From contig NZ_PHOA01000010.1 of assembly GCF_003687455.1 (NCBI RefSeq), positions 1 through 43,421 of the forward strand: a DNA stretch of 43,421 nt. Direction: 5' to 3'. The notes beneath the pieces are model-generated. The model did no database searches, was not told the origin of the DNA, and saw nothing but the letters and a program-made list of their open reading frames with translations. Each line of letters begins with the position of its first letter. Position 1 is the stretch's first letter. Positions 1 to 43,421 of this stretch are shown here, one piece after another. This DNA comes from Kocuria tytonicola. Lineage in GTDB: Bacteria > Actinomycetota > Actinomycetes > Actinomycetales > Micrococcaceae. A program made the position numbers and the translations under genes.

Positions 1-23
1 GAGACAGCCGGGCCCGTGAGGCC

Positions 24-46
24 GGCGGGTGCGGCCGCTGCCCGCC
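24..46. terminator. GC hairpin upstream of disA
   Basis: A 6-bp stem (GGCGGG at 24-29 with CCCGCC at 41-46) encloses a loop containing the palindrome GCGGCCGC. It lies just before the disA -10 box. It could terminate an upstream gene, which is often radA in actinobacteria but lies outside the window. No T-tract follows. The function is inferred only. Confidence 0.3.
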
Positions 47-48
47 CG

Positions 49-54
49 TAGAAT
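49..54 (+). promoter_or_regulatory. -10 box of a leaderless disA promoter
   Basis: TAGAAT is close to the TATAAT consensus and ends 6 nt before the GTG start at 61. There is no Shine-Dalgarno sequence. This spacing puts the transcription start on or next to the start codon, as for leaderless mRNAs, which are common in actinobacteria. No clear -35 is visible. Confidence 0.6.
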
Positions 55-60
55 GAGGCC

Positions 61-1137
61 GTGGTGAACTCTCGCGAAAGCGCCCTGCGCAAGACCCTCG
101 CCAGGGTCGCCCCCGGCACCGAGCTGCGGACCGGGCTGGAACGCATCCTCCGGGGCCGCACCGGCGCCCTGATCGTCCTGGGCTTCGACCGCTCGGTGGA
201 GTCGCTGTGCTCCGGGGGCTTCGACATCGACACCGACTTCACCCCCACCAAGCTCCGCGAGCTCGCCAAGATGGACGGGGCGATCGTGTGCGACAGGGAC
301 GCCACCCGCATCCTCAAGGCCGGGATCCAGCTCATGCCGGACGCGGGGATTCCCACCCAGGAGTCCGGCACCCGGCACCGCTCGGCGGAGCGCACGGCCA
401 AGCAGACCGGGGTGCCCGTGATCTCGGTGAGCGCCTCCATGAGCGTGATCACCATCTACAAGAACGAGCACCGCTACGCGATCGAGGGCTCCCAGGCCAT
501 CATGGCCCGTGCCAACCAGGCCCTGCAGACCCTCGAGCACTACAGCAACCGGCTGGAGCAGGTGCTGGGCAGCCTCTCGGCCCTGGAGATCGAGGCGGCG
601 GTGACCGTCCGCGACGTGGCACTCACCCTGCAGCGCATGGAGATGGTGCGCCGGATCTCCGAGGAGATCGCGTGGTACGTGCTGGAGCTCGGCGCGGACG
701 GCCGCCTGATCTCCCTGCAGCTCGAGGAGCTCACGGCGGGCAACGGACCGGGCCCGGACGTGGTGCTGCGGGACTACCTCCCGGAGGCCACGGCCCCCGA
801 GGTGATCGTCGGCTGCCTCGACCAGCTCGCGGAGCTCTCCCCGGCGGAGCTCATCGACCTGCAGAAGGTCGCGGTGGCCGCGGGTCTCACCGGGCCCCAG
901 GCCACACTGGAGACGGACCTGCACCCCCACGGCTACCGGCTGCTGGAGGGCATCAAGTCCATGCCCGGTGCCGTGGCCAAGCGGCTCGTGTCCCAGTTCG
1001 ACGGTCTCCAGTCCCTCATGGCCGCCAACCTGGAGGACCTGATGTCCGTGGAGGGCATCGGCGAGCAGCGTGCGCGCACCGTGCGCGAGTCTTTGTCCCG
1101 GATGGCTGAGACGAGCCTGCTGGACCGCTTCATGTGA
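61..1137 (+). CDS. disA: DNA integrity scanning diadenylate cyclase DisA
   Basis: DisA condenses two ATP into the second messenger c-di-AMP and slows when it meets branched DNA such as recombination intermediates. The 358-residue length is normal for the family. The N-terminal DAC domain carries the two diagnostic motifs, DGA (residues 72-74) and RHR (105-107, within GTRHRSAE). A helical linker follows, and the C-terminus is a helix-hairpin-helix DNA-binding region (about 295-350, with SVEGIGEQRA). GTG at 61 is chosen because a -10 hexamer ends 6 nt upstream; a second GTG follows directly at 64. Gene order disA, membrane protein, mutY is shared with other actinobacteria. The assignment is secure. 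Confidence 0.97.
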   Translation: MVNSRESALRKTLARVAPGTELRTGLERILRGRTGALIVLGFDRSVESLCSGGFDIDTDFTPTKLRELAKMDGAIVCDRDATRILKAGIQLMPDAGIPTQESGTRHRSAERTAKQTGVPVISVSASMSVITIYKNEHRYAIEGSQAIMARANQALQTLEHYSNRLEQVLGSLSALEIEAAVTVRDVALTLQRMEMVRRISEEIAWYVLELGADGRLISLQLEELTAGNGPGPDVVLRDYLPEATAPEVIVGCLDQLAELSPAELIDLQKVAVAAGLTGPQATLETDLHPHGYRLLEGIKSMPGAVAKRLVSQFDGLQSLMAANLEDLMSVEGIGEQRARTVRESLSRMAETSLLDRFM

Positions 1138-1422
1138 GCACCCCGCTCCTCTCCCCCGGCGCTGCTGCCGGCGGGCGCACTCACCCGCGGTTCAGTGGGC
1201 GGAGTTGAGCGTCACGGCCGCTCGGTGGGCAGGGCTCATGGGGCTCGCGGCTCGGCAGGTGAGGCCCCACGAGTCAGCGCCTCCGCGCCCGGGACCGGAC
1301 GGGCGTCGGGCCGAACGCGCATGTGGCCGAGCAAACCTTGGACCGGGCACGCATCGGGCCGCACTGGCGTGGCGCCGGGCGTGCGTGGGACCGCTTGGAC
1401 GCAGGGCCCGGGGCGCGGTGGA
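1138..1422. other. Convergent intergenic region, no gene seen
   Basis: These 285 bases separate the ends of disA and the convergent membrane-protein gene. I see no convincing gene. Two imperfect copies of a GC-rich element of about 25 bases (GGACCGG...CGGGCCG) lie near 1292 and 1339. A weak 5-bp GC hairpin near 1155-1175 could help end disA transcription. Confidence 0.4.
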
Positions 1423-2157
1423 TCACTCCAGGACGAAGGCCGCGGGTTCGCTCGTGGTGTCCCCCAGGGACGCGGTGAGCTTGTAGTAGCCCGCGCGCGC
1501 CTCTCCCTGGCCCGCCGGACAGCCCTCCGCCGTGCGCCCCCGGTTCCAGGGGAGCCTGGCGGTCTCCTTCTGCCCCGCGTTGAGGGTGATGCTCCGGTCC
1601 TCGCCCGCCGCGGCGCAGTGGCGGGAGTCGAACACGGTGTCCGCTCCCGAGACCACGGTGAAGGTCATGCTCCTGCTCCCCGCGTTGACCCTGCAGGGGT
1701 GATCCCCGGTGTTCTCGAGGGTCATCGCGAGAACCGGCTGCTCCTTGGCCGGGTAGGACTCCTTGTCCGTGGACGCGGTCACGGAGAGATCGGCCCCGCA
1801 CTCCGGGGCTGCGGAGCTGCTCGCGCTGGGCGCGGGCGAGCCGGAGGAGGAGGCGGATTCGGAGGGGTCCGGGCGCGGGGTGAAGTCACCGAACTTCTCC
1901 TGCGGTCCGGCCTCCGCGGTGGGCGAGACCGCCGGTTCCTGGGCGGCCTGCGGCGCGGCGTCGTCAGCGCTTCCGGAACCGGTGACCGCGCGCACCCCGG
2001 CCGCCACACCCCACACGAGCAGGAGGACCAGGACCACGAGCACCGCGAGCGCCACCAGGCGGCGTCGCCGGTAGACGTGGTCCGGGAGCCGGGTCTCCGG
2101 GTCCCGGTCAGCGGGGGACGTTCGCGGATCGTGGTGCTCGGAACCGTGGGAAGCCAT
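1423..2157 (-). CDS. Single-pass membrane-anchored exported protein with DUF4232/BsuPI-like domain
   Basis: A 244-residue protein of unknown function. It has a short charged cytoplasmic N-terminus, one strong transmembrane helix (about residues 33-55, rich in V and L), and a low-complexity Ser/Pro/Ala/Glu linker (about 60-115). An extracytoplasmic domain follows with four cysteines (CGADLS, PCRVN, RHCAA, EGCPAG), probably two disulfides. The fold looks like the immunoglobulin-like domains of the DUF4232/BsuPI type; this is inferred from pattern only. ATG at 2157 is chosen over the longer open frame because TAGCCT (-10) ends 7 nt upstream. It diverges from mutY, with the start codons only 25 bp apart. 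Confidence 0.75.
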   Translation of the reverse strand: MASHGSEHHDPRTSPADRDPETRLPDHVYRRRRLVALAVLVVLVLLLVWGVAAGVRAVTGSGSADDAAPQAAQEPAVSPTAEAGPQEKFGDFTPRPDPSESASSSGSPAPSASSSAAPECGADLSVTASTDKESYPAKEQPVLAMTLENTGDHPCRVNAGSRSMTFTVVSGADTVFDSRHCAAAGEDRSITLNAGQKETARLPWNRGRTAEGCPAGQGEARAGYYKLTASLGDTTSEPAAFVLE

Positions 2158-2164
2158 GGGCTCC

Positions 2165-2170
2165 AGGCTA
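2165..2170 (-). promoter_or_regulatory. -10 box for the membrane-protein gene
   Basis: On the minus strand TAGCCT fits TANNNT and ends 7 nt before the ATG at 2157, so the mRNA would be essentially leaderless. It overlaps by two bases the -10 box of the divergent mutY gene. Confidence 0.5.
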
Positions 2171-2174
2171 CCGT
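2169..2174 (+). promoter_or_regulatory. -10 box for mutY
   Basis: TACCGT fits TANNNT and ends 5 nt before GTG 2180 and 8 nt before ATG 2183. No Shine-Dalgarno sequence is present, so a leaderless or nearly leaderless mutY mRNA is likely. It shares TA (2169-2170) with the divergent -10 box. Confidence 0.5.
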
Positions 2175-2182
2175 GGACGGTG

Positions 2183-3166
2183 ATGAACCCGAACGCCGAA
2201 ACCCCCGCTCCCAGATACCTGCCGCGCCTGCACCGGGCGGTGGTGGAGTGGTACGGGCGCGAGGCGCGGGACCTGCCGTGGCGCGCCCCGGACCGCACCC
2301 CGTGGGGCGTTCTGGTCAGTGAGATCATGCTGCAGCAGACGCCCGTGGTGCGGGTGCTGCCGGTGTGGACCCGGTGGCTCCAGCGGTGGCCCGAGCCCAC
2401 GGACCTCGCGGCGGCGAGTCCCGCGGACGTCGTGCGGGCCTGGGACCGGCTGGGCTATCCCCGCCGCGCGCTGCGGCTGCACGCGGCGGCCCAGCGCATC
2501 CGGGACATCCACGGCGGACGTGTGCCCGAGGACCACGCCGAGCTGCTCGCCCTGCCCGGGATCGGCGCCTACACCGCGGCCGCCGTGGCGGTCTTCGCGT
2601 TCGGGCAGCGCCACACCGTGGTGGACACCAACATCCGCAGGGCGCACGCGCGGCTGTTCACCGGCCACGCCCTGCCCGCGCGCTCCCTGACCGCGGCGGA
2701 GAACCGGCTGGCAGAGGCCGTGATGCCCGAGGACGTGGCCGGGTCCGTGGCGTGGAACCAGGCGGTCATGGAGCTCGGTGCGCTCGTGTGCACCGCCCGG
2801 GCACCCCGGTGCGGGCAGTGTCCCGTGCGGGACGAGTGCGCGTGGGTGGCCGCCGGCAGCCCGCCCGCGGCGGAGAAGCCCCGCGGCCAGTCGTGGCAGG
2901 GCACCGACCGCCAGGTGCGCGGCGCCGTGATGGCCGTGCTGCGGGCCGCCCAGGACCCCGTGCCCAGGCCCCTGCTCCTCACGGACCTCGCCGGCTCCGA
3001 GCAGCTCGCGGCCGGGCACAGTGCGCCCCCGGACGTGGTGGTGGAACGGCTCGGTGCGCTGTGGCGGCTGGATGCGCCCACGGAGCAACGAGAACGGGCC
3101 CTGGCCGGGCTGCTGGCCGACGGTCTGGCGGCAGAGGAGCCGGCGGGGATCAGGCTCCCGGGCTGA
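2183..3166 (+). CDS. mutY: A/G-specific adenine DNA glycosylase
   Basis: MutY removes adenine mispaired with 8-oxoguanine in base-excision repair. The 327 residues show an HhH-GPD glycosylase fold. Catalytic Glu47 is in SEIMLQQT, the helix-hairpin-helix LPGIGAYTA is at 124-132, and catalytic Asp148 is in VVDTN. A [4Fe-4S] cluster motif C-X6-C-X2-C-X5-C uses Cys203, 210, 213 and 219. The C-terminus has no recognisable NUDIX-like 8-oxoG reader, and the region after residue 230 is divergent. The start may be ATG 2183 or GTG 2180; neither has a Shine-Dalgarno sequence. The 3' end overlaps the convergent acetyltransferase gene by 17 bp. Confidence 0.93.
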   Translation: MNPNAETPAPRYLPRLHRAVVEWYGREARDLPWRAPDRTPWGVLVSEIMLQQTPVVRVLPVWTRWLQRWPEPTDLAAASPADVVRAWDRLGYPRRALRLHAAAQRIRDIHGGRVPEDHAELLALPGIGAYTAAAVAVFAFGQRHTVVDTNIRRAHARLFTGHALPARSLTAAENRLAEAVMPEDVAGSVAWNQAVMELGALVCTARAPRCGQCPVRDECAWVAAGSPPAAEKPRGQSWQGTDRQVRGAVMAVLRAAQDPVPRPLLLTDLAGSEQLAAGHSAPPDVVVERLGALWRLDAPTEQRERALAGLLADGLAAEEPAGIRLPG

Positions 3167-3668
3167 GGGACCGGATCATCCGCGTGTTGCCCAGCGTGTT
3201 GGGCTTCACGCGCGCGAGGTCCAGGAACTCCGCCACGCCCTCGTCGTGGGAGCGCAGCAGCTCGCCGAACACCTCGGCGGGGATCGTCTCCTGGTTGGCC
3301 ATGACCTCGAAGCCGTGAGCCGCGAAGAAGCTCACCTCGAACGTGAGGCAGAAGACGCGGCTGACCCCCAGCCGTTCGGCGCGGGCCATCAGCTCGCGCA
3401 GCATCCGCGTTCCCACACCGTGACCGCGTGCCGCCGGGGACGTGGCCAGGGTGCGCACCTCCGCCAGGTCCTCCCACATCACGTGCAGCGCCCCGCAGCC
3501 CACCAGGGTGCCGGACTCGTCCTCCGCGACCACGAACTCCTGGATGCTCTCGTAGTACGTGACGGTGTCCTTGGTGATCAGGATGCGCTCGGCCGCCATG
3601 GGAGCCACGAGCTCCTTGATGCCGTGCACGTCGGACGTCCTCGCGGGACGGATGCGGATCTCAGCCAT
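3150..3668 (-). CDS. GNAT amino-acid N-acetyltransferase (actinobacterial ArgA-like)
   Basis: A 172-residue single-domain GNAT protein. The acetyl-CoA loop is TSPAARGHGVGTRML, in the Q/R-x-x-G-x-G/A position, after the beta-4 strand VRTLA. Length and sequence resemble the short N-acetylglutamate synthase of actinobacteria (Rv2747 type), which acetylates glutamate in the first step of arginine synthesis. Other amino-acid substrates cannot be excluded. ATG 3668 is chosen because TACAGT (-10) ends 7 nt before it and there is no Shine-Dalgarno sequence. It is transcribed in the same direction as clpC but has its own promoter signal. The end overlaps mutY tail to tail. Confidence 0.85.
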   Translation of the reverse strand: MAEIRIRPARTSDVHGIKELVAPMAAERILITKDTVTYYESIQEFVVAEDESGTLVGCGALHVMWEDLAEVRTLATSPAARGHGVGTRMLRELMARAERLGVSRVFCLTFEVSFFAAHGFEVMANQETIPAEVFGELLRSHDEGVAEFLDLARVKPNTLGNTRMIRSLSPGA

Positions 3669-3675
3669 GGTTCCG

Positions 3676-3681
3676 ACTGTA
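3676..3681 (-). promoter_or_regulatory. -10 box for the GNAT gene
   Basis: On the minus strand TACAGT fits TANNNT and ends 7 nt before ATG 3668. This is a leaderless arrangement with no Shine-Dalgarno sequence. Confidence 0.5.
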
Positions 3682-3739
3682 CGCGGGGCCACGGTGCCCG
3701 CCGCCCCGTGCGCCCGCAGGCCGTCCCGGAATGCGCGAC

Positions 3740-3780
3740 CGGGCGGCGTCGTCCACCGTGGTGGTGGACGACGCCGCCCG
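3740..3780. terminator. Perfect 18-bp hairpin downstream of clpC
   Basis: Arms 3740-3757 and 3763-3780 pair perfectly around a 5-nt loop (GTGGT). The stem contains GGCGGCGTCGTC and its complement, a motif that recurs in other intergenic hairpins of this window. It lies 50 nt past the clpC stop, so it is a likely clpC terminator, although no T-tract follows. Confidence 0.6.
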
Positions 3781-3829
3781 CTCGTCGTGACCGCGCCCCG
3801 CACCTCGGCAGGGCGTCAGCGCCGCGGGA

Positions 3830-6448
3830 TCAGGCCTGCGCCTGGGCCGCCCCGCCGCCGGTATCCCCGCCGGTGTGCGGTGCCCGCGGGACGTCCTTGC
3901 CGGACTGGCTGTCGTCGCGGTCCGAGAGGGTCGGGGTGTTCTCGATCTCCTGGATCTCCTCGTCGGACAGCTCGGACATGGGCGTGGAGGCGAACGTGAA
4001 CGTGGCGGCGTCGCCCTCGCCCTCGACGCCCACCGTGATCTTCTCGCCCGAGGCGATCTCCCCGAACAGGATCCGCTCGGAGAGCTGGTCCTCGATCTCG
4101 CGCTGCATGGTGCGCCGCAGCGGACGGGCGCCCATGGCGGGGTCGTAGCCCTTGCTCGCCACGAGCTTCTTCGCCTCGTCCGTGAGCGTGATGGACATGT
4201 CCTGCTCGCGCAGCCGCTGCTGCAGCCGCGCCACGAACAGGTCCACGATCTGGACGATCTCGGACTCGCTCAGCTGCGGGAACACGATGATCTCGTCCAC
4301 GCGGTTCAGGAACTCGGGGCGGAAGTGCTCCTTGAGCTCCTCCTGCACCTTGGCCTGCATCCGGTCGTAGGACGTGGCGGCGTCACCGCTGGCCTGGAAG
4401 CCCACGGGAACGGTGCGGGAGATGTCCCGGGTGCCCAGGTTCGTGGTCATGATGATCACGGTGTTCTTGAAGTCCACCACGCGGCCCTGCGAGTCGGTGA
4501 GACGACCGTCCTCGAGGATCTGCAGCAGGGAGTTGAAGAGGTCCTGGTGGGCCTTCTCCACCTCGTCGAAGAGCACCACGGAGAACGGCTTGCGGCGGAC
4601 CTTCTCGGTCAGCTGGCCACCCTCCTCGTAGCCCACGTAGCCCGGAGGGGCACCGAAGAGCCGCGAGACGGTGTGCTTCTCCTGGTACTCGGACATGTCC
4701 AGCGTGATGAGGGCGTCCTCGTCACCGAACAGGAAGTCGGCGAGCGCCTTGGCCAGCTCGGTCTTGCCCACACCGGTGGGCCCGGCGAAGATGAACGAGC
4801 CCCCGGGACGACGCGGGTCCTTCAGACCCGCACGCGTGCGCCGGATGGAGCGGGACAGGGCCTTGATGGCCTCGTTCTGCCCGATGACGCGCTTGTGCAG
4901 CTCGTCCTCCATGTGCAGCAGACGGCCGGACTCCTCCTCGGACAGCTTGTACACGGGCACACCCGTGGACGCCGAGAGGACGTCGGAGATGACCTCGGGG
5001 GTGACCTCGGAGATCTGGTCGTCGCCCTCGCGCCAGGCCGTGTCCTTCTCGTCCCGCTCCGCGATGAGCTTCTGCTCGGTGTCGCGCAGGGAGGCAGCCT
5101 TCTCGTAGTCCTGGTCCTCGATCGCGGCTTCCTTGGCGCTCTTGGTCTCCGCGATGCGCTCGTCCAGGGCCTTGATCTCGGGCGGGGCCGTCATGCGCTT
5201 GATGCGCAGCCGGGCACCGGCCTCGTCGATCAGGTCGATGGCCTTGTCCGGGAGGAACCGGTCCGAGACGTAGCGGGCGGACATGCTGACCGCGGACTCC
5301 AGGGCCTCGTCCGAGATGGACACCCGGTGGTGCGCCTCGTACTTGTCCCGCAGCCCCTTGAGGATCTCCACGGCGTGGGCCTCGGAGGGCTCGTCCACCT
5401 GGATGGGCTGGAAGCGGCGCTCCAGCGCGGCGTCCTTCTCGATGTGCTTGCGGTACTCGTCCAGCGTGGTGGCACCGATGGTCTGCAGCTCACCGCGGGC
5501 CAGCATGGGCTTGAGGATCGAGGCGGCGTCGATCGCGCCCTCGGCGGCCCCCGCGCCCACCAGGGTGTGGATCTCGTCGATGAACAGGATGATGTCCCCG
5601 CGCGTGCGGATCTCCTTGAGCACCTTCTTCAGGCGCTCCTCGAAGTCACCGCGGTAGCGGGAACCGGCCACCAGGGAGCCGAGGTCCAGCGTGTAGAGCT
5701 GCTTGTCCTTGAGGGTCTCGGGCACGTCTCCGCGCACGATGGCCTGGGCGAGCCCCTCGACCACCGCGGTCTTGCCCACGCCCGGCTCGCCGATCAGCAC
5801 GGGGTTGTTCTTGGTGCGGCGCGAGAGGACCTGCATGACGCGCTCCATCTCGCGGTAGCGCCCGATGACGGGGTCCAGCTTGGACTCGCGCGCCGCGGCC
5901 GTGAGGTTGCGGCCGAACTGGTCCAGCACGGCGGAGCCCGCAGGGGTGCCATCCGCACGGCCACCGCCGCCCACACCGGCGGCCTCCTTCTCGCCACCGG
6001 AGCTGCCGGACTGGTAGCCGGAGATCAGCTCCAGGACCGTGGCCCGCACCTTGGCGGGCTCCGCCCCGAGCTTGACCAGCACCTGGGAGGCCACGCCCTC
6101 GCCGGCGCGGATGATGCCGAGCAGGATGTGCTCGGTGCCGATGTAGTTGTGCCCCAGCTGCAGCGCCTCGCGCAGCGAGTGCTCCAGCACCTTCTTGGCG
6201 CGGGGCGTGAACGGGATGTGGCCCGAGGGGGCCTGCTGCCCCGGGCCGATGATGTCCTGGACCTGCTCCCGCGCGGCGCTCAGGGTGATCCCCATGGAGT
6301 CGAGGGCCTTGGCGGCAACACCCTCCCCCTCGTGGATCAGGCCGAGCAGCAGGTGCTCGGTCCCGATGTAGTTGTGGTTGAGCATCCTGGCCTCTTCCTG
6401 GGCCAGCACGACCACCCGGCGGGCACGGTCGGTGAAGCGTTCGAACAT
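3830..6448 (-). CDS. clpC: ATP-dependent Clp protease ATP-binding subunit ClpC
   Basis: An AAA+ unfoldase of 872 residues that feeds proteins into ClpP. The N-domain has two Clp repeats ([13 protein letters not shown] near 24 and [13 protein letters not shown] near 99). The first ATPase module has Walker A GEPGVGKT at 220-227, and a UVR-type coiled segment follows (around 425-460, with [10 protein letters not shown]). The second ATPase module has GPTGVGKT near 560. The C-terminal tail is Gly/Ala-rich. The start is fixed by GAAGGAG about 7 nt before ATG 6448; the upstream open extension is not coding. A possible ClgR operator lies 66-76 nt upstream. It is placed after lsr2, as in mycobacteria (clpC1). 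Confidence 0.97.
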
Positions 6449-6477
6449 GGATACTCCTTCATTGATCTCTGCCCACG

Positions 6478-6483
6478 ATGCTA
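6478..6483 (-). promoter_or_regulatory. -10 box of clpC promoter
   Basis: On the minus strand TAGCAT fits TANNNT. It predicts a transcript start near 6471 and a leader of roughly 23 nt that includes the Shine-Dalgarno sequence. No good -35 is visible, which fits a promoter needing an activator. Confidence 0.45.
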
Positions 6484-6513
6484 GGCACCCGATTCGCCGC
6501 CATGGGCACTGTT

Positions 6514-6524
6514 CGCCACTGGCG
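6514..6524. promoter_or_regulatory. Candidate ClgR operator upstream of clpC
   Basis: CGC-CACTG-GCG is a CGC-N5-GCG palindrome, flanked by TT on the left. This is the core described for ClgR, the activator of clp genes in Streptomyces and Corynebacterium. Its centre is about -48 from the predicted clpC transcript start, a typical activator position. No ClgR gene lies in the window. Confidence 0.5.
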
Positions 6525-6610
6525 CACGGTGTGCGGCTCTCAGCGATATCCGCGTTTTCCGGTGCGGCGGGGCCGCGATTACCGTTCCCACCCGGGGCCG
6601 GGAACAGCAG

Positions 6611-6646
6611 CGGCCGGAACACGCCATCTCTGGCGCATTCCGGCCG
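6611..6646. terminator. Hairpin downstream of lsr2
   Basis: A 9-bp outer stem (CGGCCGGAA at 6611-6619 with TTCCGGCCG at 6638-6646) and a 5-bp inner stem (CGCCA with TGGCG) are separated by a 2x2 internal loop and closed by TCTC. It lies 89 nt past the lsr2 stop and upstream of the clpC promoter, so it likely separates the two transcripts. Confidence 0.55.
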
Positions 6647-6734
6647 GTGCGGCAGGATCTGCGGTATTCCCGGGCGGCCCGGGTGTCACACCGCGCGCCG
6701 CGCGGTGCTTCCACCGGGCGACGTGCGGGAGACC

Positions 6735-7082
6735 TCAGCCGTTGTGGGCGGCGTAGTACTTGTCCTGGATGTCCTGGTGGATGCGGCCGCGGTCCGAGAC
6801 CTGCAGGCCCTGCTCCTTGGCCCAGGCGCGGATCTTGGGGGTCTCGGGGTTGCCGGAGCGGCTCGGGCGCGTGGTGGTCCCCGAGCTGCGGGCCCCCTTC
6901 GCGGAGGACGTGGCCCGGCGGCCCGCCGCCACGTAGGGGCGCAGCGCGTCACGCAGCTTGGTGGCGTTCTCGGAGCTGAGGTCGATCTCGTACTGGCCGC
7001 CGTCGAGGCCGAAACGCACGGTCTCGTTGGCCTCGCCACCGTCGATGTCGTCTTCCAGGATGATTTTCACGGTCTGAGCCAT
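6735..7082 (-). CDS. lsr2: Nucleoid-associated xenogeneic silencer Lsr2
   Basis: An H-NS-like DNA-bridging protein of 115 residues that silences AT-rich DNA in actinobacteria. The N-terminal dimerisation domain (1-60) begins MAQTVKIILEDDIDGG. A basic linker follows (about 55-80, Ser/Arg/Lys/Thr rich). The C-terminal Ala-Trp-Ala helix region ends with the AT-hook-like RGR in VSDRGRIHQDI. The start is set by GGAGGAG 6-8 nt before ATG 7082. The upstream region is unusually AT-rich for this genome and contains a CRP-like palindrome. Sitting between lysS and clpC matches mycobacterial order. Confidence 0.97.
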   Translation of the reverse strand: MAQTVKIILEDDIDGGEANETVRFGLDGGQYEIDLSSENATKLRDALRPYVAAGRRATSSAKGARSSGTTTRPSRSGNPETPKIRAWAKEQGLQVSDRGRIHQDIQDKYYAAHNG

Positions 7083-7146
7083 GGTCAGCTCCTCCAAACG
7101 CCCCGCGGGCTGTCTCGTCGAATTGTGCGCACTTGCACGTCAATGG

Positions 7147-7162
7147 TGTGAGGTGAAACACA
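7147..7162. promoter_or_regulatory. CRP/GlxR-like palindrome upstream of lsr2
   Basis: TGTGA-GGTGAA-ACACA matches 9 of 10 fixed positions of the TGTGA-N6-TCACA site bound by cAMP receptor proteins in actinobacteria. It lies 65-80 bp before the lsr2 start. No binding evidence is available. Confidence 0.35.
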
Positions 7163-7311
7163 GGATCTCGTCCCGGCTGCCGGACCGTGTATTCCCGCAA
7201 ATGCCGCTGGGATCAACGCGGGGGTGAATACCCGGTTCGCGCGGGGAGAGAGATCTATTGCTGAATCACTGCGTCCATCATTGCACGGCATTGCAGGAAT
7301 GTCATCACGGG

Positions 7312-7587
7312 CTATTTCCCGCGATTGTGGTCCTCGGATGAATCACGAATGGGAATGCTGCCCCGCAGTCCCAGGCCGCGCTGCGCGCGGGGGTTTTCCT
7401 CCGTGCTGCCGAAGGGGGTGTTCTCCCCCTCACGCTCCTGCACCGCGCGGTACCACTGCTCGGCATCCTCCTGGGCGTCCTTCTGGGCACCGCGTTCCGC
7501 CCTGTCGCCGCGCAGCAACCACCGCATGATCAGGTAGAACACCACCCCCACACCGAGAGAGGGGGCGAAGACTGCCAGGTATTCCAT
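7312..7587 (-). CDS. Small single-pass membrane protein downstream of lysS
   Basis: A 91-residue protein of unknown function. The N-terminus is one transmembrane helix (about 3-25, ending FYLIMRWLLRG). A charged, Gln/Glu/Arg-rich cytoplasmic part follows, probably helical (30-55, with AEQWYRAVQEREG), and a disordered tail. Similar short proteins follow lysS in Micrococcaceae as far as I recall. The start ATG 7587 lies 60 bp after the lysS stop, and GGAGAGGATC upstream acts as a Shine-Dalgarno sequence. It could be co-transcribed with lysS. Confidence 0.7.
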   Translation of the reverse strand: MEYLAVFAPSLGVGVVFYLIMRWLLRGDRAERGAQKDAQEDAEQWYRAVQEREGENTPFGSTEENPRAQRGLGLRGSIPIRDSSEDHNRGK

Positions 7588-7647
7588 GGTGGTGATGATC
7601 CTCTCCGGGACTGGACGGTTCCTGGGCGCGGGAATGCCGCGCGGGGC

Positions 7648-9180
7648 TCACTCGGGTTTCATGAGCGGGAAGAGAATGGTTTCCCGGATCCCCAGATCGG
7701 TGAACAGCATGATGAGCCGGTCCAGGCCCAGACCCAGGCCACCCATGGGGGGAGCGCCGTGCTCCAGTGCGCGCAGGAAGTCCTCGTCCAGCTGCATGGC
7801 CTCGTCGTCACCGGCCGCCGCGAGCCGGGACTGCTCCACGAGTCGTTCCCGCTGCACCACGGGGTCCACGAGCTCGGAGAAGGCTGTGCCGCGCTCCATG
7901 CCGCCGATGATGAGGTCCCACGCCTCGATCAGTCCCGGCTCGCTGCGGTGCGGACGCGCGAGGGGCTGGGCGGCCGGCGGGTAGTCGTACACGAACGTGG
8001 GCTGGAGCAGGGTGGGCTCCACGATCTCCTCGAAGAGCTCCATGACGAGCTTCTGCGCATCCCACGCGGGGTTCACGGCGATCCCGCGCTCCGCCGCGAG
8101 CTCCCGCAGCTCCGCGGCAGGGGTCTCGGGCGTGACGGTGCGCCCCACGGCCTCGGACAGGCCCGGGTACACGGGCACCCAGGCCCACTCGCCGAACAGC
8201 TCGATGCGGCCCTGCGGGGTGTCGATGCCCTCCACACCGAGCACGCGGGCGCACTCCTGGATGATCTCCCTGATCCGCTCCGCCATCGTGAACTGGTCCC
8301 CGTAGGCCTCGTACGCCTCCAGGGTGGTGAACTCGGGGCTGTGGGAGGAGTCCACGCCCTCGTTGCGGAAGACCCGGCCGATCTCGAAGACCTTGTCGAT
8401 CCCGCCCACCACGGCGCGCTTGAGGTAGAGCTCCGTGGCGATCCGCAGGGTCATGTCCTGGTCGAACGCGTTGAGGTGGGTCTCGAACGGCCGTGCCGCC
8501 GCGCCGCCGTGCACCAGCTGGAGCATGGGAGTCTCGATCTCCACGTAGCCCTGCTCCTCCATGACGCGGCGCACGGTGCGCGTGATCAGGGAGCGGGTGA
8601 GGACGACGTCGCGCGCCTCCTGGCGCACGATCAGGTCCAGGTAGCGCTGGCGCACCCGGGTCTCCTCGTTGAGCTCCTTGTGCATGGTGGGCAGCGGCCG
8701 CAGCGCCTTGGAGGCCAGGGTCCAGGAGTCCGCCATGACGGAGAGCTCCCCGCGGCGGGAGCTGATGACGCGACCCGTGATGGCCACGAAGTCCCCGAGG
8801 TCCACCACGGACTTCCACTGCGCGAGCGCCTCGTCCCCCACATTGGCCTTGGAGAGCATGGCCTGCAGCCGGGTGCCGTCCCCCTCCTGCACGGTGGCGA
8901 AGCACAGCTTGCCCGTGTTGCGCACGTGCACCACGCGCCCCGCCACGGTGACCACGTGGTCGGTCTCCTCACCGGGCTCCAGGTGGCCGAACTCCTCGCG
9001 CACGCTGGCGAGGGTGGTGGTGCGGTGGACGTCCACCGGGTACGGCTCCATGCCGGAGTCCGCGGCGGCCTGGCGTTTGGCGGCGCGCACGGCCATCTGG
9101 TCGTTGAGTTCGCGCGCGCTCAGCTCCGGATCGGTGCTGGCGGGCTCGGCGGGAACGGTGGTCTCAGGCTGCTCGGTCAC
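7648..9180 (-). CDS. lysS: Lysyl-tRNA synthetase (alternative independent start inside the panC-lysS frame)
   Basis: LysS charges tRNA-Lys with lysine. Starting at GTG 9180 gives 510 residues, the usual class II LysS length. After a disordered N-terminus comes the OB-fold anticodon-binding domain (with VTVAGRVVHVRNTGKLCFAT). The catalytic core carries motif 1 (EEQGYVEIETPML), motif 2 (FEIGRVFRNEGVDSSHSPEF) and motif 3 (GGLGLGLDRLIMLF). No Shine-Dalgarno sequence precedes GTG 9180, but TATCCT ends 8 nt before it. A leaderless lysS mRNA could therefore be made from a promoter inside the frame even though no stop separates it from panC. I cannot decide between this and obligate fusion. Confidence 0.7.
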   Translation of the reverse strand: MTEQPETTVPAEPASTDPELSARELNDQMAVRAAKRQAAADSGMEPYPVDVHRTTTLASVREEFGHLEPGEETDHVVTVAGRVVHVRNTGKLCFATVQEGDGTRLQAMLSKANVGDEALAQWKSVVDLGDFVAITGRVISSRRGELSVMADSWTLASKALRPLPTMHKELNEETRVRQRYLDLIVRQEARDVVLTRSLITRTVRRVMEEQGYVEIETPMLQLVHGGAAARPFETHLNAFDQDMTLRIATELYLKRAVVGGIDKVFEIGRVFRNEGVDSSHSPEFTTLEAYEAYGDQFTMAERIREIIQECARVLGVEGIDTPQGRIELFGEWAWVPVYPGLSEAVGRTVTPETPAAELRELAAERGIAVNPAWDAQKLVMELFEEIVEPTLLQPTFVYDYPPAAQPLARPHRSEPGLIEAWDLIIGGMERGTAFSELVDPVVQRERLVEQSRLAAAGDDEAMQLDEDFLRALEHGAPPMGGLGLGLDRLIMLFTDLGIRETILFPLMKPE

Positions 9181-10053
9181 AGTGGACCAGGATACCGTCC
9201 GCGCTCGGATCCGCATGTTGTCGATCAGCCGGGTGGGCCCCACCCACGCGGCCACGAGCGCGAGCGTCCCGGGAGCGGGCTCCACGAGCGCGAGGTTCGC
9301 GGGGTCCACGGTCACCAGGTAGTCCAGGCGCACGTCGGGCTCGGCGGCCACGCGGCGTCGGGCCTGCTCCAGCGTGAGCTCCCCGGCGGCGAGGGCGCTG
9401 AGCGTGCGGTGCAGCACCAGCGCGTGCCCGGCCTGCTCCGGGGAGAGGTACTGGTTGCGCGAGGACAGCGCGAGGCCCTCCGGGGAGCGGACGATGGGCA
9501 CGGGGCGGATCTCCACCCGGTGGTCGAGATCACGCACCATGCGCTGCATGAGCAGCAGCTGCTGGGCGTCCTTCTCCCCGAAGTAGGCGCGGAACGGGAC
9601 GCCGGGGCCCGGGGCCATGATGGTGAGGAGCTTGCTGACCACCGTCAGTGCGCCGTCGAAGTGCCCGGGCCGGGTGGCGCCCTCCAGGATCGATCCCGCG
9701 GCTCCGGAGGTCACCGACACCACGGGCGTGCCGTCCGGGTACATCTCCCGCACGTCCGGGGCGAACACGAGGTCCACGCCCTCCCGGGCCAGCAGCGCCA
9801 CGTCCTGCTCCAGCTGCCGGGGATAGCTCTCGTAGTCCTCCCCCGGGCCGAACTGCAGCGGGTTCACGAACACCGAGACGACCGCGAGGTCGTTCTCCGC
9901 CCGCGTGCGCCGCGCGATCTCCAGGTGCCCGCGGTGCAGCGCACCCATGGTGGGCAACAGGCCCAGGCTCTCGGCACCGCCCGCCACCCGCTGCGCGATC
10001 GCCTCGCGCAGTCCTGCCACGGTGGTGCACACCACGGGTTCGCCCACGGTCAC
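7648..10053 (-). CDS. panC-lysS: Pantoate-beta-alanine ligase and lysyl-tRNA synthetase in one open frame
   Basis: One uninterrupted frame of 801 codons encodes a whole PanC followed by a whole LysS. The PanC part (residues 1 to about 282) makes pantothenate from pantoate, beta-alanine and ATP. It has PTMGALHRGH (34-43), SVFVNPLQFGPGEDYESYPR, FGEKDAQQLL and RSPEGLALSSRN, and ends at TRLIDNM. About a dozen linker residues join it to LysS. No stop codon separates the two. The GTG start at 10053 overlaps the DUF2520 stop as GTGA, with GAGGACGAGG as Shine-Dalgarno. The order in mycobacteria is panC-panD-coaX-lysS; panD and coaX are absent here. A real fusion and two overlapping gene products (see the lysS entry) are both possible. 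Confidence 0.85.
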   Translation of the reverse strand: MTVGEPVVCTTVAGLREAIAQRVAGGAESLGLLPTMGALHRGHLEIARRTRAENDLAVVSVFVNPLQFGPGEDYESYPRQLEQDVALLAREGVDLVFAPDVREMYPDGTPVVSVTSGAAGSILEGATRPGHFDGALTVVSKLLTIMAPGPGVPFRAYFGEKDAQQLLLMQRMVRDLDHRVEIRPVPIVRSPEGLALSSRNQYLSPEQAGHALVLHRTLSALAAGELTLEQARRRVAAEPDVRLDYLVTVDPANLALVEPAPGTLALVAAWVGPTRLIDNMRIRARTVSWSTVTEQPETTVPAEPASTDPELSARELNDQMAVRAAKRQAAADSGMEPYPVDVHRTTTLASVREEFGHLEPGEETDHVVTVAGRVVHVRNTGKLCFATVQEGDGTRLQAMLSKANVGDEALAQWKSVVDLGDFVAITGRVISSRRGELSVMADSWTLASKALRPLPTMHKELNEETRVRQRYLDLIVRQEARDVVLTRSLITRTVRRVMEEQGYVEIETPMLQLVHGGAAARPFETHLNAFDQDMTLRIATELYLKRAVVGGIDKVFEIGRVFRNEGVDSSHSPEFTTLEAYEAYGDQFTMAERIREIIQECARVLGVEGIDTPQGRIELFGEWAWVPVYPGLSEAVGRTVTPETPAAELRELAAERGIAVNPAWDAQKLVMELFEEIVEPTLLQPTFVYDYPPAAQPLARPHRSEPGLIEAWDLIIGGMERGTAFSELVDPVVQRERLVEQSRLAAAGDDEAMQLDEDFLRALEHGAPPMGGLGLGLDRLIMLFTDLGIRETILFPLMKPE
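9189..9194 (-). promoter_or_regulatory. Possible internal -10 box for lysS
   Basis: On the minus strand TATCCT fits TANNNT, in the junction between the PanC and LysS modules. It predicts transcription starting at 9180-9182, right at the GTG codon. No convincing -35 is seen. Confidence 0.4.
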
Positions 10054-11072
10054 TCCTCGTCCTCGAGCGCGGCCAGCACCGCGCGGTACGTCGTGGCATC
10101 CAGTCTGCCCGAGGTCACCGCGCGGGCCGCCGTCTGCCGCCCCAGCGCCCGGTACCCGGCCAGCAGCTGCGCTCCCGGGCTGGCCCCCGCTGCGGAACGC
10201 ACCTCCGACGGCGCGTGGGCCGCGTCGGCGGCAGGCGCCCGGGCGCCGTGCTCGTCGCGGGCCGCGTCGACCGCGTGCGCTCCCGGGGCGACGCCGCCCT
10301 GACCGGAGAGCTCGCGCAGCGCTGCGACGTGGGCGGCCACGGTGGAGATGTCCCCGCGGGCCACCGGCCCGGTGAGCGCGGACTCCCCCGAGGCCAGGGC
10401 GTTGTCCACCGTGGCGCGCACGAGGGGGCCCAGCACGCGGTCGGGGTGCTCCACACCGATCTCCCCGAGGATCTGCATGGCCTCGCCGAGCACCGTCATC
10501 ACGTGGTTGGAGCCGTGGGCGAGAGCGGCGTGGTACAGCGGGCGGTCGGCCTCCGCAACCACGACGGGCTCGGCCCCCATCTCCACCACGAGCGCCTGGG
10601 CAATGGGGAGCACGGGGGCCGCGGCGGTCACCCCGAAGCTGCAGTCCACGAGCCGCTGCAGGTCCATGCTCAGCCCGGTGAAGGTCATGGCGGGGTGCAC
10701 GGCCAGCCCGATGGCGCCGGCGGAGCGAACGGGTTCCAGGACGTCCGTGCCGAAACGGCCCGCGGTGTGCACCACCAGCTGGCCGGGCTGCCACGCACCG
10801 GTGGCCGCGAGACCGGCCACGAGTCCCGGGAGCTGGTCGTCCGGGACCGCGAGCAGCACGAGCTCGCTGCGCTCCACAATGGTCTCCACGTCCAGCACCG
10901 GGACGTCCGGCAGCAGGGCCGCGGCCCGCTCGTGGCTCTGCGCCGACGACGCGTGGACCCCCACCACGGCGTGGCCCGCCGCCCGCAGCGCGGCCCCCAG
11001 GACCGCACCCACCTTTCCGGCGCTGATGACTCCCACGCCGAGACGGCCGGGACGGTGACTGGGTGAGGACAC
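10050..11072 (-). CDS. Rossmann-like DUF2520 protein linked to pantothenate synthesis
   Basis: A 340-residue NAD(P)-binding protein, homologous to the Rv3603c type. The N-terminal Rossmann domain has the GVGVISAGKVGAVLGAAL nucleotide loop (about residues 12-30). The rest resembles 6-phosphogluconate-dehydrogenase-like or ketopantoate-reductase-like helical domains, with VHPAMTFTG and HGSNHVMTVLGE conserved in DUF2520. An Ala/Gly/Pro-rich insert (around 255-300) looks disordered. It is coupled to panC by a GTGA stop/start overlap. A ketopantoate-reductase-like role is an inference from fold and context. GTG 11072 has AAGGAG about 9 nt upstream. Confidence 0.85.
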   Translation of the reverse strand: MSSPSHRPGRLGVGVISAGKVGAVLGAALRAAGHAVVGVHASSAQSHERAAALLPDVPVLDVETIVERSELVLLAVPDDQLPGLVAGLAATGAWQPGQLVVHTAGRFGTDVLEPVRSAGAIGLAVHPAMTFTGLSMDLQRLVDCSFGVTAAAPVLPIAQALVVEMGAEPVVVAEADRPLYHAALAHGSNHVMTVLGEAMQILGEIGVEHPDRVLGPLVRATVDNALASGESALTGPVARGDISTVAAHVAALRELSGQGGVAPGAHAVDAARDEHGARAPAADAAHAPSEVRSAAGASPGAQLLAGYRALGRQTAARAVTSGRLDATTYRAVLAALEDEE

Positions 11073-11170
11073 GCGAAGACTCCTTGCAGGGGAACGGCCG
11101 GGCGCGCCCGCACCGCAGACGGGATGGTGGTCTGCGCGGCGGGAGCACGTGCGGCCACGGCACGCACAGG

Positions 11171-12916
11171 CTAGCGCACGGTGTCGGGTGCCGGGGCCGC
11201 CGTGCTCCAGGGCCGCTCGGGCGCGCGGGCGCCGACCCGGGCCCTGGCCGCGCGGGCGAGCTGCGTGTGCCGCTCCAGCAGGGCACGGGCGTCCGCGACA
11301 TCCAGGTGGGCCACCGCCGTGGTCACGGAGCCAGGGGTCACGTGCACCGAGAGGTCGCTGAGCCCGAACCGACGCTCCAAAGGCCCCTGGGACAGTGCTG
11401 CGGACTGGGTCTTGTGATGCGGGACCACGCTCGCGTGGCGGGCGAGTCGTCCGCGCCGAAGGACGAGAACCGCCTCGTCCATCGCGAAACCGGTGCGCCG
11501 CCAGGTGAGCGGGTCCAGCCAGCGCGCCCGCCGCGGACTCGTGGTGAAGTTCTCGCCGCCCCCGATTCCGCGGAGCCCCTCGGTCACAAGATCCGTGGGG
11601 GTCAGCTCCAGCGGCAGCACCAGCTCCAGCACGCCGCGGACCTGCTCCCACGTGCCCACGGGCAGCACCACGGAGCCGAGCGTCTCCGTCCCACCGGCCC
11701 CTCCCTTGCCCGCCGTGGTGACCGTGACCCGGTGGCCGCCGAAGAACCGCCACAGCAACGGCGCGGTGACCTCCAGTGCCTGCACCCGGCCGGTGGGGAT
11801 GGTGGAGGAGCGTTCGTTGAACAGCCCCGACCGGGTCCGCACGCCCTCGGGGACCTCGCTCAGGGTGAATCCCCAGCTGCGTTCGAGCCGGGAGTACAGC
11901 CCGGAGACCACGCCCAGCAGGGGCGGGACGGCCGTGGGCAGCACCACGACCAGCGCCTCGGGGAACCACACGGACAGACCCGCCATGAGCAGTGCGAGCA
12001 GCAGCAGCACCACGGCGGGCGGGGAGCACACGAGCGCGAGCAGCACGCGGGCGGTGGGGACCGTGAACACCCGCCGCAGCTCGTCCCGTTCGCTGAGGAT
12101 CCCGTACTTCTGCGCCACCCGGACGTCCACACCCTCGCGGGAGCGCCCGGACCGGGTGCCGGGGGCCGGGTCTGCACCGGCGCTGCCCGCCTCGGCGTCC
12201 GGAACGGCCGCGGGCGACGTCGCCCGGGCCGTCTCCTGCCGCTCGGCGGCACGGTGGGCGGCCACGAGGAGCTGGCTCCGCAGCTCCCGCGCGTGGTCAC
12301 GTCCCAGGTAGGAGAGCTCGAGCACGCTGGAGCCGCCGTCGGCCACGTCGAACTTCAGGGAGGACAGCCCCAGGACGCGGGGCAGGAACCGGCGTTCCAC
12401 GTCGATGCCCTGCACCCGGTCCAGGCGCGCCTGCCGCTGGGTGCGGAAGAGCCAGCCACTGCGAAACCGCACGTGCTCGCCCGTGATCTGATAGCGGGTG
12501 AACCACCAGGACAGCAGGCCCAAACCGATCAGCACCCCCAGCACACCGCACAGCACCGCGAGCCCGAGACCGGCGCCGACCACGCGGACCGCACCGCCCA
12601 CGTCCACCTGGATCGGCTCGTGCTTGACGAAGGACGAGACGACGTCGTCCACGAACGTGTTGGCGAAGCCCCACACCAGCGCCACGAGCAGCAGCCAGCT
12701 GCGCACGAAGGGGGTGAGGAGGTGGACCCGGTGCCACTCGCCGTCCACCTCCCCGCCCGGGGCCGCGGCGTCGCGGGACTGGGGTGCTCCGGGCGCGACG
12801 GCTGGGGCGGATGCCGCAGCCGGGGGTGACGGGGTGCCGGGGTCCGCGGTTCCGCCCCCGGACCTCTCCCAGGGGGCTGCGGGCAGCTCCGGACGGGTCT
12901 CCTCCCCGCCCGTCAC
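11171..12916 (-). CDS. Large PH-domain (bPH2/YdbT-like) membrane protein
   Basis: A 581-residue membrane protein of the bacterial PH-like (DUF304) family, related to B. subtilis YdbT. After a Pro/Ala-rich cytoplasmic N-terminus (1-55) come paired transmembrane helices (about 70-90 and 110-140) and a bPH2 repeat (about 145-225). A disordered Ala/Arg/Thr segment follows, then more transmembrane helices (about 285-345) and two further bPH2 repeats, ending at SVHVTPGSVTTAVAHLDVAD. GTG 12916 overlaps the stop of the upstream PH gene as GTGA, so the two are coupled and may form one complex. The molecular function is unknown; YdbS/YdbT have been tied to stress or bacteriocin resistance. Confidence 0.8.
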   Translation of the reverse strand: MTGGEETRPELPAAPWERSGGGTADPGTPSPPAAASAPAVAPGAPQSRDAAAPGGEVDGEWHRVHLLTPFVRSWLLLVALVWGFANTFVDDVVSSFVKHEPIQVDVGGAVRVVGAGLGLAVLCGVLGVLIGLGLLSWWFTRYQITGEHVRFRSGWLFRTQRQARLDRVQGIDVERRFLPRVLGLSSLKFDVADGGSSVLELSYLGRDHARELRSQLLVAAHRAAERQETARATSPAAVPDAEAGSAGADPAPGTRSGRSREGVDVRVAQKYGILSERDELRRVFTVPTARVLLALVCSPPAVVLLLLALLMAGLSVWFPEALVVVLPTAVPPLLGVVSGLYSRLERSWGFTLSEVPEGVRTRSGLFNERSSTIPTGRVQALEVTAPLLWRFFGGHRVTVTTAGKGGAGGTETLGSVVLPVGTWEQVRGVLELVLPLELTPTDLVTEGLRGIGGGENFTTSPRRARWLDPLTWRRTGFAMDEAVLVLRRGRLARHASVVPHHKTQSAALSQGPLERRFGLSDLSVHVTPGSVTTAVAHLDVADARALLERHTQLARAARARVGARAPERPWSTAAPAPDTVR

Positions 12917-13428
12917 AGCCCCACCATGTGCTCTTCCCCGCGCTCCGTGAGCTGCTCGCGCAGTCGGTCCGCCTCCTCCCGGGGCAGCCCGGGAAGCACG
13001 GCGTCAGTGCTCGCGGAGGCAGTGTGGAGCGTGACCGAGGCGAGCCCGAACGCGTTGAGCACCGGCCCGGTCTTGATGTCCACGTACTGCATGCGGCCGT
13101 AGGGCACCACGGTCACCGTGCGGAAGAACAACCCCTTGCGCAGCCACAGCTCCGTGGGCGCCTCCGCATAGCCGATGGCTCGCACGCGGCGCGGCACCAG
13201 GAAGAGGTTGACCCCGCCCCACACGAGCACCACGCCGGCGGGCAGCCACAGCCACCACGGTGCGCTCCCCTCCCACGTGCCCAGCAGGTGCAGCACGAGC
13301 GGCACGGAGACGACCACCGCCCACACGAGCGTGGTGATCACGGCGCCGATCAGGCGGACCCGCAGGTACTTGGGCGACACGTGCCGCCACTGCAGGCCCG
13401 GCGGGCTGAGCTCAGTGGTCGCGGGCAT
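12913..13428 (-). CDS. Small PH-domain (YdbS-like) membrane protein
   Basis: A 171-residue protein. Two transmembrane helices (about 26-48 and 58-78) form a hairpin with a Trp-rich extracytoplasmic turn (TWEGSAPWWLW). A bPH2 domain follows (about 85-165), with GLFFRTVTVVPYGRMQYVD and the short helix near its end. ATG 13428 has GGGAGG just upstream, and the gene begins inside the last 17 bp of the DUF3180 gene. It is probably the partner of the 581-residue PH protein that follows with a 4-bp overlap. Confidence 0.85.
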   Translation of the reverse strand: MPATTELSPPGLQWRHVSPKYLRVRLIGAVITTLVWAVVVSVPLVLHLLGTWEGSAPWWLWLPAGVVLVWGGVNLFLVPRRVRAIGYAEAPTELWLRKGLFFRTVTVVPYGRMQYVDIKTGPVLNAFGLASVTLHTASASTDAVLPGLPREEADRLREQLTERGEEHMVGL

Positions 13429-13966
13429 ATCCTCCCTCTCCGGCGGCGTACGGATCCTGCCGTCCACCGTAAGGGGTCTCCTCCTCCGCGTCCGGGTCAT
13501 CCGGAGGGAGCCTGCAGAATTTCTCCACGATCCACCCGAGCACCGCCAGCAGGATGCCCGCGACCACGTGCACCACGCACAGCCACAACGGCTCCTGGGT
13601 GGAGCGCACGCCGAGCAGCGCGATCTGCTCCACCCCGATCCCGGCGTGCCACCCGGCGCACAGGGCACCGTAGAACGCCACGGCCTGCGCCGCCGCCGCG
13701 GTGCCCACGGCCCACACCGGGTCGTACGGCGCGCGCCGGGCGGGATCACGACGCCGCCCGCTCCCCTTGTGCGGGTCCCGGTAGGCGCGCACGCGCAGGC
13801 CCAGGTAGCCCAGCACGAGTGCCGCGCCGAGCTCCGCAACCAGGCTGAGCCACGGCAGGATCAGCAGGCTCTGGACGGTGCCGCCCGCCACGCGGTCGAG
13901 GCTCCACCCCACGGCCCCGGCCACCGCGGCGGCCGCCGCGAGGGACGGCAGGTTCAGGTAGCGCAC
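13412..13966 (-). CDS. DUF3180 four-helix membrane protein
   Basis: A 184-residue integral membrane protein of the Rv3605c type, always found next to folK in actinobacteria as far as I know. Four hydrophobic helices are visible (about 5-24, 32-56, 80-102 and 117-140), with a basic loop between helices 2 and 3 (YRDPHKGSGRRRDPARR). The tail is acidic and Gly/Tyr-rich. GTG 13966 has GGAGGAG upstream, and the gene starts within the last 13 bp of folK. The function is unknown. Confidence 0.85.
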   Translation of the reverse strand: MRYLNLPSLAAAAAVAGAVGWSLDRVAGGTVQSLLILPWLSLVAELGAALVLGYLGLRVRAYRDPHKGSGRRRDPARRAPYDPVWAVGTAAAAQAVAFYGALCAGWHAGIGVEQIALLGVRSTQEPLWLCVVHVVAGILLAVLGWIVEKFCRLPPDDPDAEEETPYGGRQDPYAAGEGGYARDH

Positions 13967-14478
13967 GGCGGCTCCTCCTCCGGTCTCAGGGTGTGGTGGG
14001 TGACGGTCAGGTCCGCGAGGTCCGGTGCCGCGCGGGCCAGCTCGGCCACGGAGGCGCCGGCCAGTTCTGCCGCGGGGTCCATCAGGGCCCACGGCTGCAG
14101 CACGAAGGCCCGCTCGTGCGCCCGGGGGTGCGGCAGCACGAGCCGCGGGTCCGTGCTGCACACCCCCTCGAAGCTCACGACGTCCAGGTCCAGGGTGCGG
14201 GGTCCCCAGCGGACCTCCCGGGTGCGGCCGTGCCGGTTCTCGATCTCCTGGCACACGGAGAGCACCTGCTCCGGGGTGAGCTCCGTGCGCAGCTCCGCCA
14301 CGGCGTTGAGGTAGTCCGGGGAGTCCCCCGGACCGCCCACGGCCCGGGTGGCCACCACGGGCGACACCGCGCTCACGGTGGTTCCGGGCGATCCTGCCAG
14401 GTCCCGGACGGCCGCGCGCAGGGTGGCCACCCGGTCCCCGAGGTTCGCGCCCAGGGCCACGATGCACCGGGCCGTCAC
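13954..14478 (-). CDS. folK: 2-amino-4-hydroxy-6-hydroxymethyldihydropteridine pyrophosphokinase
   Basis: FolK (HPPK) transfers pyrophosphate from ATP to 6-hydroxymethyl-dihydropterin in folate synthesis. The 174 residues include LGANLGDR (9-16), the pterin-binding PDYLNAVAEL region, the metal-binding RWGPRTLDLDVV segment (two catalytic Asp), and LPHPRAHERAFVLQPW. GTG 14478 overlaps the folB stop as GTGA. It is the fourth gene of the folE-folP-folB-folK run. Confidence 0.95.
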   Translation of the reverse strand: MTARCIVALGANLGDRVATLRAAVRDLAGSPGTTVSAVSPVVATRAVGGPGDSPDYLNAVAELRTELTPEQVLSVCQEIENRHGRTREVRWGPRTLDLDVVSFEGVCSTDPRLVLPHPRAHERAFVLQPWALMDPAAELAGASVAELARAAPDLADLTVTHHTLRPEEEPPCAT

Positions 14479-14885
14479 CGTGCGCCTCCATCCGGGAGGC
14501 CGGCGCGCGTGCGGCAGATGCTCACCGCCACGTCGGAGAACGTGACGTCGATGGGCGCCTTGGGCTTGTGCACGGTCACGTCCAGTGCGACGATGGCCGG
14601 AAAACTCGCGAGGAGGGCGCGGGCGATCTCCTCCGCGAGCGCCTCGATCAGCTGGAAGCGGGTGCCGATGATGATCTCCCGCACCATTTCCGCCACCTCG
14701 CCGTAGTGCACGGTGAGGGTGAGGTCGTCCGTGGCGGCGGCGGGGCGCAGGTCCACGTGCAGCACGAGGTCCACGAAGAACGGCTGGCCGCTGCGCCGCT
14801 CCTTCTCGAACACCCCGTGGTACCCCACGGCGCCCAGGCCGGTGAGGGTGATGCGGTCGAGGGGCGGCTGGTGAGGGCTGTCCAT
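14475..14885 (-). CDS. folB: Dihydroneopterin aldolase
   Basis: FolB cleaves 7,8-dihydroneopterin to 6-hydroxymethyl-dihydropterin and glycolaldehyde. The 136 residues show the expected LTGLGAVGYHGVFEKERRSG start, the substrate-binding Glu in LIEALAEEIARALL, and the catalytic Lys in VTVHKPKAPI. The start ATG 14885 is 13 bp after the folP stop. It overlaps folK by 4 bp. Confidence 0.95.
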   Translation of the reverse strand: MDSPHQPPLDRITLTGLGAVGYHGVFEKERRSGQPFFVDLVLHVDLRPAAATDDLTLTVHYGEVAEMVREIIIGTRFQLIEALAEEIARALLASFPAIVALDVTVHKPKAPIDVTFSDVAVSICRTRAGLPDGGAR

Positions 14886-14898
14886 GCTGGTGCTCCGT

Positions 14899-15837
14899 TC
14901 AGTCGTGGTCGCGGGGGCGCAGCACCGGCGGGTCGATGCCGAGCCACGCGTGGGCGGTGGCCACCGCGTCGCACGTGCCGCGGACGTCGTGCACGCGCAC
15001 GGCCCACGCTCCCCCGAACGCGGCCAGCGCGCTGATCGCGGCGGTGGCGCCGTCCCGCTCCGTGACCGGCCGGGGTGCGCCGTCCGCCGCGAGCAGTGCG
15101 CCGAGGAAACGCTTGCGGGAGGCCGCCACGAGCACCCTGTTCCCCAGCCCACGGAAGCGGGGCAGGGCGCGCAGCAGCTCCCAGTCCTGCCCGCCGGCCT
15201 TGGCGAACCCCAGCCCGGGGTCCACGACGAGCCGCTCCGGGCGCACGCCGGCCGCGTACAGCCGCTCGCGGACCGCGCACAGCTCGGCGAGCACGTCCGC
15301 AACGGTGTCCTCGTAGTGCGTGAGGGTGGTCATGGTCTGGGGCGTGCCGCGGGAGTGCATGAGCACGTACGGGATGCCGCTCGCGCCCGCGAACTCGACC
15401 ATCTCCGGGCTCACGTTCGTGCCGGAGACGTCGTTGACGATGTGCGCCCCCGCCGCCACGGCCGCCTCCGCGGTCCCGGCGTTGAACGTGTCCGCGCTGA
15501 CGACGACGCCCCTGCGGCTCAGCTCCCGGATCACGGGCAGCACACGGCGCCGCTCCTCGCGCGGGTCCACCCGCTGCGAGTGCGGTCGTGTGGACTCCCC
15601 GCCCACGTCCACAATGTCGGCGCCCTGCTCCGCGAGGCGCAGCCCGTGGGCGATGGCCGCTTCCTCGGAGTCGTGGACCCCGCCGTCGCTGAAGGAGTCG
15701 GGGGTCACGTTGAGCACACCCATCACGAGCGTGCGGTGCTGTGGCAGGGCGTCGAAGGACCCCCATCCGAGACGGTCGCCGTGCGGTGGGGCCGGCGCGT
15801 CCGGACGGGACCCGGCGGCGTCGTGCGGGGCGCTCAC
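14899..15837 (-). CDS. folP: Dihydropteroate synthase
   Basis: FolP joins p-aminobenzoate to the pterin pyrophosphate and is the sulfonamide target. It is a 312-residue TIM barrel with the signature MGVLNVTPDSFSDGG (39-53). Further conserved stretches are VDVGGESTRP, the central NDVSG strand, VVDPGLGFAK (phosphate site), and the ending VRVHDVRG. The N-terminal 30 residues are an Asp/Pro/Ala-rich extension. GTG 15837 lies two bases after the folE stop, so translation is probably coupled. Confidence 0.96.
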   Translation of the reverse strand: MSAPHDAAGSRPDAPAPPHGDRLGWGSFDALPQHRTLVMGVLNVTPDSFSDGGVHDSEEAAIAHGLRLAEQGADIVDVGGESTRPHSQRVDPREERRRVLPVIRELSRRGVVVSADTFNAGTAEAAVAAGAHIVNDVSGTNVSPEMVEFAGASGIPYVLMHSRGTPQTMTTLTHYEDTVADVLAELCAVRERLYAAGVRPERLVVDPGLGFAKAGGQDWELLRALPRFRGLGNRVLVAASRKRFLGALLAADGAPRPVTERDGATAAISALAAFGGAWAVRVHDVRGTCDAVATAHAWLGIDPPVLRPRDHD

Positions 15838-15839
15838 GG

Positions 15840-16487
15840 TCAGTGACCCGACGCGATCAGGTTCATGGCCTCCGCGCGGGTGGCGGGGTTGCGCAGCTGG
15901 CCCCGCACCGCGGACGTGACCGTCTTAGCCCCGGGCTTGCGGACCCCGCGCATGGACATGCACAGGTGCTCGCACTCGACCACCACGATGGCCCCGGCCG
16001 GGTGCAGGTGCTCCACGATGGCCTCGACCACCTGGGTGGTGAGCCGCTCCTGGACCTGCGGGCGCCTGGCGTAGAGGTCCACGAGCCGCGCGAGCTTCGA
16101 CAGCCCCGTGACCTTGCCCTCCGGACCCGGGATGTAGCCCACGTGCGCCACGCCGTGGAACGGCACCAGGTGGTGCTCGCACGTGGAGTAGAACGGGACG
16201 TCACGCACCAGCACCATCTCCGAGTGGCCGATGTCGAAGGAGGTGGCGAGCAGCTCCGCGGGGTCCTCGTGCAGGCCCGCGAAGACCTCGGCGTAGGAGC
16301 GGGCCACACGGGCAGGGGTGTCCCGCAGCCCATTGCGGTCCGGGTCCTCGCCCACGGCCAGCAGGATCTCCCGCACGGCCGCGGCAATGCGCGGCTGGTC
16401 GATGGCCGGGGACACGCCCTCACCGGAGTGCTCGGCGAAGGACCCGGAGACGGGTTCCGGGGTCTCGTGCAGGGGCGGGGGCGCCAT
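15840..16487 (-). CDS. folE: GTP cyclohydrolase I
   Basis: FolE opens the folate pathway by converting GTP to dihydroneopterin triphosphate. The 215 residues have zinc ligands Cys103 and His106 in [12 protein letters not shown] and a Cys at 172 or 176 in [11 protein letters not shown]. The [10 protein letters not shown] and [10 protein letters not shown] segments match this family. The ATG directly follows the ftsH stop (TGAATG), and GGGAGA within the ftsH tail is its Shine-Dalgarno sequence. This makes ftsH-folE a tight operon. Confidence 0.97.
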
Positions 16488-18617
16488 TCAGCGGTTCTCC
16501 CGCCGCACACCGCCCGGTTCCTGGCCGGTGTCCCCACCAGCGGAGCTGCCGGGTCCGGACTGCCCCTCACCACCGGGCCGGGGGTCCTGGTGCTCGGGGA
16601 CCTCGAGCGGGTGCTCGGGCTTGGCGGCCACGGCCTGGTCCTGCGGGGCCATGGTGCCGGGGTCCTGCAGGTTCTTGCGGCGGGCCTCCTCGCGCTCGGC
16701 GGAGGTCACGACGGGCGGGACGCCCGAGATCTCGCGCTCCTCGCCGGACTGCCACACCGGGCGCAGCTCCCGCTGGCGGACGTCGTGGAAGATCTCCCGG
16801 ATCTGGGCCTCGTTGAGGGTCTCCTTCTCCAGCAGCTCGAGCGCGAGCCGGTCCAGGACGTCGCGGTTCTCCAGCAGGATCTGGTGGGCCTCGTCGTGCG
16901 CCTGCTCGAGCAGCACGCGCACCTCGTCGTCCACGACGGCCAGGGTGCGGTCCGAGTACTCCTTGGAGCCGGAACCCATCTCGCGGCCCACGAACGGGTC
17001 CGAGTTGTCTCCGCCGATCTTCACGGAGCCGATCCTGGAGCTCATCCCGTACTGGGTCACCATCTTGCGCGCGGTGTCCGTGGCCTTCTGGATGTCGTTG
17101 GAGGCACCCGTGGAGGGGTCGTGGAACACGATCTCCTCCGCCGCGCGCCCACCCATGGCGTAGGCCATCTGGTCCAGCAGCTCGTTGCGGGTGGTGGAGT
17201 ACTTGTCGTCCGAGGGCATCACCATGGTGTAGCCCAGCGCCCGCCCGCGCGGCAGGATGGTGATCTTCGTGACCGGGTCCGTGTTCCGCAGGGCCGCGGC
17301 CACCAGGGCGTGGCCGCCCTCGTGGTAGGCGGTGACCTTGCGCTCGAGCTCCTTCATCACGCGGGAGCGCTTCTGGGGCCCGGCGATCACGCGGTCGATG
17401 GCCTCGTCCACGGCGCGGTCGTCGATCAGCTGCGCGTGGGAGCGGGCGGTGAGCAGGGCGGCCTCGTTCATCACGTTGGCCAGCTCCGCGCCGGTGAACC
17501 CGGGGGTGCGCTTGGCCACGGCCGCGAGGTCCACGTTGTCCGCGAGGGGCTTGTTCTTGGAGTGCACGCGCAGGATCTGCTCGCGGCCCTTCATGTCCGG
17601 GGCGTCCACGCCGATCTGCCGGTCGAAACGCCCCGGGCGCAGCAGCGCGGGGTCCAGCACGTCCGGGCGGTTGGTCGCGGCGATCAGGATCACGTTGGTG
17701 TTGGCGTCGAAGCCGTCCATTTCCACGAGCAGCTGGTTCAGGGTCTGCTCGCGCTCGTCGTTGCCGCCGCCCATGCCGGCACCGCGCTGGCGGCCCACGG
17801 CGTCGATCTCGTCCACGAAGATGATGGCAGGGGCGTTCTCCTTGGCCTGCTGGAAGAGGTCCCGCACGCGGGAGGCGCCCACGCCCACGAACATCTCCAC
17901 GAAGTCGGAGCCGGAGATCGAGTAGAACGGGACGCCCGCCTCGCCCGCCACGGCCTTGGCGAGCAGGGTCTTGCCGGTGCCGGGAGGGCCGTAGAGCAGC
18001 ACCCCCTTGGGCACCTTCGCGCCCACGGCGGTGAAGCGGTCGTGCTCCACGAGGAACTGCTTGATCTCGTCCAGCTCCTGCACGGCCTCGTCCGCGCCGG
18101 CCACGTCCGCGAAGAGGACCTCGGAGTTCTCCTTGTTGAACATCTTGGCCTTGGAACGGCCGAACTTCATGGCCTGCCCGCCCGTCTGCATGCGGGAGAA
18201 GATGAACCAGAACAGGCCCATGATGATCAGGAACGGCAGCAGGAACCGCACGAGGGAGAGGAACCAGTTGTTCTCCACGGGCTGGTCCGTGAAGCCCTCC
18301 AGGGTCGCCTTGTCCATGGCGTGCACCACGTCCTCGGCGCGCGGCTTGACGTAGTAGAACTCCACGTCCTTGCCGAGGTTCTGGTCACCCTGGTGGTAGT
18401 CGTCCTTGAGGGAGAGCTCCACCTTCTGCTCGCCGTCGTAGATCTTGGCTTCCTTGGCCTTGCCGTCCTGCAACAGGTCCAGGCCCACGTTGGTGTCCAC
18501 GCGGGACGTGGTGGGGCTGAAGAGGCTGGCACCCACGGGCACCAGGACCACGACGGCCAGAAGGATCCAGAAGTAGGGGCCCTTGAAGAAGCTGGTGGGT
18601 TTTTTTGCCGTGGCCAA
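16488..18617 (-). CDS. ftsH: ATP-dependent zinc metalloprotease FtsH
   Basis: A membrane-anchored AAA+ protease of 709 residues. Two transmembrane helices (about 14-33 and 120-141) flank an extracytoplasmic domain. Walker A is GPPGTGKT (210-217), Walker B is IIFVDEID, and the second region of homology is [20 protein letters not shown]. The zinc site is HEGGH (432-436). The C-terminus past residue 620 is a disordered Pro/Gly/Glu tail. The start is TTG 18617, an unusual codon, supported by GGGAGG about 9 nt upstream; there is no in-frame ATG or GTG near by. Seven consecutive A residues fall in codons 4-6. Confidence 0.96.
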
Positions 18618-18727
18618 GCCGTTGATCCTCCCGTGGACGTGACACGCGCCGTGACGGTGGGCCTGCCTGCGGACCGGACCCCGAGGGATCCCGGACCCGG
18701 ATGCGGCGACCGTGGCGCGTACGGCAC

Positions 18728-18733
18728 AATCTA
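18728..18733 (-). promoter_or_regulatory. Candidate -10 box of ftsH promoter
   Basis: On the minus strand TAGATT fits TANNNT in a locally AT-rich stretch of the 239-bp hpt-ftsH gap. It predicts a leader of about 100 nt. The -35 is not evident. Confidence 0.35.
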
Positions 18734-18856
18734 TCGTTTCGTTTGACGCCGTGGCGTCCCGTGCGCAGCCCGTTCTTTCTCAGCGCACACGAAGTCGTCA
18801 CGGTACATGCGGCGGCCCTGCGTTGACTGTGAGAACGGGGGGGCGCCGCCTCCGGG

Positions 18857-19408
18857 TCACTCGTAGACGTGAGGGGCGAGCGTGGCGATGCAGTCCAGGT
18901 TGCGGTACTGCTCCGCGAAGTCCAGGCCGTAGCCCACCACGAACTCGTTGGGGATGTCCCAGCCCACGTAGCGGACGTCGATGCTGGTCTTCATGGCCTC
19001 CGGCTTGCGCAGCAGGGCGCAGATCTCCACGGAGCTCGTGCCGCGGGACTCGAGGTTCGTGCGCAGCCAGGACAGGGTGAGCCCCGAGTCGATCACGTCC
19101 TCCACGATCAGCACGTCCTTGCCGTGCAGGTCTGTGTCCAGGTCCTTGAGGATCCGCACCACACCGGAGGACTTGGTGCCGGAGCCGTAGGAGGAGACCG
19201 CCATCCAGTCCATGGGGTACTGCCCGTCGAGCTGGCGCATCAGGTCCGCCATGATCGGCACCGCACCCTTGAGCACCCCCACGAGCAGGACGTCGCGGCC
19301 CTGGTAGTCGTGGTCGATCCGCTGCGCGAGTTCGCTGACCTTCTTCGCGATCTGTTCCTTGGTGAACAGGATGCTGCTCAGGTCGTCTTTGACGTGTTCG
19401 GCCTTCAC
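18857..19408 (-). CDS. hpt: Hypoxanthine phosphoribosyltransferase
   Basis: A purine-salvage enzyme that joins hypoxanthine or guanine to PRPP. The 183 residues carry the PRPP loop VLIVEDVIDSGLTLSWL, the flexible-loop SSYGSGTKSSGVV and the base-binding end VGYGLDFAEQYRNL. GTG 19408 overlaps the tilS stop as GTGA, the usual tilS-hpt-ftsH order of Gram-positives. Confidence 0.96.
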   Translation of the reverse strand: MKAEHVKDDLSSILFTKEQIAKKVSELAQRIDHDYQGRDVLLVGVLKGAVPIMADLMRQLDGQYPMDWMAVSSYGSGTKSSGVVRILKDLDTDLHGKDVLIVEDVIDSGLTLSWLRTNLESRGTSSVEICALLRKPEAMKTSIDVRYVGWDIPNEFVVGYGLDFAEQYRNLDCIATLAPHVYE

Positions 19409-20625
19409 TGGGCGCTCCCGGGGTTGTTCTGGCTGGTCGTACTCTCGTGCGGCGTGCTCCCACCCCGCAGCTCCAGGCACCCCCGCGCGTGGGCCGCGTC
19501 CGAGCGGTGCCGCCACGCTGTCACCTTACCCGCCATCTGCACGGGGCCCGCGGCGCCGTAGCCCAGGGCGAAGTCCTCGAGCGCTCCGAGCCGTTCGAAC
19601 GTGGGGGTCTCGCCGCCCGCGGCCACGCACGCCCTCGCGAGCACACGACGCCGCAGCGCCGCCGGGGTCTCCCGCAGCAGGCGGCAGTCCAGCACCACGG
19701 AGGTCCGCGACGCCGCTCCAGCCCCCGCGTGCCCAGGGGCCGTCGTCCGCTCGCTGCCCGCTGCGTGCCCGTCCTCCGGTGCGGGGAGCGGGGACGCCGA
19801 GGGAGCGGCAACCGGGGCAGGAGGGGTGACCAGGGCGGCGTCGTACGCGGCCTCGGCCTGCTCGTCCAGGTAGTCGGCGTCCGCCCCGAGCACCGCTGCG
19901 GTGCGCGCGAGCGCACGGCCCACCCCGGGCCCGAGCTGCGCCTCCAGGAACGGGAGCACCTCGTGCCGAATGCGGGAACGGGTCAGTGCGGTGTCCGCAT
20001 TGGTGGGGTCGTGCCACGGCTCGAGCCCCTCGGCCGCGCAGACCGTCTCGGTCTCCACCCGGGTGATGTTGAGCAGGGGGCGCAGGTAGCGCACCCCGTC
20101 CCGGACGAGACTGCCGGGCATCCCGGACAGCGAGCGGGTGCCCGAGCCCCGGGTGAGCCCCAGCAGCACGGTCTCGGCCTGGTCGTCACGGGTGTGGCCC
20201 AGCAGGACGGCGGCGGCCCCGGTGCGTTCGGCGGCACCGCGGAACGCCTCGTAACGGGCGAGCCGCGCGGCCATCTCGGGACCCGCGCCCCCGCGGTGCA
20301 CGCTCACGCGTTCCACCAGCACGGGGTCCAGGCCCGTCTCGCGCAGGGTGCGGGCAGCTCGCGCGGCGACCTCGGCGGACCCGGGCTGCAGCTGGTGGTC
20401 CACCACCACCGCGCCCACGCGCACCTCGCCCCGCCGCTGCAGGTGCACCGTGGCCGCGGCCAGCGCGAGCGAGTCCGCGCCGCCGCTGCAGCCGACCAGC
20501 ACCAGGGGCGGCCGCGAGGGACCGCCCCCCGCGGCGTCGGCGAGCAGGGGCCTGACCGCGCGGGCCACGGCGCGCCGTGCGCGTGCGACGGCCGGGTGCA
20601 GCCGACCGCTGCGTCCGTGCTGCAC
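19405..20625 (-). CDS. tilS: tRNA(Ile)-lysidine synthetase
   Basis: TilS modifies C34 of the AUA-decoding tRNA-Ile with lysine. The PP-loop ATPase motif is CSGGADSLAL (46-55). HTRDDQAETVLLGLTRGSG is the conserved second segment, and PLLNITR and WHDPTNAD follow. Residues about 255-315 form an Ala/Pro/Ser-rich, probably disordered insert before a shortened C-terminal domain. The start GTG 20625 lies four bases after the stop of the upstream XRE gene. The total of 406 residues is longer than mycobacterial TilS because of the insert. Confidence 0.93.
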   Translation of the reverse strand: MQHGRSGRLHPAVARARRAVARAVRPLLADAAGGGPSRPPLVLVGCSGGADSLALAAATVHLQRRGEVRVGAVVVDHQLQPGSAEVAARAARTLRETGLDPVLVERVSVHRGGAGPEMAARLARYEAFRGAAERTGAAAVLLGHTRDDQAETVLLGLTRGSGTRSLSGMPGSLVRDGVRYLRPLLNITRVETETVCAAEGLEPWHDPTNADTALTRSRIRHEVLPFLEAQLGPGVGRALARTAAVLGADADYLDEQAEAAYDAALVTPPAPVAAPSASPLPAPEDGHAAGSERTTAPGHAGAGAASRTSVVLDCRLLRETPAALRRRVLARACVAAGGETPTFERLGALEDFALGYGAAGPVQMAGKVTAWRHRSDAAHARGCLELRGGSTPHESTTSQNNPGSAQ

Positions 20626-20629
20626 GCGC

Positions 20630-21100
20630 TCAGCCCTGGGACGTGCCGGAGCGGCGGGCGCTCTCCTCGGCCATGGCCAGCACCTTGGACAGCACCGGGG
20701 TGTTCTCCCCCAGCATCACGAGAGCCCGCTCCAGCTCCCCCGCGGGAACCACGGAGGCGAGGGCGGAGACGGCGTCCGTGTCCGTGGTGATGCCCGAACG
20801 GATCTGGGACGTGGAGAGCACCGGCTGGGACGCCTCCACGCGGGAGAGCACCGCTTCCCGGTCCGAGGACCCCACGCTGTCCTCGAGCATGACCAGGCGT
20901 TCATACACCGCCGGGTTGCCGATCTTGATGCGTCTGCCGCTGATGAGTTGGGAGAGCATCGGCGCGGACAGGCCCAGGACCTGGGCCAGCCTGCGCTGCG
21001 TGATGCCGTAAGCCCCCACCACGGCGCCAAAACGCTCTGACAACGGCTGACCGTACAGCCGGATCTGCTGATTGATGTTTTCAGAGCTCACGGGGGTCAT
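20630..21100 (-). CDS. XRE-like helix-turn-helix DNA-binding protein
   Basis: A 156-residue putative regulator. A single HTH (about residues 25-60, ITQRRLAQVLGLSAPMLSQLISGRR) resembles the Cro/CI fold. The rest is mainly helical and acidic, with no known ligand domain. It sits between the metalloprotease gene and tilS, four bases before tilS, so it is probably co-transcribed. The start is ambiguous. ATG 21100 has no Shine-Dalgarno sequence. GTG 21091 (three codons later) has CAAGAT ending 7 nt upstream, which would suit a leaderless mRNA. Confidence 0.8.
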   Translation of the reverse strand: MTPVSSENINQQIRLYGQPLSERFGAVVGAYGITQRRLAQVLGLSAPMLSQLISGRRIKIGNPAVYERLVMLEDSVGSSDREAVLSRVEASQPVLSTSQIRSGITTDTDAVSALASVVPAGELERALVMLGENTPVLSKVLAMAEESARRSGTSQG

Positions 21101-21144
21101 CTTGGCACACGGACCAGGGGGATTCCCCTGCGCTCCCGGATGGG

Positions 21145-22242
21145 TCAGCCGAGGACGCGGCGCACCCAGGCCTGCGGATCGTGGATCTCCGCCTCCGTGG
21201 GAAGGGTCTGCGGCGAGGTCCACACCGTGTTGAACGCCTCCATCCCCACGCGCTGCACCACGTGCTCCACGAACTTCTGCCCGTTGCTGTACTGGCGCAT
21301 CTTCGCGTCCATGCCCATGAGGGAGCGGATGAGCCGGTCCAGGGCGCCGTGCGTGGAGGAGCGGGCGTCGAAGCGGCGGCGGATGGTCTTCACGGAGGGC
21401 ACGATGCTCGCGTCCACGGCGTCCATCACGGCATTGGCATGGCCCTCCAGCAGGGACATCACGGCCGTCACGTGGGACACGGTCTCCCGCTCGGACTCCG
21501 TGAGCAGGTGGGTCAGCGGCCCGAGCCCGGTGTCCGGGTGCGAGCCCCTGGACCGCCCCGCGAGGGAGGAACCCACGGCCCGCAGCCGCTGCCACGCCGT
21601 GGCGTCCAGCGAGCCCAGCTGCGTGATCTGGCCCAGCATGTGGTCCCGCAGCCACGGGGCCGCCGCGAACTGCACGCGGTGGGTCTGCTCGTGCAGGCAC
21701 ACCCACAGCCGGAAGTCCTCGGGTGCCACGTTCAGCTCCCGCTCCGTCCACAGCACGTTGGGGGCCACGAACATGAGCCGCCCACCGGGGTGGCTCCGCG
21801 CGGCCTGTTCCGAGACCAGCCCCGCGTAGGGGTCGTACTGGCCCAGCACCTTGGAGGAGAGGAACCCCACCAGGGCACCCATTTCCGCAGCGGTGGCCGT
21901 GGGCGCGATCCCGCGCTGCGCGGCGCCGAACTTGGCGGGGTCCTTGGCCTGCAACCGGTCGAACACGGGCTGCATCAGCACGGAGAACGTCTGGGTGTTG
22001 GCCTTGGCCCACCCGGCGCGGTCCACCACCAGGACGGTGGAGTCCCGCAGGTTCTCGGCGGCGTCCAGACCCGTGATGGTGTGGACGTGGTGCACGGACT
22101 CGTGCGCGAAGTACCGCAGGGACTCCACGGCGCGGGACATCTCACGGGGCGCAGGTGTGGGACCGGGAGGCGTCACCTTCGCGGCGATCTGCGCGGCGGC
22201 GTCCCAGTCCACGAGCGAACGGTGCGTCAGTTCTCGGCTCAT
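21145..22242 (-). CDS. Zinc-dependent metalloprotease family protein (DUF2342, Rv3626c type)
   Basis: A 365-residue protein of an actinobacterial family with the zincin motif HEQTH (184-188, in WVCLHEQTHRVQFAAAPWL). A further conserved Glu lies downstream in the LLEGHANAVMDAVD segment. No signal peptide or transmembrane helix is seen, so it is likely cytoplasmic; its substrate is unknown. Family members are annotated as zinc metalloprotease or F420-biosynthesis-associated by profile, which does not prove either role. It follows dacB by 75 bp in the same direction, as Rv3627c-Rv3626c do in mycobacteria. Confidence 0.85.
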   Translation of the reverse strand: MSRELTHRSLVDWDAAAQIAAKVTPPGPTPAPREMSRAVESLRYFAHESVHHVHTITGLDAAENLRDSTVLVVDRAGWAKANTQTFSVLMQPVFDRLQAKDPAKFGAAQRGIAPTATAAEMGALVGFLSSKVLGQYDPYAGLVSEQAARSHPGGRLMFVAPNVLWTERELNVAPEDFRLWVCLHEQTHRVQFAAAPWLRDHMLGQITQLGSLDATAWQRLRAVGSSLAGRSRGSHPDTGLGPLTHLLTESERETVSHVTAVMSLLEGHANAVMDAVDASIVPSVKTIRRRFDARSSTHGALDRLIRSLMGMDAKMRQYSNGQKFVEHVVQRVGMEAFNTVWTSPQTLPTEAEIHDPQAWVRRVLG

Positions 22243-22317
22243 GCGCTCACTCAACCACACGGCTCCGACCCGCGGAGGCGCGCCGGCTGGCAACTCCCCC
22301 CACCGCCGCGACGGATC

Positions 22318-23703
22318 TCAGGCGGACCGGGCCAGCTCCGCCACGGTGCGGTCCACCCGGTCCTTGGCCTCGTCCGCGTGGCCGCTCACGCCGTTGAGGA
22401 CGATCGAGTAGACCAGCACGCGCCCGTCCGCACGCTGCACGTAGCCGGTCAGGGCCACGACGTCCAGCAGCGTGCCCGTCTTGGCGCGCGCGATCCCGCG
22501 GGCAGGGTCCTCCGGCGGGTCGTCGAACCGCTCGGAGAGGGTTCCGGCGCCCCCGGCCACGGGCAGCCCGCGCCCGTAGGGACCGCAGCGGGGTTCGGAG
22601 ATCAGGGAGTTGACGGTCTCGGCCAGGGTGGTGGCGGTGACACGGTCCGCCGCGGCCATCCCGCTCGCGTCCAGGACGCGCAGCCCGGTGGTGTCGATCC
22701 CGTGCTCCCGCAGGGTGGCCGGGAGCAGCTCCCGCACACCGTCCACACCGGCCTCCCGCCCCGAGCGGGATGCCGCGACGCGGGCCAGGGTCTCCGCGAG
22801 CGAGTTGTCCGAGTGCGCCAGCATGTAGGCGCTCTGCTCGTGCACGGGCGCGGACTCCACCCGGGCGAGTTCGGTGGCGTCCTCCGGGGCCCGGGAGGTG
22901 GCCCGCACGGTGACCTCCGTCCCGCCGAGCTCCTCCCCCAGCCGGTGCGCGAACTCCGCAACGGCCGCCCCGGCGGGGTCCCCCGGGCGGTCCCCGCGAC
23001 CACCGGGATCACCGCCGTCCCCGGTGGGCACCCGGTGCGAGTACAGCGCAATGGGCGCCACCCGCGTGATCTCCCCGCTCTCGAGGTCCTCCGGGTCCCA
23101 CGCGGGGTTGGTGTCCGGGCCGGTGAACAAGCTCGTGTCCACGGCCACGCTCACGGGGCCCGACGCCGCGTCCGGCGAGCGCTCGCGCAGGGCCCGGGCG
23201 GTGCGCTGCGCCAGGGTGCCCAGTCCGGCGCGGCCGTTCACCTGCTCGGGGTCCCCCTCTCCCGGGGCGAGCAGGGTGTCCCCGCCCGCGACGAGCGTGA
23301 GTTCCCCCGGCGCCTCCCCCACGACCACCCGGGTGGCCAGGCGCTCGTACGGGCCCACGTGCTCCGCGAGGCTGAGCGCGGTGAGCAGCTTCTGGTTGCT
23401 GGCCGGGGCCACGGGGCGGGTCTGCGCCTCACCCGCGAGCACCCGGTCCGCGCCCGCCTCGGTGACGACCGCCGCCGTGGTGCCCGGGGCGCCGTCGAGC
23501 CCGGAGCGCAGGGCGCGCTCCACCGCGTCCGTGGACACGGGCGCGGACGGCGACGCCGGGACCGCCGCGGTGCTGCCGGTGGCCGCCGGGGAGGCAGCCG
23601 CCTCGGTGCGGGCACCGGCCAGGGCCGGGCGGACCACCGCCAGCACCGCGCACACCAGCGACCAGCCCGAGCGGCGGGGCGGGGAGAGCGAGGTCTGCGG
23701 CAT
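22318..23703 (-). CDS. dacB: D-alanyl-D-alanine carboxypeptidase/endopeptidase (PBP4, S13 family)
   Basis: A penicillin-binding protein that trims or cleaves peptidoglycan peptides outside the membrane. It has an N-terminal signal or anchor (basic PPRRSGW, then hydrophobic about 14-29) and an Ala/Ser/Pro-rich linker. The three active-site motifs are SNQK (102-105), SDN in AHSDNSLAE, and KTG in AKTGTLLD. The 461 residues fit family S13. ATG 23703 is supported by AGGAGG about 8 nt upstream. It diverges from ppa. Confidence 0.92.
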   Translation of the reverse strand: MPQTSLSPPRRSGWSLVCAVLAVVRPALAGARTEAAASPAATGSTAAVPASPSAPVSTDAVERALRSGLDGAPGTTAAVVTEAGADRVLAGEAQTRPVAPASNQKLLTALSLAEHVGPYERLATRVVVGEAPGELTLVAGGDTLLAPGEGDPEQVNGRAGLGTLAQRTARALRERSPDAASGPVSVAVDTSLFTGPDTNPAWDPEDLESGEITRVAPIALYSHRVPTGDGGDPGGRGDRPGDPAGAAVAEFAHRLGEELGGTEVTVRATSRAPEDATELARVESAPVHEQSAYMLAHSDNSLAETLARVAASRSGREAGVDGVRELLPATLREHGIDTTGLRVLDASGMAAADRVTATTLAETVNSLISEPRCGPYGRGLPVAGGAGTLSERFDDPPEDPARGIARAKTGTLLDVVALTGYVQRADGRVLVYSIVLNGVSGHADEAKDRVDRTVAELARSA

Positions 23704-23745
23704 GGTCCCATCCTCCTGAACCCGCCCGACACGCACAACGGCCGG

Positions 23746-23751
23746 TATCGT
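23746..23751 (+). promoter_or_regulatory. Weak -10 candidate for ppa
   Basis: TATCGT fits TANNNT in the 141-bp dacB-ppa divergent gap. It would give a leader of about 87 nt. No -35 is seen. Confidence 0.3.
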
Positions 23752-23844
23752 GGTCTCGTCCGTCCGCGCGCACCGAGGTGTGCGCCCGGGCGCCGGGTGG
23801 ACGCACAGCCCGGTTCACACCACCACGACCCAAGGAGTTTCACC

Positions 23845-24360
23845 ATGGAGCTGGACGTCACCATCGAGATCCCGCGCGGCTCACGCGTGAAGTACGAGAT
23901 CGACCACGAGACCGGTCGGATCCGGCTGGACCGCGTGCTCTTCACCTCCATGCAGTACCCCACCCACTACGGCTACTTCGAGGACACCCTGGGCGAGGAC
24001 GGCGATCCGCTGGACGCCATGGTCATCATGGACGTGGACATCATGCCCGGCGTGATCGTGGAGGCCCGCCCCATCGCCGTGTTCAACATGACGGACGAGG
24101 CCGGCGGGGACGCCAAGGTGCTGTGCGTCTCCACCGACAAGCGCTACGACGACATCCAGGGTCTGGAGGACGTCAACGAGTTCCTGCAGAAGGAGATCCA
24201 GCACTTCTTCGAGCGCTACAAGGACCTGGAGCCCAACAAGTGGGTCAAGGGCGAGGGGTGGGAGGGCAAGGAGACCGCCGAGCGCCTGATCGTCGAGGCG
24301 CAGGAGCGCTTCCAGCAGTCCCAGTACGACAACGCCGCGGAGGCCGAGCAGGACGACTGA
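23845..24360 (+). CDS. ppa: Inorganic pyrophosphatase
   Basis: A family I soluble pyrophosphatase that splits PPi to two phosphates and pulls biosynthetic reactions forward. The 171 residues include the metal-binding signature DGDPLD (52-57), YPTHYGYFEDTLG before it, and the KRYDDI segment. ATG 23845 has CAAGGAG upstream. The acidic tail (AAEAEQDD) is longer than in E. coli. Gene order with dacB matches mycobacteria. Confidence 0.97.
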   Translation: MELDVTIEIPRGSRVKYEIDHETGRIRLDRVLFTSMQYPTHYGYFEDTLGEDGDPLDAMVIMDVDIMPGVIVEARPIAVFNMTDEAGGDAKVLCVSTDKRYDDIQGLEDVNEFLQKEIQHFFERYKDLEPNKWVKGEGWEGKETAERLIVEAQERFQQSQYDNAAEAEQDD

Positions 24361-24441
24361 GTCTGCCCCGCGCCTCTCCGACCCCGCCAGCGGCACCCCC
24401 GCCGGGCCGCGAGGAGCGCGACGCGACCTCCACGCTCCACC

Positions 24442-24487
24442 ACGGGGTTCCCGCAGCCGGTGCACCAACCGGCGACGGGAACCCCGT
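24442..24487. terminator. Long two-part hairpin downstream of ppa
   Basis: Arms ACGGGGTTCCCG (24442-24453) and CGGGAACCCCGT (24476-24487) pair perfectly over 12 bp. Inside, GCCGGT (24456-24461) pairs with ACCGGC (24468-24473) around a 6-nt loop, with a 2x2 internal loop between. It lies 82 nt past the ppa stop with no T-tract. It is a likely ppa terminator, possibly with another role. Confidence 0.5.
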
Positions 24488-24647
24488 TCCCGTGGCTGCT
24501 GCTTATGCCTGTCGGCGGGCCGTGGTGGGATGCTTGCAGAGCGGGCGCCGCACCACGCCGCAGCCGCCCGGGGTGTTCGCACCACCGGGCGGTTGCGCCC
24601 GCGCGGTCGTCCCGCTGCTCGTCCGTTCCCTCCCGGAGGTGGTTCCC

Positions 24648-25427
24648 GTGTTCGACCCGCAGCACGATGCCGCCGACCGCGTGTACGTCTTCCACGGCAC
24701 CGGGTGCACCCAGGTGCTCGGCCCGGCAGAGTTCATGGACCGGGTGCGCACCCTGCTCTCCGCCGCAGGAGTGGTTCCCGCCTCCGCTCCCCCTGGGCAC
24801 CCGGACATCGCCTCACGTCCCTTCACCGCAGAATCGGCCCAGCACCCCGGGGACGGGCGCCCGCTGCCGTGGCCCCGGGAGCGCAGCTCCGTGGCCGAGG
24901 TCTCCGTGGAACTCGGTGCGGACGCGTTCTGGGAGCGGGTCGAGGCCGGCAGCTGGGCCACGTGGCAGAGCAGCTGGCCCGAGCCCACCCACGGACCGCT
25001 GTTCCCGCCGAGCCCCCCGGACTGGCTCGCGGAGGCGCCCCGCTGGGAACTGGACCCGCTGGCCCCGGCCCTGGGCCCGGCGGCGTCGGGCGGGTGGGTC
25101 CGCAGCCCCGCTCAGGCCTGGGACGAGCCCGGACCCGCCGTGCCCGCGGCACAGGCCAACCGGTCGGGCGGTGCACCGCACCACGGGATCGGGCTGTTCC
25201 AGCTGACCGACCTGGAGTCCTTCTGGGTGTTCGCCCCGGAGGAGGACGTCCCGGACGTCGTGGCCCGCTGCGAGGCCCTGGCACGGGAGCACCCCGCGTT
25301 CTCGTGGCTCACGGGCTACTTCGACGCGCGGGACGTCGCCGGGTCCCTGCGGCTGCCCGCCGAGTGCCTGCCCCTGCTGGAGGCGGACCTCACGGCCGCC
25401 GGTCACCCGGTGGACACCTGGTGGTGA
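24648..25427 (+). CDS. Unrecognised 259-residue protein
   Basis: I do not recognise this protein. It has no transmembrane helix or signal. It is rich in Trp and Pro, with several conserved-looking blocks: RVYVFHGTGCTQVLGPAEFM near the start, and FWERVEAGSWATWQSSWPEP and FWVFAPEEDVPDVVARCEAL later. It ends HPVDTWW. GTG 24648 is chosen because GGAGGT lies 8 nt before it; the frame is open further upstream but there coding character is lost. It converges on the HTH gene with only 15 bp between stops. Confidence 0.65.
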   Translation: MFDPQHDAADRVYVFHGTGCTQVLGPAEFMDRVRTLLSAAGVVPASAPPGHPDIASRPFTAESAQHPGDGRPLPWPRERSSVAEVSVELGADAFWERVEAGSWATWQSSWPEPTHGPLFPPSPPDWLAEAPRWELDPLAPALGPAASGGWVRSPAQAWDEPGPAVPAAQANRSGGAPHHGIGLFQLTDLESFWVFAPEEDVPDVVARCEALAREHPAFSWLTGYFDARDVAGSLRLPAECLPLLEADLTAAGHPVDTWW

Positions 25428-25442
25428 GTGGCGGCCGACCCC

Positions 25443-26075
25443 TCAGCCCCCGAACAGCTCCGTGGACTCGCACAGCCGCAGCAGGGTGGCCGCCGCGGGG
25501 CGGGCCCGCCACTCCTCGTGCCACAGGGAACGGACCACGGCCTTGGACACCGCCTGGGGGGTGATCCCGAGCTGCTGCGCCGCGGCCTTCTGCTGCCCGC
25601 GGGCGCCCGGGACCATGAGGTCCACCACGCGCCACTCGGCCTCGCTGCGCTCGCTCACGATCTGGCCCACCAGGGTGAGCACCGCCTCGGCCTGCTCGGC
25701 GGCCACCGGATCCGCCGCGCTGACCCGCACGGACACCCGGCCCGCGCCGCGGACGTACTGGGCGGCGTCGTGGCCGAAACCCATGCCCGGGCCCTCGGCC
25801 GTGACGGCCACACGGCCGTCCTCCTGGTCCACGCGGGTGAGGAACACGTCCCCCACCCCGATGCCCACGGCGTAGCGGTTCCCCCGCAGCGCGACCATGG
25901 TGGCGTCCACCGCGGCGTCTGCGTCCTCGGTGAGCCCGCGCACCAGGCCCGGCCCCGTGGGCTGGAACGGTGCCCGCGCGGGGAGCCCGCTCAGCAGCCG
26001 ACACACCTCGCGGTCCACGGCGGGATCCGGGCGGGGTGCGTCCGCCACGCGCTGGGTCAGGGTCAGGACGAACAC
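25443..26075 (-). CDS. SatD-like/MarR-like HTH protein
   Basis: A 210-residue protein. The N-terminal about 115 residues resemble the actinobacterial SatD-like domain (VLTLTQRVADA opening, then VGIGVGDVF). The C-terminal part is a helix-turn-helix with QQKAAAQQLGITPQAVSKAV (about 160-180) and a following WHEEWRARPAAATLL helix. It is probably a DNA-binding regulator with an unknown target. GTG 26075 lacks a Shine-Dalgarno sequence, but GATACT ends 6 nt before it. Confidence 0.75.
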   Translation of the reverse strand: MFVLTLTQRVADAPRPDPAVDREVCRLLSGLPARAPFQPTGPGLVRGLTEDADAAVDATMVALRGNRYAVGIGVGDVFLTRVDQEDGRVAVTAEGPGMGFGHDAAQYVRGAGRVSVRVSAADPVAAEQAEAVLTLVGQIVSERSEAEWRVVDLMVPGARGQQKAAAQQLGITPQAVSKAVVRSLWHEEWRARPAAATLLRLCESTELFGG

Positions 26076-26081
26076 GGTCCC

Positions 26082-26087
26082 AGTATC
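26082..26087 (-). promoter_or_regulatory. -10-like box for the SatD-like HTH gene
   Basis: On the minus strand GATACT keeps A2 and T6 of the -10 consensus. It ends 6 nt before GTG 26075, in the leaderless pattern seen elsewhere in the window. Confidence 0.4.
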
Positions 26088-26139
26088 GCAGTTCCATGAG
26101 GTTTCACAGGTCGTGTCCCGCGAGTGGTCCCCTCGCGGT

Positions 26140-27165
26140 TCAGAGGAGGGTGCGCAGCACCGCCGCCGCGCCGTCCTCGTACACGCTGCCCGTGACCTCC
26201 CGGCTGATCTGCGCCACCTCGTCCGGGGCCTGGCCCATGGCCACGCCGCGGGCCGCCCACTGCAGCATCTCGATGTCGTTGCGGCCGTCCCCCATGGCCA
26301 CGGTGTGGGCCGGGTCCACGCCCAGCTGCTGACGGATCTGCTCCAGTGCGCTGGCCTTGGAGACGCCGTTCGCGGCCACGTCCAGCCACGAGGACCAGCC
26401 CACGGAGTAGGCGACGCCGTGGAGCCCGGCCTGCTCGATGGCGTCCGCGAAGTCCCCGGGGGCGTCCGTGGCGCTGTAGACCACCAGGCGCACGGCCGGG
26501 ATCTCGGCGAGCTCGTGGATGTCCACGCCCACGGCCTCGATCCCGAAGGACGCGTCCTGGAAGCGCTCCGTGGAGTAGAACCGGCCGTCCGCGCCCTCGA
26601 GCGCGAACTTGGCGGTGGGCAGCTTGCTCGCCAGCGCCTTCAGGGCGTTGGCGGGGTCGAAGCTCACGCGGTCGGTGACCTCGTAGTGCTCCTCCAGCTG
26701 CGGGTCCAGGCGCAGGGTCACGCCCCCGTTGGAACAGACCGCGAAGCCGGAGTCGATGTGCGCCTGCCGGATCACGGGCAGGGTGGCCCCCTTGGAGCGG
26801 CCCGTGGAGATCACCACGTGGTGCCCGGCGGCCACCACCGCGCGCAGGGCGTCCTTGACGCCGCGGGACATGTGGCCGTCGTGGTCCACCAGGGTGCCGT
26901 CCACGTCCAGTGCCACCAGGTAGGAGACCCCGGTTTCCAGGGCCCAGTCGCTCGAGCGCGGGGTCTGCACCTCCACGGGTGCGAACGCGCTGGCCGCACT
27001 CTGCGCACGCTCGCCGGCCGCGCGGGCGGCGGCCACGGGGTCGTCGGACGGGCAAGCCCCGGCTGCGTGGTGCTCTTTCGTGCGGTCCTCGGCCCCGACG
27101 TGGGAGAGGTTCTTGTCGGTGTGCCGGTCGTCGGTGCCGGCCTGGATGTGAGTCATGACTGTCAT
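26140..27165 (-). CDS. Cof-type HAD phosphatase
   Basis: A haloacid-dehalogenase superfamily phosphatase, probably acting on sugar phosphates or flavin/cofactor phosphates. A Ser/Ala/Asp-rich N-terminus of about 75 residues precedes the core. Motif I is LVALDVDGTLVD, motif II is VISTGR, motif III Lys is in NGVSKASALEQI, and motif IV is MGDGRNDIEML. The insert between motifs II and III is the Cof-type (C2) cap. The start is uncertain: ATG 27165 or ATG 27156. Neither has a Shine-Dalgarno sequence, and CACCAT 7 nt before 27156 could be a -10. Confidence 0.88.
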   Translation of the reverse strand: MTVMTHIQAGTDDRHTDKNLSHVGAEDRTKEHHAAGACPSDDPVAAARAAGERAQSAASAFAPVEVQTPRSSDWALETGVSYLVALDVDGTLVDHDGHMSRGVKDALRAVVAAGHHVVISTGRSKGATLPVIRQAHIDSGFAVCSNGGVTLRLDPQLEEHYEVTDRVSFDPANALKALASKLPTAKFALEGADGRFYSTERFQDASFGIEAVGVDIHELAEIPAVRLVVYSATDAPGDFADAIEQAGLHGVAYSVGWSSWLDVAANGVSKASALEQIRQQLGVDPAHTVAMGDGRNDIEMLQWAARGVAMGQAPDEVAQISREVTGSVYEDGAAAVLRTLL

Positions 27166-27255
27166 GGTGTCACACGAGCACGCCCGCATGACCGGGCGCG
27201 GACCCGCCGGTGAAGCGCGGGTGAAGGGCCCACCACATTCCCTCCGCACACGCGA

Positions 27256-27303
27256 CGACGCCGCCCGCTCGCCGTGCGCGGGCACGATGGGCGGGCGGCG
27301 TCG
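27256..27303. terminator. Hairpin downstream of serS
   Basis: Arms CGACGCCGCCCGC (27256-27268) and GCGGGCGGCGTCG (27291-27303) pair over 13 bp around 22 nt. It lies 21 nt past the serS stop and belongs to the recurring GACGCCGCC hairpin family of this window. Confidence 0.5.
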
Positions 27304-27324
27304 AGAGCCGGAGGGGTGGACCGG

Positions 27325-28629
27325 TCAGGCGACCGGGCGCAGGACCTCCTGGCCGCGCAGGTAGGGCCGCAGGATCTCGGGGACGGTCACGGAGCCGTCG
27401 GCCTGCTGGTGGGTCTCGAGCAGCGCCACGAGCCAGCGGGTGGTGGCGAGCGTGCCGTTGAGGGTGGCCACGGCGCGCGTGCCGCCCTTCTTGACCTTGC
27501 CGTTCGCGTCCGTGGTCTCGGGCAGCCGCTCGCGGATGTTGAGCCGGCGGGCCTGGTACGTGGTGCAGTTGGAGGTGGAGGTCAGCTCGCGGTACCTGCC
27601 CTGGGTGGGGATCCACGCCTCGCAGTCGAACTTGCGGGCCGCGGAGGTGCCCAGGTCCCCGGCGGCGGTGTCGATCACGCGGTACGCGAGGCCGCACGCC
27701 TGCAGCATCTGCTCCTCCCACGCGAGCAGCCGCTCGTGCTCCGCCGCGGCGTCCTCGGGGTGGCAGTAGACGAACATCTCCAGCTTGTTGAACTGGTGCA
27801 CGCGGATGATCCCGCGGGTGTCCTTGCCCGCGGAGCCGGCCTCGCGGCGGTAGCACGAGGACCACCCGGCGTAGCGCAGCGGGCCCCCGGAGAGGTCCAG
27901 GATCTCGTCCATGTGGTAGCCGGCCAGGGCCACCTCGGAGGTGCCCACCAGGTAGAGGTCGTCCTTGCCCACGCGGTAGATCTCGTCGTCGTGCTCCACG
28001 TCGAAGCCGGTGCCGTTCATCACGGCCGGGCGCACCAGGTTGGGCGTGGTCATGGGGATGAAGCCGTTGTCCAGGGCGAGGTCCTGGGCCGCCATCAGCA
28101 GCGCGGTCTCGAGCCGGGCGACGTCCCGCTTGAGGAAGTAGAACCGTGAGCCGGACACCTTGGCGCCGCGCTCCATGTCGATGCCGTCCAGCAGCTCGCC
28201 GAGCTCCAGGTGGTCCCGGGGCTCGAAGCCTTCGGCCGCGAAGTCCCGGGGGGTGCCCTCGGTGCGCAGCTGGACGAAGTCGTCCTCGCCACCCGCGGGG
28301 ATGCCCTCCACGACGAGGTTGGGGAACTGCGCCACGAGCTGCTGCTGCACGGCCTGCGCCTCGTCCGCCGCCGCCTGCGCGGTCTTCACGTCTGCGGCGA
28401 GCTGCTTGACCTGGGCGAGCAGCTGCTGCTTCTCCTCGCCCTGGGCCTTGGCCACCCGCTTGCCGAACGCGTTCTGCTCCGCCCGCAGGGACTCGAAGTC
28501 CGTGATCGCACTGCGACGCCGCTCGTCCGCCTCCAGGACGCGGTCCACCAGACCGGCATCCGCCCCGCGGGCGGTCTGGGAGGCTCGGTAGGTTTCGGGG
28601 TCTGCGCGCAGCTCGTTGATGTCGATCAC
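27325..28629 (-). CDS. serS: Seryl-tRNA synthetase
   Basis: SerS charges tRNA-Ser and selenocysteine tRNA if present. The 434 residues begin with the antiparallel coiled coil (about 25-105, [20 protein letters not shown]) that grips the long variable arm. The class II core carries motif 2 ([20 protein letters not shown]) and motif 3 ([16 protein letters not shown]), with [13 protein letters not shown] between. GTG 28629 is chosen because TACCCT ends 6 nt before it; there is no Shine-Dalgarno sequence. It diverges from the lipid kinase gene. Confidence 0.97.
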
Positions 28630-28635
28630 GGCACC

Positions 28636-28641
28636 AGGGTA
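28636..28641 (-). promoter_or_regulatory. -10 box of a leaderless serS promoter
   Basis: On the minus strand TACCCT fits TANNNT and is separated from GTG 28629 by GGTGCC (6 nt). This predicts a leaderless mRNA. Confidence 0.55.
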
Positions 28642-28702
28642 TCCAACGGATGCTCGGGGACGCGATGCAGCGTCCCGGGGCGGGCCGTGCGGCCCGCGCC
28701 CG

Positions 28703-28708
28703 TACACT
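28703..28708 (+). promoter_or_regulatory. Candidate -10 box for the lipid kinase gene
   Basis: TACACT fits TANNNT and predicts a leader of about 40 nt with its own Shine-Dalgarno sequence. It forms a divergent pair with the serS promoter. Confidence 0.45.
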
Positions 28709-28755
28709 TGGGGGACTCTCCAGCCGCCCTTCAACCGATCCAGGAAAGGGAGCCC

Positions 28756-29697
28756 GTGCGTCACACCTCATGGACGCCCCAGCGAGTGGCCGTCGTCGTC
28801 AACCCGACCAAGACCCTCGCGCACGTCGCGCAGGACGCGGTGATCATCGCGTGCCGCAAGGCCGGGTGGCCCGACCCCGTGATCCTCGAGACCGAGGCGG
28901 CCGATCCCGGTTTCTCCATGGCCCGCAGGGCGGTGGAGATGGGGGTGGACGTGGTGCTCGCCGCGGGCGGTGACGGGACCATCCGCGCCGTGGGCGAGTC
29001 CCTGTCCGGAACAGACATCCCCCTGGGCCTGGTGCCCCTGGGCACGGGCAACCTGCTGGCCCGCAACCTGCAGGCGGATCTCGCGGACCCTCACAACTCG
29101 GTGGACGTGGCGCTGTTCGGCTCGGAGAAGGCCATCGACACCATCTCCATGCACCTGGAGACCGAGGACGGGCGCACCGAGGACCACCGGTTCCTCGTGA
29201 TGGGCGGCGCGGGCTTCGACGCCCAGATCATGGCGGACACCCGGGACGACCTCAAGGACATGGTGGGGTGGGCCGCCTATGCCGAGGCCGGGGCCAGGCA
29301 CCTCTTCAACGGTCCGCGCTGGGCGCGGTTCAGCGTGGACGGCGGGCCGTGGGACGCCCGGCTGGTGCGCTCGGTGATGGTGTGCAACTGCGGTGAGCTC
29401 ACCGCGGGGCTCGTGCTCGCCCCCAGGGCCAGGCTGGACGACGGCCTGCTGGACCTCGTGGTGATGACCCCGCGCACTGCCGTGGGCTGGCTGCGGATGG
29501 CGGCCATGCTGGTGTTCCGCCACCGCCACGAGCTGCCCGTCATCAACTACTTCAGCGGCCGCTCCGTGCGCGTGGAGTTCCACGAGCCCATCGAGTCCGA
29601 GGTGGACGGGGATCCCCTGGGCTCCGTCAAGGCCTTCGAGACCGTGGTGGACCACAAGTCCCTCAAGGTGCGCGTCCCGCCGTCCCACGCGGACTGA
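28756..29697 (+). CDS. Diacylglycerol kinase-like lipid kinase
   Basis: A DAGK catalytic-domain protein of 313 residues that phosphorylates diacylglycerol or a related lipid, feeding phosphatidic acid back to phospholipid synthesis. The nucleotide motif GGDGT is at 71-75, followed by [16 protein letters not shown]. The second lobe contains GAGFDAQIM and EVDGDPLG, typical of DgkB/YegS kinases. GTG 28756 has AAAGGGA close upstream. It could also act on ceramide or other long-chain diols; the exact lipid cannot be read from the sequence. Confidence 0.88.
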
Positions 29698-29702
29698 CGC
29701 GG

Positions 29703-29771
29703 GCGGCGTCGTCCCCCGGCAGTGCGAGCGGCACGGCCGCGCACGGGCGCCGGGCCGCACGACGACGCCGC
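29703..29771. repeat. Inverted GCGGCGTCGTC element after the lipid kinase gene
   Basis: GCGGCGTCGTC (29703-29713) and GACGACGCCGC (29761-29771) form an 11-bp inverted pair enclosing 47 nt of GC-rich sequence with its own small palindromes. The same core occurs in several other gaps of the window. Confidence 0.4.
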
Positions 29772-29782
29772 ACCGCCCCACG

Positions 29783-29826
29783 CGAACGGCCCGTCGCCTC
29801 CCTGCGGGGAGACGGCGGGCCGTTCG
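29783..29826. terminator. Bidirectional terminator hairpin between convergent genes
   Basis: CGAACGGCCCG (29783-29793) pairs with CGGGCCGTTCG (29816-29826). Inner bases can extend the stem through CCTCCC/GGGGAG. It sits between the stops of the lipid kinase (+) and gntP (-), so it can serve both. Confidence 0.6.
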
Positions 29827-29861
29827 TCACGCGGGTGCCGAGCACCCCGGCGCGGGAGGTG

Positions 29862-31256
29862 TCACACGAGACCGGCCACCGCGAAGACGACCGCGGCGAG
29901 AGCGAAGCCCACCACGCCGATGATCGTCTCGAGCACCGTCCAGGTCTTGAACGTGGTGCGCACATCCATCTCCAGGAAGCGGCCCACGAGCCAGAACCCG
30001 GAGTCGTTGACGTGGGAGAGCACCACGGAACCGGCGGCCACGGCCACGACCACGGCCGCGAGCTGGATCCCGTTGTAGCCCCCGGCCAGCACGGCGGGAG
30101 CGACGAGGCCGGCGGCCGTGGTCAGCGCCACCGTGGCGGAGCCCTGCGCCACGCGCATGACGGCGGCGATCAGGAAGCCCGCGAGGATCACGGGGATGCC
30201 GAGGTCCGAGAGGACGTCCTCCAGGGCGGCGCCGATGCCGGAGGTGCGCAGCACGCCGCCGAACATGCCGCCCGCACCGGTGATCAGGATGACCGAGCAC
30301 ACGGGGCCCAGGGCGGACTCGAAGGTCTTCTCGATGGCGCTGCCGCTCAGACCGCGCGCGCGGCCGATCGTGAGGGCCGCGATGATCAGCGTGACCGTCA
30401 GCGCGATCGGGGTCTCACCGAGTGCCCGCAGCAGCTGGAACCAGGTCTGGGACGCCGTGTCCTTGGACACCGCACCGGACTTCGCGAGGGTCCCCAGACC
30501 GGTGTTGAGGAAGATCAGCACCATGGGCAGCAGCAGCATGGCCACCACGGTGCCCACCTTCGGCGGGTTCGACACGTCCTCCGCGCGGCCCAGGATGCTG
30601 GGCACGGGGAGGTCGATGCGACGCCCGGCGATCTTGCCGAACAGGTAGGAGGAGATGTACCACGCGGGGATCGCGCAGATCAGGCCCACCAGGATGATGT
30701 AGCCCACGTTGGCCTCGAAGAACGTGGCCGCGGTGACCGGGCCCGGGTGGGGCGGGAGGAACACGTGCATCACGGAGAACGCACCCACGGCCGGCAGCGC
30801 ATACGTGAGCACGCTGCCGCCCAGTCGGCGCGCGACCGAGAAGACCACGGGCAGCATGACCACCAGGCCGGCGTCGAAGAAGATGGGGAAGCCGAACAGC
30901 AGCGACGCCACGCCCAGCGCCAGGGGCGCCCGCTTCTCGCCGAACGCCTGGATCAGCCGGTCCGCGAGCACCTGGGCACCGCCGGAGGTCTCGAGCAGCC
31001 GCCCGAGCATGGCCCCCAGGCCCACGAGCAGGGCCACGCTGGCCAGTGTCTTCCCGAACCCGTCGAGCATCACGGGCACCACCTGGTCGGTGGGGATGCC
31101 CGTGGCGAAAGCGGTGAGGGCCGAGATGATGATGAGCGCCAGGAACGCGTGCACCCGGAACTTGATGATGAGCACCAGCAGCACCGCAATGGCCGCCGCT
31201 GCAATGAGCAGGAGGGGCCCCGCTGTGAGCGTCTGGCTCCAGCCCTCGATCTCCAT
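29862..31256 (-). CDS. GntP-family gluconate:H+ symporter
   Basis: A 464-residue polytopic transporter of the GntP family, with about 12-14 hydrophobic helices along its length. The characteristic FGFPIFFDAGLVVMLPVVF and FLPPHPGPVTAATFF segments are present, as is VLSHVNDSGFWLVGRFLEM near the end. Gluconate or a related sugar acid is the expected substrate. ATG 31256 has AAAGGA 11 nt upstream. An alternative GTG at 31265 would overlap the pheA stop as GTGA, so the gene is in the same operon as rhodanese and pheA. No gluconate kinase is nearby. Confidence 0.9.
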   Translation of the reverse strand: MEIEGWSQTLTAGPLLLIAAAAIAVLLVLIIKFRVHAFLALIIISALTAFATGIPTDQVVPVMLDGFGKTLASVALLVGLGAMLGRLLETSGGAQVLADRLIQAFGEKRAPLALGVASLLFGFPIFFDAGLVVMLPVVFSVARRLGGSVLTYALPAVGAFSVMHVFLPPHPGPVTAATFFEANVGYIILVGLICAIPAWYISSYLFGKIAGRRIDLPVPSILGRAEDVSNPPKVGTVVAMLLLPMVLIFLNTGLGTLAKSGAVSKDTASQTWFQLLRALGETPIALTVTLIIAALTIGRARGLSGSAIEKTFESALGPVCSVILITGAGGMFGGVLRTSGIGAALEDVLSDLGIPVILAGFLIAAVMRVAQGSATVALTTAAGLVAPAVLAGGYNGIQLAAVVVAVAAGSVVLSHVNDSGFWLVGRFLEMDVRTTFKTWTVLETIIGVVGFALAAVVFAVAGLV

Positions 31257-31261
31257 GGACG

Positions 31262-32263
31262 TCACTGTCCTTTCAGGTTGTCGACCCACGAACGGGCCTG
31301 GATGAATGCGGCGTCGCTGTGCTGCGAGGCCACGGGTACCGCGCGCTCGTCGGCGCGGGGGTAGGAACCGAGGAACCGGGTGCGGGGACAGATCCGGCGC
31401 ACGCCCATGAGGGCGTCCGCCACACGGTCGTCCTGGATGTGCCCGTCGATGTCCACGGAGAAGAAGTAGTCGCCCAGGTGGGTCTTGGTGGGGCGGGACT
31501 CGATCCGGGTGAGGTTGACCCCCCGGGTGGCGAACTGCTCGAGGATGTCCAGCAGCGCACCGGGGCGGTCCTCCCACAGGGGCACCACCAGGGAGGTCTT
31601 GTCCGCCCCCGTGGGTGCGGGCATGGGGGCGTCCGGGCGGGCCACGAGCACGAAGCGTGTGACGGCCTGCTTGTTGTCCCCGATGTCCTCGGCCAGCACG
31701 TGCAGCTCGGGGTGCTGCTCGACCACCACGGGCGAGCACACGGCGGCATCGTAGCCGAGGCCGTCGGTGCTCACTCCCCCGGCGCCGTCGAGCATGGCCA
31801 CCGCGGAGGCCGCCGTGGAGGGGGCGGGCACGTAGGCCACCTCGGGAAGGTTCTCCGCAACCCAGCGGCGGATCTGCGCCCACGCGACCGTGTGGGTGGA
31901 GATGGTGCGGACCTCGGCGAGCTCGGTCCCGGCCGGGGCCACGAGCGTGAACCGGATGGGCACCACGATCTCGCGCAGGATCCGCAGCTCCGCCCCGAAG
32001 GAGACGTCGTCCAGGGTGGCGGTCACCCCGCCCTCCACCGAGTTCTCGATGGGCACCACCGCCGCGTCCACACGTTCCTCACGGACGGCCGCGAGCGCGG
32101 CGGGCACCGAGCTCATGGGGGTGCGCACGGCGGCGTCGGCCCCCGGGACCTGCATGAGCGCCGCCTCGGTGAACGTGCCCGCGGGCCCCAGAAAGGCGTA
32201 CTGACGGGCGTGTGGCCCCGGATCCGCAGGACCCGAGGCCACGCCGGACAGAGCTGCGTTCAC
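31262..32263 (-). CDS. pheA: Prephenate dehydratase
   Basis: PheA turns prephenate into phenylpyruvate for phenylalanine synthesis. The 333 residues contain a catalytic PDT domain (PAGTFTEAAL near the start, PIENSVEGGV, and VTRFVLVAR with the catalytic Thr-Arg-Phe). A C-terminal ACT domain for Phe feedback follows (TSLVVPLWEDRPGALLDILE, with IESRP). GTG 32263 overlaps the rhodanese stop as GTGA. Confidence 0.95.
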   Translation of the reverse strand: MNAALSGVASGPADPGPHARQYAFLGPAGTFTEAALMQVPGADAAVRTPMSSVPAALAAVREERVDAAVVPIENSVEGGVTATLDDVSFGAELRILREIVVPIRFTLVAPAGTELAEVRTISTHTVAWAQIRRWVAENLPEVAYVPAPSTAASAVAMLDGAGGVSTDGLGYDAAVCSPVVVEQHPELHVLAEDIGDNKQAVTRFVLVARPDAPMPAPTGADKTSLVVPLWEDRPGALLDILEQFATRGVNLTRIESRPTKTHLGDYFFSVDIDGHIQDDRVADALMGVRRICPRTRFLGSYPRADERAVPVASQHSDAAFIQARSWVDNLKGQ

Positions 32264-32610
32264 AGAACGCGCGCCGCCTCGCCCGTCTCGGAGACCATCG
32301 GCTTATCGGCGTCCGCCCACGCACCCATGCCGCCCAGCACGTTCACGGGGTCGTAGCCGTACTGCGCGAGGTACGCCGTGGCGCGCAGCGCGCGACCGCC
32401 GGAGCGGCAGATCACGTAGACGTCCTGGTCCAGCGGCACCTCCTCGGTGCGCTCCGCGAGCTGGGAGAGCGGCAGGTGCTGGGCGCCGTCGATGTGCCCG
32501 GCATCCCACTCGTCCTGCTCGCGCACGTCCAGGACGGGGGCACCCTCGGGGATCTCGTCCACGGTGGCGGACGGCAGGTTGTTCACGTTGTCCACGGCGT
32601 TCTCCATCAT
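32260..32610 (-). CDS. Single-domain rhodanese-like sulfurtransferase
   Basis: A 116-residue rhodanese domain. The active-site loop is CRSGGR with Cys68 as the persulfide nucleophile, preceded by the VLDVREQDEWDAGHIDGA motif. It moves sulfur to an unknown acceptor. ATG 32610 is used; a GTG three codons earlier (32619) is possible. No Shine-Dalgarno sequence is obvious, and TAAGGT (32638-32643, minus) may be its -10. It is coupled to pheA by a 4-bp overlap, an odd pairing functionally. Confidence 0.9.
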   Translation of the reverse strand: MMENAVDNVNNLPSATVDEIPEGAPVLDVREQDEWDAGHIDGAQHLPLSQLAERTEEVPLDQDVYVICRSGGRALRATAYLAQYGYDPVNVLGGMGAWADADKPMVSETGEAARVL

Positions 32611-32637
32611 CGCTCGCACGGATTCGTTCGGTGGTCC

Positions 32638-32643
32638 ACCTTA
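32638..32643 (-). promoter_or_regulatory. Candidate -10 box for the rhodanese-pheA-gntP operon
   Basis: On the minus strand TAAGGT fits TANNNT and would give a leader of 12-20 nt depending on the start codon. Confidence 0.4.
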
Positions 32644-32727
32644 GTGGCAGCGGCCACGTCCGCGGGCCGCCCCACGCCGTGGCACCGCGTGCCTGCCCCG
32701 TGCCGGAGCGTGCGACGACGACGCCGC

Positions 32728-34221
32728 TCAGCGCGCCTCGGTCCGCGGGGCCTCCTCCACGTCGTCCTCCTCGCCGGTGGTCGTGAGCTCGGGCAGGCCG
32801 TTCTTCGCCACGTGGCGCTTGGAGAACTCGTAGCCGATGTTGGTGGCCACGAGGATCAGCACGCCCGCCAGCAGGCTGTAGTACCAGTGCGGGTTGGAGA
32901 GGTCGAACATGATGTAGAGCGAGAGGACGCTCAGGAACACCAGGCACACCCAGTTGGTCACGGGCGCGCCGGGCATCTTGAAGTGCACGCCCGGAAGGAG
33001 TCCGCGGGAGACCTGGCGGCGGTAGCCCAGGTGGGACACGAAGATCGAGATCCACCCGAAGAGCACGAACACCGAGCAGGCGCTGAGCACCACCTCGAAC
33101 GCGTCCGAGGCGCCCAGCACGTAGATCAGCGCGATGCCCAGCAGGTCGAAGCCGAAGATGCAGACCAGCGCGCCGGAGGGCACACCGCGCTCCGAGACCT
33201 TGGACATCACCTCGGGGGCCTGTCTGTGGGCGGCCAGGTTCCGCAGCAGGCGCACGCACGCGTACAGGGTGGCGTTCACGCCGGAGACTGCCGCGGTGAG
33301 CACCACGAAGTTCATGATGCCCGCGAGCGCCGGGATGTTCAGGGAGGACAGGGCGGTCACGAACGGGGACTGCTCCCCGGAGTACTGGTCCGTGGGCAGC
33401 AGCATGGACAGCACCAGGATGGAGCCGATGTAGAAGATGGCAATGCGCAGCACCACGGAGTTGATGGCCTTGGGCATGGACTTCTCGGGATCCTTGGCCT
33501 CACCCGCGGAGACGCCCACGATCTCGATGGCGGAGAACGAGAACACCACGCCGGTCATCACGACCACGAGCACCAGCACCCCCTGGGGGGCGAAGCCCTG
33601 GTTCCACAGGTTGCTCACGGACGCGGCCGTGGGGGCGTGGAAGATGTCCCCGGCCACCACCAGGATGATGCCCGCGGCCAGGAACAGCAGGATGGCGAGC
33701 ACCTTGATGGCCGCGGCCCACGTCTCGATGAAACCGTAGAGCTTCACGCTCAGCAGGTTGCAGCCCACGATCACCATGGCGGCCACGAGCGAGGGGATCC
33801 ACCCCGGGATCTCCGGCCACCAGAACTGCACGTACACCGCGAGCGCCGCGATCTCGCCCACGCCCGCCACGGCGGAGAGCGCCACGTAGATCCACCCGGT
33901 CATGAACGCGAACCGGTCCCCCACGAACTCGCGTGCGTAGGACACCCACGCGCCCGTGGTGGGGCGGTGGATCACGAGTTCCCCGAGGGCCCGCATGAGC
34001 AGGTACACCACGGTGGAGACCACCAGGTAGGACACGATCAGGGCGGGACCGGCCGCGGCGAGACGTCCGCCGATGCCCAGGAACAGGCCCACGCCGATGG
34101 CACCGCCGATGCCGATCATCTGGATCTGGAAGTTGCCCAGGGACTTCTTGTACCCCTGGTCACCCCGTTCCTGGTAGACGGGCATGGGGCCGGTGGCCGG
34201 TGCCTGGGGATCGAAGGGCAT
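32728..34221 (-). CDS. APC-family amino-acid permease
   Basis: A 497-residue transporter of the amino acid-polyamine-organocation superfamily, AAT (proline/aromatic/GABA permease) group. The first helix carries the GIGGAIGVGLFLGIG binding loop, and about 12 helices follow. The SFSAIEIVGVSAGEAKDPEK motif after helix 6-7 and EPEKSMPKAI-like sequence are typical. The exact amino acid cannot be read. ATG 34221 has CAGGAG 6 nt upstream, the same AGGAGAACCCATG context as the ThDP enzyme. It is divergent from amidohydrolase 1, with short tandem repeats in its predicted leader. Confidence 0.92.
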   Translation of the reverse strand: MPFDPQAPATGPMPVYQERGDQGYKKSLGNFQIQMIGIGGAIGVGLFLGIGGRLAAAGPALIVSYLVVSTVVYLLMRALGELVIHRPTTGAWVSYAREFVGDRFAFMTGWIYVALSAVAGVGEIAALAVYVQFWWPEIPGWIPSLVAAMVIVGCNLLSVKLYGFIETWAAAIKVLAILLFLAAGIILVVAGDIFHAPTAASVSNLWNQGFAPQGVLVLVVVMTGVVFSFSAIEIVGVSAGEAKDPEKSMPKAINSVVLRIAIFYIGSILVLSMLLPTDQYSGEQSPFVTALSSLNIPALAGIMNFVVLTAAVSGVNATLYACVRLLRNLAAHRQAPEVMSKVSERGVPSGALVCIFGFDLLGIALIYVLGASDAFEVVLSACSVFVLFGWISIFVSHLGYRRQVSRGLLPGVHFKMPGAPVTNWVCLVFLSVLSLYIMFDLSNPHWYYSLLAGVLILVATNIGYEFSKRHVAKNGLPELTTTGEEDDVEEAPRTEAR

Positions 34222-34280
34222 GGGTTCTCCTGGGTGCGAGGGGCAGGACGACCGGGTGGGCTCGGCTCTGCGCGGCGCCG

Positions 34281-34318
34281 GCGGTGCGGTGCAGGTGGAG
34301 CGGTGCGGCGCAGGTCGA
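34281..34318. repeat. 19-bp tandem duplication
   Basis: GCGGTGCGGTGCAGGTGGA (34281-34299) is followed directly by GCGGTGCGGCGCAGGTCGA (34300-34318), with two mismatches. It precedes the heptamer array and may be decayed from the same slippage-prone region. Confidence 0.75.
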
Positions 34319-34330
34319 GCAGTGCCGAGC

Positions 34331-34356
34331 GCTGAGTGCTGAGTGCTGAGTGCTGT
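34331..34356. repeat. Heptamer tandem repeat GCTGAGT x 3.7
   Basis: Units at 34331-34337, 34338-34344 and 34345-34351 are perfect, followed by a partial GCTGT. The predicted permease transcript start (about 34355) falls at its edge, so the array would be the first bases of the leader. Heptamer copy-number changes would alter leader length by 7 nt. Confidence 0.85.
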
Positions 34357-34361
34357 CCACG

Positions 34362-34367
34362 AGGGTA
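34362..34367 (-). promoter_or_regulatory. Candidate -10 box for the permease gene
   Basis: On the minus strand TACCCT fits TANNNT. It predicts a start near 34355 and a leader of about 134 nt that begins with the heptamer repeats. Confidence 0.4.
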
Positions 34368-34689
34368 GCGCCCCGCCCAGTGACCTGGAGAACATCGCGC
34401 ACCGGTCCCGGTGCCGGTGCAGGCGGCTCCGGTCGGGCCGGCGACGGCGCGCGGACCGGACGGGTGGACGCGTTCACCCAGGCGGGCGCGGGAGTGCCGG
34501 TCACCAGGGCCTCCGCACGGCTGCGGTGCGGCACAGGCCTGCCGGACCGTTCAGCAGGGCACGTGACACGGCGCACCTCCGCGCGAGAGCATGGGGAACC
34601 GCCGCGCGTCCCCGGACCGGCCGGCGGCGGCACGTCGGGCAGACGTGCCTCCACGGTCCGCAGCCCGCGATCCCCGAGGACGGCGCCCC

Positions 34690-36363
34690 ATGGCTCTCGA
34701 CGTCATCTACCGCAACGGCAGCATCCACACGCAGGACCCGGACCGGCCGGTGGTGCACTCCCTGGGGGTCCACGGGGGCAGAGTCGTGAGCCTGGACGAC
34801 GAGCTGCCCACGGAGGTGTTCGAGCGTTCGGTGGACCTGCACGGTGCCACCGTGGTGCCCGGTTTCCACGACGCCCACTGCCACCTCACCATGCTGGGCG
34901 AGACCCTGGTGCAGGCGGACCTGCGCCCCTCGACCGTCTCGACCATGGCCGAGCTGCTCGACGTCGTGGCCGCCGCCGCGCGCGGGGCCGCACCGGGCGC
35001 GTGGGTCCTGGGCCAGGGCTACGACCAGAACCACCTGGGCGGCGAGCACCCCACGGCCGAGGAACTGGACGCCGTGGCACCGCAGAATCCCGTGTGGCTG
35101 TGGCACAACTCCCGGCACATGGCGGTGGTCAACACCGCGGCGTTCGAGGCCGCCGGGTACCCGGGACGCACCGGGTTCACGGTCCCCGAGGGCGGCAGCG
35201 TGCCGCTCGACGCGAACGGCGCCGCCCGGGGACTGCTCGAGGAGACGGCGCGCGGCCTCGTCTCCGGAGCCATGCCGCCCAAGACCGCCGCGCAGGTGGC
35301 CGAGCAGATCGGGGCCGCGAGCGACGTCGCCCTGGCCGCCGGGATCACGTCCGTCACGGAACCGGGGCTGGGCGCCCCGGAGCACCTGGGGCAGTCCGTC
35401 ACGGACGTCGCGGCGTACCAGCTCGCGCGCGAGCAGGGGCGACTGGGGGTGCGCGCCACCGTCATGCCGTACCTGACCACGCTGCACACCGTGGGCCCGC
35501 AGGACGCGCACGACGAGGCCACGGACCTGGCGGACCGGCCCTTCGGCCTGGACCTGGGTCTGCGCACGGGGCTGGGGGACGAGCGGCTGCGGATCGGGGC
35601 GGTCAAGGTGCTCTCCGACGGTTCGCTCATCGGCCGCTCGGCCTTCATGACGGAGGACTACGCGGCCGACGCCGCACGGGGAGTCGACAACGCGGGGTAC
35701 CTGCAGTTCTCGCGGGACTGGCTCGCGCAGCACCTGGTCGCGGCGCACGCCAACGGCTGGCAGCTCGCGGTGCACGCCATCGGCGACGGCGCCGTGGACG
35801 TGGTCCTGGACGTGCTCGAGGAGGCGCAGCGGCGGTTCCCGCGCGAGGACTGCCGCCACCGCATCGAGCACTTCGGCGTGGCCAGTGACGAGCAGGTGGC
35901 GCGCGCCGCGGCCCTCGGGGTGGTGCCCGTGCCGCAGGGGCGGTTCGTGAACGAGCTCGGGGACGGGGTCGCCACGGCCATGGGCGAGCGGCGCACCCGG
36001 CTGTGCTACCGCATGAGGTCCCTGCTGGACGCCGGGATGCAGGTCCCCGCCTCCACCGATGCGCCCGTGGTGGACTCCCCGCCGCTGGCCAACATCCACG
36101 ACATGGTGAACCGGCGCACCGCCTCCGGGGCGCAGTTCGTGCCCGAGGAGTGCCTGACGGTGGCGCAGGCCGTGCACGCCTACACCGTGGGCAGCGCGTA
36201 TGCCTCCCACCAAGAGCATGAGAAGGGGCGGCTGGTCCCGGGGATGCTCGCGGACTTCGCGGTGCTCTCCGCGGACATCTTCGCGGTGGACCCCACGACC
36301 ATCAAGGACCTGGGCGTGACGGCCACGGTGGTGGGCGGTGAGGTGGTGCACGGGACGCTGTGA
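34690..36363 (+). CDS. YtcJ-like metal-dependent amidohydrolase 1
   Basis: An amidohydrolase-superfamily TIM barrel of 557 residues with the YtcJ-type domain layout (small beta domain, barrel, then beta domain). Metal ligands are His63 and His65 (DAHCHL), the Lys in AVKVLSDGSL, and His in LAVHAIGDGAVD and HRIEHFGV. The catalytic Asp is in STDAPVVD. Members hydrolyse amide, carbamate or ester bonds; the substrate is unknown. ATG 34690 has GAGGAC about 8 nt upstream. It precedes a ThDP enzyme and a second, distinct amidohydrolase on the same strand. Confidence 0.88.
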   Translation: MALDVIYRNGSIHTQDPDRPVVHSLGVHGGRVVSLDDELPTEVFERSVDLHGATVVPGFHDAHCHLTMLGETLVQADLRPSTVSTMAELLDVVAAAARGAAPGAWVLGQGYDQNHLGGEHPTAEELDAVAPQNPVWLWHNSRHMAVVNTAAFEAAGYPGRTGFTVPEGGSVPLDANGAARGLLEETARGLVSGAMPPKTAAQVAEQIGAASDVALAAGITSVTEPGLGAPEHLGQSVTDVAAYQLAREQGRLGVRATVMPYLTTLHTVGPQDAHDEATDLADRPFGLDLGLRTGLGDERLRIGAVKVLSDGSLIGRSAFMTEDYAADAARGVDNAGYLQFSRDWLAQHLVAAHANGWQLAVHAIGDGAVDVVLDVLEEAQRRFPREDCRHRIEHFGVASDEQVARAAALGVVPVPQGRFVNELGDGVATAMGERRTRLCYRMRSLLDAGMQVPASTDAPVVDSPPLANIHDMVNRRTASGAQFVPEECLTVAQAVHAYTVGSAYASHQEHEKGRLVPGMLADFAVLSADIFAVDPTTIKDLGVTATVVGGEVVHGTL

Positions 36364-36445
36364 ACCTTCCGGGCGGCGTCGGCCTCGTCGGGGGCGGGGA
36401 CGGGAACTGCAGACTCGAGGGGACGGGCTGCGCAGGGCCCGGCGG

Positions 36446-36451
36446 TAGGAT
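36446..36451 (+). promoter_or_regulatory. Candidate -10 box for the ThDP-enzyme gene
   Basis: TAGGAT fits TANNNT, 82 bp after the amidohydrolase 1 stop. It predicts a start near 36458 and a 100-nt leader that contains the hexamer array. Confidence 0.4.
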
Positions 36452-36502
36452 CGCCGCACGAGCCACCGCAGGTGCTCCCGGTCACACCCACGACCGGCAG
36501 GG

Positions 36503-36544
36503 CACCCGCACCCGCACCCGCACCCGCACCCGCACCCGCACCCG
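36503..36544. repeat. Hexamer tandem repeat CACCCG x 7
   Basis: Seven perfect units fill 36503-36544, ending 3 bases before the CAGGAG Shine-Dalgarno sequence (36548-36553) of the ThDP-enzyme gene. The frame through it is open and in phase with that gene, where it would read as Ala-Pro repeats from a GTG at 36472. Confidence 0.9.
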
Positions 36545-36558
36545 AGTCAGGAGAACCC

Positions 36559-38205
36559 ATGGCGCAGCAGTCCGCCGGCCACCTCATCGTCGAATCGCTC
36601 AAGGCCCACGGGGTGGAACGTGTGTTCAGCGTGCCCGGGGAGAGTTTCCTGGACGTGCTGGACGGGCTCTACGACTCCGGGGTGCAGAACGTGGTGTGCC
36701 GCCAGGAGGGCGGGGTCACCTACATGGCCGAGGCGCACGGCAAGCTCACCGGGCGGCCGGGCGTGGCCATGGTGACCCGCGGGCCGGGTGCGTCCAATGC
36801 CTTCGTAGGTATCCACCTGGCGTGGCAGGACTCCACTCCCCTGGTGCTGTTCGTGGGGCTCGTCCCGGTGGCCCACCGGGAGCGGGAGGCGTTCCAGGAG
36901 TTCGACCCGCACCAGTGGTTCGGCTCCCAGGCCAAGCGCGTGCTGGTCCTGGACGACCCGGACAGGGCGTCCGAGTACGTGGCAGAGGCGTTCTTCGCGG
37001 CCTCGTCCGGGCGCCCCGGCCCCGTGGTGGTGGGCCTGCCCGAGGACGTCATCACCCGGCAGACCGACGCCCCCGTGGTCCAGCCCGTGCCCGTGACCGA
37101 GGGCGCGGTGGGGCGGGAGGACCTCGCGGACCTGCGCGCGGCCCTGGAAAGTGCGCAGCGCCCCGCGATCCTCGTGGGCGGGCCCCGCTGGACCCCGGAG
37201 GCCGCGCGGCAGGTCACGGAGTTCGCCGAGCGCCACGGCATCCCCGTGGTCTCGGACTGGCGCGCGGCGGACCGCGTGCCGGGCACGTCCCCCGTGAACG
37301 CGGGCGAGACCGGCTACGGCCGCAGCCGGGAGACGGTGGAGACGCTGGAGAACGCGGACGTGCTGCTCGTGGTGGGCGGCACCCTCTCGGACATCCCCAC
37401 GGACGGCTTCACGGTGCGCCAGGACCCCGCCGCGGTGAACTGGATCGTGAACATCGACTCCTCGTTGCGCCAGCACTCCGGTGCGGTGACCCGGCAGATC
37501 CTCGCCTCTCCCGTGGCGTTCGGGCGCGCCCTGGCCGAGCTGGAGCTCGGCGAGCACCCGGACTGGTCCGCGTGGCTCGAGACCCCCGTGGCTGCCCGCC
37601 GCAGGCGTTTCGAGATCCCGGCCACCGCGGGGAACAACGCCGAGGGCACCGCGGACATGGAACTGGTGATGAAGGCGCTCATCCCCCACCTGCCCGAGGA
37701 CGCCGCGGTGGTGTACGGCTCCGGGAACCACACCGCATGGGCCAACACGTACGTGCCCACGGGTGCGTTCCCGTCGCAGCTCTCGGTACGCAACGGCACC
37801 ATGGGCTACTCCGTGCCCGGCGCGGTCTCCGTGTCCCTGGAGCAGCCGGAGCGGTTCGTGTTCGCCATCGCCGGGGACGGCGAGTTCCTCATGAACTCGC
37901 AGGAGCTGGCCACCGCCCGCCAGTTCGGCGCCCACCCGCTGATCATCGTGGTGGACAACGGCCAGTTCGGGACCATTCGCGCCCACCAGGAGAACCACTA
38001 CCCCGGCCGCGTCTCCGGCACCCAGCTGCAGAACCCGGACTTCGCCACCGTGGCGCGCGGCTACGGGGCCTTCGGTGCGCGTCTGGAGCGCAACGAGGAC
38101 ATCGAGGGCGTCATTGCCGACGCCGTCCGCGCCGTCACCGAGGACCGGGTCCCGGCCGTGGTGCACGTGCTCGCGGACCCCGCGAAGCTGCTCCCCGGCA
38201 TGTAG
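36559..38205 (+). CDS. Thiamine-diphosphate-dependent enzyme (ALS/benzoylformate decarboxylase-like)
   Basis: A 548-residue ThDP enzyme with the full PYR-central-PP domain layout. The catalytic Glu50 is in CRQEGGV. The central domain begins at about 195. The ThDP/Mg motif runs from GDGEFLMN to VVDNGQFG near residue 435-465. It resembles acetolactate synthase large subunits and 2-oxo-acid decarboxylases such as MdlC. No ilvN-like small subunit is adjacent and ilv genes are absent, so a decarboxylase or lyase role in catabolism is more likely. ATG 36559 is supported by CAGGAG, 5 nt away; a longer Ala-Pro N-terminus from 36472 is less likely. Confidence 0.88.
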   Translation: MAQQSAGHLIVESLKAHGVERVFSVPGESFLDVLDGLYDSGVQNVVCRQEGGVTYMAEAHGKLTGRPGVAMVTRGPGASNAFVGIHLAWQDSTPLVLFVGLVPVAHREREAFQEFDPHQWFGSQAKRVLVLDDPDRASEYVAEAFFAASSGRPGPVVVGLPEDVITRQTDAPVVQPVPVTEGAVGREDLADLRAALESAQRPAILVGGPRWTPEAARQVTEFAERHGIPVVSDWRAADRVPGTSPVNAGETGYGRSRETVETLENADVLLVVGGTLSDIPTDGFTVRQDPAAVNWIVNIDSSLRQHSGAVTRQILASPVAFGRALAELELGEHPDWSAWLETPVAARRRRFEIPATAGNNAEGTADMELVMKALIPHLPEDAAVVYGSGNHTAWANTYVPTGAFPSQLSVRNGTMGYSVPGAVSVSLEQPERFVFAIAGDGEFLMNSQELATARQFGAHPLIIVVDNGQFGTIRAHQENHYPGRVSGTQLQNPDFATVARGYGAFGARLERNEDIEGVIADAVRAVTEDRVPAVVHVLADPAKLLPGM

Positions 38206-38241
38206 TCCGAGCCCCGCACGGCGGCGCCGCGGCGCCACGCC

Positions 38242-38262
38242 CCCGGGCCACGGGAGCCCGGG
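38242..38262. terminator. Small hairpin after the ThDP-enzyme gene
   Basis: CCCGGGC (38242-38248) pairs with GCCCGGG (38256-38262) around 7 nt, 36 nt past the stop. It has no T-tract, so its role as a terminator is uncertain. Confidence 0.35.
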
Positions 38263-38383
38263 CGTTGTCCGCCCCGTGGCCAGGCGCGTGCGCTGCGGCA
38301 CCCGCCGTTCGGCACCGTGGCGCGGTCCCCGCCGGGCGCCCGGGTGAGCGCGAGGTGCCCGACCCGGCGCGGCGGCGGCGTCG

Positions 38384-38389
38384 TAGGGT
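38384..38389 (+). promoter_or_regulatory. Candidate -10 box for amidohydrolase 2
   Basis: TAGGGT fits TANNNT and predicts a leader of about 58 nt containing GAGGAG. It directly follows a GGCGGCGTCGT element. Confidence 0.4.
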
Positions 38390-38453
38390 GGTGCCTGACG
38401 ACCGGCGGCTGCCGGGCCGTCGCCGTGCCCGGCGCACCACGAGGAGTTCCCCG

Positions 38454-40082
38454 ATGTACCGCTTGTTCCACAACGCCACGGTCCACGCCATGAACCCGGC
38501 CACGGGCTGGACGCCGCAGGGGCAGTGGCACTCCCACGACATGCCCCACCCCAACGCGATCCTCACCTCCGAGGACCGGATCGTGGCGGTGGGCGAGTAC
38601 CGCGAGCTGCGGGACCTGGCCCCGCTGGGCACCGAGCGCACGGACCTGGGCGGGACGTATGTCCTGCCGGGCATGGGCGACGGCCACATCCACTCCGCCA
38701 TGTACTCGCGCTCGCTCATCGAGCCGGACATGCGCCACTGCACCACCCTTGACGAGGCCCTGGCCGTGCTGCGGCCCTACGTGGAGCAGGCCCGGGTGGA
38801 CCCCACCATCACGTGGATCTTCGGCGGGCAGTGGAACATCAACGCGTGGACCACGCCGCAGCGCCCGGACCGGCGGGTGCTGGACTCGGTGGCCCCGGAC
38901 GTTCCCGTGGCGCTGAGCTCCCTGGACCTGCACACCCTCTGGTTGAACTCCCGGGCGCTGCAGGAACTGGGCCTGGACCGCACGGTGAAGGACCCGGACG
39001 GCGGGGAGTTCGAGCGGGACGAGCACGGCGAACTGACCGGCGTGCTCAAGGAGGCAGCGGCCATCCCCATCCGGGACGGGCTCATGCAGTCGGACGTCTC
39101 CGGAAGCATCGACTCCTATCTGCCCCTGGGCCAGCGGGAGCTGCTCAAGCGGGGCATCACGTCCCTCCACGACATCGACGGCGTGGACTGCCTGCACGCC
39201 TACCGGAAGCTGCACGAGCGCGGCGAGCTGGACCTGCGCGTGCACAAGATCCTGCGGCAGGAGCAGATCCAGGACTTCATCCAGCGCGGGATCCGCACCC
39301 ACTCCGGGGACGAGTGGATCTCCATGGGTCCCCTCAAGCTCTTCGCGGACGGTGCCCTGGGCTCCCACACGTGCCACATGTCCGAGGCGTGGCCGGGCAC
39401 CCACGACCACGGGATGGCCGTCATGGAGCCCGGGGAGATCGAGCACTGGATCCGCACGGCGGCCTCGGCCGGGATCGCGGCGGCGGTGCACGCCATCGGG
39501 GACCAGGCCGCCACGGAGGCCCTGGACGCCATGGCGGCGAGCCAGTCCGTGGCCCGCGCGTTCGGGCTGCGCCACCGGATCGAGCACGCGCAGTACATCA
39601 AGCGCAGCGACGTCCCCCGGCTGCGCGAGCTGGGGGTCACGGCCTCCATGCAGCCGTTGCACTGCACCACGGACATCCCGCTCAACGGCTTCCTGGCGGA
39701 CCGCGACCTCGTGGCGTACGGGTGGAACACCCTGCGGCAGGCTGGCGTGGAGCTGGTCTTCGGCTCGGACGCCCCCGTGGAGGACCCCAACCCGTTCCAC
39801 GGCATCCACGCCGCCATCACCCGCACCCGCGACGGCGCCCCCGAGGGCGGCTGGCAGCCCCACGAGGTGGTCACCCGCCCCGAGGCCGTCACCTACTACA
39901 CCCACGCCGTGGCCCGCGCGTCCTACGAGGAGAACCTCAAGGGCTGCCTGGCCCCCGGCATGCTCGCGGACTTCGTGAGCGTGGACCGGGACATCTTCGC
40001 CGTGGACGCCGAGGCCGTGCGCGACACGGTGGTGGAGGCCACCGTGGTGGGCGCCCAGATCCGCTACCAGCGCGAGGACTGA
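38454..40082 (+). CDS. YtcJ-like metal-dependent amidohydrolase 2
   Basis: A second amidohydrolase TIM barrel, 542 residues, clearly divergent from amidohydrolase 1 and not a recent duplicate. Metal ligands are His78 and His80 (DGHIHSAM), the Lys in PLKLFADGALGSHTCHM, and His in AVHAIGDQAATEAL and HRIEHAQYI. The Asp is in FGSDAPVEDPNPFHG. ATG 38454 has GAGGAG 7 nt upstream. Its own -10 box and a GC-rich leader suggest independent transcription from the ThDP gene. The substrate is unknown. Confidence 0.88.
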   Translation: MYRLFHNATVHAMNPATGWTPQGQWHSHDMPHPNAILTSEDRIVAVGEYRELRDLAPLGTERTDLGGTYVLPGMGDGHIHSAMYSRSLIEPDMRHCTTLDEALAVLRPYVEQARVDPTITWIFGGQWNINAWTTPQRPDRRVLDSVAPDVPVALSSLDLHTLWLNSRALQELGLDRTVKDPDGGEFERDEHGELTGVLKEAAAIPIRDGLMQSDVSGSIDSYLPLGQRELLKRGITSLHDIDGVDCLHAYRKLHERGELDLRVHKILRQEQIQDFIQRGIRTHSGDEWISMGPLKLFADGALGSHTCHMSEAWPGTHDHGMAVMEPGEIEHWIRTAASAGIAAAVHAIGDQAATEALDAMAASQSVARAFGLRHRIEHAQYIKRSDVPRLRELGVTASMQPLHCTTDIPLNGFLADRDLVAYGWNTLRQAGVELVFGSDAPVEDPNPFHGIHAAITRTRDGAPEGGWQPHEVVTRPEAVTYYTHAVARASYEENLKGCLAPGMLADFVSVDRDIFAVDAEAVRDTVVEATVVGAQIRYQRED

Positions 40083-40206
40083 CCGGCCCCGGGGACTGCG
40101 CCCGGCGGCGTTGTCCCGGCAGTCGACGCCGCCCGCTCACCGCGCGCAGCGGCGTCGCCCACCGCACCGCCCGGCCCCCACGTGGCCGTCCCCACGCCGA
40201 CACGAC

Positions 40207-40240
40207 GCCGCCCCCGCGCCTGTGCAGGCGCGGGGGCGGC
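40207..40240. terminator. 14-bp bidirectional terminator hairpin
   Basis: GCCGCCCCCGCGCC (40207-40220) pairs perfectly with GGCGCGGGGGCGGC (40227-40240) around TGTGCA. It lies between the convergent stops of amidohydrolase 2 and the minus-strand aldehyde dehydrogenase. Confidence 0.6.
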
Positions 40241-40260
40241 GGGTGCGGCGCGCGGGGGCG

Positions 40261-41640
<1,380 letters not shown>

Positions 41641-41646
41641 GGCCCC

Positions 41647-41652
41647 AGCGTA
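41647..41652 (-). promoter_or_regulatory. -10 box of a leaderless ALDH promoter
   Basis: On the minus strand TACGCT fits TANNNT and is followed by GGGGCC (6 nt) and then ATG 41640. This is the same geometry as disA and serS. Confidence 0.55.
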
Positions 41653-41867
41653 GGCGTCGTCACACCCAGGTGGCAGGGGTTTCACCCTGGGCGAGAGCAC
41701 ACGACGACGACGCCCGGTGCCCCCCGGCTGCCGAGCCGGCCGTCCGGCGTCGCGCCCCCGTAAGACGGCCCGTCGTGGCCGGCGTCACGAACCGGCACAT
41801 TCGACGCGTCAGCGGGTTGCCCCAGGACAATGGAGGATTCCGGCCCGGCGCCCCTTGCGCCCGGGCA

Positions 41868-41873
41868 TACGAT
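41868..41873 (+). promoter_or_regulatory. Candidate -10 box for the right-hand ALDH
   Basis: TACGAT fits TANNNT, with a leader of about 61 nt carrying GAAAGGA before the ATG at 41941. The 41641-41867 stretch otherwise holds one GACGACGACGCC element and no gene. Confidence 0.4.
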
Positions 41874-41940
41874 GAACGCAGACAGCTCTGTCCCACGAAC
41901 CCGAGACCGAAGCGCACCCGTGCGCGCCGAAAGGACACAG

Positions 41941-43421
41941 ATGAGCATCCACGACAAGGTTTCCGCCGTTCTCGAGGCCACGCCCAAGGGCCTGCTGATC
42001 AACGGCGAGTGGCGGGGCGCCTCGGACGGCGGCACGTTCGACGTCGAGAACCCCGCGACCGGCGAGGTGCTGGCCACCCTGGCCTCGGCCACCGAGGAGG
42101 ACTCGCGCGCCGCGATGGACGCCGCCGCGAACGCGCAGGAGTCCTGGGCCCGCACGAGCGCCCGCGAGCGCTCCGAGATCCTGCGCCGCGCGTTCGACCT
42201 GGTGCAGGAGCACGCCGAGGACCTCGCGCTGCTGATGACCCTGGAGATGGGCAAGCCGCTGATGGAGGCCCGCGGCGAGGTGGTCTACGGCGGTGAGTTC
42301 CTGCGCTGGTTCTCGGAGGAAGCCGTCCGCCACTACGGCCGCTACGCGTCCACCCCCGAGGGCAACCTCAGGATGTTCGTCTCCCACAAGCCCGTGGGCC
42401 CGTGCCTGCTGATCACCCCGTGGAACTTCCCGCTGGCCATGGCCACCCGCAAGGTGGCTCCCGCCGTGGCCGCCGGCTGCACCATGATCCTCAAGCCCGC
42501 GCGTCTCACCCCGCTGACCTCGCAGTTCTTCGCGAAGCTCATGATCGAGGCGGGCATCCCCGCGGGTGTGCTGAACGTGGTCTCCTCCAAGTCCGCGGCC
42601 AACGTCTCGGACCCCATCATGGCGGATCCGCGCCTGCGCAAGGTGTCCTTCACCGGCTCCACGCCGGTGGGCAAGCAGCTCATGAAGACCGCCACGGACC
42701 ACGTGCTGCGCACCTCCATGGAGCTGGGCGGCAACGGCCCGTTCATCGTCTTCGAGGACGCGGACCTGGACAAGGCCGTGGAGGGCGCCATGGCGGCGAA
42801 GATGCGCAACATGGGAGAGGCGTGCACCGCGGCCAACCGCTTCCTGGTGCACGAGTCGGTGGCCGAGGAGTTCTCGCAGAAGTTCGCGGCGAAGCTCGCC
42901 GCCCTCAAGCCCGGCAACGGTCTGGAGGAGGACTCCACCGTGGGTCCCATGGTGGAGAAGAAGGCCCTGGACTCCGTCAACGAGTTCGTGCAGGACGCGC
43001 TGAGCAAGGGCGCGAGCGCCGTCGTGGGCGGCAAGCCCGTGGACGGGCCCGGCTACTTCTTCGAGCCCACCCTGCTCACCGGCGTGACCGAGGACTGCCG
43101 CGTGTTCCAGGAGGAGATCTTCGGGCCCGTGGCGCCCGTGATCACCTTCACGGACGAGGACGACGCCGTGCGCCTGGCCAACACCACCGAGTACGGCCTG
43201 GCCTCCTACGTGTTCACCGAGGACATCTCCCGCGCGCTGCGCATCGGCGAGCGCATCGAGTACGGCCTGCTGGGCCTGAACGTGGGCGTCATCTCCAACG
43301 CGGCCGCTCCGTTCGGCGGCGTCAAGGAGTCCGGCGTGGGCCGCGAGGGCGGTGCCGAGGGCATGCCCATGTACTGGACGGTGGTGTACTCGGCAATGCC
43401 CTCGGCACCGCCCTCGCGGCC
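41941..43421 (+). CDS. Succinate-semialdehyde dehydrogenase-type ALDH, 3' end broken by the window end
   Basis: A GabD-like aldehyde dehydrogenase. Residues 1-474 read normally, with Asn in ITPWNFPLAM (about 158-167), catalytic Glu261 (SMELGGNGP) and Cys295 (MGEACTAANR). The frame is open to the edge, so no stop is seen. From 43365 the sequence becomes the reverse complement of its own C-terminal coding region. Read backwards from 43421 it gives GREGGAEGIAEYTTVQYMG, the expected GabD ending. The forward residues after Gly474 (MPMYWTVV...) are therefore not authentic. ATG 41941 has AAGGA 6 nt upstream. Confidence 0.9.
   Translation, partial: MSIHDKVSAVLEATPKGLLINGEWRGASDGGTFDVENPATGEVLATLASATEEDSRAAMDAAANAQESWARTSARERSEILRRAFDLVQEHAEDLALLMTLEMGKPLMEARGEVVYGGEFLRWFSEEAVRHYGRYASTPEGNLRMFVSHKPVGPCLLITPWNFPLAMATRKVAPAVAAGCTMILKPARLTPLTSQFFAKLMIEAGIPAGVLNVVSSKSAANVSDPIMADPRLRKVSFTGSTPVGKQLMKTATDHVLRTSMELGGNGPFIVFEDADLDKAVEGAMAAKMRNMGEACTAANRFLVHESVAEEFSQKFAAKLAALKPGNGLEEDSTVGPMVEKKALDSVNEFVQDALSKGASAVVGGKPVDGPGYFFEPTLLTGVTEDCRVFQEEIFGPVAPVITFTDEDDAVRLANTTEYGLASYVFTEDISRALRIGERIEYGLLGLNVGVISNAAAPFGGVKESGVGREGGAEGMPMYWTVVYSAMPSAPPSR
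43339..43421. repeat. Inverted repeat (fold-back) at the window end
   Basis: The 26 bases at 43339-43364 are the exact reverse complement of 43396-43421, with 31 nt between. The axis contains the perfect palindrome GGGCATGCCC (43359-43368 region). A real protein-coding end is readable on the minus strand of this tail, which indicates an inverted chimeric join rather than a natural hairpin. Confidence 0.85.

Follow-up and report, generated by a model that had tools for sequence, protein, structure and literature searches.

We found that panC and lysS of Kocuria tytonicola lie in one uninterrupted reading frame in the window, by which we mean the whole 43,421-nucleotide stretch of DNA analysed, and that the stop codon which closes panC in its relatives is missing from the junction. 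The explanation that we consider probable is that this lineage has lost the panC stop codon; panC would thereby be joined to lysS, so that a fusion protein of about 88 kDa (at about 110 Da per residue) is made from the panC message, while free LysS is made from a promoter of its own. If this is real, two adjacent housekeeping genes have been fused by one base change, and the free downstream enzyme is still supplied through its own leaderless promoter.

Results

Structure of the open frame

The frame runs on the minus strand from a GTG at 10053 to a stop at 7650-7648 and contains 801 codons without an internal stop. In this respect the preliminary description, which had reported a single uninterrupted PanC and LysS frame of this length with no stop codon between two complete domain sets, was confirmed by translation of the frame and by searches of Pfam and NCBIfam, with PanC complete in residues 1-282 and LysS complete in residues 292-801. 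The Pantoate_ligase profile of Pfam matched residues 8-280 (E 9.2e-89, profile positions 2-267 of 268), and the OB-fold and tRNA-synt_2 profiles matched residues 368-446 and 462-798, the latter over profile positions 1-307 of 308. Each half also scored above the curated cut-off of its NCBIfam family and was thereby recognised as a full-length enzyme: TIGR00018 (panC) gave 269.8 bits against 212.75 over residues 8-282, and TIGR00499 (lysS_bact) gave 473 bits against 427.6 over residues 315-800. From the GTG at 9180 onward, LysS is 92.5% identical to that of genome G025. The linker had been put at about a dozen codons, and its actual length is 9 codons (9207-9181).

Table 1 Features of the panC-lysS region of the window
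Feature	Coordinates	Strand	Basis
PanC-LysS open frame, 801 codons	7648..10053	-	Frame translation, Pfam, NCBIfam
panC, codons 1-282, pantoate--beta-alanine ligase	9208..10053	-	PF02569, E 9.2e-89; TIGR00018 above cut-off; sole PF02569 match in the genome
Former panC stop, CGA	9205..9207	-	Comparison with the seven closest relatives
Spacer of 9 codons (RARTVSWST), PanC end to LysS start	9181..9207	-	Translation
TATCCT, probable -10 element of lysS (TANNNT ending 8 nt upstream of the GTG)	9189..9194	-	Conserved spacing across loci
lysS, GTG start 9180, 510 aa, lysine--tRNA ligase	7648..9180	-	PF00152, PF01336; TIGR00499 above cut-off
Rossmann-like/DUF2520 gene, ORF upstream of panC	10050..12029	-	PF10727, PF10728

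The stop of the upstream DUF2520 gene overlaps the panC GTG. The panC-lysS frame itself stays open upstream as far as 11301, where it crosses the DUF2520 gene in a different frame; a triple fusion that includes this gene was rejected on that ground. Openness alone is weak evidence, because long open frames are common at the G+C content of this region (68-78% in 500-base steps from 7500 to 11300), and an open frame of 847 codons is found on the opposite strand at the same place. The panC-lysS frame stands out from this background because it lacks a conserved TGA at a defined position.

A profile search of the genome gave one match to PF02569 and three to PF00152, the latter being the lysS of the window, a LysX on contig C192 and a third protein on contig C209, which shares about 30% identity with LysS along part of its length. 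Among the sequences of the PDB (best 60 of 67 matched sequences), none spans both the PanC and the LysS half.

The junction in related genomes

Matches were called spanning when they started at query residue 30 or before and ended at residue 797 or beyond. The genus search (27 genomes) gave ten such matches, nine with one or two internal TGA codons and that of the window with none. In the family search, 388 of 395 genomes matched at 1e-150, and among the matches listed 46 were spanning, 45 of them with at least one stop; the nine other matches of the genus are included in these 45. In the order search, 47 of 248 genomes matched at 1e-200 (201 had no match at this threshold), and 18 of the 19 spanning matches had at least one stop, with G083 and G056 counted in both the family and the order search. 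The remaining genomes match in pieces or fall below the threshold and are uninformative. A search for relatives that align to PanC and LysS over their full length, as suggested in the preliminary description, thus returned an internal stop in every other listed spanning match (all 9 from the genus, all 45 listed for the family and all 18 for the order), so that a conserved PanC-LysS fusion family was not found in these searches. The change is a singleton, the window being the sole stopless case among the spanning matches listed. One partial match (G006, residues 259-801) also lacks a stop, and there panC is a separate match whose TGA lies 56 nt before the lysS start in a different phase.

At the level of individual loci, 41 of 109 could be assessed, the others being excluded because one gene was absent from the stretch (42), the genes were not adjacent (3), the locus was a duplicate (11) or there was no box-marked GTG (12). 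One of the 41 is fused, namely that of the window, and 40 have a panC stop. The two genes are in phase in 16 loci, 12 of which have no further stop between them, and the seven closest relatives are among these 12. In these seven, which are 81-87% identical to the window in PanC and 87-93% in LysS, panC ends in TGA and lysS follows in the same phase, after 24 nt in five genomes and 18 nt in two, with no further stop; the loss of a single stop therefore suffices to join the genes. Separate panC and lysS genes in Kocuria and other Micrococcaceae share with the window their order, the spacing of 18 or 24 nt, a TANNNT box and the lysS GTG, and differ from it in having a panC stop codon. The neighbourhood of panC, lysS and lsr2 is also described for Mycobacterium marinum (PMC13354803).

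The junction reads ATC TGA GCG in five of the seven closest relatives and ATC CGA GCG CGG in the window, and two genomes (G009 and G008) with ATC TGA GCG CGG are one base from the window within these nine bases. The other pattern is that of G017 and G026, in which CCC GCG or CCC GCC stands at the former stop and a TGA follows two codons later. PanC of these two genomes (loci L010 and L011) gains a C-terminal PA, so the end of PanC is prone to change within this clade.

Two irregular loci were noted during the comparison. At L030 (contig C101 of G001, a draft that is 79% complete), lysS matches as two segments (residues 286-410 and 416-801) that differ in frame, as if frameshifted. At L044 (WNZI01000005.1), a record titled Vibrio cholerae strain 35D carries a panC-lysS pair of the Micrococcaceae type, and the record looks mislabelled or contaminated.

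The lysS start and its probable promoter

After exact copies were merged and two loci (L030 and L031) whose match fell short of the lysS start were dropped, 96 distinct loci remained. In 83 of them, including the window, a TANNNT motif lies upstream of an in-frame GTG with a gap of exactly 8 nt; in the other 13 it is absent at this spacing. Shuffled upstream sequences gave a mean of 1.6 and a maximum of 5 loci with TANNNT at spacing 8; at the other spacings from 3 to 30 the motif was found in 0-4 loci, and at spacing 2 in 11 loci. A Shine-Dalgarno-like motif is present in 3 of the 83 box-bearing loci. Because the spacing of TANNNT and GTG is conserved and Shine-Dalgarno motifs are rare, the lysS start is probably leaderless, and the gene is probably transcribed independently of panC. 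In the window the box (TATCCT, 9194-9189) is intact; it lies inside the fusion frame, where it overlaps the codons for VSW.

Leaderless actinobacterial genes have been described with TANNNT about 12 bp upstream of the start codon (PMC3160421). Of the tRNA synthetase genes of Mycobacterium tuberculosis that have a primary start site, 7 of 14 are reported as leaderless, with no mention of lysS, and that study found no conserved -35 (PMC3898074). The layout of lysS, with TANNNT at a fixed spacing and almost no Shine-Dalgarno motifs, is the one common to such genes, and for lysS we infer it from conservation across loci. A generic sigma-70 scan, which needs a -35 hexamer, found no site in 8900-12100. 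A search for terminator-like sites in this interval was also negative, so the panC message probably continues into lysS. In the Micrococcaceae as a whole, lysS would appear to be a family-wide leaderless aminoacyl-tRNA synthetase gene; a literature search by title and abstract found nothing on leaderless lysS.

Discussion

The course of events that we propose begins with the change of the panC stop from TGA to CGA (9207-9205), a codon that a single base separates from the panC stop in five of the seven closest relatives. Ribosomes on the message of the panC operon would then read through the spacer into lysS and produce the PanC-LysS protein of about 88 kDa. In parallel, lysS would be transcribed from the TATCCT promoter as a leaderless mRNA beginning at the GTG at 9180 and translated into free LysS, which is also to be expected because lysS keeps both the intact conserved box and this GTG. 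The cell would therefore contain the fusion and free LysS, with little or no free PanC. The reading frame, the missing stop, the two complete domain sets and the conserved lysS box and start are observed in the window and its comparison with relatives; the fusion and the leaderless product are predicted from them. PanC in the window is under ordinary constraint, with dN 0.093 and dS 0.452 against G025, compared with 0.098 and 0.449 between G025 and G013. We found no signs of selection for the fusion, which is probably tolerated and not selected. The lengthening of proteins at the C-terminus by a shift or loss of the stop codon has been described (Vakhrusheva et al. 2011, J Mol Evol, as cited in PMC4494051); downstream sequence likewise joins the protein in such cases, and the window appears to add a whole neighbouring gene in frame. 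No report of a PanC-LysS fusion was found in the open-licence literature, searched mostly by title, and a search by title found nothing on panC of Kocuria. The finding is of modest interest unless other isolates share the fusion. Automatic annotation could call a "bifunctional" enzyme at this locus.

The CGA may instead be an error of sequencing or assembly, or a mutation in one cultured stock, in which case the organism has TGA and makes two separate proteins. We regard this as unlikely, although the state is a singleton and the assembly is a draft of 239 contigs. A survey of stop-codon loss in yeast and fly set singletons aside as potential errors and traced its one putative gene fusion to a replicated assembly error (PMC4494051). 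The genome has a completeness of 100 and a contamination of 0.35, the contig looks otherwise clean, and the tree neighbours of the window, G017 and G026, also lack a stop at the same codon. We compared the window with G025 and took 19 matches of at least 80% identity from 33 rows, 10 of which were flagged (the other rows include picks on the opposite strand or in an incorrect frame, one of which displaced panC). The 19 matches contain no frameshift and no second stop loss: 15 end at the same stop without an internal stop, one runs off the contig, and three were flagged for ordinary causes, two because a stop precedes the probable start and one because its end is shifted. This shifted end, at 32758, is 18 codons earlier than in G025 and agrees with G013. 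The internal stops in 31265-32509 and 14911-16182 were considered as signs of a poor contig and rejected, as they precede the probable starts; 31262-32263 is an open ORF, which also speaks against a contig fault in the first case. An internal stop in 6744-7163 was rejected likewise in view of an open ORF at 6735-7097. Should the base call nevertheless be wrong, the locus would illustrate that singleton fusions have to be checked against reads.

The stop may also be older in its loss than the singleton state suggests. A tree built on most of panC, the junction and lysS groups the window with G017 and G026; the support for this, 89/95, is below the level starred by the tool. The loss could thus date back to an ancestor that the window shares with the group of G017 and G026 (K. 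varians), in which the genes would have been fused, and this group would then have regained a stop two codons downstream. All three genomes lack TGA at the ancestral codon, as this history would have it, and by a hand count about 5 substitutions suffice with a fused ancestor, whereas independent losses need about 6. This advantage is however one step in nine bases; an insertion of 6 nt before the TGA and a deletion of 6 nt after it explain the junction of G017 and G026 equally well, and the grouping is unstarred in a tree whose columns include the junction itself. We consider such an older loss quite doubtful. The tree hints weakly that the stop was already unstable before the window and the K. 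varians group diverged, and the history may comprise more than one recent substitution.

An extension of this history, to which we give little credence, is that of a young natural fusion: the stop would have been lost in the shared ancestor, the loss reversed in the K. varians group and kept in the species of the window, and the locus would now yield both a fused PanC-LysS and free LysS, the latter through an internal leaderless promoter. If true, this would be a gene fusion caught at birth and made harmless by a promoter inside the fusion frame.

The stop-codon loss that we prefer leaves in place one part of what had been proposed for this locus in the preliminary description. The PanC-LysS reading frame is present, and a fusion is expected from the panC message if the base call is right; a functional tie between CoA precursor synthesis and translation is not supported, as the frame occurs in a single genome among the spanning matches listed, is one base from the stop of its relatives and leaves the lysS box and start intact. 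That the protein is a settled bifunctional enzyme is highly improbable, since lysS has its own conserved start, with no need of a fusion for LysS supply, and the spacer corresponds to the former intergenic sequence, promoter box included, now part of the frame; in its favour are the completeness of both domain sets, the named families in which each partner is fused at the same terminus (NF010004 and NF002821), and a thinkable chemical link, as a review reports that CoA-SH can be aminoacylated by class II LysRS and that the PanC fold is similar to that of class I synthetases (PMC5370406).

These two families share their arrangement with the window and differ from it in the partner. In the PanC/(d)CMP kinase family (NF010004) the second enzyme is likewise C-terminal to PanC, the partner being CMP kinase, and the window frame reached 258.1 bits against a cut-off of 524, matching the PanC part alone (profile positions 5-284 of 514). 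In LysX (NF002821) a foreign module is likewise N-terminal to LysRS, the partner being lysylphosphatidylglycerol synthetase, and the frame reached 651.1 bits against a cut-off of 742, matching the LysRS part alone (profile positions 605-1101 of 1102). The same genome carries a LysX-type fusion at another locus (L032, on contig C192 of G000), which scored 1462.3 bits against this cut-off of 742 in a 5'-truncated stretch and is the second LysRS-like module of the genome.
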